A stretch of DNA of 42,902 nucleotides, taken from Myxococcales bacterium (GTDB taxonomy: Bacteria; Myxococcota_A; Polyangia; Polyangiales; Polyangiaceae). The stretch's first letter is position 1. The number at the start of each line of letters is the position of its first letter. Where the stretch lies: positions 1 to 42,902 of the forward strand of contig JAHFDZ010000012.1 in the NCBI GenBank assembly GCA_023248745.1, read 5' to 3'. The notes below the pieces were generated by a model. The model was not told where the DNA came from, did no database searches, and worked only from the letters and a program-made list of their open reading frames with translations. The position numbers were made by a program, and so were the translations under genes. Of the stretch, positions 1-42,902 are shown piece after piece.

Positions 1-1114
1 ACGTCGCGTAGGCGCTATCTGAAGCAGCATTCTTTGGACTCGTACCCTCGAGGTGAAAGAGAAAAACGCTGAACCCCTCGGTTGTCGGCCTGTTGCCGAT
101 GTTCCAAACGACGATCTCAAGCGGAACGCTCGCGCCAGCTGCCGCAGTTTTTGGGGCCTTGATCAACGTGATGGCGAGGTCTGGTCCCGCAGGAACTATC
201 GAAACGGGAATGGACCGCTTCTGGTCGCCGAGCACGACGTCGATCCGGTGATTGCCGACTGATGCGTTCGCCGGGAAGATGAGCGAAGTCAGCACATCGG
301 TCGATTGATGGGCCTTCAATGATGGCACAACATCGCTTGTGAGGTCGCTCGCAGCACCGTCGTCCTGCTCCGCATAGCGAAACTGAATCGGCATCTTCGA
401 CGACGTTCCCTCCGCAACGTTGGTCACCTTGACGCCGATGGTCGCCGGCAACCCTTTGAGCACAGTAATGCGATCAGGAATGCTCTCGAGGTTGAGTCCG
501 GGTGTTGCCACTGACGATGGACGTTCCTTGCCCGTTTTTACATCTTCGAGCCTAATTCCCTTTTGCTCGGCGATCTTGGGCGTGAGTTGCAAGCGCTCAA
601 TCAGACGCGCGCTCTCGGCCTGTGAGTAGACGCCTGCGGACAATCCTCGATCGACCCCGATCAGCGTGAAACCCGCTCCGCTTTGGGAGAGAACTGCGAC
701 CCTCGCACCATCAGCCGATACCCAGCGCGAGCGGCCCTTCCTGTCGCGACTCCCGGCGCCGTATGTCGTCGCCAGGGTTCGATACCGACCGGACTCACGC
801 GCGAGGTAGCGAGCCGTAATGGAAAAGACTCTCCCCTCCGCGAGGAAATAATTGATCCGTCGATAGGCCAACTGCTTCGGCGGTTCGGCGATGACGATCG
901 CAACGCTCTTTCCGCGTACGCGCTTCGTCGATCGACGGCACGCCCAACCAGGGGACTTGCACTTCGCATCGACATCCGCCAACGTCGCGCCAATTGCGAC
1001 ACCGGCAACGTCCGAAGGAGGCGTGTCTGCCGCAAAGCTCCGCGTTGACACGAGACCGACCGCAAGGGCGGCGATTGTGAGGACGCAAGTCACCCAAACG
1101 CACTGCATTCGCAT
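1..1114 (-). CDS. Secreted CARDB-like protein, 3' end cut by window edge
   Basis: A continuously open minus-strand frame runs from ATG at 1114 to the window edge, giving 371 residues without a stop. GGGGAA lies 6 bases before the ATG. Residues 1-29 form a signal peptide (positive start, hydrophobic core, cut near SFA-AD). A short conserved-looking segment, AIGATLADVDAKC (about 41-53), resembles repeats seen in exported proteins that read small ligands or peptides, but this is not specific. From about residue 200 there is a beta-rich stretch, and from about 285 a segment starting DLAITLIKAP and containing VWNIGNRPT that resembles a CARDB (cell-adhesion-like Ig) domain. It probably acts in the periplasm or outside the cell as a binding or structural protein. 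No enzyme motif is seen. The true C-terminus is outside the window. Confidence 0.82.
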   Translation of the reverse strand, partial: MRMQCVWVTCVLTIAALAVGLVSTRSFAADTPPSDVAGVAIGATLADVDAKCKSPGWACRRSTKRVRGKSVAIVIAEPPKQLAYRRINYFLAEGRVFSITARYLARESGRYRTLATTYGAGSRDRKGRSRWVSADGARVAVLSQSGAGFTLIGVDRGLSAGVYSQAESARLIERLQLTPKIAEQKGIRLEDVKTGKERPSSVATPGLNLESIPDRITVLKGLPATIGVKVTNVAEGTSSKMPIQFRYAEQDDGAASDLTSDVVPSLKAHQSTDVLTSLIFPANASVGNHRIDVVLGDQKRSIPVSIVPAGPDLAITLIKAPKTAAAGASVPLEIVVWNIGNRPTTEGFSVFLFHLEGTSPKNAASDSAYAT

Positions 1115-1473
1115 CGCGGTTCCCCCGATGATGAAGATATCAGAAGTTCGCAAGGCGGCCATAGCTTGCACCGAAACGCACGCTTGGCCGGGAGAGACGC
1201 GAGATTTCCTTGCCGCAACTTGGTCATGTAAGAGCGCATGCCCCAAGAGCAAGTCGACTGACACATGCGACTGTTCAACCTTTGCCTGCACTCGAAGTAA
1301 CCGTTGAGCGCACGCGAGAACAACGTCAAAAAAATTGACGATCTGTCGAGCCCGAACGCACTTCGCAAGATGAGGTGGCCGACACGGTTGTTAGCGCGAC
1401 TTTTTCATTTCTTGCACAGGGAGGCGACCTCTTGGCCGACCTTCAGAAATCCCCCAACCGGCAAAGAGGACCA
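1115..1473. other. Intergenic region with no convincing gene
   Basis: About 360 bases separate the start of the CARDB-like gene from the end of the ExbB-like gene. The open frames here give unnatural residue composition (Arg, Cys and Ser rich, no domain) and I do not accept them. The left side must hold the promoter of the CARDB-like gene. The right side holds repeat copy A (1432-1469). Confidence 0.6.
1432..1469 (+). repeat. Dispersed direct repeat, copy A
   Basis: It shares the 16-base core TGGCCGACCTTCAGAA with copy C, followed by a C-rich tract and CCGGC..AGAGG. The flanking bases upstream (TTGCA...GCGACCTC) also resemble those of copy C. It lies just beyond the 3' end of the ExbB-like gene. 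Confidence 0.7.
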
Positions 1474-1827
1474 TCAACTCTGAGGTCGTTCTCGCCTGGA
1501 CTCACGATGCAGGCGCACCGCAAAGATGACGGTCGGCACCATCGCAAGCAAGGACACAAGCATCCCGCAGAACGTTCCGTTCATCGCCAACGAGATGCCC
1601 GCGGCGAGGTGACGCGCTCTCTGCGACGGGTCCACAGTGGCGGTCTCGCGAAAGGCTCCGCGCAAGAAAAGAACCGTTATTGCAAAACCGAGGAAAGGGG
1701 CCACGACCACGAGACCCCCGCTCACGAGGAGACCAATAAGGTTCTTGCTCGTTTTCTTCTTCGACACCGCTACAAGGTCGCACAACTTTGCGCGCTCTCG
1801 GAGGGAACCGTCGACCTTGGCCGACAT
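1474..1827 (-). CDS. Small membrane protein with MotA/TolQ/ExbB-like core
   Basis: The protein is 117 residues. A charged N-terminus (1-28) precedes two hydrophobic helices at about 32-56 and 82-106, joined by a polar loop with DPSQRARHLAAGIS. The order helix, loop with ARHLAAGISLAMNGT, helix, then a basic tail resembles the core of the MotA/TolQ/ExbB proton channel family, in which the corresponding helices line the proton path. Full ExbB or TolQ proteins are about twice as long, so this is a minimal version; no ExbD/TolR partner or TonB is visible. ATG at 1827 is the only good start because an in-frame stop lies just upstream; AGGAG is rather far (about 15 bases). It follows the Cys-rich lipoprotein gene by 34 bases and is probably cotranscribed with it. 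The family call is by pattern only. Confidence 0.72.
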   Translation of the reverse strand: MSAKVDGSLRERAKLCDLVAVSKKKTSKNLIGLLVSGGLVVVAPFLGFAITVLFLRGAFRETATVDPSQRARHLAAGISLAMNGTFCGMLVSLLAMVPTVIFAVRLHRESRRERPQS

Positions 1828-1861
1828 CTCAGCGCGCGATAGCTCCTAACAGCATGGGGTC

Positions 1862-2224
1862 TTAGCCTCCGCCGCCATCACCACCGCTGTCGGGCGAATA
1901 CCCTGCGTCCTTGCCAGCGTCGCCTGAGCAACCCGTCTGAAACGACGTGCGGCACCGGTAGACATCGCACTGGTGGCTGTCCTTTTCGATGGCGCAATCG
2001 CAGCCCGGATCGGGATAGCCCGCGTCCGCGCAGTCTCCCGATTCCGACCAGCCCCCGGGATCGTAGCCCGGGAGACCGACCGGACAGCAGCGACCGACCT
2101 TCCCAGAACCGGTGTCGGCCGCATCCGGACCTACGCTTGCATCGTTCCCCGCTGAGGTGGGCGCACTGCAGGCCACCGCGCCGATTGTCGCGATTCCAAA
2201 GAACCAAGTCCGAGCGGTCATCAT
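1862..2224 (-). CDS. Cys-rich small lipoprotein
   Basis: The protein is 120 residues, starts at ATG-ATG (2224), and has a hydrophobic signal ending in a lipobox-like AVAC at 16-19. The mature part is rich in Asp, Gly and Ser with several cysteines (RCCPVG, GDCADAG, PGCDCAI, YRCRTSF, TGCSGD). This is typical of myxobacterial surface lipoproteins held by disulfides or binding metal ions; neither can be decided here. The C-terminus is a low-complexity Gly/Asp tail. The ATG overlaps the stop codon of an upstream short frame (TAATG), which suggests translational coupling. The ExbB-like gene follows 34 bases downstream. Function unknown. Confidence 0.72.
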   Translation of the reverse strand: MMTARTWFFGIATIGAVACSAPTSAGNDASVGPDAADTGSGKVGRCCPVGLPGYDPGGWSESGDCADAGYPDPGCDCAIEKDSHQCDVYRCRTSFQTGCSGDAGKDAGYSPDSGGDGGGG

Positions 2225-2454
2225 TATTTCCCCAGCCCAAAGCAACCTTCGGGCCGCACGGGGATGACGGACTCCGAGCCCGTTTTTTTTGCGAGGGCCA
2301 CGACGTAGCGCTCCGACAAATCTCTCCAAGGCACAACGTGGCTCACCGCGAGCGCGGGGAGGCGCGGCGCCCAAGGACAAAACCGCTCGCTTCGGCCTTG
2401 CTGCCGACAAGGTCGTCCTGTTCGGATTTTGCGAATGAAATGTTGGCCGACCTT
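2224..2454 (-). pseudogene. Probable 3' remnant of a gene coupled to the lipoprotein gene
   Basis: An open frame of 76 codons ends in TAA sharing one base with the lipoprotein ATG. Its last 35 codons read like a natural protein (WRDLSERYVVALAKKTG, then VIPVRPEGCFGLGK). No ATG is present. GTG codons at 2346 or 2334 are the only ordinary starts and lack a ribosome site. The frame opens exactly inside repeat copy B (stop at 2455-2457). I read it as the tail of a gene whose front was lost, possibly through recombination at the repeat. A very short real gene from a GTG is the alternative. Confidence 0.35.
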
Positions 2455-2478
2455 TCAGAACCCACCCACCCGGAGGAA
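2443..2478 (+). repeat. Dispersed direct repeat, copy B
   Basis: TTGGCCGACCTTTCAGAA followed by CCCACCCACCCGG has the same order as copies A and C, with one extra T in the core. It lies between the lipoprotein/ExbB-like unit and the 190-residue gene and is preceded by TTTTGCGAA, also seen before copy C. Confidence 0.7.
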
Positions 2479-2497
2479 GCTGTAAATAGAGAGCCCT

Positions 2498-3070
2498 ATG
2501 ACGCCTGATCTCACGCGGGTGCTCAGCCGCTACTACTACGTACGACCCTCGATTCCGTTCACTGCACACGACGCGATCGCGATCGCATTGCTTCGCGGTC
2601 GGCACGGGCAGAGCGCCTTCGTAGAGACCTATCTGGAAACGGCGTGGCGATCTTTGGTCGTATCCTTGGAGCTGACACATGCGGACGAGGCGGCTGGGCT
2701 TCTCTGCGCGGAAGCACGGTTCGTTCAGTCGCCGATGTTTGAACGATTCGAGCCCATGGTGTTCGGTAGCGTGCTTGCGACGCGGCGTGCGCTGCTCGAC
2801 GTGATCAACGTCCACTCGGGATTGCTTGAGGGTGATCCATGGGGCGGCCAGATGGTCCGCGAATCGCTTCGACCGAGTCTCGAATTGGCGCGGGGTTGGT
2901 ACGACGCGATGAAGCCCGAGCTGCTCAAGGGCTTGATCCCGATTGATCGCGCGATTTGCGCAATGCTCTCTTGGGATTCCGACCGAAGCGTGGACTTCTC
3001 TACCCTTCGAGACCAACACGGTTGGCGAGAACCGACGGAAGACGAAGTCTTCGAGCACTGGATTGATTGA
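2498..3070 (+). CDS. Hypothetical protein, 190 residues
   Basis: I do not recognise this family. The protein is soluble, with no signal peptide or membrane segment, and looks mainly helical with an acidic C-terminus (EPTEDEVFEHWID). It is rich in Leu, Glu and Arg with several aromatic residues (RYYYVRP near the start). The start at 2498 is preceded by a purine-rich AGAGAG five bases upstream. The gene stands alone between repeat copies B and C and reads toward tRNA-Ser on the opposite strand. A regulator or immunity-type cargo protein is possible but nothing in the sequence proves it. Confidence 0.7.
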   Translation: MTPDLTRVLSRYYYVRPSIPFTAHDAIAIALLRGRHGQSAFVETYLETAWRSLVVSLELTHADEAAGLLCAEARFVQSPMFERFEPMVFGSVLATRRALLDVINVHSGLLEGDPWGGQMVRESLRPSLELARGWYDAMKPELLKGLIPIDRAICAMLSWDSDRSVDFSTLRDQHGWREPTEDEVFEHWID

Positions 3071-3126
3071 GGCAAGGACCTCTCAGGCAATCCGCCTGAT
3101 ACTCTTTGCGAAAACCCTTCGACCTT

Positions 3127-3242
<116 letters not shown>

Positions 3243-3387
3243 GGTGGCGGTCAACTTCAACCGCCAAGGCGGCGGGACGGTAGCGCAGGTCTTCGGCGCA
3301 TACCAGCGAGTCGATCAGTGCCGCGCAAAAGGTGCCCGCTTCGGACGATCCCATTGAGCACAACTTGTCGGTCGACCACGGCGCGAA

Positions 3388-5682
3388 TCACTTCACGCTC
3401 AGCAACTCCACCTCGAAAACCAAGGTCGACCACGCTGGAATTGACCCCGCTTGTTTATCGGCGTAACCAAGTGCGGGCGGAATCTGCAGAATCCGTTTGC
3501 CACCTGGCTTCATGCCCACGAGGCCTTGATCCCAACCCTTGATGACGCTTCCGGCGCCAAGCTTCAACTCAAACGGCGCGCCACCCTTTTTCTTCGACGT
3601 GTCGAACACAGTTCCGTTCATGAGCGTGCCTGTGTAGTGCACCGTAATTTCGTCACCCGATTTGATCTCTTTTCCAGAGCCGACCGATACGTCAACAATC
3701 CTGACGACGTCTTTCGCAGGCTTGGGGTGCTTCTTTGCATAGTTCAAAATGTGCTCAAACGTTCGATACGACTGAGCGCCCGAGAGCATGTAGCCACCGA
3801 TCAAAAAACTCGGCGCGCCGTTAAAGCCCAATCTGTCGGCCTCTGTTTTGTCGGCTTCGACGAGCGCCTTGTGCGCGCGGCTTTCGAGCGCAGTGTTGAA
3901 AGCAGAAACGTCGAGGCCAGCTTCTTTCGCGTATGTGCTCAGTGACGCGACGCTCAAACCATCGTCCTTCTTCATGCCGCGGAACATGAGGTCGTACATC
4001 TTCCAGAATGCGACATCACCCTTCTGCTTTTTTGCTTCGAACGCCGCCTCAGCTGCACGCGGAGCGTCTGGGTGCATGGGCAACGGAAGGTTTCGCCAGA
4101 CAAGTTGGATGTCTGCGTTGTGGCGATGCATGAGGAGCGAGATCGTCGGCTTCACGCGCACACAAAAAGGACATTGAAAGTCGGCGAATTCTTGCACAAC
4201 GACCTTGCCCGAGCCTTTTCGAGGCGCGCTATTTGGCACCTTCGCCTCGACATAAACCGGCAACGCCTCGGCAACGGCGGTCGCCAAAATGTGTTCGTAA
4301 ATTTTGTTCTTCTTCACGCCCTTTTTCACGAGCGCCTCGGCATGCACAATCTCTTCGTCGATGACGGGTTTCAACTTTTCGAAAGGCTGCGCGCCAACAA
4401 ACCTTCGACCATTAATGAAGAGATGTGGCGTGCCCGAAGCTTCAACCGCTTGCGCGAGTTCGAGATCGCGATCGACTTCTGCTTTGTACTTGCTGGTTTC
4501 AATCGCACGATCGACCTTCTCGAGATCCAGCCCGAGCTCTTCGGCAATTCCGAGGAGCGAATCTTTGTCGAGATGCTCTTGGTCCCCGAGCATCGCATCG
4601 TGTGCTTTCCAAAAACCTGCGTCGCCTCGCTGAGCGCGCGCCTCGAGCGCAAGCATGGCCGCGGGAATCGCCTTGGGGTGAAATGGCAGCGGCTCGTGCT
4701 TCCAAACGAATCGCACTTTGTCGCCGTAGATTTTGCGAATCTCGGCAAACGTCGGTTCGACTTTCGCGCAGTACGGACACTCGAAGTCAGCGAAATCAAC
4801 GATCGTGACGAGTGCATCCTTGGACCCTAAGACGGGACTGGTGCCAACAGGCACATTCCACACGAGAGTCTCGTTGTACGGAGGCTCTTCTTCTTGCCCG
4901 CCCTTTTTGTCGCCATCCTTTTCGACGCGTTCTCTGCCCGCCGTCACCAGCTCGGCGTAGAGCAATTTCATATCGGTGACGCCGGACTTCTTCGTCGTCT
5001 CGGCCTGGTCTTTCACGTAACCCGCAACTTCGGTGGGCGACACGTCGGTGCGAATGTTGACTCCGTTTACGAGGAGTTCGGGCGACGTTGCAATCTTTAG
5101 CCCGTCGGCGACTTTGCGATCGCGCGCAAGCTTGTCGACAACACGTGCACTCGCGCGTTCTGCAACCAACGCTTCCTTGCTTGCGCCACTCGCGGCCGTT
5201 GCGAGCGCAATAAGTTCATCATCTTTACTGTTCCGCTCTTTGACGAATCCGTCAACGAACTTGAAGAAAGCACTGTGGCCGCCCAAATTGAAGACGGCCT
5301 GAGCGGTCGTCGACACGAGATGCGCTGCGGCGTCATCCTTCGCCGGGAGCGTCTTCCAAACCACGCGCGCCGAAGGAACTTCTTTTTCAACCGCGTGCGC
5401 AATCGCAAGAATGCCGGTGGACTCTTCACCGGCAAGATCAACGAACGCGAGCACGGTCGTCGCCGATGAACGATCGCCCAGACTCGGGTCGAACCGATCG
5501 ATGGGAACCAAGGCATCTTCGTCGCGCTGAGCAAGCGGCGATTCGCTGAACGCGACGCCACGCCCCGAAGGCGTCGTCACCGTGGCAGGTAGTGGTGCTT
5601 GCGGCGTGGGAGGAGTTCCGCACGCAAGAAGTGGAATGAACGCAGCGTGCCACCAGCGAGTTCTGAGCATTGGAAAAGCCAT
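3388..5682 (-). CDS. Lipoprotein with three thioredoxin/DsbA-like domains and a C-terminal FKBP
   Basis: The protein is 764 residues. A signal peptide ends at lipobox LLAC (C21), so it should sit on the periplasmic face of a membrane. Three repeats of a DsbA-like fold follow. The first (about 70-230) keeps the TSPELLVNG cis-Pro loop (P201) but has no CXXC. The second (about 285-445) has CPYC at 302-305 and cis-Pro GTPHLFING. The third (about 490-645) has CPFC at 504-507 and cis-Pro GAPSFLIGG. Residues 660-764 are an FKBP-type peptidyl-prolyl isomerase with VHYTGTL, FDTS, GWDQGL and GYADKQ. It therefore combines disulfide exchange and proline isomerisation for folding exported proteins. ATG 5682 is listed; ATG 5670 has better spacing from GAGGGG and is equally likely. 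It precedes tRNA-Ser on the same strand. Confidence 0.93.
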   Translation of the reverse strand: MAFPMLRTRWWHAAFIPLLACGTPPTPQAPLPATVTTPSGRGVAFSESPLAQRDEDALVPIDRFDPSLGDRSSATTVLAFVDLAGEESTGILAIAHAVEKEVPSARVVWKTLPAKDDAAAHLVSTTAQAVFNLGGHSAFFKFVDGFVKERNSKDDELIALATAASGASKEALVAERASARVVDKLARDRKVADGLKIATSPELLVNGVNIRTDVSPTEVAGYVKDQAETTKKSGVTDMKLLYAELVTAGRERVEKDGDKKGGQEEEPPYNETLVWNVPVGTSPVLGSKDALVTIVDFADFECPYCAKVEPTFAEIRKIYGDKVRFVWKHEPLPFHPKAIPAAMLALEARAQRGDAGFWKAHDAMLGDQEHLDKDSLLGIAEELGLDLEKVDRAIETSKYKAEVDRDLELAQAVEASGTPHLFINGRRFVGAQPFEKLKPVIDEEIVHAEALVKKGVKKNKIYEHILATAVAEALPVYVEAKVPNSAPRKGSGKVVVQEFADFQCPFCVRVKPTISLLMHRHNADIQLVWRNLPLPMHPDAPRAAEAAFEAKKQKGDVAFWKMYDLMFRGMKKDDGLSVASLSTYAKEAGLDVSAFNTALESRAHKALVEADKTEADRLGFNGAPSFLIGGYMLSGAQSYRTFEHILNYAKKHPKPAKDVVRIVDVSVGSGKEIKSGDEITVHYTGTLMNGTVFDTSKKKGGAPFELKLGAGSVIKGWDQGLVGMKPGGKRILQIPPALGYADKQAGSIPAWSTLVFEVELLSVK

Positions 5683-5723
5683 CCCCTCTTATATCGATCA
5701 ATTTCTGAGCTGATTTTCGTCCG

Positions 5724-7970
5724 TTACTTTTTGCGCTTCGCGTCGACCCCCAAACCCCACGAGGTGAGCTGATCGAGAGTCACAGGATCCAGAAAGACGC
5801 TCTCTTGCGCAACGCGAACCTTCATGCCCCGAAGCAAGACCAGTTGACCAAGCAGCGCTTCGAGCGCGATTGGATAGCTTCCGCGTACGTCACTGGCGCA
5901 CCGTGGGTCCATTCTCGCGAAGCAGAAACGAGCATCGCCAAATTCGCGACCCGAAACGACAAAGTCAGCCCAACGTATCGAAAAAACGCCCTGGTCGAAA
6001 GCAACGACAGGTCGCTCCGACGCTCGCTTCATCGTGGCGCGCGCGAAGAGGTCCTCTCCGCGAAAGTGCGCGGGTACTTCGAGCCCGAGCGATGCCACAA
6101 GAGTCGCCGCCACATCGACCGACGACGAAGCGCCTTTCACAACACCACTTGGAACGCCTGGCGCGACGACAACCATGGGTATCGAAAGCGCGGTCTCATC
6201 GAGACCATCAACGGGAGCAAGCGGGATGGGCGCATGCGGCACAATGCCAACGTCGCCGGCCACGATGAGCGTCGTGTCACGAAGGTCATCAATCTTGACG
6301 AGTTCTTGAACGAACCGCCCTAACGCCTCATCCTCTTTGCGAAGCGCATAGGAATAGGAGGCCCAAACGCGCGTGCGATCGGCATCCGTAAAATGCTTGG
6401 GTATGGCCCGCGCCTTTGAGAGCGTCTCGGCGGCTTTTCGAGGGTCTAGACCGCCGTTGTAGGTCGCCGGCGCGAGATCCTTGAGATCGCGCTCAGGAAT
6501 GTCCCAGGGCGGATGTCCACCGCGCGCGTGGACCATCATGAAGAACCGACCGTCCTTGTGCAGACGCGCCCACTCCGCCGCGTTTTCAAACGTCTGAACG
6601 CTCGCGTCGCGCGCTGGCGAGAAGCTCTTCATGGTGTCCCAGCCGCGCGAAAAGCCAAACGCCGATCCGGCGGAAGGATTCGCAGAGAACGCGGCTGTTG
6701 GTACACTTGCTTGACGAGCTAAATCGGTCACCGTTTGGACGTCTTTGGGAAGCATCAGCGCGGGCGCAGAAATGCCGTGCTCGCTTGGGTGAAGGCCGCT
6801 CAACATGCTTGCAAGCGAGGAACTCTCACGTGTCGAAGCCGCTCGGTGCTGTGAAAACGCGGAGCCTCGCTGCAGGAGAGAGGTCCACGCTGGCAAGTCA
6901 AAGGGTGCTCCCGGCGCCGTGGTCGCGATAGTCGGCCAGCTGCCCAGCACAACGAGCACAACGCGCGCAGTGCCAGTCCTTTGCACAGCAGCAGGTTCCT
7001 CGTTCGCAGCAATGAGTCGAAGGTCGCCCACTTCAACACGCACGCCGCTCGCCGCTTGAGCCACGGCAACTTCGATGGATGCGATCTCCATCGCACGGCC
7101 GCCAGGCTCCACCTCGACGTCGAAAGGTACCCACGCCTTTGCCGCGCCTGCGTCCAGCACTTGATCGACGAGTATCCGCGGTGGCTCGGAATCGCGCAGC
7201 CTTCGAATCACAACCTTTGCGCTTCCAGGCGACGACAGCGCAAGGGCTCCCTTCAAGCGCGTGCCCGGCGCAATTGCACCCACCCAGCGCGCAAAGCTCG
7301 AACCGCGGAGCGCAACTACTGGCTTCGATTCGCCATTGAGTGCCGCTGAGCCAAGGGCCTCGCGACGTGTGGGCGCCGCATAACGTGGGTCTGGTTCGCC
7401 AGAACTCACGTGAATCCAATCGACAAGAAACGCGGGCTCCTTTCGCTTGCCAAGCGCCGCATGGACAATCAGTTCGTTCAAACCTTGGAGCAGCTCGGCC
7501 GAGCCACCTTGCGCGGCAACGACGTGTGTTTCGCCGCGCTTGAATGACCACGACCCAGCCACTTTGCCATTGAGGTAAACCGATGCACGCCCATCGCGCA
7601 AACCATGCAACCGCGCTTGCACAAATACGCGCGAAGGCATCGGCACACCGGCATCGTGCGGAGCGATCGTCACCGCTTGCTCTTGCCAAGGCACCAAGAG
7701 TGCAAACGTCGATGAAGACGGTTTCGCCCACGTTGCGCCCTCAAGCTCGACCCCACTTTCATACTCGCCACGGAGCCACAGCGGCGTCGACGCTTCACCG
7801 AGATCTGCAAGAAAACCGTGATGGCCGAGAACTAAACTCTCGGTGAGTTTGCGGGCGTGCTCTTTTTGCGGCGACGCGATCACTTGTGCATCGACAAACG
7901 GATTCGACCGGGTGGCGCAGCCCAACAGCGACAGGACACATGCAATTGGTATCGAGCGCCCTATTCCCAC
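5724..7970 (-). CDS. Lipoprotein with degenerate sulfatase/alkaline-phosphatase-fold domain
   Basis: The protein is 748 residues. It starts with GTG at 7970, 10 bases inside the upstream gene, and has lipobox LLGC (C18). Residues about 60-320 are beta-rich, with two jelly-roll-like segments (RVFVQARLHGLRDG, VYLNGKVAGSW) like carbohydrate-binding modules. Residues about 335-645 follow the sulfatase layout: VVLVVLGSWPT where active enzymes have a DTxRxD metal motif, STRESSSLASMLSGLHPSEHG where the Cys/Ser-x-Pro-x-Arg formylglycine motif belongs, and TTLIVAGDVGIVPH where the metal-binding DHG belongs. The nucleophile Cys and most metal ligands are missing, so it is probably non-catalytic or uses a different chemistry. 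Cotranslated with the response regulator gene. Confidence 0.85.
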   Translation of the reverse strand: MGIGRSIPIACVLSLLGCATRSNPFVDAQVIASPQKEHARKLTESLVLGHHGFLADLGEASTPLWLRGEYESGVELEGATWAKPSSSTFALLVPWQEQAVTIAPHDAGVPMPSRVFVQARLHGLRDGRASVYLNGKVAGSWSFKRGETHVVAAQGGSAELLQGLNELIVHAALGKRKEPAFLVDWIHVSSGEPDPRYAAPTRREALGSAALNGESKPVVALRGSSFARWVGAIAPGTRLKGALALSSPGSAKVVIRRLRDSEPPRILVDQVLDAGAAKAWVPFDVEVEPGGRAMEIASIEVAVAQAASGVRVEVGDLRLIAANEEPAAVQRTGTARVVLVVLGSWPTIATTAPGAPFDLPAWTSLLQRGSAFSQHRAASTRESSSLASMLSGLHPSEHGISAPALMLPKDVQTVTDLARQASVPTAAFSANPSAGSAFGFSRGWDTMKSFSPARDASVQTFENAAEWARLHKDGRFFMMVHARGGHPPWDIPERDLKDLAPATYNGGLDPRKAAETLSKARAIPKHFTDADRTRVWASYSYALRKEDEALGRFVQELVKIDDLRDTTLIVAGDVGIVPHAPIPLAPVDGLDETALSIPMVVVAPGVPSGVVKGASSSVDVAATLVASLGLEVPAHFRGEDLFARATMKRASERPVVAFDQGVFSIRWADFVVSGREFGDARFCFARMDPRCASDVRGSYPIALEALLGQLVLLRGMKVRVAQESVFLDPVTLDQLTSWGLGVDAKRKK

Positions 7971-10936
7971 GTCACGTGGGTCGTAGCACAGGGTCTGACC
8001 TCAGCGACGACGGTTCGCTCTTTGCCAAGCGCACCTACGCGAACGTCATGCGACCCCGCTTGCGCAACGAGGGTCACTGACGGTCCCTTGCCCCGCACCT
8101 GACCGTCGACGCGCACCGGAACATCAAGAGGAACTTCGAACGAAAATGAACCTTGCGAAGTATCATTTTGGCAAGGCGCATCGTTCTTTTTCACGTAAAC
8201 CGCGAGAGCGGATGGCGGCGGAATGTGAGGACTCTCATCTCGGCCCGGAGCAACCGCTGGCGCACTTGCACCCATTTGCGGCGCTGATTGCGGCAAGATC
8301 CTTTGAACGTAGAATCCTGCGGCGATCGCGATCGCGCCACACGCAACAAGTGCAATCGTCCGACCGCGCCCCTTGACGGGTACACCCGCAGGCTGCTCGT
8401 CGTTGGCAACCGTTACGGGGGGAAGGCTGTTCAGCGTCGCTTGCGGCTCACTCTTCTGGCGCTCTTCGGTCTTCTTCGACTGTGGCTCGTACGCGGCGTC
8501 GATCCAATTGGACTCTTCGGAAGGCGCCGCCACGTGCGCCGCTGTGTCCACCGACTCCGCCAAACTCGCGGGCGCCACTTCGTCAAGAGTGTTGTCTTCT
8601 TGGTTGGCGTTCGGTGTAACTGACGCAGGCGGCACTTCGTCACTCTCTTCGGCGCCCTCAGAGGCCTTCTCGTGCATCATCAACTTGATTGCCTCGAGCT
8701 CACTTACGGCTTCACTCGCCGCTTGCAGCGCCACCGGCGGCGGCATTTCCGCAACTTCAGGTGGGTGGGTCGTCAGACTGTGATTCACAAGTTCGGGCAG
8801 CGCTTGCAAGCGGTGAAGCTGCTTACCCAATTGAATGGCTTCTGCATCGTGACGCGCAACGTCGAGCAAATCGTCACCAACAGAGGTACGAATTGCGGTT
8901 ACCGCTCCGCGCACCGCGAGCTCGGCGAGAACATCTTCGATCAGCGCTGGCGGCACTTCGCCCGTCACCAACATTCTTCGCGGCGAATCACCACGCGCGA
9001 GCTTACGCACCACTTGGCGCGCCGGATCCGGCGTCGCAAGCAAGTAGTCACGCACAACCTCTGGATCGAGTTCAACGCGTTCGACCACCGAAAGTTTGGA
9101 ACCCGTGCACACCGCAAGCGCCGCGCGGGCGGTCACGACAAATGGAACAAATGCTGATCCATTTTCTCCGTCGTCAAATTCTGACTCAAGCGGTTCCTCC
9201 GCCGTAATGACCAAGAAGCGCGCAGCCGAAACGCCGAGCAAGTGTCGCAGCGCGGCAGTGCCACACAACAGTTCTCCATCGGGAGCAATGCGACTTGCGC
9301 GAATGAGCTCACCCGCACGCACCTCGAGTTCGTAGAGGAATGTTGCATCTTGCACCGAAATGCGTGCGTTCGGGCGAAGCTCTCGGACAATCTCGAGCAG
9401 TCCAACGGCGCCTACACCGTCGATGCGACCGCAAGCCGCGTCTTCCTGTGTAATGCGGGCCCGCACGCGCGATCGCGGATGAAGCACCTCGCGTACACGC
9501 GCCAGTATCGCCGCGCTGTCGCTCTCTTTGCGAAGGTATCCCGCCGCACCAACACCAAGTTCACGAACGCGTTGCAGCAGGTCGTCTTTCCAGGAGAGCA
9601 AGACGATCGGTACGTGCTTGAGCAGCGGATCACGCCGCATCGCGCGACAAAGCCCGAAGCCGTCGAGATGAGGCATCACGATGTCGGCAAGCACCAAGTG
9701 CGGCGTGATGCGGCAGGCGATCTCAAATGCTTGTTGACCATCGCTCGCTTCATGGACTTCGCACCCAGCTGCGCGCAACAGATCGGCGATAAACCATGTA
9801 ATCGATGGATCGTCGTCTGCGACGACTACGCGACACCCTTCGAGTGGCACGTCGAGATCAGCCGGCAAGTCCGCACCGCGATGCGAACCCGGTGTCTGCT
9901 CCAGCAAACCCGCGACGACGGTGACGGCTTCCGCTTGGGTTCGTGGATACCGAATGCGGCCAGACGTTGAACGCGAGATCGCATCTCGTGCTCGCGCGAT
10001 TGCGCCGAGGAACGCTCCCCAGATTTCATCGTTGCGGCGGATCGTCTCGCCGCGGAGCCGCACATCGACCACGTCAACGATAGATCGACGAACTTCTTCC
10101 GCGAGGCGCTCACCGAGCTCTTCGAGAGTAGGCTCGCTCAGCGCGATCTGAATCGTTCGGCCTTCGCGTTGGTCGAGTGCCTGGGCAGCTGTGACGAGCA
10201 ACGACGTCCGCAGGACGGGCTTGGAAAGCAGCTTTGTCACGCCGAGCGACAGATATCGCGCTTTTTCTTCGTGCCGCGCAAAGGTGCCCACCACAATTGT
10301 GGGAACTGGCTCTGACCAAGGATCATCGTAAATGGACTGGACGAATTCAAAGGCGCCTTCAAGGTCGGCGTCAACGATGACGAGGTCGGGAGCGAAGCCG
10401 CGAACTTGCTGCTCTGCGCTCACGGTATCGCCCACGTTTGCACAGGAAAATTTGCGACGCGAAAATGCTTCACGACCTAACATTTCTGACAGCTCAGAAT
10501 CGCCAACGACCAAGACCGCGGTGAGCGTCGCGTGTTCGACCTGCGGCGCACTCTCTTCGGGCGCATCCCATACGAGCGTCGGCAAGTCGCGAACAAGCTT
10601 TCCCAGCGCCTGGAAGTCCTTGCGCGAGCGCTCCTTCGCTTGGAGGACCGCCGTTGCGTCTTGAATCGACTTGGCGAGACGCTCGAAGCGGAGATAGCGA
10701 GCCCCGACCTCGAGCGCCGCCAGTTTTCGCTTCAACTGGTCACGCACGCCTTCGTTGTCTGGCGCCGCCTCAAGTGCGCCGAGAAGATCGCTGCATTCAG
10801 CAACTCTTCGCCCAAGGGTGCCGACGAAGTCAGCCTTCGCACCCCCAAGACGAGCCGATTGCTTGTCCGACTTTTCGAGATTCTCTTCCACGGCCATACC
10901 ATCGGCCGCTATCACACTGGGATCTGCGTGGCCCAA
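7961..10936 (-). CDS. Two-receiver PATAN (DUF4388) response regulator with transmembrane anchor
   Basis: The protein is 991 residues. Residues 1-130 are helical. The first receiver (about 139-253) lacks the usual acidic pair but keeps D189 and K239. The second receiver (about 368-485) is complete: D374-D376, phosphoacceptor D418 in LADIVMPHLDG, S448 and K470. Residues about 500-720 fit PATAN/DUF4388 domains, which in this phylum link receivers to motility or polarity signalling. A long acidic disordered linker (730-850) leads to one membrane helix (about 859-878). The C-terminal ~110 residues would be outside the cytoplasm and resemble a small PEGA-like beta domain (VPVRVDGQVRGKG). The next gene overlaps it by 10 bases. 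ATG 10936 is used; ATG 10897 is an alternative. No kinase gene is adjacent. Confidence 0.88.
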   Translation of the reverse strand: MGHADPSVIAADGMAVEENLEKSDKQSARLGGAKADFVGTLGRRVAECSDLLGALEAAPDNEGVRDQLKRKLAALEVGARYLRFERLAKSIQDATAVLQAKERSRKDFQALGKLVRDLPTLVWDAPEESAPQVEHATLTAVLVVGDSELSEMLGREAFSRRKFSCANVGDTVSAEQQVRGFAPDLVIVDADLEGAFEFVQSIYDDPWSEPVPTIVVGTFARHEEKARYLSLGVTKLLSKPVLRTSLLVTAAQALDQREGRTIQIALSEPTLEELGERLAEEVRRSIVDVVDVRLRGETIRRNDEIWGAFLGAIARARDAISRSTSGRIRYPRTQAEAVTVVAGLLEQTPGSHRGADLPADLDVPLEGCRVVVADDDPSITWFIADLLRAAGCEVHEASDGQQAFEIACRITPHLVLADIVMPHLDGFGLCRAMRRDPLLKHVPIVLLSWKDDLLQRVRELGVGAAGYLRKESDSAAILARVREVLHPRSRVRARITQEDAACGRIDGVGAVGLLEIVRELRPNARISVQDATFLYELEVRAGELIRASRIAPDGELLCGTAALRHLLGVSAARFLVITAEEPLESEFDDGENGSAFVPFVVTARAALAVCTGSKLSVVERVELDPEVVRDYLLATPDPARQVVRKLARGDSPRRMLVTGEVPPALIEDVLAELAVRGAVTAIRTSVGDDLLDVARHDAEAIQLGKQLHRLQALPELVNHSLTTHPPEVAEMPPPVALQAASEAVSELEAIKLMMHEKASEGAEESDEVPPASVTPNANQEDNTLDEVAPASLAESVDTAAHVAAPSEESNWIDAAYEPQSKKTEERQKSEPQATLNSLPPVTVANDEQPAGVPVKGRGRTIALVACGAIAIAAGFYVQRILPQSAPQMGASAPAVAPGRDESPHIPPPSALAVYVKKNDAPCQNDTSQGSFSFEVPLDVPVRVDGQVRGKGPSVTLVAQAGSHDVRVGALGKERTVVAEVRPCATTHVTWE

Positions 10937-10975
10937 TTTGCGTCAATTCATGCAGAATGTAACCAGCAGGACTAC

Positions 10976-12163
10976 ATGAGCCAATTTACCATCCGCCGCG
11001 CACAAGAAGCCGACCTCGAACGATTGATTGCGATCCATCAAAACGCGTTTCCAGATGGGCGCAGTCTTGCGACTCGACGCCTCAATTTCATGCAAAATCC
11101 TCGCTTTCATCCCGACGATCTCTTTGTCATCGAAGAGGACGAGCACATCCTTGGGCACGCGTTCTACGCCGTTACCCACGAGTGGTTCGGAGGCAAAAAA
11201 CTCTGCGTGGGAACAATTGCGTCTCTCGGCGTCGCGCCTGAGGCGCGCGACTGCGGCGTCGCCACTGCGTTGCTCGCTCACTTGCACGCGCGATCGGACC
11301 AAGCGGGTGCGGCGCTCGACCTCCTCTATCCGTTCACACAGGGGTTTTATCAGCGCTTCGGTTACGAATCGGTCAGTCCCTACGTACGTCTCGCCGCACA
11401 CCCACTCGCATTTCCTGCGGGTCAGCGTTCAGCGCTGCAGCCGATCACTGGCGATGACGCGGCGCAAATCATGGCGCTCTACGAACGATTTTGCGCCGAA
11501 CGAACGGGCCCACTCGAGCGCTCCGACGAACGTTGGGAACGCCTATGGACGAACGACGCGGCTACCCAGCTTTGTCTACGCACAGGCAATCAAGTAACTG
11601 CATATGTTTCATTTTCGATTCATCAAGCCATTCTGCACGGACCCACAAGACTACTCATTCACGACTGGGCGTGGGCAGACGCAAGATCGCAGCGCGTTCT
11701 TTGGAATTGGGCGCGATCGCTCGCCGGTCAAGCGATCGTCATCGAAGTTGACGTTTGCCGAAATGATGCGCTGCTCGATGCTGTGCGGGATGCCGAGCAT
11801 GGCCGCTTCGGAGACGCAGCCGTAGAGCATCCGGTGGGCACGCTTGCAGCGGGACCGTCGATACGCATCGTCAACCTTGCACGCGCGCTCGCCGCACGAG
11901 GGTATCGCTCAGAAGAGACCCTCACGTTTGCCGTCGGCAGCGAGCGATTCACCATCCACGACGGCACGCTTCAACAAGCCGCGCCCAATCGTGCAGTCGA
12001 TGTTACAATTGCGCCAGCAGGCATTGCGCAACTTGCGTTCGGCGGCGTAACGGCTGATTCGCTCGTGACGATGGGTCGTCTCGAGGGCATCTCGGCGCAA
12101 GCCGTCGCAAAGGCCGAGCGCGTCTTTTCGATCCCACCCTTCTTCTCGCCCGATACGTTCTAG
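10976..12163 (+). CDS. Eis-like GNAT N-acetyltransferase
   Basis: The protein is 395 residues. The N-terminal GNAT domain has the acetyl-CoA pocket SLGVAPEARDCGVATALL (83-100) and FYQRFGYE (124-131), which matches the Tyr-containing acid motif of Eis enzymes. A second GNAT-like region and a C-terminal sterol-carrier-like domain (from about 290) complete the Eis layout, and the protein ends in Phe, whose carboxylate serves as base in Eis. Eis proteins acetylate amines of aminoglycosides, peptides or other amines; the substrate here is unknown. ATG 10976 follows CAGGA by 7 bases. It is divergent from the response regulator with only 39 bases between the two starts, and is first in a four-gene operon. 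Confidence 0.88.
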   Translation: MSQFTIRRAQEADLERLIAIHQNAFPDGRSLATRRLNFMQNPRFHPDDLFVIEEDEHILGHAFYAVTHEWFGGKKLCVGTIASLGVAPEARDCGVATALLAHLHARSDQAGAALDLLYPFTQGFYQRFGYESVSPYVRLAAHPLAFPAGQRSALQPITGDDAAQIMALYERFCAERTGPLERSDERWERLWTNDAATQLCLRTGNQVTAYVSFSIHQAILHGPTRLLIHDWAWADARSQRVLWNWARSLAGQAIVIEVDVCRNDALLDAVRDAEHGRFGDAAVEHPVGTLAAGPSIRIVNLARALAARGYRSEETLTFAVGSERFTIHDGTLQQAAPNRAVDVTIAPAGIAQLAFGGVTADSLVTMGRLEGISAQAVAKAERVFSIPPFFSPDTF

Positions 12164-12182
12164 CGTAATCGCAGCTACGACC

Positions 12183-12989
12183 ATGCCGACCTTGCCTCCA
12201 CGGCCCTCCCTCAATCCTTCTTGGCTCCCTGAGCCTGCGCCAACATCGAGCGTGATGCGCATCGGCACGGCTGTCGGGATGGGCGCGATCGCTGCGGCAC
12301 TTTCGACCCTACCGGCTGCCTTGCGCATGAGTGGCGCCGTGGCGAGCCACACGCCGTTGTGGAAGGTATGGATCGCGCTCGCAGGAAGTACCGTACTCCC
12401 CATGTTGCTCGCCGTGATCGCTTTTCGCGGAGCGTCGCAAGGTGCGCTCGCGCTCTTTCGCGATCGCTTGCGCTTGCAGCTCGGCGTTGCTCTTTTTTCT
12501 GGAGCGGCTCTTTATGTGTTTCTTCTGATGGTCGGAGCAACGCTTCACAAAAACACGCATCATCGCGGTCTTGCCGGCGCGACGTTTGCCGTTGTTGCGC
12601 TCGCAGCAACCGTAGGCGCGATCATCACGAGTCAACGCATCGCATCGCTCATCGAGGCGCACGCACCCAAGACACAACGCGCGCTTCCTTACGCTGGCGG
12701 ATTGGCGCTTCTCCTCGTCGTTGCGTGGTCGTTGCGATCGCCAGCCTCGAGCGGCGAACCCACCGCGCTCTTCCTCGATTTGCTGGCATTCACGCTCATG
12801 GCCGGATTCGCCGCACAGGCCGCATTCTCACGCTTGCGGCCCCTTGCACTCGCCGGCCCACCGGCTGCTTGCGCCCTACTCGTGCTCGCATGCACGGTTC
12901 TGAGAGGCGCGCCTGATTTAGTCAAGATCATTGTCGAACAAGCGCCCGCCTTCGGCCAAGCCGCTCGCGTCGTCGCAGGCGCGCAGTGA
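12183..12989 (+). CDS. Polytopic membrane protein, unknown
   Basis: The protein is 268 residues with about six or seven hydrophobic helices (near 28-48, 60-82, 97-119, 129-150, 167-185, 197-215, 222-242) and short, mostly neutral loops rich in Ala and Leu. No conserved family motif is recognised. A short Pro-rich tail precedes the first helix; ATG 12255 is an alternative start that would remove it. It begins 19 bases after the acetyltransferase gene and its TGA overlaps the GTG of the next gene (GTGA), so the operon is translationally coupled. It may anchor or transport something used by the peptidase-type protein downstream. Confidence 0.78.
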   Translation: MPTLPPRPSLNPSWLPEPAPTSSVMRIGTAVGMGAIAAALSTLPAALRMSGAVASHTPLWKVWIALAGSTVLPMLLAVIAFRGASQGALALFRDRLRLQLGVALFSGAALYVFLLMVGATLHKNTHHRGLAGATFAVVALAATVGAIITSQRIASLIEAHAPKTQRALPYAGGLALLLVVAWSLRSPASSGEPTALFLDLLAFTLMAGFAAQAAFSRLRPLALAGPPAACALLVLACTVLRGAPDLVKIIVEQAPAFGQAARVVAGAQ

Positions 12990-13663
12990 AACGGTTGTCA
13001 TCTTGTTGGGTGTTACTCGCGCTCGTGTCCGGAGCCGCAACCAAAACCGCAACAGGAGCGGAGTCACCGAGCACGCATGGGGTCGCCGTTGTCGCGGGCA
13101 GCACAGCCGCTGACGTCGCGTGGCCGCTTGCGCAAAAGTTGTACCGCGATCGATCGATATTACCGAGAGGTCTCGAAGAGAGCGTCGCCCGTGTCCTCGC
13201 GGGAGAAACTCCTCCTGAAGGTTCCGCCGCAAAGCTTGCCGATATGCGCGCCCTTCGTGACTCCATTCATGGCGACGACGCGCCATCACGCCTCGTGCTG
13301 CGCGACCTCTGTGGACGCCTCAGCGTTAAGGCGATCGCGCTCGTGACCCACCCGCCCGTCGAAGCGCGCGCCTTCGACTGCGTGACGGCGAATTACCTTC
13401 GCGCAGTCTATTTCCCCGACGACGTGAGCGGACACGGCTGGGCTGGGGCTGCGCACGCGCTCACCCTCACCTACGGCGCCGCACCGAAAAAAGAGACGCG
13501 CGTCGCGCCGGGTTCAAACGCTACCGAAGGGCGCCAATTCTACAAATCGTGGTGGTTCTGGGGCGCAATTGGTGGCGCGGCTGCGCTTGGCGGCACCGCG
13601 CTCATCGTTGCGAGCACGGGGGGGTCTAGCCAAATGGAAATGCAGATGCACATTCCCCGCTGA
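12986..13663 (+). CDS. Exported protein with C-terminal membrane helix, unknown
   Basis: The protein is 225 residues starting at GTG 12986, which overlaps the previous stop by four bases. A signal peptide covers residues 1-24. The mature part is helical and contains ALVTHPPVEARAF and AGAAHALTLTYG, which I do not recognise. A hydrophobic helix with SWWFWGAIGGAAALGG lies near 187-211, followed by a short tail, so the body probably faces the periplasm while the end is anchored. Two cysteines (LCGRL, FDCVT) could pair. It overlaps the peptidase gene by one base (TGATG). Confidence 0.75.
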   Translation: MKRLSSCWVLLALVSGAATKTATGAESPSTHGVAVVAGSTAADVAWPLAQKLYRDRSILPRGLEESVARVLAGETPPEGSAAKLADMRALRDSIHGDDAPSRLVLRDLCGRLSVKAIALVTHPPVEARAFDCVTANYLRAVYFPDDVSGHGWAGAAHALTLTYGAAPKKETRVAPGSNATEGRQFYKSWWFWGAIGGAAALGGTALIVASTGGSSQMEMQMHIPR

Positions 13664-14835
13664 TGGTCTCTTGGGTCGCTCGCCTGCTCAGCCTATTCGC
13701 CTTCTTGCTGACGTTCGGTACGCAGCAAGCATTGGCCTCGCGCGCCGAGCCGACGCTTTCGCAAGGAGCCGCGCCAGGAATCACGCGCCCTGAGGCAGTA
13801 CCGCTTGAGCCAGACGGTCCGAGCGACATGCCGCGCGTCCACGGCGTCGCGATTCCGGCGATACCGGCAGAGCTCAAGCATATCGATCGCGGGTGGTTAC
13901 AAATATACTATCCCGGCGCGTACGAGACCGACGTGACAGACCTGGTCCGCATTTCAGAACCGTTCAAGTTACTTTTGTCGAAGCACTTTGGCCAAGAGGT
14001 CCTCAGTCACGTCGAAGTGCGGTTGGCACGAACCGCAAAAGAGATGGCAAGCTTCGCGCCTCGTGAGGCGCCGCCGCCGGCATATGGCGTGGGCGTCGCA
14101 TACCCGCGACTCAAGCTAGTCGTGCTCTCGGTTCAGGATCCACACACGTTTCAGGCGGCGAATCTCCCCGACGTCTATCGTCATGAGCTTGCGCATGTCG
14201 CGCTCGACGACGCAACCGATGGCCACTACATGCCGCGCTGGTTTAGCGAAGGCCTCGCGATCTACCAGGCGGGCGAACACGGATTTGATCGGCAGAGCCT
14301 GCTCTACTCGGCCGCCGCAAGTCGATCGCTCATTCCGTTCGATGCGCTCGATCAATCGTTTGGTGAATCAAGTCCCAATGTGAGTCTTGCGTACGCGCAA
14401 TCAGCGGATCTCATCCGCTTCATGTTTCAAGGCAGCGACCAAGCGCGCTTTTCTTCGATGATCGCGCGCGTGCGCAACGGTTCCAGATTCGATCGCGCCG
14501 TTGAGGACGCCTACTCCACCGATATTCGAAAGCTTGACTACCAGTGGCGTCGCGATATTTCGTCGCGCTTTGATTGGGGCTCATGGCTCACTGGCGCTGT
14601 CACCGTCGCGTTCGTTGGGCTCCTCATGCTCGCATACGTAAAGAGACGACGGCGGGCTCGCCTCAAGCTCGCGCAGTGGGCGGCCGAGGAAGAGATGTCC
14701 GATCGCATGGTCGAGTCGGCACTCGCCCGATTGCAAACTCCACCAGGAACCCAATCGGACGGACTCGAACCGGTTCCTCACCAAGGGCCGAAAGTCATCG
14801 TCGAGCACGAAGGCCAGACGCATACCCTGCATTGA
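13663..14835 (+). CDS. Membrane-anchored peptidase MA-like metallopeptidase
   Basis: The protein is 390 residues with a signal peptide (1-26). The zinc site is HELAH at 174-178, with a third ligand E196 in RWFSEGLAIY, the gluzincin HExxH(18-25)E arrangement of the peptidase MA superfamily. A transmembrane helix at about 303-322 is followed by a basic cytoplasmic tail. It probably cleaves or processes envelope proteins at the outer face of the inner membrane. The ATG shares a base with the previous TGA, and the gene closes the operon that starts at 10976. Confidence 0.88.
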   Translation: MVSWVARLLSLFAFLLTFGTQQALASRAEPTLSQGAAPGITRPEAVPLEPDGPSDMPRVHGVAIPAIPAELKHIDRGWLQIYYPGAYETDVTDLVRISEPFKLLLSKHFGQEVLSHVEVRLARTAKEMASFAPREAPPPAYGVGVAYPRLKLVVLSVQDPHTFQAANLPDVYRHELAHVALDDATDGHYMPRWFSEGLAIYQAGEHGFDRQSLLYSAAASRSLIPFDALDQSFGESSPNVSLAYAQSADLIRFMFQGSDQARFSSMIARVRNGSRFDRAVEDAYSTDIRKLDYQWRRDISSRFDWGSWLTGAVTVAFVGLLMLAYVKRRRRARLKLAQWAAEEEMSDRMVESALARLQTPPGTQSDGLEPVPHQGPKVIVEHEGQTHTLH

Positions 14836-14863
14836 GCGCGGACCGCACAGGCGCGCACTTGCT

Positions 14864-16279
14864 ATGCTAGCGCGCATGCTAAGACGCCCGACTATCGCCT
14901 ATCTTTTAGCCGTTCTTAGCTGTTCGTCAGAGATGTCAAGTAACTTACCTGATGGCTCGGCGCCCGATGGCGCAACGGTCGACGCCGCCGCCGGAACTGA
15001 CGCGTCCGTCAGCACCGTCTCACCCATTACGGCGGGGACGTCGCGCGTCGTCTATGTCGGTGCCAGTAGCGGCCGCAAAGTCGCTGTAAAAATCGACGTG
15101 CCGCAACGCCCGCGCTACGGCTCAACGACGGGCGTAGTCGTGAGTACGCAAACGTTCTTCACGGGCAGGACGGGCGAGTTTTATAGCCTCGACCTCTCCC
15201 TGCTTGGGCTCGTCCACATTTCGTATTTGTGGCCCGGCTGGGACGACAGAGAAACCGGCGCCAAGAGCGATGGCACAACTGATTTCGGCGGCGAAGGTGA
15301 CATTGCCGCGTTCGCAGAGGTCATGACGTTCGTTGCGGGGTCGGGCACCGACAACGGTGGGAACACCCTCGCGAACCACCTGCCCTTTGCGATCGAGAAC
15401 AACAACATCGGTCTGTTTGCGTTTTCACACCCCGGCATCGCGGCGACAAACGTCATGGCGCTCCACGGCGAGAAGTTTGCAAACTTGGCGTACTTCGTCG
15501 GCCGCGAGAACCCAACCTACGACGCCGAGTCAACGGTCGAACTCGGTTACTTCGCCAACGGCGGCAAAGGCGAAGCAGTGCATAACCCTCTTTATAGTGC
15601 CAGCAACTGGACGAGTACAGGCGCCACGATCGACTACTCAAGCATCCGCTACGACGCGACAACGAAAGTGCCTTACTTCGACATCGACAAAGACAAAAAG
15701 CTCTCGGCCAGCGATCACCCCCTCGGCGATCGCATTCCTGAAATGGCCGGCAAGTACTACTACTCCAGTGCGCTCCTGCACGCCCTCGAATCGTCAGGAA
15801 CATTGACAACATGGCCATCGACGCTCGCCACTGCGGCCGACGCCGACGCTCGGTGGCCCTTCCGAACGAGCACCACACGCTACGCAACCATTGCGGCCAA
15901 GTTTCCGAATTTGAGAACACTCTTACTCTTCGCCAAGCACGACCACGTTCAGCCTGCGCCCGACAAGCCGCACATTCGGCACGCCTACGAGGGCCTCCGC
16001 GCAGGCAAGCAATGGGTGAGACTCAACCCCGACAATGCATATCTCGAATGGAGCCGGCAAGGAGCAAGCGCGGGCGCAGCGGACGCCGAAGCCAACCGCA
16101 CGATGACCTCGGCCGACTGGCTTAGCGCGACCAATCTTGCCTTCGACACCGCAAAGATTCCTTCGAGCGAAGCCGAATGGGCCGCCATCGCAGAAATGGC
16201 GGACCGCACATACAAGGGCGATTGGTCAACGAACTTGAGCGCCACGCTCGTCTCGTCCCCTTCGCCAAAAGCGAAGTAG
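14864..16279 (+). CDS. Lipoprotein with alpha/beta-hydrolase-like fold
   Basis: The protein is 471 residues with the signal peptide ending in lipobox VLSC (about residue 20), so it should be a lipoprotein, followed by an Asp/Ala-rich linker. The body looks like an alpha/beta hydrolase: a nucleophile elbow candidate FAFSHPGIAATN (Ser about 195) and a late strand LLLFAKHDH that is typical of the acid residue loop. The final His is not clear. Substrate unknown. ATG 14864 is used; ATG 14876 is an equally good start and gives a tidier signal peptide. The stop lies 60 bases before the convergent VWA gene. Confidence 0.72.
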   Translation: MLARMLRRPTIAYLLAVLSCSSEMSSNLPDGSAPDGATVDAAAGTDASVSTVSPITAGTSRVVYVGASSGRKVAVKIDVPQRPRYGSTTGVVVSTQTFFTGRTGEFYSLDLSLLGLVHISYLWPGWDDRETGAKSDGTTDFGGEGDIAAFAEVMTFVAGSGTDNGGNTLANHLPFAIENNNIGLFAFSHPGIAATNVMALHGEKFANLAYFVGRENPTYDAESTVELGYFANGGKGEAVHNPLYSASNWTSTGATIDYSSIRYDATTKVPYFDIDKDKKLSASDHPLGDRIPEMAGKYYYSSALLHALESSGTLTTWPSTLATAADADARWPFRTSTTRYATIAAKFPNLRTLLLFAKHDHVQPAPDKPHIRHAYEGLRAGKQWVRLNPDNAYLEWSRQGASAGAADAEANRTMTSADWLSATNLAFDTAKIPSSEAEWAAIAEMADRTYKGDWSTNLSATLVSSPSPKAK

Positions 16280-16338
16280 TTCACATCGAGGCGCTAGTGC
16301 AGCGCAGCCGAGTGGGCTTCAAGCGATCGAACGGTGCG

Positions 16339-17472
16339 CTAACGAATGATTGTGGGGCAGCCGACCACCACCCGGACATTCAAAACGTCACCACGAAGCA
16401 CGCGATCGCACGCGGGCCCAATGAGGGTCACTCGCTTGTCGCTGAGCGTCCAGTTGCCGTCTTGGGTAAGCGGCTTGTTGTCTGCGTAGACGTTGACGTA
16501 ACCGAGGGTTGGCTTGTCTTTGAGGTCAAACTCGCACGTTCCAGTAATTGCAGCGGCGACTTGTGTGAGAGCGGCGCGAAGGGCACCGGCGTCCGTCGAG
16601 TCGACGCGGTAGTACTTTACGTCCGCTGCGCGTGCGGTTCCGCCTGCCTCCGCCATTTTGTTGAGTAGGCTCGCGTACGGTCCACTACCTGGCACGCCCA
16701 CGACGTAAACAGGCACGCCGGCTTTGGCAATATCGTTCACTGCCTTGACCGTTGCCGCACCGTCAAGACACTGTACCGAACCGTAAGACGCCGAATCACA
16801 ACAGTTAGGCGGCTTGTCGGGTTGGCACGTGGGCGCGACAGACTCGATATTGGGAAGGCACTCGCTCACGTCGCACTTGAGCGCGTCGTTGCAATTGGGG
16901 CCTCCATCCGTCGCCAGGATGACGTAGCGACGACCTGTCGACTGTTCGACAAGCGTCTTGACAATCGCAAGCGACTTCGCGGTCGGAGTTGCCCCGCTGG
17001 CGAGGAGGTCAAGCGTCTTTGCGAGGTCTTCGAGCGTCGGGCCAATCGTGCCAGCAGGAGGGTCTCCACGTCTGGGCGGAAAGACTTGCAACCCGGGGCT
17101 GCACCCATCGCGTGAGGGATCGGGAAACACGCTCGCAGCGACCGATATGCGCGGACCGAGCTGCATCACCGTCTCGCCGACAACCTGGCGAACCGTGCTC
17201 CACTTGTTCGAGTCGTTCATGCTCCCCGAGCGATCGAGCGCGAAGTGAAGCAGCGGAGGTGTCTCGAGCAAGTCGACATCCACACAGTCGCATACGCCAC
17301 CGTCAGGTCCGAGCGAGCACTGAAGAATGGGCGCCCCCGCAAGCGCTCCCGCAAACGAAGGCGAAGCATCGATCCCTGCATCGTCTGAGAGAGCCCCAAG
17401 CTCGGGTGGCCGCTTCACTTGGCACGCAAGGAGGCCCCAAATGACGCACAACGCAGGGAGGACAGCGCGCAC
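16339..17472 (-). CDS. VWA-domain lipoprotein
   Basis: The protein is 377 residues starting at GTG 17472, with lipobox LLAC at C17. A von Willebrand A domain spans about 75-320. The MIDAS metal site is complete: DRSGS at 80-84, T162 in GATPT and D189 in LATDGGPN. Three to five cysteine pairs lie in the insert after D189 (CNDALKCDVSECLP, CQPDKPPNCCDS), a common feature of myxobacterial surface VWA proteins. It probably binds a protein partner through a bridging metal ion. The last ~60 residues form a separate beta region. It is convergent with the hydrolase gene and divergent from pcnB. Confidence 0.9.
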   Translation of the reverse strand: MRAVLPALCVIWGLLACQVKRPPELGALSDDAGIDASPSFAGALAGAPILQCSLGPDGGVCDCVDVDLLETPPLLHFALDRSGSMNDSNKWSTVRQVVGETVMQLGPRISVAASVFPDPSRDGCSPGLQVFPPRRGDPPAGTIGPTLEDLAKTLDLLASGATPTAKSLAIVKTLVEQSTGRRYVILATDGGPNCNDALKCDVSECLPNIESVAPTCQPDKPPNCCDSASYGSVQCLDGAATVKAVNDIAKAGVPVYVVGVPGSGPYASLLNKMAEAGGTARAADVKYYRVDSTDAGALRAALTQVAAAITGTCEFDLKDKPTLGYVNVYADNKPLTQDGNWTLSDKRVTLIGPACDRVLRGDVLNVRVVVGCPTIIR

Positions 17473-17594
17473 AACGGGAGGTTACCACCGGCAAACCGAT
17501 TGCCCCCAATCGTGCGCTTCACGTAACTCCCATTGTTTCGAAAGTGCGGGCCTGTTAGTCTTACCGAGACGCACTGGGCGTCTTTTCTCAGCGT

Positions 17595-18968
17595 ATGCCC
17601 CGTCCCGACGACGAAATCCCCGAAGCTCCCGATCTGCCCTCTTTTACGGTCGAAGGTGAGCCCCCGCCCCCAGAGGACGAGCTAACCCCTCCACCTTCAA
17701 CGGGTCGTGCCTCTGAACGCCACGCGGCAACGGGCCTTGTGCGGCACGCGGTCGAGATTCCATGGGATTCCATCGATGAGGATGCCGCGCGCGTCGTTCG
17801 CCGGCTTGAGAGAGCCGGGTTCGAAGCCTACCTTGTAGGCGGTTGTGTGCGCGATCTGCTGCTGAACGGAAAGCCGAAGGACTACGACATTTGTACGAGC
17901 GCACGGCCCGAAGACGTGCGCGGCATTTTTCGCAATTGCCGCATCATCGGTCGCCGGTTTCGGCTCGCACACGTGCTCTTCGGATCGAAAATTATCGAGG
18001 TTGCAACCTTCCGGCGCAACCCTCAAACGACCGAAGACGACACCGATCCCGACGGCGAGAACTTACTCATTCGCAACGACAACGCGTTTGGAGACGCCCA
18101 CGAAGACGCGCACCGACGCGACTTCACGATCAACGCGCTCTTTTACGATTTGCATCATCGTGAAGTGCTCGACTGGGAAGGCGGCATGGAAGATGTGCAC
18201 AGGCGCATCATCCGCACGATTGGCGATCCGATCGTCCGTTTCCGAGAGGACCCGATTCGCATTTTGCGTGCGATCAAATTTGCCGGCCGTCTCGATCTCG
18301 GTATCGCACCCGACTGCTACGACGCGATGGTGTTTTGCCGCGAGGAACTTGCGAAAGCGGCACGCCCTCGTCTCTTCGAAGAAGTGCTTCGACTCTTGCG
18401 CGGCGGCGCTGCACATCGTTCGTTCTGGCTTGCTTGGGAAACGGGAACGCTCGCGGTCTTTTTGCCCGAGCTCGCTGCTTTTCTCGACGACGACGAGAGC
18501 ACACAAGGCGCGGGCGAACGCTTTTGGCGACGCATGGACGCTGTAGATGCCATGACACGCGAACGCGGTGCGCCGCTCGACGACGTAACCCTGTGCACGG
18601 CCCTCCTTCACGAAACGATGGAAGAAGCGATCGCCGGGGATCGCGATCGCGTGCGTGCGGTTGGTGAGTTTCTCGAACCGCTTTTCGAACGCATCGCCAT
18701 TCCGCGAAAAATCGCGGACTTCATGCGTCGTCTGATGGCCGTGCTGCCACGCATGACTTCAGGAAAGTCGGTCCGCATCGCGCGACCGGAGCTTCTGCCG
18801 ACGGTTGCCAATGTGCTCGAGATCGATCTGCGGGCGCGCGGTTTGAGCACCGATCTTGCAGACAAGGTGCGTGCGCAAATTCCGGCCGAGCCTCCAAGGC
18901 GCGCACAGACGCCACGCAGTGGCCCCCCTCGTGGCGGAGCTTCGAGACGTGGTCCGCGGCGAACGTAA
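17595..18968 (+). CDS. pcnB: Poly(A) polymerase I / class II nucleotidyltransferase
   Basis: The protein is 457 residues. The class II nucleotidyltransferase head has LVGGCVRDLLL (80-90) and catalytic acids D96 and D98 in KPKDYDICT, then RRDFTINAL at 174-182 and EDPIRILRAIKFA at 218-230. This adds A residues to RNA 3' ends, marking transcripts for decay, or may help CCA addition. Length, the inserted Asp-rich loop (DDTDPDGENL) and the basic Arg/Pro C-terminal tail fit the bacterial PcnB group better than the CCA-adding enzyme. The tRNA-Ser here lacks an encoded CCA, so some CCA-adding enzyme must exist. An N-terminal Pro/Glu-rich tail (1-50) is unusual. It is convergent with cysE, with only 7 bases between the two stops. 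Confidence 0.92.
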   Translation: MPRPDDEIPEAPDLPSFTVEGEPPPPEDELTPPPSTGRASERHAATGLVRHAVEIPWDSIDEDAARVVRRLERAGFEAYLVGGCVRDLLLNGKPKDYDICTSARPEDVRGIFRNCRIIGRRFRLAHVLFGSKIIEVATFRRNPQTTEDDTDPDGENLLIRNDNAFGDAHEDAHRRDFTINALFYDLHHREVLDWEGGMEDVHRRIIRTIGDPIVRFREDPIRILRAIKFAGRLDLGIAPDCYDAMVFCREELAKAARPRLFEEVLRLLRGGAAHRSFWLAWETGTLAVFLPELAAFLDDDESTQGAGERFWRRMDAVDAMTRERGAPLDDVTLCTALLHETMEEAIAGDRDRVRAVGEFLEPLFERIAIPRKIADFMRRLMAVLPRMTSGKSVRIARPELLPTVANVLEIDLRARGLSTDLADKVRAQIPAEPPRRAQTPRSGPPRGGASRRGPRRT

Positions 18969-18980
18969 ACATTCTTTACG
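18964..18980. other. Perfect inverted repeat holding both convergent stop codons
   Basis: CGTAAA, loop CATTC, TTTACG. The pcnB TAA and the cysE TAA (minus strand) sit in the two arms. The stem is AT-rich and short and lacks a T-run, so it is a weak candidate bidirectional terminator or may simply result from two facing TAA stops. Confidence 0.4.
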
Positions 18981-19917
18981 ACTCGTCCTTCGCCACCGGA
19001 TGCACGACCCGCAACTCGGGCGCCTTGAGCGCAACTTGTGCGTGCGCTGGAACGCTCTCAGTGACAAAAGTGCTGCCCCCGATGATCGCGCCTTCGCCAA
19101 GCGTCGTCTCGCCACCTAGAACCGTCGCATTCGCATAGACGGTGACGCGATCCTCGACGGTCGGATGGCGCTTGGTTCCACGAATGAGCCGCCCGCGCTC
19201 ATCGCGTGGGAGCGATCGCGCACCGAGCGTGACCCCTTGATAGAGCTTCACGTGGGTACCGATAACCGTAGTCTCACCAACGACTGCACCCGTCGCGTGA
19301 TCGATAAAGAAGCTATCGCCAATGTCAGCGCCCGGATGAATGTCAGCACCCGTTTGGGTGTGTGCCCACTCGGTCATGATGCGCGGCATGAGCGGCACAC
19401 CCATGCCGTAAAACTCATGCGCAACCCGGTACACGGTTACGGCGAGCACACTCGGATATGCAAGGATCACTTCGTCGAGATTGTACGCCGCGGGATCACC
19501 TTCGAAGGCTGCTTGAACATCCGAGATGAGAACGCGTCGCAACTCCGGAAGGCGCTCGAGAAATCGGGCTGCGAGTTCTTTTGCGCTCGTTCCACATTGC
19601 GCAAGGTCGTGAGACGACAGCGGCGGGTTGCCTTCGAGCTCGCTCTCGGTGCCGTAGCGGAGGCTCAGCTCGAGCTGTCGTTCGAGCTTCTCGCGCACGA
19701 GCTCTAAAATGACACCAGTCTGGTAGCGAATATTGTCGTGGGTGAGCCCCTGCCGCCCAAAGTACCCAGGATAAAAGAGCTGCATGAGAAGCTTGAGAAG
19801 CTCGATGATCTCTTCCCGCGATGGCAGATAACGACGATTGATGTGGTGTGCGCGGGCGTCGTTTTCGTAGCTCGCGAGCATTGCATCGACAAGGTGAGTG
19901 AGGGGCGCTGTATGCAC
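18976..19917 (-). CDS. cysE: Serine O-acetyltransferase (EpsC/CysE type)
   Basis: The protein is 313 residues. It transfers acetyl from acetyl-CoA to serine, the first committed step of cysteine synthesis, in the cytoplasm. The N-terminal helical part (1-185) leads to a left-handed hexapeptide beta helix: GADIHPGADIG, DSFFIDHATG with D206-H207 as the catalytic pair, VVGETTVIG and YQGVTLGA. The later insertion RSLPRDERGRLIRGTKRHPT matches the longer EpsC form. The start is GTG at 19917 without a clear ribosome site; ATG 19881 is a fallback. It lies 30 bases after the YyaL-like gene on the same strand. Confidence 0.94.
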   Translation of the reverse strand: MHTAPLTHLVDAMLASYENDARAHHINRRYLPSREEIIELLKLLMQLFYPGYFGRQGLTHDNIRYQTGVILELVREKLERQLELSLRYGTESELEGNPPLSSHDLAQCGTSAKELAARFLERLPELRRVLISDVQAAFEGDPAAYNLDEVILAYPSVLAVTVYRVAHEFYGMGVPLMPRIMTEWAHTQTGADIHPGADIGDSFFIDHATGAVVGETTVIGTHVKLYQGVTLGARSLPRDERGRLIRGTKRHPTVEDRVTVYANATVLGGETTLGEGAIIGGSTFVTESVPAHAQVALKAPELRVVHPVAKDES

Positions 19918-19947
19918 GGTTCGGTGAGCCTATCGTGATTTGCGCAG

Positions 19948-22017
19948 CTACTGCAGCGCGCGAATGAGATCGGCAGGATCGGCGATCGGCAGCGAACATG
20001 CGCGACCCTTGCACACATACGCAACGGGCACGTCGCGCTGGGGCTTGCCCTCGGCCACAAGAGCTGCAACCGAAGTTGACGCCAGATCGTTGGGATCCAC
20101 TTGCACCAGGTTTCGGTGTGGAACGTAGACTTGACTCACTGCCCGCACGAGCGCGCGCGTTGCTGGATCGTGTCGAGGCCCCACGACCACGACGTCGTGC
20201 GCGCCGCGCACGAGCCGATCAATCGCGACGCCCCAGCTCGAGAGTCCCAACGGATTTTGCGACACGCTTTGGGTCATGTTGACAAGCACGCGCTCGGCGC
20301 GTTCGGCATACTTCGCGTCCACGAGCGTTCCTACCCGCAAGAACACGCGACAAGCAACGGAACCTCCGTTTGGGATCGCGTGGTCATAAGCGTCCTTGCC
20401 ACGGCACACGAGCACCTCGCCATCGCTTGGCGTGAAGAAGAAACCCGGGTCAGCCTCATCGTAAAATCGATTGACGATCGCCGCGGCGAGCTTCGTCGCA
20501 TCCGCGGCATAGCGCGGCTCGCCTGTTGCCTCGTAGAGGTCGAGCGCAGCGTCGGCCAAATACGCGTAGTCGTCGAGAAAGCCAGTGCCGCGCACTTGCT
20601 CGCCGCGAATCAAGCGTCCCAACGTGACGGCTCCCGCCTCTTCGCTCCAAAGGGAACCGCGAATGAAGGAGTACGCGTACTCGGCGGTCGCGAGCACGTC
20701 GGGTTCGTCCCACTCGAAGCCGCAACGCGCGATGGCGCCAATCGCAAGCGCGTTCCAGCTCACAAGTACCTTGTCATCGGTAAACGGTTTCGACCGGCGC
20801 TCCCGCACTTCGAACAGGGCGGCCCGCGCACGCTCGAGCGCCGCGATCGTCAACTCTTTTGACAATGCAAGTTCGCTCGCAACTTCGTCAAGCTCGCGGT
20901 TGACGCAAATGACGTTCGCACCGTGCTCGAAGTTGCCGCTCTCGCTTACTCCGTAGAACGCAACGAATGCGCGACGCGCCTCGTCGTCGGCACCGAGGAC
21001 TTCGCTTATTTCCGCAAGCGTCCAGACGAAGTACTTTCCTTCTGCTCCTTCGGTGTCGGCGTCTTGACTCGAGTAGATACCTCCTTGCTCGGAGATCATC
21101 TCGCGTGCGAGATACTCAATGATCTGCCTCGCCGTCACCGCCAGCGACTCGTCGCCCAGTGCAATCGATGCGTCAGCGTACAGTCGAACGAGAAGCGCGT
21201 TGTCATAGAGCATCTTCTCAAAGTGCGGGACAGTCCACGATTCGTCGGTCGAATACCGGTGAAAGCCGTAGCCCAGATGATCCCAAATGCCACCCACCCG
21301 CATCGACGCGAGCGCAAGACTCACACGTTCGCGCGACGACTTGTCATCGGTCAACACCGACGCTGCGAGCATCAAGTCGATGGCCATCGTGTTCGGGAAT
21401 TTTGGCTTGTCGCCGAAGCCACCATGAATGGCGTCAAACCGCTTACCCAATTGCTCAGCGAGCAAAGAGAGCGTGCCCGGCGTTGGTGAAACGTGATCGC
21501 CTCTCTGTGGCGATGCGGTGGCACCGATCATCGCCTCCGTAATCTCAGCGGCTTGTGTCGCAATTTCGGTGGCGCGCGTCTTATACGCATCCGCGACGGC
21601 CTCGAGAATTTTTGGAAGTCCCGACATGCCGTAGCGATCGACCGGTGGAAAGTACGTTCCCGCAAAGAATGGCTGCTGCTTCGGCGTAAGAAAAACCGTG
21701 AGTGGCCAACCGCCGCTTCGCCCCATCAATTGCACAACGAGTTGATACGTTTGATCGAGATCGGGACGCTCCTCGCGATCCACTTTGATGCACACAAAGT
21801 CGCGATTCATCTGCGCGGCGATGGCTTCGTTGTCAAAGCTCTCGCGCTCCATGACGTGACACCAGTGGCATGCGGAGTACCCAATGCTGAGCAAGATGGG
21901 CTTGTTCTCGCGCTCTGATCGCTCGAGCGCCTCTCGTCCCCACGGGTACCAGTCCACAGGATTGTGCGCGTGCTGCTGAAGGTACGGCGAGGCCTCGTCC
22001 GCAAGCCGATTGGTCAT
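19948..22017 (-). CDS. YyaL/DUF255 thioredoxin-like protein with six-hairpin glycosidase-like domain
   Basis: The protein is 689 residues from ATG 22017, chosen because the family begins with [15 protein letters not shown]; the open frame extends further but that part has no family match. The N-terminal thioredoxin-like domain has CHWCHVM with CHWC at 50-53 and the conserved [11 protein letters not shown]. The rest follows the (alpha/alpha)6 glycosidase-like fold of this family (related to human SPATA20). The biochemical role is not established for the family. It ends 30 bases before cysE and begins 88 bases after the SDR gene, so it may share their transcript. Confidence 0.92.
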
Positions 22018-22105
22018 GAGAGAGAGTATCGCCCAGTTTTGTGAACGCGAGGGCGTGGACCGAACATGGACTACGCGTCGACGACTGGGAATAGTGTTGT
22101 GTGCG

Positions 22106-22792
22106 CTAGCCGAACACTTCGATCGCACTACCATTCATGGCAAGCGGAGCATCGAGCGCGGCATACGTAACCGTGTTTGCGACGTCTTCGGGGGTCATCG
22201 CCGGTGCAAAGCCGCTGCCCAAGAGCATCGCGGTATCGACCGAACCTGGCATCACGCAGATCGAACAGAGCGCCGCTCCGCGCAGTTCTTCGGCGAGCGA
22301 CTTGCTGAAGCCAACAAGTCCCCACTTGGACGCACAATAGGCGGACAACTGCTTCGTACCAAGCGTTGACGATATACTTGCAACATGCACAAATCTGCCC
22401 GCACCCGCGGTAAGCATCGCGGGTAAGAACGCGCGCGTCACTTGAAACGCCGCCGTGAGGTTGACCGTGAGCACGTGGTTCCACTCCTCATCGGACGTTT
22501 CGGCAACCGATGCGCGATGGACCACGCCCGCATTGTTGACGACTACAAACGGCACGCCCACTTCGACGAGCACACGGGCGCTCGCCTCTACGATCGCGGA
22601 AGGCTTTGCGAGGTCACACACAATCGATGTAGCGCGCGCACCCGTTGCGGCGAGCTCATAGGCGACTTGGTTCAGCTCATTGACTGTTCGCGCGAGTAAG
22701 ACGACGTGGCAGCCTCGCGCTGCAAGCGAACGCGCGACGGCGCGGCCGATACCGCGGCCAGCACCGGTGACAACCGCGATCACGAAGGACAC
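22106..22792 (-). CDS. SDR-family oxidoreductase
   Basis: The protein is 228 residues. It is a classical short-chain dehydrogenase with NAD(P)-binding TGAGRGIG (9-16), NNAG at 89-92, catalytic Ser in ASISST, and YCASK as the Tyr-Lys pair. An Arg in LLARTVNEL after the second strand favours NADPH. The substrate is unknown; neighbouring FolE could suggest a pterin, but the sequence looks more like the general FabG-like branch. The GTG start at 22792 overlaps folE by 13 bases; GTG at 22783 gives a GTGA overlap and is equally plausible. Confidence 0.9.
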
Positions 22793-23334
22793 CGCAAAGT
22801 TGACATCGCTTCAGCGCGATCGCCTTCGGTACCGCGAAACGAAAATGTTTCGACCTCTGCACCGTGCGCCTCTTCTCCGCGCGCCACCATGCAGCCGTGC
22901 GCAAGCTCAATTCGGCACGCTACCCACTTTGGACTGAGGTGTTGCGCGAGGGCGCCGACGACACTTTCGCCAAGCGCTTCCTGGAGCACCAAGCGCTTCG
23001 CGAATGCGTCAACCACCTGAACTATCGCGCCAAGCCCCACCAATTTCGCCTCGGGGCGAAATGCAACGGTCGCAGTTCCAATTCCTGGCAAAAGGTGATG
23101 CGGGCACATCGTCGTGACCCTAACGTTGCGGACTACAACGGTGTCGCTCGTTCCTGAAAGGACATTGGCGCTGAGCAGCGCGTCAACGTCGACCGAGTAC
23201 CCCGACAAAAGTTCGTCGATGTAGGCTGCAGCGACACGCTCAGGAGTGCCCACAAGCTCGGGCTCACGCTCAGCGTCGCGGCCGAGCGCACGCAAAAATG
23301 CATCGATTGCAACAGCCGCCGCGGCGCGATTCAT
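22780..23334 (-). CDS. folE: GTP cyclohydrolase I-like protein (FolE family, variant site)
   Basis: The protein is 184 residues from ATG 23334 (GTG 23343 adds three residues). FolE opens GTP to 7,8-dihydroneopterin triphosphate for folate, pterin and queuosine synthesis. The zinc ligands are kept: C77 and H80 in CPHH and C148 in HGCM; H79 and H146 also match the catalytic His pair. Guanine-binding Glu is kept (E119 in LQEAL). Several triphosphate ligands known from the E. coli enzyme appear changed: in place of GLSKINR it has GLGAIVQ, and TPKRIAK reads TPERVAA. It may accept another substrate or bind the triphosphate differently. Overlaps the SDR gene, so it is coupled to it. Confidence 0.85.
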   Translation of the reverse strand: MNRAAAAVAIDAFLRALGRDAEREPELVGTPERVAAAYIDELLSGYSVDVDALLSANVLSGTSDTVVVRNVRVTTMCPHHLLPGIGTATVAFRPEAKLVGLGAIVQVVDAFAKRLVLQEALGESVVGALAQHLSPKWVACRIELAHGCMVARGEEAHGAEVETFSFRGTEGDRAEAMSTLRCPS

Positions 23335-23382
23335 GGGGAGCACTTCTAGCGCAACTCGTGTTGCGGCTACGTGAAATCAAAC

Positions 23383-23406
23383 GTCAACAAAGTCAAAACG
23401 GTTGAC
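23383..23406 (+). promoter_or_regulatory. Inverted repeat GTCAAC...GTTGAC upstream of class III alcohol dehydrogenase
   Basis: GTCAAC (23383-23388) and GTTGAC (23401-23406) form a perfect 6-bp inverted pair separated by 12 bases, with a central AGTCAAAAC. The right arm overlaps TTGACC, which could serve as a -35 element, with a poor -10 (CCTAAC) 17 bases on. It could be a regulator site for the aldehyde gene, or chance. Confidence 0.35.
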
Positions 23407-23458
23407 CAACCGAGAGCATTCTCACCTAACCTGCACACTCTCAAAATCGGAGGTCACC

Positions 23459-24571
23459 TTGAGAACGCGCGCAGCCGTCGCATACGACGCAGGAAAGCCC
23501 CTTGTCATCGAAGAGGTCGAACTCGACGGTCCAAAGGCCGGCGAAGTCTTGGTCGAAATGAAGGCCACGGGTGTGTGTCACACCGACGAGTTCACGCGCT
23601 CTGGCGCTGATCCCGAAGGTCTCTTTCCTGCAATCTTCGGCCACGAAGGCGCGGGCATCGTGCTCGACGTTGGCCCGGGTGTCACGACACTCAAGAAAGG
23701 CGACCACGTCATTCCGCTCTACACCCCGGAGTGCCGCGTTTGCAAATCGTGCCTCAGTCGTAAGACAAATTTGTGCACTGCCATTCGCGCAACGCAGGGC
23801 AAGGGTTTGATGCCGGACGGCACCAGCCGCTTCTCGATCGGCAAGCAGAAGATCTTCCACTACATGGGCTGCTCGACCTTTGCACAGCATTCGGTCGTGC
23901 CGGAAATTGCGCTCGCCAAGGTTCGGGACGACGCGCCGTTCGACAAGATTTGCTACATCGGCTGCGGCGTTACCACCGGCATCGGCGCGGTGATCTACAC
24001 GGCGAAGGTCGAACCCGGCGCAAACGTCGTCGTGTTTGGACTCGGCGGTATCGGACTCAACGTCGTGCAGGGCGCCAGAATGGCCGGCGCGGACAAAATC
24101 ATTGGCGTCGACATCAACCCCGATCGAGAAACACTCGCACGCTCCTTTGGGCTCACGCACTTCGTCAACCCAATTGACGTACAAGGCGATCTCGTCGCAC
24201 ACCTCGTCGAGCTCACTGGCGGCGGCGCCGACTACAGCTTCGAGTGTGTCGGCAACATTTCACTGATGCGCCAAGCACTCGAATGCTGTCATCGCGGATG
24301 GGGCGTGAGCGTCATCATCGGCGTAGCTGGCGCCGGGCAAGAGATCGGCACGCGACCGTTTCAACTTGTGACGGGTCGCGTGTGGAAGGGGAGCGCTTTT
24401 GGCGGCGCACGCGGGCGCACCGACGTGCCAAAGCTTGTCGACTGGTACATGCAAGGCAAGATTGAAATCGATCGCCTCATTACCCACAAGCTGCCGCTCG
24501 CACGCATCAACGAAGCGTTCGACCTTATGCACGAAGGAAAATCGATTCGAACGGTCGTCGAGTTTGGCTAA
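23459..24571 (+). CDS. frmA: S-(hydroxymethyl)glutathione dehydrogenase / class III alcohol dehydrogenase
   Basis: The protein is 370 residues from TTG 23459, chosen because GGAGG lies 5 bases upstream and the family starts with TRAAVAY at this point; the frame stays open further back without a match. It oxidises the glutathione adduct of formaldehyde with NAD. Catalytic zinc ligands are in TGVCHTDE and GHEGAG. The structural zinc site has four cysteines in [15 protein letters not shown]. The Rossmann nucleotide loop is FGLGGIGLN. Length matches the family. No formylglutathione hydrolase gene is adjacent. The stop overlaps the convergent XRE gene by four bases. Confidence 0.95.
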
Positions 24572-25119
24572 GCGCCCGACGCGAAGAGTACGACCGAATA
24601 TCCGATAGCTTTCCGCGTCCCCAGGTTTGCGTAGCTGTGACGCTGGTCGCCGCGGAACGCGACCACGTCGCCCACTTCGAGCACGTACGAGTCACCAGAC
24701 ACAATGACTCCGATCGTACCTTGCTCGCACGCGAGGTACTCACGTGTCCCGGGCATGTGAGGAATGCCGACCATGCGCGCCTTTGTGGGCAACTCGAAAC
24801 GATCGATTTCGGTACCGGGCAACGGATCAGGCAAGAGCTTGCGCACGAGCGCTTGACCACGCTGCTTTACGGGCAGCACGCCCGCTGGATAATGGCTCGC
24901 GAGACCGCGCGTTTGACTGAGCAACTCTTCGGTTGAAACGCCAAGTGCAAGCGAAGCGCGCGACAGCACGGCGAGCGTAGGGTTGGCGGAACCCGTTTCG
25001 AGGCTCGCCCACGTGGCTCTTGGGATTTCGGCCATCTTTGCGAGTTGAGCTTGGGTAAGACCTCGAGCCTCACGCAGTGCACGAACGTTACGACCGAGCC
25101 TGACGGAGAGCGATTCCAT
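24568..25119 (-). CDS. XRE-family repressor/regulator with C-terminal cupin domain
   Basis: The protein is 183 residues from ATG 25119; the open frame extends 13 codons further, through the operator, which makes the upstream start unlikely. The helix-turn-helix covers about 5-60 ([21 protein letters not shown] region). A cupin fold follows at about 100-180 with [16 protein letters not shown] and [17 protein letters not shown]-type motifs. XRE-cupin regulators bind palindromes and sense small molecules, often controlling an adjacent catabolic gene. The perfect palindrome at 25132-25149 lies just before its start and before the divergent SDR gene, so it probably controls both. Confidence 0.9.
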
Positions 25120-25131
25120 TGCAAGAGAACT

Positions 25132-25149
25132 GTGCCAGTAAACTGGCAC
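25132..25149. promoter_or_regulatory. Perfect palindromic operator between XRE-cupin and SDR genes
   Basis: GTGCCAGTAAACTGGCAC has two 8-base arms around AA. Further out, GCAAGA (25121-25126) and TCTTGC (25150-25155) form a second, less symmetric inverted pair. A -10-like TATGAT lies at 25159-25164 reading toward the SDR gene, and the palindrome covers the expected -35 position. The likely reader is the XRE-cupin protein. Confidence 0.8.
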
Positions 25150-25203
25150 TCTTGCCACTATGATGTCCTCGTCGATGCATCGTTCTTAGCAAGGAGAACG
25201 ATC

Positions 25204-25875
25204 ATGGACGACATTCGAGCGGTTGTAACAGGCGCCAGTCGCGGGTTGGGCGCGGCGTTGACCGAGACATTGGCCTCACGCGGCGCTCATATTTTTGCGG
25301 TATCGAAGAATGGGCCGCGTCTTGAGAAGCGCATCTCGGGATGGAAGGCGAAGGGCTACAAGGTGGATGGCTACGCCTCAGACGTTGCAGACAAATCGGC
25401 GGCGATTCCGATTGCGTCTACGGCCAATGAAGTTCTCGGATCAGTCAACTTGGTTGTCCATTGCGCCGCGACATTGGGATCGGTTCCGCTTGCGCGTCTC
25501 CTTGACACTGACTGTGAGGACCTTGAGCGCGCGCTCGCGGTAAACGTGGTCGGCCCCTTTCGGCTAACGAAGCACCTGATGCGCGCGATGATCTTGCAAG
25601 GCGGAGGAACGGTTGTGCATGTCACGAGCGATGCCGCGACAAGCGCGTATCCAACCTGGGGCCCGTATGGCGCAAGCAAAGCTGCCCACGATCACCTTCA
25701 GCGCACTTGGGCGGCCGAGGTGCCAGGTTTGCGTTTCCTCAATTTTGATCCGGGCGAGATGGACACCGACATGCACCGTGCGGCCGTCCCGGACGCCGAC
25801 CGGAGTGCGCTTCGAACGCCGAGCGACGCCGCAGCCGAACTGATCGCGCTAATTGAGCAATCGAGGAGTGCCTAG
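25204..25875 (+). CDS. SDR-family oxidoreductase
   Basis: The protein is 223 residues from ATG 25204, with AAGGAGA 6 bases upstream. It has TGASRGLG nucleotide motif (9-16) and YGASK catalytic Tyr-Lys with Ser in HVTSD. The usual NNAG is replaced by HCAA, so it is an atypical classical SDR. Its partner is the QueA-like gene 3 bases on, and its operator lies in the 84-base divergent gap. The substrate is unknown. Confidence 0.9.
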   Translation: MDDIRAVVTGASRGLGAALTETLASRGAHIFAVSKNGPRLEKRISGWKAKGYKVDGYASDVADKSAAIPIASTANEVLGSVNLVVHCAATLGSVPLARLLDTDCEDLERALAVNVVGPFRLTKHLMRAMILQGGGTVVHVTSDAATSAYPTWGPYGASKAAHDHLQRTWAAEVPGLRFLNFDPGEMDTDMHRAAVPDADRSALRTPSDAAAELIALIEQSRSA

Positions 25876-25878
25876 CCG

Positions 25879-26895
25879 ATGCTCGCATCCTCCACTCCAG
25901 ACCTTCTAGGCAAGCGGCTTATTTTAGTCAACACAGTTGACCACGCGATTTCGACAAGCGGCATCGAAGACCTCCCGCTCAGAATCCCGAGCGGCGCGCT
26001 CATCGTGATGAACGATTCTGCAACGCTGCCGGCATCCCTATCGGGAGCGTACGAAGGCCAGGACATCGAACTTCGGCTCACAGGAAGGCGCAAAGACGCA
26101 CTTTGGCAAGCGCTCATCTTTGGTGAAGGCACCTACCTCACACCCACGGAACAACGAGCAACGGGTCCGCAACTGGCGATCGGAGATTGCGTGCACCTCA
26201 AGGCGCTCACCGCCACGGTGCGAGCGCTCGAATCGCATCGCCGGCTCGTGTGGGTCGAATTCACACCTATCGAAGGCACATTTTGGAGTGCGCTCTACGC
26301 TTCGGGGACGCCCGTACAGTACGCCTATGCGCAACGGCCCATCGATCTCTGGAACGTTCAGACCGCCATTGCGGCAAGGCCGTGGTCGGTCGAAATGCCA
26401 TCGGCGGCAAGACCTCTCTCATGGGAAATGGTTCAGAAACTTACCGATCGCGGCATCGCGGTCGCAACACTGACACACGCCGCAGGACTGTCATCAACAG
26501 GCGACGCACAGCTCGATGCGCGCCTGCCATTCGATGAGGCTTACGACATTCCTGATCGAACGGCGCGTGCGATTCGAGACGCTATCGCTGCGCAACGACC
26601 CATCATCGCCGTCGGAACATCCGTCGTTCGCGCAATCGAATCAAACGCTCACCAACACCACGGTCAGGTGCGTCCCGGTCGCGGGATCGCGCGTTTGCGT
26701 CTGAGCCAATCGTTCGCGCCGCAGATCGTCAGTGGTCTTGTGACGGGGATTCACGAACCAGGATCAAGTCACTGGGAACTGCTGCGCGCGTTTGTCCAGA
26801 GCGACTTACTCCAACGGGCTGCACTCACCGCAAAACGCGATCACATGCGCACGCATGAGTGGGGCGACACCTGCCTTGTTGGCGCACTCAGTTGA
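25879..26895 (+). CDS. QueA-family S-adenosylmethionine:tRNA ribosyltransferase-isomerase-like protein
   Basis: The protein is 338 residues. True QueA transfers a ribosyl group from S-adenosylmethionine to preQ1 in tRNA during queuosine synthesis. Shared landmarks are MNDSATLPASL (44-54), GTPVQY (143-148), VGTSVVRAIES (245-255) and the late SGLVTG. The conserved TAGLHF segment is replaced by SAARPL (175-180) and the C-terminal segment reads GIHEPGSSHWELL, as in a shorter, divergent QueA-like group. I therefore give no gene symbol. It is cotranscribed with the SDR gene and overlaps the convergent DUF2203 gene by 8 bases. Confidence 0.85.
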   Translation: MLASSTPDLLGKRLILVNTVDHAISTSGIEDLPLRIPSGALIVMNDSATLPASLSGAYEGQDIELRLTGRRKDALWQALIFGEGTYLTPTEQRATGPQLAIGDCVHLKALTATVRALESHRRLVWVEFTPIEGTFWSALYASGTPVQYAYAQRPIDLWNVQTAIAARPWSVEMPSAARPLSWEMVQKLTDRGIAVATLTHAAGLSSTGDAQLDARLPFDEAYDIPDRTARAIRDAIAAQRPIIAVGTSVVRAIESNAHQHHGQVRPGRGIARLRLSQSFAPQIVSGLVTGIHEPGSSHWELLRAFVQSDLLQRAALTAKRDHMRTHEWGDTCLVGALS

Positions 26896-27340
26896 GCGTC
26901 CGAATCTTCATGCTGTCTTTGAGCTCTTTGCGCGCGCTGAAGCCTTCGTTGAGCGCGTGATAGTGCGTGATCGCGTCCTCGCCGATCTTCCAGCAGAGCC
27001 AGACGAGCTTTCCGTCAATGCGACCGTAGAAATCGACGAGACCCGACCGTGCATCTTTGATGACGCCACCCATCAGCTCGACCCGCCGCCAGCCATCGCG
27101 ATAACGCTCGATTTGCGCAACAAGTTCTCTCTTTTGCGATTGGAGATCGTCGGAATCGTCTGTGGCGATGACGATCGCATTGGGCACGTCGCCGAGCTCA
27201 GCGGCGAGTCTTCGCAGCGCCGACTCAATTTCGCCACGCATTCGCAACTGCTCCTGCACCAAATTCTGCAACTTCGGGATGAGCGAGTTCGCGGCTTCGA
27301 GCGAAAGCACGTTGGGCTCTGGCGGTTGCGACGTTGGCAC
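26888..27340 (-). CDS. DUF2203 family protein
   Basis: The protein is 150 residues from GTG 27340, where GGAGG lies 6 bases upstream; an ATG 30 bases earlier lacks such a site. It has the family pattern SLEAANSLIPKLQNLV at the N-terminus, a charged helix, then the C-terminal beta part with SGLVDFYGRIDGKLVWLCW and a HYHALNEGF end. It is cytoplasmic and of unknown function. It lies downstream of mlaE on the same strand with a short gap. Confidence 0.86.
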   Translation of the reverse strand: MPTSQPPEPNVLSLEAANSLIPKLQNLVQEQLRMRGEIESALRRLAAELGDVPNAIVIATDDSDDLQSQKRELVAQIERYRDGWRRVELMGGVIKDARSGLVDFYGRIDGKLVWLCWKIGEDAITHYHALNEGFSARKELKDSMKIRTLN

Positions 27341-27392
27341 GAGAGGCCTCCTTACGAATGAGTATGCCACGCGCTGATGGGACTTCTAGTCG

Positions 27393-28259
27393 TCAACCGT
27401 CGGAACCGATTGCGAGCAAGACGCGCGTCAAAAAGAAGTCGGCAACGAGGATCGAGATGCACACATGAACAACTGTGCGCGTCGTACTTTGACCTACGCC
27501 TTGCGTTCCGCCTCGGGTGTTGAGGCCGAAGTAACATCCGATGATCGAAATTAAGAAACCGAACACAGGTGTCTTGAGCAAACCAGCGAAGAGATCCCAC
27601 AGTTTCGTGACTTCGAGCGCGTTGCGGAAAAAGAACATCGGCGACATGTTGAACTCGACCGCACACACGAAGGCGGCGCCGAGTATGCCGACAACGTCGG
27701 CGATGACACTGAGCAACGGGAGCGCAATGATCGTGGCCGCTACCCGAGGAAGAACGAGTTTTTTCGCGGGGTCGGCGCCGAGCGCACGAATCGCGTCGAC
27801 CTGCTCTGTCACGTTCATCGCTCCCACCTCGGCCGCCATACCGCTTCCGATGCGGGCGCCGACGATGACCGACGTCAACGTCGGACCGAGCTCGCGCAAG
27901 AACGAGAGAACGATGACGCGCGGGATGTATTCGATGCCGCCAAATCGCTTAAGTCCGTAGGCGAACTGAACGCACATAACCATACCGATGAACATGCTCG
28001 TGACGGCGACGATCGCGATAGATCGCAACCCGAGTTGCTCAATTTGGTAAACCGTGGAGCTGACTTCGAAAGGACGACGGACGATCGACTTGAACGTATC
28101 GAGCGTGAGCACACCAACCTCACCGATCGCCTCGATCAGGCGCTTTATCGGTGGCGGCTGAAGCAGTGGCTCAAGCGGCGGCCGTCGCTCTGACAATGGA
28201 GATCGTGACGACGGCGGGCCACTCAGTGGGATCGATCTGGAAGAAGGCCCCTCGCTCAT
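27393..28259 (-). CDS. mlaE: MlaE/YrbE-type ABC transporter permease
   Basis: The protein is 288 residues. MlaE is the permease of the lipid transporter that moves phospholipids between the two membranes. The body has about five to six hydrophobic helices and the conserved VLSFLRELGPTLTSVIV and GARIGSGMAAEVGAM, followed by EQVDAIRALGADP. A Pro/Ser-rich tail of about 38 residues precedes the body. No MlaF ATPase or MlaD gene is adjacent, so partners would be encoded elsewhere. The ATG overlaps the upstream lipoprotein stop by four bases. Confidence 0.92.
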   Translation of the reverse strand: MSEGPSSRSIPLSGPPSSRSPLSERRPPLEPLLQPPPIKRLIEAIGEVGVLTLDTFKSIVRRPFEVSSTVYQIEQLGLRSIAIVAVTSMFIGMVMCVQFAYGLKRFGGIEYIPRVIVLSFLRELGPTLTSVIVGARIGSGMAAEVGAMNVTEQVDAIRALGADPAKKLVLPRVAATIIALPLLSVIADVVGILGAAFVCAVEFNMSPMFFFRNALEVTKLWDLFAGLLKTPVFGFLISIIGCYFGLNTRGGTQGVGQSTTRTVVHVCISILVADFFLTRVLLAIGSDG

Positions 28260-28774
28260 CGATGACCTGCGCCCGGCAACACGCGAACCGCGCGAAACAA
28301 GTCTTCGAACTGCTTTTGGCCGGCCTCAGGTGCTTCAGGGCTCGCGACGTAAACGAAGTCGTAAACGCATCCGTCCTTCTTCGCGACGAACATGTCGTAG
28401 AGCATCCGAACGCCATCAAGCTTTGCAACAACGAGGGAGTGTTGAGCTTCGCGCCCGCTCCATGGCTCAACCGCCTGCGTTCGGAAGTCACGCTCGGTCG
28501 TACCCATCAGCAAATGATTGGTGAGTGCAGAGAGCGGCGTGTCCTCATCACGCGTTTCGCAACGCACGTTGATCAAAACCGAGGCGCGATCGTTGCGATC
28601 ACGGAACGCGATCGTTGCGGTCGATACGTCAATGCGCTCGTACGACGAAGGGAGCCTAGGCAAATCGAAGTGAACGCGACCATCGTTGTACTCGTGCCCC
28701 GAAAAAACGGCAGGCGCACACGACACGAGTGCGGCCGAAATAAGGAGAGGACCAATGCGAGAGCTCATCCACAC
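28256..28774 (-). CDS. Lipoprotein coupled to mlaE
   Basis: The protein is 172 residues from GTG 28774, or 170 from ATG 28768. The signal ends in lipobox-like LVSC (C19). The mature part is a mixed alpha/beta domain with RDRNDRASVLINVRCE, SALTNHLLMG and VYDFVYVASPE. It resembles no family I can name. Its ATGA overlap with mlaE suggests it works with lipid transport, perhaps as an envelope partner. Confidence 0.78.
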   Translation of the reverse strand: MWMSSRIGPLLISAALVSCAPAVFSGHEYNDGRVHFDLPRLPSSYERIDVSTATIAFRDRNDRASVLINVRCETRDEDTPLSALTNHLLMGTTERDFRTQAVEPWSGREAQHSLVVAKLDGVRMLYDMFVAKKDGCVYDFVYVASPEAPEAGQKQFEDLFRAVRVLPGAGHR

Positions 28775-28904
28775 GCCATTTCGTTGATATCACGCTCGCA
28801 TTCGTCCGCGGCAACCTTCGCAAATGAGTTGTGGATTGAGCCTTACGCGCCCTCTCGGGATAGCCGTAATCCTGTTCGTTATGGCTCGTGCACTCCATCC
28901 AAAG

Positions 28905-30155
28905 ATGGCGCTTGCAAGACGAGGCCTCGCTGCCTTTGCCGCGCTTTGTGCCGTGGCCTGCAGCAACGACAGCGGCTTCGGCCAAGAGGGCGCCGAGGGG
29001 CCAGGCGGTTCGCAGGGGCACTCGTCGTCAACAACCGGACGGGACGCGAGTACCGACACTGAGCGGACGCCTAGTCTACCCGAATTGGTCACGGCAACAC
29101 GCGTTGTGCTCGGTGAGTTCGCATCTGGAGAGGTGTTCTCACTCACCGTGCCTCCCGATACCGTCGGTGTCTCCCTCGTTGCCGAGGGCAGCGAGGGCAG
29201 CGCGCGGTTTGAAACCGTCAAGAGCCCCTCAGGATCACTCGTACTTTCGAATGGCAAGATCTCGGGCTCATCGGGGATTGCCCAACACGACCTTGAAGCA
29301 CGCGTCGCAACCACGGCAATTCCGCTCCATGCGATCAGCAGCAACGCGCTTGAGAGTGGCGTTTGGTCAATTTCATTGAAAGTCAACTCGCCTTCCCGAT
29401 GGAGAGTGCGCGCGATACTGCAGACGATTCCGGGCGGAACCTACGTAGGCAGTGCCCTCGATATTCACATCTTCATTCCAGACGGAACAACCATCAGCGA
29501 TCCGGCCGTAAAGCACACACTCTGCGCGGCAAACGCGTTCACGGACGGATCCATGCAATTTCGCCTCGATCTGTTTTTTGAAGCGCTCAAGCAATGGTTC
29601 GATATCGATCGAGGGACGATCGTTTTTCACGATATGCCTCAAGGCTCGTTGGAAGACTACGCCTCAGGTGAACCCAACGCACAAGCGCTCTCCTTGGTGT
29701 TTTCCAACCACAACACCGCGGGCGTAACCGTTCCGCGCTCACCTGCGGCCATTGGCTTCTCGGACACGAATCTGATGAACGTCTTAGTACAGCACGTTGA
29801 CAGTCAGGCAGAGTCCGACGTCCTCGCCATGCTTCAAGGATTCGGACGCACGGTAGGCTTGCCGTACACAACCGACGACGCCCTCGAGGATCCGTATCCC
29901 GACACACCGACGTGTCCCTCAACGACAAAGCGCGAAGACTGCCCTGACGCAAACAACCTCATGTTTCGGTGGCTCACGAACCCGAAACCTATCGTTGCAT
30001 CTTCGCAAGTGCGCGTCGTGACACGTTCGCCCCTTTTGCGTGCGTATCTTCCGCGCAGCGGCTCGACGACAAAACCGCCTTCTGATCCACAAAGTGCCTC
30101 AGGAACGCATAATCTCCCTGTACAGACCGCTCCATCGCGGCCGGCGACTCAATGA
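28905..30155 (+). CDS. Lipoprotein with degenerate metalloprotease-like domain
   Basis: The protein is 416 residues from ATG 28905 (ATG 28824 and 28881 are open in the same frame but give a second hydrophobic segment before the signal). Lipobox CAVAC gives a lipidated Cys at 19. Myxobacterial lipoproteins with a zinc-type HExxH site carry the same block: here it reads LQGFGRTVGLPYTTDD (310-325) where HELGHFLGLFHTSE would be expected, then DTPTC (333-337) and NNLMF (350-354). The His and Glu ligands are gone, so it should not be an active protease. Its Asp-, Ser- and Gly-rich linker is typical of such lipoproteins. The AraC gene follows one base on. Confidence 0.8.
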   Translation: MALARRGLAAFAALCAVACSNDSGFGQEGAEGPGGSQGHSSSTTGRDASTDTERTPSLPELVTATRVVLGEFASGEVFSLTVPPDTVGVSLVAEGSEGSARFETVKSPSGSLVLSNGKISGSSGIAQHDLEARVATTAIPLHAISSNALESGVWSISLKVNSPSRWRVRAILQTIPGGTYVGSALDIHIFIPDGTTISDPAVKHTLCAANAFTDGSMQFRLDLFFEALKQWFDIDRGTIVFHDMPQGSLEDYASGEPNAQALSLVFSNHNTAGVTVPRSPAAIGFSDTNLMNVLVQHVDSQAESDVLAMLQGFGRTVGLPYTTDDALEDPYPDTPTCPSTTKREDCPDANNLMFRWLTNPKPIVASSQVRVVTRSPLLRAYLPRSGSTTKPPSDPQSASGTHNLPVQTAPSRPATQ

Positions 30156-30156
30156 C

Positions 30157-31191
30157 ATGCAGTCCACGATCGAATCTGGCCCAAGCGCGAATCCTTTTGG
30201 TGCGTCACCGTTTCTGATCAAAGTGGCGGCGCGCGCCGTCGAAGCTGCGGGAGTCAATTCGTCAATTCTCTTTACACAAAGCGAATTCGATCAAACCATT
30301 CTCAGCGATGCCGACGCACGTGTGAGCGAAGAGCAGGTAGCCGCCGTATGGGCGTGTGGAGCGATTCTCACCGCCGATCCGTGCTTTGGCATCTCATGCG
30401 CAAACGTTGTCGATCCACTTGCGGAGCACTTGCTGTTTTATGTCCTTGGCACGTGCAAGACGCTCGCAGATGCCGTTACGCTCGCACACCGTTACCAATC
30501 TCTGGTGCATCAGGCGACTCGCTTTGAGGTCACGATCGGCAATGGACTTCTGCAGGGACGATTGGTGGGCGCAGACGATCTCTACACAATCGGTTCGGCG
30601 CAGTTTGGCTTCGCGTTGTTTGTGCGCTTTGCGTCGGCGGCAACGGGTACCAATATTGTACCCAATAAAGTTACATTTAAGCACATGGCGCCGAGCGATA
30701 TCGCGCCATACACGCGCTGCTTAGGTTCTGCCGTCTCGTTTGAGCAGGCGCAAAACGAGTTTGTATTCGACGCGTCGATTCTTGAATTGCCCATCCGAAC
30801 GGCAGATGCCGCACTGCAAACGATTCTGACAACCGTCGCGGAAAAAGAGCGACGACAGAGCGCCCCCGTGGATGTCTTTCGCCAACGGTTAGACGAAGCC
30901 CTACGCGCTTCGCTCCCCACCGCAGACGCGAGCATTGAGCGTATCGCATCGCGCATGAGTAGTTCCGCGCGGACCATTCAAAGGCGCCTTCGTGAGCGCG
31001 GAACAACCTTCTTCGATGAACTCGAGGCCGTCCGTAAGGAAACAGCTCAAGTTCATCTCGCGCAGCCAGGCGTCAGCATTTCTCAAGTCGCCTTTTTGCT
31101 CGGCTTCTCGGACATGACGAGCTTCAGCCGAGCTTTCGCACGGTGGTTTGGGTACTCACCGCGAGAATGGCGCAAGCGCCAACGCGTTTAG
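30157..31191 (+). CDS. AraC-family transcriptional regulator
   Basis: The protein is 344 residues from ATG 30157, one base after the lipoprotein stop; the frame is open further back but that part lies inside the lipoprotein gene. The N-terminal domain (about 25-220) resembles the arabinose-binding-type sensor of the OruR/AraC group. The C-terminal helix-turn-helix pair (about 250-344) has IERIASRMSSSARTIQRRL and ISQVAFLLGFSDMTSFSRAF, and ends YSPREWRK. It probably activates nearby genes in response to a small ligand. The lipoprotein gene and the small membrane protein are the nearest candidates. Confidence 0.92.
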   Translation: MQSTIESGPSANPFGASPFLIKVAARAVEAAGVNSSILFTQSEFDQTILSDADARVSEEQVAAVWACGAILTADPCFGISCANVVDPLAEHLLFYVLGTCKTLADAVTLAHRYQSLVHQATRFEVTIGNGLLQGRLVGADDLYTIGSAQFGFALFVRFASAATGTNIVPNKVTFKHMAPSDIAPYTRCLGSAVSFEQAQNEFVFDASILELPIRTADAALQTILTTVAEKERRQSAPVDVFRQRLDEALRASLPTADASIERIASRMSSSARTIQRRLRERGTTFFDELEAVRKETAQVHLAQPGVSISQVAFLLGFSDMTSFSRAFARWFGYSPREWRKRQRV

Positions 31192-31311
31192 CGCAGCGAT
31201 CGGTGATCGGGCATATCGCGCCCAAACGCGACTCGTCACGCCAACGCACTTCGAAGGCCCCAAAACGAGCTAAATCGAGCGCACCCAGTTCCCGACGGGA
31301 AAGGAGAGTTC

Positions 31312-31428
31312 ATGCGCGCTTACATCGCTTCTGCTTCCGCCTTTGTGCTTCTTGCGATCGCCTTGGGTCGTATCGTTGAACGTGCACTGCGCCAAACCGC
31401 GCACGACTATGCGGCGCGACAAATTTAG
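31312..31428 (+). CDS. Small membrane protein, 38 residues
   Basis: ATG 31312 follows AAGGAGAG by about 5 bases, one of the strongest ribosome sites here. The product is MRAYIASASAFVLLAIALGR, then IVERALRQTAHDYAARQI. A single hydrophobic helix (4-19) leads to an amphipathic basic tail, so it is a plausible small inner-membrane protein. It is preceded by about 120 bases after the AraC gene and ends four bases inside the convergent gene. No homolog is recognised. Confidence 0.65.
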   Translation: MRAYIASASAFVLLAIALGRIVERALRQTAHDYAARQI

Positions 31429-32813
31429 TCCGCTCCTGCGATTAGCCCCGCGATTACTAAGAGCAGCAGCGCCGCAAGCCCCACGCCCACGGCGAGGCCC
31501 CAACGACTCGACCGTGCGATGCTCAGGTCGAGTTCCGAGCGCGACTTGCGGCCAAGCAGGAACACGGCAGCAAGGTTGAGTGCAACTGCTGACAGAAGCG
31601 CTCCAACCGCAACGCGCTTCGCAGTCGCCGATCGCGCGCGAATTACCATGCCGCGCGAAATGATACCATCGGCGATCAATTTCTTCGCTGCAAGTGGCCG
31701 TGGCGCTCGCATCAATGCTTCGTCGCGATCGGTGGGCATGACCTTGCCACACAGCGCGTACGCCTTGGAAAGCGGCTGGAGATCACGTCCGACGACGAAG
31801 GGCTGCGCGCGCAAAGTGAGCGGAGGTGCATCTGCGCCTGCCGGGCTCGTTGACAAAAATGCCCAGTAAAGCCCCGCGTCGAGCTCTGGCAAAATGAACG
31901 CATGCTCGCTTCCTTTGTTGATCGTCTCAAACGGAAATGCTTCGGCGTGCACGAGCGCGTCACCACGCATGATTTCGAGGTACCCGCCGCGATGACCTAT
32001 GGCGTAACGCGCATGACCGCGAACGACCGTGCGCTCTGCGAGCGTTGGCTCAAGCTCGATATCACCAGCGGCCGGAGCCACCGGCAGGCTTGCCATGAAG
32101 TCGACCTTGTGTGCGTCGACGGTCGCGTTTATGCGCAGGACGACTGAATGGTAACTTGGGTTGATCGAAAATGTCGCGACACCATTTTCACGCGCCTCTA
32201 GCGACAAGGGCACAACGGTCGCGCCTTCACCTTCGAGCACCAGACTTGCGCCTGAGACACCCTTGCCGCCGACCTTGTCCAAGACGCGCACGAATGCAGG
32301 CGTCGAAAACGTAGGCGTGAGCGCATCGCCAAGCAATGAGACCTCCATCGCGAGCTGGGGCCCCTGTCCCCCTTCGACGCGCATCGCCGTCACGGTGGGG
32401 CGAGCGCGATCGGCGGGCCATTCGAGAGGCTCTGCGCAAGGCGGCGACTGCTCCCAAGTGTGTGTATCTTCGGCAATCACTCGACCTTTGTCGTCAAGCA
32501 CCTGAATTTTTTGAGAGCCCGCCTTCACTGGCATGCGAGCGTAGGCAACACCCTCTGCGTCTGTCGTGACCTGCGCAACCTTCTGACCATCGAGTCGCAC
32601 CTCGACTTTGGTATCGGGTATGCCAAATGTGAGCACTTGTTCGTTGCGCATCGCCTGCACTTGCACAACGGCTCGCCCGTCGTGGACGGCTGTGGCAAAT
32701 ACCCGCGCGCCAAGCCCTTCGGTAGGAGACGCAAGGCGCAGTGACAACGCAGCGACCAGAAGCGAAGCAATTGACGTCACGATCGTCAGACGGAGCACGC
32801 GCTCGTTGTTCAT
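31425..32813 (-). CDS. Membrane-anchored protein with Ig-like beta domains
   Basis: The protein is 462 residues. A signal or anchor helix (9-28) precedes a long extracytoplasmic part with two or three beta-sandwich domains (VEVRLDGQKVAQVTTDAEGV resembles carboxypeptidase-regulatory-like repeats). Two membrane helices follow (about 399-417 and 436-459). An Arg-rich segment between them suggests the loop is cytoplasmic. No enzyme motif is seen. It starts 13 bases after the esterase gene and is likely in one operon with it. Confidence 0.8.
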   Translation of the reverse strand: MNNERVLRLTIVTSIASLLVAALSLRLASPTEGLGARVFATAVHDGRAVVQVQAMRNEQVLTFGIPDTKVEVRLDGQKVAQVTTDAEGVAYARMPVKAGSQKIQVLDDKGRVIAEDTHTWEQSPPCAEPLEWPADRARPTVTAMRVEGGQGPQLAMEVSLLGDALTPTFSTPAFVRVLDKVGGKGVSGASLVLEGEGATVVPLSLEARENGVATFSINPSYHSVVLRINATVDAHKVDFMASLPVAPAAGDIELEPTLAERTVVRGHARYAIGHRGGYLEIMRGDALVHAEAFPFETINKGSEHAFILPELDAGLYWAFLSTSPAGADAPPLTLRAQPFVVGRDLQPLSKAYALCGKVMPTDRDEALMRAPRPLAAKKLIADGIISRGMVIRARSATAKRVAVGALLSAVALNLAAVFLLGRKSRSELDLSIARSSRWGLAVGVGLAALLLLVIAGLIAGAD

Positions 32814-32826
32814 TGCGTGGACTACG

Positions 32827-34215
32827 CTACCAAACAGCTTCGGCCTTCACTCCAGATTCGCGTACAACCTTCAGCTTGGTCTTTGCGCCAAATGCGTTCG
32901 GGTCGAAGCTAATCTTGGCAATGCCGTCAGCGCGCTTGACGATCACAGAGTCACCCTTGCGCTCGACGTCGACAAACACCTCGGTCGCTCCCTTCGCGCG
33001 GTACCAGTGCACGCCATACGCAGCAGCATCATCATTGCGAAACGAGCGATACGTCACTCTCGTGACATTGGGCACGCGCGCCTTCTCGACGCGAAAGACG
33101 ACACGTCGCAAGAATTGAGCGACAAGAGAGCCTTCGTGGCCGCGGTTGGCGACCTTGTCGAACGTCACCTCGAAACCTTGTTGCTTGAGCGCCGCGGCGA
33201 GAATGTCGCTCTGCTTTACGGAAGAGACCTTGTCGGCCGATCCGTGAATCAACCAAACCGGAAGATTGCGGGCGTTCTCAATAACGTCAAGCGCGTTGAC
33301 TGCTTTCGCGCCGTCTTCATCCTTGAGGACGTTTCTTACGTAACTTGACATGTCGTATTTAGAATCACCGAAGTAACTCACAACCATTGAGAACAGGTCG
33401 GGGTGGTGAAAGCCGATGGTGGTTGCGCCGGCTCCGCCCATTGACGCACCCCAAAGGCCAACCGCGCCTTGATCAAGCGCAACTTCGTCGGCTGCCGCTT
33501 CAAGCGCTTTGATGACTTCGCGTTCGGCCTTTGCAACGTAAAGGGAATTGCCCAACCCAGGCGGCAAGATGAGTACGACGTTGCGAACGTTGGCCTCACT
33601 GGCCAACTCTTCGTACGCAGCATAGGTCCACATATCGCCATTCCACGGGTGAAGGCCTACGAGCGCGACAGATGGCTTCTCAAGGTCGTGACCTTGCGGA
33701 ATGAAGATCGCCGCTTGGCCTCCACCAACTTTTCTGTCGTCGCTCGCGTAGCGAAAAGAGGTCCATCCTTCGCGCGTGCCCACTCGCTTGCCGACCCGAA
33801 TGGGCGCTCCGCACGCGATACGACTTTCGTAACTTGAAACGCTCACCTCAACCGTCAGATCGTGGCCGCCTTGGCCCTCCATTTGGACAACCGCAGGACC
33901 GCGATCGGGCGATGCAACAGGCTTGCCGTCGAACACGATGCGTTTGCGAACCGCACACGTCGGAATCTCAACCGCGTCGATGAGCCCACCCGACGGAACC
34001 CACGCGCGAAGCACATAGAGACCCTCCTTGACGGCAGTCGTGCTCAACGTCGACCAGTCAAGCACCTTACCTTTTGGGTACGACGGTCCCGTTACGGTAA
34101 CTTGCGCAATCGACGCGCCATCGACCCGCGGATGAGGAGCCACGCGCGCGGAAGCAACGCCCGACAGAAAGAGTGTCGAAAGCGTGAGCATGATGCCGAA
34201 GGCCAAAAGCCGCAT
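32827..34215 (-). CDS. Secreted alpha/beta-hydrolase esterase
   Basis: The protein is 462 residues with a signal peptide (1-23, ASA-RV). The catalytic triad is clear: S258 in GASMGG, D328 in HGSADKV and H360 in RGHEG. An N-terminal beta domain (30-145) and a C-terminal beta domain (375-462) flank the hydrolase, as in esterase D-like and feruloyl esterase proteins. It probably cleaves an ester of a sugar or polymer outside the cell. Divergent from the cytochrome b gene. Confidence 0.9.
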   Translation of the reverse strand: MRLLAFGIMLTLSTLFLSGVASARVAPHPRVDGASIAQVTVTGPSYPKGKVLDWSTLSTTAVKEGLYVLRAWVPSGGLIDAVEIPTCAVRKRIVFDGKPVASPDRGPAVVQMEGQGGHDLTVEVSVSSYESRIACGAPIRVGKRVGTREGWTSFRYASDDRKVGGGQAAIFIPQGHDLEKPSVALVGLHPWNGDMWTYAAYEELASEANVRNVVLILPPGLGNSLYVAKAEREVIKALEAAADEVALDQGAVGLWGASMGGAGATTIGFHHPDLFSMVVSYFGDSKYDMSSYVRNVLKDEDGAKAVNALDVIENARNLPVWLIHGSADKVSSVKQSDILAAALKQQGFEVTFDKVANRGHEGSLVAQFLRRVVFRVEKARVPNVTRVTYRSFRNDDAAAYGVHWYRAKGATEVFVDVERKGDSVIVKRADGIAKISFDPNAFGAKTKLKVVRESGVKAEAVW

Positions 34216-34279
34216 CGGGCGATCGTAACTCGACTCGCGCGAAATCGGCTCGCTTGTGTACCTTGCACCGAATTGATAC

Positions 34280-34309
34280 TTGCCAATTGGGCGAAGGCCA
34301 CCCTAGATC
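34280..34309 (+). promoter_or_regulatory. Candidate promoter for the cytochrome b gene
   Basis: TTGCCA (34280-34285, five of six bases match the -35 consensus) and TAGATC (34304-34309, three of six match the -10) are separated by 18 bases. GGAGGGG lies just before the ATG. This is a weak guess. Confidence 0.3.
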
Positions 34310-34333
34310 GCTAAACCCTCGGAGGGGAACCCT

Positions 34334-34987
34334 ATGTCCACCGCTGCCGATTCCGCCACCGCACAGACTTCGGGTAGCTTTCTAAGGGGGCGCGTGGCTT
34401 CCTTCCTCGCAGTTGCTCCCTTGGGCGTGTGGACCGTCAACCACCTTTGGAACAACTTAAGCGCGTTTCGGGGCGGAAAAGCTTGGGAAGAATCGGTTAC
34501 CGATTACTCGCATCCCGTCGCACAAATGTTCACCGGGATTTTGGTGCTCGTACCGCTCATGCTTCACACGGTGTGGGGAATCGGTCGCTTGTTCTCTTCC
34601 CGCCCTAACGTTGGCCACTATCCGATGTGGGAGAACGTAAAGTATCTGGTGCAGCGGCTCTCCGCGATCGGCGTCCTCTTCTTCCTCGCAGCACACATTT
34701 TCAAGGCGATGATCGAACCACGCCTCAGGACTGGTCACGGCGAACGCTTCGAAGACATCGCATGGCACATGCGTCATCACCCGCCGACGCTTATTGTTTA
34801 CGTTCTGGGAACGCTTGCCGTTGCGTACCACTTGGCCAACGGCATCACGACGTTCGCGATGGGCTGGGGCTTGGTTTCAACCAAGGCGGCACTTCGCAAG
34901 TCGGAGTGGCTCAATTGGACGGCATTTGCAATCTTGCTCGCCATGAGCTGGGGTTCGATCTACGCCATGTGGCTTGCAGGCGCGTAG
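34334..34987 (+). CDS. Orphan succinate dehydrogenase cytochrome b-type subunit (SdhC family)
   Basis: The protein is 217 residues from ATG 34334, preceded by GGAGGGG. It has five hydrophobic helices (about 22-38, 62-83, 104-125, 150-171, 192-213). His residues H37 (VNHLW), H78 (MLHTVWG), H121 (AAHIFKA) and H166 (AYHLANG) are placed as in the di-heme cytochrome b of type-B succinate dehydrogenase/fumarate reductase. This subunit normally carries heme and quinone for SdhA and SdhB, but neither gene is adjacent. The amylase gene starts within its 3' end. Confidence 0.88.
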   Translation: MSTAADSATAQTSGSFLRGRVASFLAVAPLGVWTVNHLWNNLSAFRGGKAWEESVTDYSHPVAQMFTGILVLVPLMLHTVWGIGRLFSSRPNVGHYPMWENVKYLVQRLSAIGVLFFLAAHIFKAMIEPRLRTGHGERFEDIAWHMRHHPPTLIVYVLGTLAVAYHLANGITTFAMGWGLVSTKAALRKSEWLNWTAFAILLAMSWGSIYAMWLAGA

Positions 34988-37055
34988 TCGTTTCGTAGCA
35001 GCTCTGTCGATCCTGATTTCAAGCGCGGATTGCACGCGCGAAGCGACCTCTTCCTGTCCAATCGTCGTTTGGTACAAGCCGGCAGCCGGCGTTACGGAGC
35101 AGGTACGCGCAGTGGGCGCGTGGAACGCTTGGGCGAGACCGGGCACTCCACTTCTTCCGGCGCAAGACGGTTGGTTGCGCGCACAAATCGATGCGCGAGA
35201 AGACGAGGTTGCCTACACACTGAGTGTCGCCGGATCCGAATTCATCAACCCGTTCGAGGCACTCACCACCAACGTCGATGGACGTGAGGTCTCAGTCTCG
35301 CGCAGATCGCAATGTGCAAACCCAACGCTGTCGGTCGTATCCATTGACACGCGCACGGGAACTGACGGCTTTTCGTCACTTGTAACGTTACAATATGTCG
35401 CCGCGAGCGACGGGGCGCCGCTCGTTTCGATTACCGAGGAGGGGGGCGCAAGCGCCGTCCTCGATGGGACGACTGCACGCGTGAACCTTTCGGGCCTGCG
35501 ACTAGGCAAGCACCGATTGCGGCTTCAAGCGCGAGACGCCAGTGGCCGAGTGGCATTACGCGATGCGTTTGTTTGGGCGGAGCCCCAATCACGCTCACTC
35601 GCGGATTGGGCGATCTATCAAGTCATGATCGATCGTTTTCGCGGCCCCAATGGCGATCCGCTCACAGCTCCTGCGCCAATGGCTGCGCGGGCAGGCGGGC
35701 ACCTTCGCGGCGTCACGCAGTTCATCGCGAGCGGAGAATTTGAAGCGTCGGGCTTCAACGCACTTTGGCTCTCGCCAGTTTATCGTAACCCTGTCGGTTC
35801 TTTTTTGGGGCTCGACGGCAAGATGCACGAGGGCTACCACGGCTACTGGCCAATCGCCGAGAGCGAGATTGATCCACGATTGGGAACCGACGCCGACCTG
35901 CGAGCACTCGTCGCGGAGGCGCACGCGCGCGGTGTTCGCGTGCTGCTCGACGTGGTGCCCAACCACGTCCACGAGGATCATCCGCTTGTTGCAGAGCAGC
36001 CAACTTGGTTTCGCGATCCATCAAAGTGTATTTGTGGCCAATCTTGTGATTGGGGGACCGCAATCGAACGCTGCGCGTTTGCCAGCTACCTCCCCGACGT
36101 CAATTGGGACGAGCCGAGCGCCCACGCGCGCTTCACCAACAGCACAGTCAACTGGATTGACCGTTTCGATCTCGACGGGCTTCGCATCGACGCCGTACCG
36201 ATGATGCCGAGAGGCGCATCCCGGCGTATCGCGCTCGCCGCGCGCGATCGATTTGAGCACACGAAGCACGACCTCTATCTACTTGGAGAGCACTTCACCG
36301 GCCCGGATGGATATGTCAACCTCCGGTACGATTTGGGGCCTTACGGCCTCAATGGTTCGTTCGACTTTCCACTCATGTGGGCGCTTCGCGGTGCGATCGC
36401 GGAGAAGTCAGGTTCGTTGACAAAAATCGCCGAAGCAATCGATCACGGGATCTCTGCTTGGGGCGACGCGCGTGCGACCATGGCCACGATGATTGGCAAT
36501 CATGACGTGCCTAGATTTTTGACCGTTGCAGCAGAGGGCGCCGACGGCGATCCGTGGAGCGCCGCGCCACAACCTTCGGAGCCAGAACCGTACGCAAAGC
36601 AAGCGCTCGCACTGGAACTTCTCTTTGCGCTACCTGGCGTACCTGTCGTTTACTACGGAGACGAGATCGCCCTCGCGGGCCATGCGGATCCAGACGCGAG
36701 ACGCGTAATGCCGAATGACAAGTTGCTGACCGATTTGCAACGCGGCGTACGTGAACGAGTGGCCCGCATCGCAAAGTTGCGCACGTGTTCCAGTTCACTG
36801 CGTCGAGGCGCGTATCGCACCGTCGCGGTAAGCGATGACTGGTGGGTCTTCGAAAGGCAGAGCGAGAGTGATCGGGCGCTCATCGTAGTCACGCGATCTC
36901 CGAAAGGACCTGAGGCGGTACCGACAAGTGGGCGATGGCGCGACGTGTTTTCAGGTGAGACGATCGTTGACAATGCAACCGTGAGTGAGCCTTGGAGATT
37001 GCACGTGCTCCTGCGTGAGGGAGACCCGTGTCTAGGTGTCGCGGGGCACCCGTGA
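34974..37055 (+). CDS. Secreted GH13 alpha-amylase family enzyme
   Basis: The protein is 693 residues. GH13 enzymes cut alpha-1,4 glucose chains. The start is TTG 34974, 14 bases inside the previous gene. An N-terminal hydrophobic stretch leads to Cys20, possibly a lipoprotein signal (SADC is a poor lipobox). An E-set/CBM48-like domain (about 30-110) and a second beta domain (118-200) precede the barrel. The catalytic motifs are intact: DVVPNH (326-331), GLRIDAV with nucleophile D406, LLGEHF with acid E439, and IGNHD with D511. The cysteines in SKCICGQSCDW suggest disulfides outside the cell. Confidence 0.92.
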   Translation: MQARSRFVAALSILISSADCTREATSSCPIVVWYKPAAGVTEQVRAVGAWNAWARPGTPLLPAQDGWLRAQIDAREDEVAYTLSVAGSEFINPFEALTTNVDGREVSVSRRSQCANPTLSVVSIDTRTGTDGFSSLVTLQYVAASDGAPLVSITEEGGASAVLDGTTARVNLSGLRLGKHRLRLQARDASGRVALRDAFVWAEPQSRSLADWAIYQVMIDRFRGPNGDPLTAPAPMAARAGGHLRGVTQFIASGEFEASGFNALWLSPVYRNPVGSFLGLDGKMHEGYHGYWPIAESEIDPRLGTDADLRALVAEAHARGVRVLLDVVPNHVHEDHPLVAEQPTWFRDPSKCICGQSCDWGTAIERCAFASYLPDVNWDEPSAHARFTNSTVNWIDRFDLDGLRIDAVPMMPRGASRRIALAARDRFEHTKHDLYLLGEHFTGPDGYVNLRYDLGPYGLNGSFDFPLMWALRGAIAEKSGSLTKIAEAIDHGISAWGDARATMATMIGNHDVPRFLTVAAEGADGDPWSAAPQPSEPEPYAKQALALELLFALPGVPVVYYGDEIALAGHADPDARRVMPNDKLLTDLQRGVRERVARIAKLRTCSSSLRRGAYRTVAVSDDWWVFERQSESDRALIVVTRSPKGPEAVPTSGRWRDVFSGETIVDNATVSEPWRLHVLLREGDPCLGVAGHP

Positions 37056-37393
37056 AGTGTCGGGGACGGAGTGGGGATCGGAGACTTCGCGTCGGAACGC
37101 ACGGCACGGGGATTGCTGTGGTGAATGGGCGCGCGCAGTTTTGCAGTAAGAAGTGGGACGAGTGGATGGGCGGGACTATCGACGGGGCGTGGTGATGCCA
37201 ACACCAACAATTTGCGGGTGCGTCGTTAAACCTGACTCAACAAAAAAGTGGCTCTTTTCGTTGCGGCAGTCATTTCGAGAAACCGGGGAATCCCGGGAGG
37301 AGAAATGTGTACGCCGACGCCGGGAAGCGAGTCGACGCAGGGCTATGTCCGCAACAGCCGCTGCGCGGTAACGGGGGGGCGGGACGGGGCGTG
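37056..37393. other. G-rich intergenic region between convergent genes
   Basis: About 340 bases hold no believable gene. The plus strand has repeated G-runs, including GGGGGGGCGGGACGGGG at 37373-37389, which can form a four-tract quadruplex just past the ABC gene stop. A small hairpin CCGGG-GAAT-CCCGG lies at 37283-37296. The open frames here are Arg-rich and lack a known motif. Confidence 0.5.
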
Positions 37394-38422
37394 TCAGTCC
37401 GTTAGATCCATCACCCGCGCCTCAAGCCCACGACCCTTACCGACGCCGCTGATCAACATCTGCCGCTGCAGCAGCACGCTCAGCGCGAACCCGATGACCA
37501 CCTCCGCTTCGACAAGTTTCTTGTCGAAATTGAGGACGAGCTCGTTACGCTCACCCTCAAAGATCACCGCGGTGACACCCGCAATCTCTCGCAGCGCTGG
37601 CAAAGGCAAGTCGCTCTCTGGAATACGGAACGTGTTGCCGCCGTGATCACGTCGGGACATTTTGAGCGTGATGCGCACTTCGCTCGAGGCTGCGGTGAGT
37701 TCGCTCATCTTACCGCTTGCGACCACGACACCTCGATCAAGAACAACCGCAAAATCACAAATCTCTTCGAGCTCTTGCAAGTTGTGACTTGAGATGATCA
37801 CCGTGGTTTTTCCGCGACGTGTTTTGACAAGCTGGCGCACCTCGTACGCGTTGCGTGGATCGAGCCCAGCCGTCGGCTCGTCGAGCAAGACGACCTCTGG
37901 CGAGCCCATCATGGCCTGGGCGAGCGCGACGCGCTTCGCCATACCGTGAGAGAGAGCGCCGCACCGGGTGCTCCACCAGTCAGCACCGCCCACTTCGACC
38001 AGTGCCTTCTTCGCGATCTCTTCAACCGCACCTGACTCAAGACCCTGCAACTTTGCGAGATGAGTCAGAAATTCGCCAACGGGATCGGACGCAGGAAGTT
38101 GGGCATCTTGCGGCAAGACGCCCAGCCGTCCGCGCAGCGCATCGACATTGCGCGGATCGAAGCCGAGCACATCAACGCTGCCTTCGTCGGGCTTCAAGTA
38201 ACCCGCCATCATCGAAAACGTCGTGGTCTTGCCCGCGCCATTGGGCCCGATAAGCCCATGAATACGCCTCGATCGCATGTGCATCGTCGCGCGATCGACG
38301 GCAACTTTGCTCCCAAACTGCTTGCGCACGCCACGAACGTGAACTGCGGTTTCGCCATCATTTCGCTTCTTGGGCGACGGGGCGACGTCGGAACTCTCTC
38401 CAATCTCTTCTGCTTCGCTCAT
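37394..38422 (-). CDS. ABC transporter ATP-binding protein (ABC-2 exporter type)
   Basis: The protein is 342 residues from ATG 38422, which has GGAGGG 4 bases upstream and overlaps the permease stop (ATGA). Walker A is GPNGAGKT (59-66), the Q-loop is LPQDAQL, the signature is LSHGM (157-161) and Walker B is VVLLDEPTAG (177-186). A ~90-residue C-terminal extension with beta strands fits exporters of the gliding-motility/drug-export type. It powers the permease encoded just upstream. The substrate is unknown. Confidence 0.95.
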   Translation of the reverse strand: MSEAEEIGESSDVAPSPKKRNDGETAVHVRGVRKQFGSKVAVDRATMHMRSRRIHGLIGPNGAGKTTTFSMMAGYLKPDEGSVDVLGFDPRNVDALRGRLGVLPQDAQLPASDPVGEFLTHLAKLQGLESGAVEEIAKKALVEVGGADWWSTRCGALSHGMAKRVALAQAMMGSPEVVLLDEPTAGLDPRNAYEVRQLVKTRRGKTTVIISSHNLQELEEICDFAVVLDRGVVVASGKMSELTAASSEVRITLKMSRRDHGGNTFRIPESDLPLPALREIAGVTAVIFEGERNELVLNFDKKLVEAEVVIGFALSVLLQRQMLISGVGKGRGLEARVMDLTD

Positions 38423-39447
38423 ACGTCCCTCCATCGAAAGATCCCGACCGCTCCGCCTATCCACACGCCGACCGAACCGAGGCTCAACATTAAACCGATC
38501 AAATATTGATCAATTTTTGTGTCGAGCAGGTGCGTCACGTAACCGTACGGACAGACCATCTTGAGGAAGTCATTGTCCACGTTAACGCCAATGATCCAGA
38601 TGACGAACACCGCAAAAAAAGCCGCGAACGTTGTAAGCAACGAGAGAATCGGCACGCGCACGCTGGCGCTGATCAACGTCACAATTCCCATCCAGCCCGC
38701 TACCGCGGGCAGCACGCGCATCCACAGCTGAAAGCCCCAACTGACGCATGTGAAGAACGGCTCCTCGCCACGCGCAGCAATTGCAATCCACATGATGAAA
38801 TTCATGGCCAGCGTCGTGATCGCCACAGACACAAACAAGCCAAGGAACTTACCAAGCAGGAACGACCACCGACGCGAACGAGTCGCCCAAAAACGGTAGG
38901 CGCGGTATTGCAGGTCTGACGAGACTCCATCAAAGCCGAGGAGCGACACCAGTAGCGGAGACAGCCACACCGAGACGAAAAGCACCATGACAAGCGACAT
39001 CGGCGCGCGGCCTAAGTACGCGGCAACCGAGGGTGCGAGGCCAGCTTCTTCGTAGACCGCAGTATTGAACTTCTTTAGATCTTCGGCGGTTACTTTTATC
39101 TCGGCCGGCTTGCTTGCTTCGCCCGGTGGCTTGCCGGGAGTTGTTGGCCGATGGCTCCCGCTACTTCCATTTCCACGCGGCGGCGCATTCCTTTGCAACG
39201 GATCGAGCGCCGGCGCGCCCGAGCCATCGGGCGGCAGATTCTCTTGCTGCATCTGCTCTTGCATCTGCTGCTGCAGCTTCGCTTGCTGCTCGATCTTGCT
39301 CCGAACCTTCTCGGAGCCGCTCAAGATGAAGGTGAATGCAACGCCGCCCATGATGGTGAGCACGGCAAGCAAGATTCCCTTCACGCTACGGAAGTTCTTT
39401 TTCACTTCACGGTTTGCGATCAGGGCCACTTCGACGGCAGGGTTCAC
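38419..39447 (-). CDS. ABC-2 type permease
   Basis: The protein is 342 residues from GTG 39447, which has GGAGG 8 bases upstream; TTG 39453 is too close to that site. One helix (about 24-43) is followed by a Gln-rich coiled segment (about 55-70) and a Pro/Gly/Ser-rich loop (72-118), which should face outside, then about five more helices. This layout fits ABC-2/NatB-like exporters. It is coupled to the ATPase by a four-base overlap. The substrate is unknown. Confidence 0.92.
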   Translation of the reverse strand: MNPAVEVALIANREVKKNFRSVKGILLAVLTIMGGVAFTFILSGSEKVRSKIEQQAKLQQQMQEQMQQENLPPDGSGAPALDPLQRNAPPRGNGSSGSHRPTTPGKPPGEASKPAEIKVTAEDLKKFNTAVYEEAGLAPSVAAYLGRAPMSLVMVLFVSVWLSPLLVSLLGFDGVSSDLQYRAYRFWATRSRRWSFLLGKFLGLFVSVAITTLAMNFIMWIAIAARGEEPFFTCVSWGFQLWMRVLPAVAGWMGIVTLISASVRVPILSLLTTFAAFFAVFVIWIIGVNVDNDFLKMVCPYGYVTHLLDTKIDQYLIGLMLSLGSVGVWIGGAVGIFRWRDV

Positions 39448-39476
39448 TGGCAATGCCTCCGCTCAAGAGAGCAACG

Positions 39477-39521
39477 AACAAAACAAAAGCGCGCGACCTA
39501 CCCTATCTCGGCAGGTCGCGC
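39477..39521 (-). terminator. Rho-independent terminator after the MYXO-CTERM protease gene
   Basis: On the minus strand GCGCGACCT (39521-39513) pairs with AGGTCGCGC (39499-39491) around a 13-base loop, and GCTTTTGTTTTGTT follows. The 9-bp stem is perfect and GC-rich, about 55 bases after the protease stop. It separates that gene from the ABC permease. Confidence 0.88.
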
Positions 39522-39575
39522 ATGTCATCGCGTGCTTGTGGCTATCTAAAGCTGCGATGCGCTCGCGGGTTCGCC

Positions 39576-41924
39576 TTAGCGCGATCGCTTACGGCGCAAT
39601 AACGCAGCCATGACGCCAGTAAATCCGAACAGCGCCAGCCATCGCGGCGTTTCAACAGGTCGTTGCGTTGCGGTGACACAAGCGCAGCCACCTGCCGCGG
39701 GCGGAGTTGGTGCTGGGCCGTCTGGCGTTTGCTCTTCTGGCACAGGAAGCGGCGTGTAGGCAACCGTCAAGTTACCTACTTGTCCATTTGATTGACCACT
39801 ATTGCCAACCTGAACGTAAACTGAGGTCACACCCTCGGGTACGTCGAACTCTACGGTAGACTTCGCGCCCGTGGTTGGAAGTGTGTCGCCCTTGTACGTC
39901 GCATCGGCGTTGCTCGAAAGCGTACCGTGGGTGGTCCACTGCAAAGGCTCGTCGTACTTGACGAAGAGAACAGGCGCGAACGGTGTTCCGCCACCGCCGA
40001 AGATGCCGCCCGCAAAGGCTGCTTCGCTGCGACTTGTGAATGACACCGAGACCGTCGCCGCGTTGGTCACATCGAGCTTCGCTTGGAACGAACCCGGTGC
40101 GATTTTGGCCGAGCCAACGTACGGCGTTCCGTAGGTCGAAAATCCGAGGGTCTCAAAGCCGGAACCCTTGGGCGGATTAATCGGTCCACTCTTCGCGTCG
40201 AAAATACGCGTGCACCCCGGAAGGACACCGCGCGATGTCATCTCAGTTTCGAGTGCCGTCGCACTTGCTGGCAAATCGGTCTTGAGTACTTCGATCACCA
40301 ACTTGACGAAATCCCCATAGCCAAGGTTGCCCCTTGCCGCCGTTGAACGCATCGCCTTGTAAACGCTAACGTCGTACTTCTTCTTGTCGGCATCGCTTGT
40401 CAGCGCCTTGCGCGCCTTCCAAAGGCCACCCGAAAAGAGCGTCGAGTCGTAGTGAACTTCGCCCGCAATGTTGCCCGGACACGAATCGTTGTTGTCGAGT
40501 TCGCGCATCGACGTTCTTCCAGATGCAAGATCAGTTGACGCGTACTCGCCCAAATTTCCGTCGCCTGTAATTGCTGATGAGAAGAAGTCCGCAAGGCCCT
40601 CGTTCATTGCGCCTTCAGAATCGAAGAGACCGTAAGCATCCACGAATGCGCTGCCCAAACGAAGTGTCTGGTTGACCACTGCGTGCGTGAACTCGTGATA
40701 GATGACGTCGCCATCGTACGAATAGTCACGCTGAGGCCCTTGGCCGAACCACATCGAGCCGCCCTTGAAGCCGTAGATCGATTCGAAAATTTCGCTCTGA
40801 CCGCCTGAGCCTCCGGGCTGGAAAAACGCGTTCGAAAATGGATCGAGCGGCTGGGTTGGATCTGCAACCTTCGCAAGATCAAACGTGCTGAAGCCCGCAG
40901 GGATCATCAGATTCGAGATGGTGCGAAACGGCTTATCTGAAACGACTTGCGCATCGGGCACGCCCTGCAAATCGCGGAAGAACTGATATGCGCGCGCGGC
41001 GTGGTAGAACATCGAAACTTCGGAAAACTTGTCGCTGCGCGAAGGGGCTTCCTTGGTCTTCGGCTCTGTGGCCAAGCTGTCGACCGGCGTATAGTTGAAG
41101 TTGCCATCGGCATCGGCTTCGGCGTCTTGCGTGAGCGAGCAGATGTGCGCTGTGATCGAAATGCCGAGATTGACGGTTTGAACTTCGCCCTTGTCGACAC
41201 AGTTAAGCGACTTGATGAAGTCGTTCTCGAGCTTCAAGTTGCCCGAATCTCCTTTTGCGGTCGGATCCATCGGCAGTGGGAGCGAAGCGAGCTGCGAAAC
41301 GGATGGGTTCGTTGGATACATGCTCGCTTTCGCGAACACGAGCCCTTCGCGCGCGGCAAGAAGAACGCCGGTCTGCGCATCAACCGTAAACGTCGGCGAC
41401 GTTGGGATGCCCGGAATTTGCGGCGGCACAACAACATAGACAAGGCGTGCACCTTCTCGTGTATCGGCAATCGCGAGGTAGGCATCTTTCGCCGACGTCG
41501 GCAAAATCGTAAACTTTGCCACCGCTGCAACGGCCGCCTCACGCGTGACGGATGGAACGGTCGACGATGGGAGTTCGTCCAAGAGCTGATCGGAAACTGT
41601 CTTGACGTTTCCGTTCTTGTCGAGTCGCACCACAGCAACGGCTCCGAGAACGGGAAGATCGTGATGCGTCTGCTCGAAGCGAACGATGCGATCTCCATCC
41701 GAGAAGCGATCAATGCGCGTTGTAGAGAGCACCGACCGCGTCAGTTCAGGTCTCATCGCGGTTAGCGCAAAGCGTGCTCGACCCGACGTATCCGTCGGGG
41801 CCAGACGCATATCGACGCCAGGCGAGGCTACAAATAGCGGGCGCACTCCAACGGTAGCCGCCTGCGCCGACGAAGACACCAGCAACGCTCCGAGCGCGAG
41901 CCCGCGGAATAACGACTTTCGCAT
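39576..41924 (-). CDS. Secreted metalloprotease with MYXO-CTERM sorting tail
   Basis: The protein is 782 residues with a signal peptide (1-22). A propeptide (about 60-200) has the FTP/PepSY-like pattern. The catalytic zinc motif is HEFTH at 410-414, with ligand E442 in NEGLADF, so it belongs near the M4/M36 gluzincins. A beta domain (about 620-730) resembles a bacterial pre-peptidase C-terminal domain. The tail has a Pro-rich linker, GGCAC (745-749), a membrane helix and RRKRSR, as in MYXO-CTERM sorting. It should be exported, cut and held at the cell surface. ATG 41924 has GGGAG 8 bases upstream. Confidence 0.93.
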   Translation of the reverse strand: MRKSLFRGLALGALLVSSSAQAATVGVRPLFVASPGVDMRLAPTDTSGRARFALTAMRPELTRSVLSTTRIDRFSDGDRIVRFEQTHHDLPVLGAVAVVRLDKNGNVKTVSDQLLDELPSSTVPSVTREAAVAAVAKFTILPTSAKDAYLAIADTREGARLVYVVVPPQIPGIPTSPTFTVDAQTGVLLAAREGLVFAKASMYPTNPSVSQLASLPLPMDPTAKGDSGNLKLENDFIKSLNCVDKGEVQTVNLGISITAHICSLTQDAEADADGNFNYTPVDSLATEPKTKEAPSRSDKFSEVSMFYHAARAYQFFRDLQGVPDAQVVSDKPFRTISNLMIPAGFSTFDLAKVADPTQPLDPFSNAFFQPGGSGGQSEIFESIYGFKGGSMWFGQGPQRDYSYDGDVIYHEFTHAVVNQTLRLGSAFVDAYGLFDSEGAMNEGLADFFSSAITGDGNLGEYASTDLASGRTSMRELDNNDSCPGNIAGEVHYDSTLFSGGLWKARKALTSDADKKKYDVSVYKAMRSTAARGNLGYGDFVKLVIEVLKTDLPASATALETEMTSRGVLPGCTRIFDAKSGPINPPKGSGFETLGFSTYGTPYVGSAKIAPGSFQAKLDVTNAATVSVSFTSRSEAAFAGGIFGGGGTPFAPVLFVKYDEPLQWTTHGTLSSNADATYKGDTLPTTGAKSTVEFDVPEGVTSVYVQVGNSGQSNGQVGNLTVAYTPLPVPEEQTPDGPAPTPPAAGGCACVTATQRPVETPRWLALFGFTGVMAALLRRKRSR

Positions 41925-42098
41925 AAAACAACTCCCTTCCGAGAAGCGCGCCGCCTTTGAGGGACGCGGCGCGCAAGCTGCCTCGAAAGCGGAGGTGGCT
42001 CAACCTGTGAGGCCCATTTCTTCCGGGATGAGACGGCGTTGAAAGATTAGCGGCCCCGAAAGGCAGGGGGCTTTGCTATCTGGCGCCAGCCGCCGTCG

Positions 42099-42872
42099 CT
42101 AAACCGTGATTTCGACTCTCAAAAGGTTACGGCCGATGAACAAATAGTCACCGTGCACGAGATCTTGGTCGCCTTTAATGCGGACGAACGTCCCATTTCG
42201 GCTTCCCAAGTCGGCAACGGTAATCTTGCCGTTGTCGAGCGCGATACGGCAATGCGATGAGCTTACGAAGTGATCGTCGATGAAGCACATGTCCGCGCCT
42301 TCACGGCCCACCGTTACGGACTCTCCACGAACGACCGCGGCACCGTCAACGCCGCCCTCGAGAACTTGAATGACCCGCAACTGCCCGGGATGATGGGGCG
42401 ACGTGTAGTAGGTCACGCCATCGGCGTCGTGATTGGAAGCCGCAGCGACGAGATCGACCCGAAGGAGTTGCTCTCCAACGTAGACGAAATCGCCGGACGA
42501 CAGAGTGGCTGGTTCGCGAACGCGGAGAAATACACCGTTGTGCGATTCTTCGTCACGCGCCACAAGATGTCCCTCGCGGTAAAACAAGTTCGCGTGTCGC
42601 GGCGACACATACGGATCATCGCCGAGCACAAGGTGCCCGCTCCGGCCAATCACGTGCTCGTCGGCGTTGAGTTGATAGCTCACACCCTCAACACCTTCGC
42701 CGCGCACAAAGACGACCTTCGCGCGACCGGGAGTTTGTAACGCCCCGTAGTACGAAGTCTTCATCGCGAGCACGTCGCTAGGAACAGCTGCTCCGCAGCG
42801 ACCGCAAAATTTGTGGCCCGTGGGTACGGGTGTCGAACACGACTTGCAGACGAACAGCTTCGCTTGCTCCAT
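42099..42872 (-). CDS. Zinc-ribbon protein with two FHA domains
   Basis: The protein is 257 residues. A zinc ribbon has Cys9, Cys12, Cys23 and Cys26. Two FHA domains follow (about 52-140 and 165-257). The first has GRSGHLVLGDDPYVSPRHA, the second GREGADMCFIDDHFVSSSHC and DLGSRNGTF. Each keeps the Arg, Ser and His needed to bind phosphothreonine, and the final NGTF is complete in the second only (first: NGVF). It is a likely signalling adaptor for a Ser/Thr kinase encoded elsewhere. GAGGAG lies about 10 bases before ATG 42872. Confidence 0.92.
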   Translation of the reverse strand: MEQAKLFVCKSCSTPVPTGHKFCGRCGAAVPSDVLAMKTSYYGALQTPGRAKVVFVRGEGVEGVSYQLNADEHVIGRSGHLVLGDDPYVSPRHANLFYREGHLVARDEESHNGVFLRVREPATLSSGDFVYVGEQLLRVDLVAAASNHDADGVTYYTSPHHPGQLRVIQVLEGGVDGAAVVRGESVTVGREGADMCFIDDHFVSSSHCRIALDNGKITVADLGSRNGTFVRIKGDQDLVHGDYLFIGRNLLRVEITV

Positions 42873-42902
42873 CTCGGGCTATCTCCTCAGGAAAAAAACT
42901 AC

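Follow-up and report, generated by a model that had tools for sequence, protein, structure and literature searches.

The question raised by this locus is whether a palindrome lying between two divergent transcription units of a Myxococcales bacterium is a working control element and, if so, which protein reads it and to what end. The window, that is, the whole stretch of 42,902 nucleotides that was analysed, carries a gene for an XRE-cupin regulator and, divergent from it, a gene for an SDR oxidoreductase followed by a QueA-like gene (Table 1). The gap of 84 bases given in the preliminary description is borne out when counted from the ATG of the regulator to that of the SDR gene, and the palindrome placed within it, GTGCCAGTAAACTGGCAC, is read from the window at 25132-25149. 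It had been called exact, and this holds for the 8-base arms, GTGCCAGT (25132-25139) and ACTGGCAC (25142-25149), which are 100% complementary across a spacer of 2 nt, but not for the centre, where AA is asymmetric; the reverse complement, GTGCCAGTTTACTGGCAC, differs from the 18-mer itself. The 18-mer amounts to the dyad O1 plus one base on each side. On the comparative evidence that follows, the palindrome is very probably a real operator.

Table 1. Features of the intergenic region and the genes on either side of it, in window coordinates.
Feature	Positions	Strand	Basis and remarks
XRE-cupin regulator, 183 aa	24568..25119, including stop	-	ATG at 25119
Weak half-site AATGGAA	25114..25120	-	overlaps the regulator start codon; read from the sequence; 4.9 bits at offset +20
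Core operator dyad O1 (putative), TGCCAGT-AA-ACTGGCA	25133..25148		centre 25140/25141; 18.9 bits with the full matrix, 16.8 when the genus is left out of training
Half-site TGCCA	25153..25157	+	scores 6.1 bits at offset -19; lies 20 bp from the O1 TGCCA
SDR promoter, weak candidate -10 element TATGAT	25159..25164	+	read from the sequence; no convincing -35
AAGGAG, likely Shine-Dalgarno of the SDR gene	25191..25196	+	read from the sequence
SDR oxidoreductase, 223 aa, putative target	25204..25875	+	domain search; divergent homologue in 45 of 70 loci
QueA-like gene (PF02547), putative second gene of the target operon	25879..26895	+	

The regulator itself has the make-up expected of a protein that would read such a site. 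An alternative GTG at 25158 in the mechanical list of open reading frames would extend its gene across the palindrome; the homologues align from the ATG at 25119, which was therefore taken as the start. The N-terminal part is an XRE/Cro-C1 HTH domain, with PF13560, PF01381, PF12844 and PF13443 above cut-off (HTH_3/HTH_31), and the C-terminal part is a cupin (PF07883, Cupin_2, 30.3 bits against a cut-off of 27.2). A structural model with a mean pLDDT of 92.3 and a pTM of 0.67 has strands from 84 to 179, and its cupin region matches by fold the Cupin_2 domain of the XRE regulator 6b8w. As in other members of the XRE-cupin family, a palindromic site adjoins the regulator's own gene, judging from the sequence only. 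The nearest solved relative, and also the best fold match, is 1y9q, an HTH_3 family regulator of Vibrio cholerae (sequence E 7.3e-09), which matches over nearly the whole length but at 24% identity in the fold alignment, with a TM of 0.46 and an rmsd of 13.2, so that the relative placement of the domains in the model is different. Fold ranks 2-11 are occupied by the epoxidase HppE, an HTH-cupin enzyme that shares the two-domain fold with the regulator at 18-20% identity. Residues H121, E127 and H161 of the regulator are invariant and could bind a metal; the putative operator and the gene company point to regulation.

The palindrome by itself is weak evidence, since the window holds 5 entries (4 distinct places) with arms of at least 8 and a gap of at most 4, and 20 block shuffles average 4.45 entries; an 84-bp gap of the same make-up contains such a palindrome in 1.1% of 5000 shuffles. 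It is conservation that makes the case strong. Regulator homologues were found at E 1e-10 or better in 133 of the 193 genomes searched, and 70 of the 74 listed matches down to E 5.3e-51 were used, leaving out G038, G084, G172 and G174. The motif TGCCAA-N4-TTGGCA is common to the upstream regions of these 70 homologues: TGCCA-N6-TGGCA occurs in 14 of them (mean over 60 shuffles 0.0) and CCAA-N4-TTGG in 33 (0.2 in shuffles), and EM on 61 non-redundant regions, seeded with TGCCA-N6-TGGCA, arrived at TGCCAAt..aTTGGCA. With the full matrix, the focal site scores 18.9 bits, and those of two relatives of the same genus, G003 and G002, score 15.4 and 11.8; when the three members of the window's genus (g1) are excluded from the training, the scores are 16.8, 13.0 and 9.9 bits, respectively. 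A score of at least 12 bits is reached in 74.3% of the 70 upstream regions, most of which belong to the training set, as compared with 0.17% of 3500 block shuffles and none of 347 downstream or coding windows. In a scan of the window with the held-out matrix, the focal site comes first at 16.8 bits and the next match scores 11.4. Further, the centre lies 21-29 positions before the regulator's first in-frame start codon, as chosen mechanically, in 45 of 54 sites. False matches are not rare (24 other loci, 134,610 bases in all, yielded 10 of at least 11 bits, the best at 15.0 and 17.0), and the position of a site and its gene company therefore matter.

The motif also extends beyond the original set of relatives. 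A scan of named genome contigs from other lineages gave 45 loci, of which the 22 long matches were examined and the 23 short ones, mostly HTH-only, were excluded. Half of the long-match loci (11/22) were new, and an SDR match was present in 10 of these 11; L127 and L129 are near relatives. A site of at least 20 bits, with its centre 26-44 nt ahead of the codon for the first residue, was found in eight of the new loci, including MAGs labelled Acidobacteria and Vicinamibacteria, labels that may be wrong; no properly placed site was found in the other three (L128, L130 and L133). At L069, a locus of genome G010 whose regulator has the recognition motif PRATL, a 36-base perfect palindrome lies about 77-42 bases before the first codon of the regulator homologue.

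Around the core dyad, a regular arrangement of further half-sites has emerged from the relatives. Across 46 sites, half-sites follow one another in steps of about 10 bp and in alternating orientation, forward at -28, -8 and +11 and reverse at -19, +1 and +20 from the centre, a pattern that suggests tandem dyads 20 and 19 bp apart. The flanking half-sites are weaker than the core and reach 3 bits or more in 43% (-28), 70% (-19), 39% (+11) and 35% (+20) of the relatives' 46 sites. The smaller signals seen forward at +3 and -17 and reverse at -10 probably reflect the partial symmetry within the half-sites themselves. An extended -10 element of the regulator promoter may account for part of the +11 signal, and the +20 half-site often overlaps the start codon. 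Among the sites not used to define the pattern, the flanking half-sites recur in many, with L100 and L101 being without them.

In the focal genome, the strong elements are confined to O1 and the TGCCA at 25153-25157, whose partner half (about 25162-25168) is weak. The half-site at +20, AATGGAA, is doubtful, because an out-of-phase place at +16 scores higher, at 5.4 bits. The second, outer inverted pair that had been proposed does exist, as GCAAGAG (25121-25127) and CTCTTGC (25149-25155) with a one-base overlap with the inner arm, but it is broken in the same-genus relative G003 and is better read as an extra TGCCA half-site 20 bp from the first; for this disruption, the outer pair was rejected as a part of the operator. 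The letters AGTGGCAA at the flanking half-site are retained in G003.

Which protein reads the motif, and at which genes, is best approached through the company that the motif keeps. The regulator faces a divergent SDR gene in 45 of the 70 loci, with a QueA-like gene also present in the stretch examined in 41 of these 45; a site of at least 12 bits is found in 41 of the SDR-facing loci, the remaining four falling below. Such a site is kept at the regulator in 13 of the 25 loci without an adjacent SDR gene. When the SDR was searched in 13 genomes chosen from these 25, it was found elsewhere in eight of them, and no SDR gene was detected at E 1e-30 in the other five, all of genus g15. The displaced SDR gene lies on the same contig as the regulator, within about 4 kb, in G074, G099, G109, G142 and G149, on another contig in G037 and megabases away in G119 and G134, so that only three of the eight are well separated. 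In all eight displaced loci, which come from five genera, the SDR and QueA-like genes stand side by side and exactly one site of at least 10 bits (11.2 to 20.7) is present, at about 47 to 84 bp upstream of the first codon of the SDR gene, the focal distance being 63. G119 and G134 carry the site before the SDR gene and none before the regulator itself, where the best scores are -1.4 and -5.7 bits. The proposal that the palindrome is the operator of the XRE-cupin regulator thus gains support from sequence comparison, with the motif conserved before the regulator homologues and, in every genome with a displaced SDR gene, found upstream of that gene.

The converse search covered 78 listed genomes with a weak or missing regulator match, leaving out 40 unlisted genomes with no match and G101, in which the match is split. 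Six of the 78 genomes without a close regulator have the SDR gene; in four it neighbours an XRE-cupin gene that is diverged or truncated, and in two it lies at a contig end. Three of those four loci carry an intergenic site of 15.1-15.6 bits and the fourth (G066) none. The g15 loci L030, L032, L033, L034 and L040 keep the regulator together with a variant array, TTGGAG..CGCCAA..TTGGAA, and show no SDR gene at E 1e-30; the regulator may have another target in these genomes. Among the divergent neighbours in eight loci without the SDR gene, several of the open reading frames taken resemble shadow frames.

These observations bear on several other explanations of the palindrome. Although the window would be expected to hold about 4-5 palindromes of this size, chance is an extremely improbable origin for this one, given that a matrix built without its genus still ranks it first in the window and that the motif recurs at the same place in the homologues far above shuffles, conserved across the 61 non-redundant regions. 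It is also very improbable that the palindrome acts at the RNA level, within a leader transcript, as a hairpin, terminator or attenuator. The fold of 25110-25206 does have a z of -3.73, to which a second hairpin at the SDR start contributes, and the minus strand has a predicted terminator-like site, but what the relatives conserve are the letters TGCCAA/TTGGCA, accompanied by half-sites in steps of about 10 bp; moreover, G003 breaks two of the pairs but retains its 15.4-bit site, and a minus-strand hairpin directly before the regulator start would be an odd position for a terminator. As letters and phasing are conserved beyond pairing, the structured-RNA and terminator readings were rejected.

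A different regulator might bind the motif, with the XRE-cupin company being a by-product of synteny, and to this we assign a small likelihood. A site upstream of a gene is no proof of which protein binds there, the link between motif and regulator is an association of sequences, and all five tested g15 genomes keep the site at the regulator without the SDR gene. On the other hand, the motif persists at regulators without an adjacent SDR gene (13/25) and at SDR genes without an adjacent regulator (8/8). The recognition-helix motif PRATW is present in 59 of the 70 regulators, and a local site of at least 12 bits accompanies 50 of these 59 as against 4 of the 11 others (Fisher p 0.0018, with homologues that are not independent). 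Of the nine PRATW regulators that lack such a local site, six (L010, L013, L014, L016, L037 and L038) belong to genomes with a site at the displaced SDR gene. A reading closer to our own, in which the site is an operator but the regulator acts there as an activator of the SDR-QueA operon, or as an activator on one side and a repressor of itself, appears unlikely. The position of the focal dyad, centred some 63 bp before the SDR start codon, would suit activation, as would an SDR promoter that the scan did not recognise, as is possible for activated promoters; however, a site close before the regulator start, at +21 to +29 in 45 of 54 cases, suits repression, and all targets found for the six Pseudomonas XRE-cupin regulators with regulons determined in PMC7901475 were upregulated in the mutant.

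The reading that we prefer, and consider highly probable, is that the neighbouring XRE-cupin regulator has its core operator in the palindrome and that its dimers would repress in both directions until released by a ligand. The two HTH domains of a dimer would contact half-sites of the form TGCCA(A/G)T, spaced by one helical turn, and, going by the half-site pattern of the relatives, two or three dimers could line up about 20 bp apart on one face of the DNA. Such an array of dimers would cover the region of the regulator promoter and the space to the divergent SDR-QueA-like operon, and the bound regulator would shut off both its own gene and that operon. Release would then come from a small ligand bound by the cupin domain, possibly a substrate of the SDR/QueA-like pair. 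We infer that the regulator binds the site, that it does so as a dimer and cooperatively, that it represses rather than activates, and that a ligand releases it. Dual repression would be the likeliest mechanism because of the analogy with Pseudomonas and the position of 45 of the 54 sites so close before the start codon. A sigma-70 promoter scan of 25050-25260 reported none, so that statements on promoters rest on the alignment of relatives; no -10 element of the regulator is evident in the focal genome where relatives have one (TCTTGC).

The regulon had been expected to be small, and the comparison agrees with this in so far as strict patterns give no clear distant excess. In the focal genome assembly (459 contigs, 95% complete), the search for the 18-mer that had been suggested as a check returned one place at up to three mismatches, the control giving 4 forward and 0 reverse. 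TGCCAN6TGGCA occurs there at 8 places, as against 5 for the reversed control, and TGCCARTNNAYTGGCA with at most one mismatch at 2 places, the same as its control. Across 20 relatives, the exact consensus was found at 19 places, of which 11 adjoin the regulator and 8 lie elsewhere, and the control at 6. Strict patterns in the focal genome and these 20 relatives, a scope that leaves weak sites and missing contigs uncovered, thus give no clear excess over reversed-pattern controls that would speak for a wider regulon. At five of the eight remote places (L083, L086, L089, L095 and L096), tblastn at E 1e-5 detected neither a regulator nor an SDR, QueA-like or class III ADH gene as a neighbour; the remaining three, two in G080 and one in G061, were left out of the neighbour check.

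As a regulatory device, the site would be a known kind of local genetic switch. PMC7901475 describes Pseudomonas XRE-cupin regulators as local repressors acting at core promoters, mostly beside their own genes, with palindromic motifs where these are known and with release thought to follow the sensing of a pathway compound. The Pseudomonas aeruginosa regulators ErfA, PsdR, PauR and others in that account share with the present one an XRE HTH with a C-terminal cupin, a palindromic motif, a site beside the own gene, neighbours that encode enzymes and, as far as strict patterns show for the present one, few targets (PMC7901475). They differ from it in that the putative targets here are the SDR and QueA-like genes and that phased extra half-sites are present. 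PMC12565409 reports 223 clusters of XRE motifs; the motif TGCCAAN4TTGGCA was not found in print and may be among them. Judged by their listings, none of the papers found on XRE-cupin proteins with half-sites and cooperativity deals with such an array, and none of those found on QueA paralogues or tRNA ribosyltransferase-isomerases with SDR or XRE proteins describes the module.

The lambda-type phage repressors offer a further parallel, as XRE-fold dimers that bind several tandem dyads about two turns apart. In contrast to them, the HTH is followed here by a cupin domain, the spacing is about 20 bp and cooperativity is a proposal.

The second gene of the putative operon deserves separate attention. 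It belongs to PF02547, as does QueA (tRNA ribosyltransferase-isomerase), with 1wdi, 1vky and 1yy3 as solved relatives, but its product falls far below the curated QueA equivalog cut-offs (110.7 against 324, 78.8 against 267.45 and 41.5 against 588 bits), and a higher-scoring QueA (387.6 against 146.2 bits) is encoded elsewhere in the same genome, on contig C319. On both grounds, it is called a paralogue. The pairing of a QueA-like paralogue with an SDR gene recurs in many relatives, as well as in MAGs under other labels. It is conceivable, as a tentative proposal that we do not yet favour, that the whole forms an undescribed metabolic module in which a QueA paralogue with no role in tRNA ribosylates a small molecule from S-adenosylmethionine, the SDR reduces or oxidises the product, and the XRE-cupin protein senses a compound of the pathway and controls the operon from as many as three phased operators that form a cooperative array.

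A candidate recognition motif can now be assigned to a group of uncharacterised XRE-cupin regulators, and it is tied to an SDR and QueA-like unit that keeps the putative operator even where the regulator gene lies elsewhere. Owing to this link between motif and target module, the binding site and the pathway become directly testable.

Other features of the neighbourhood may be recorded alongside. The leader of the SDR gene contains an inverted repeat at 25179-25202, ATCGTTCT / AGAACGAT, whose loop and 3' arm include the Shine-Dalgarno, and the SDR leader of G003 has a 9-bp stem at the same place with a different loop; translational control through this repeat is possible. Convergent with the regulator, at 23402-24571, lies a gene for a class III alcohol dehydrogenase / S-(hydroxymethyl)glutathione dehydrogenase (615 bits against a cut-off of 543.95). 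Further along, at 22106-23343, a GTP cyclohydrolase I gene overlaps a second SDR gene, an arrangement that suggests pterin chemistry and stands outside the account of the operator.
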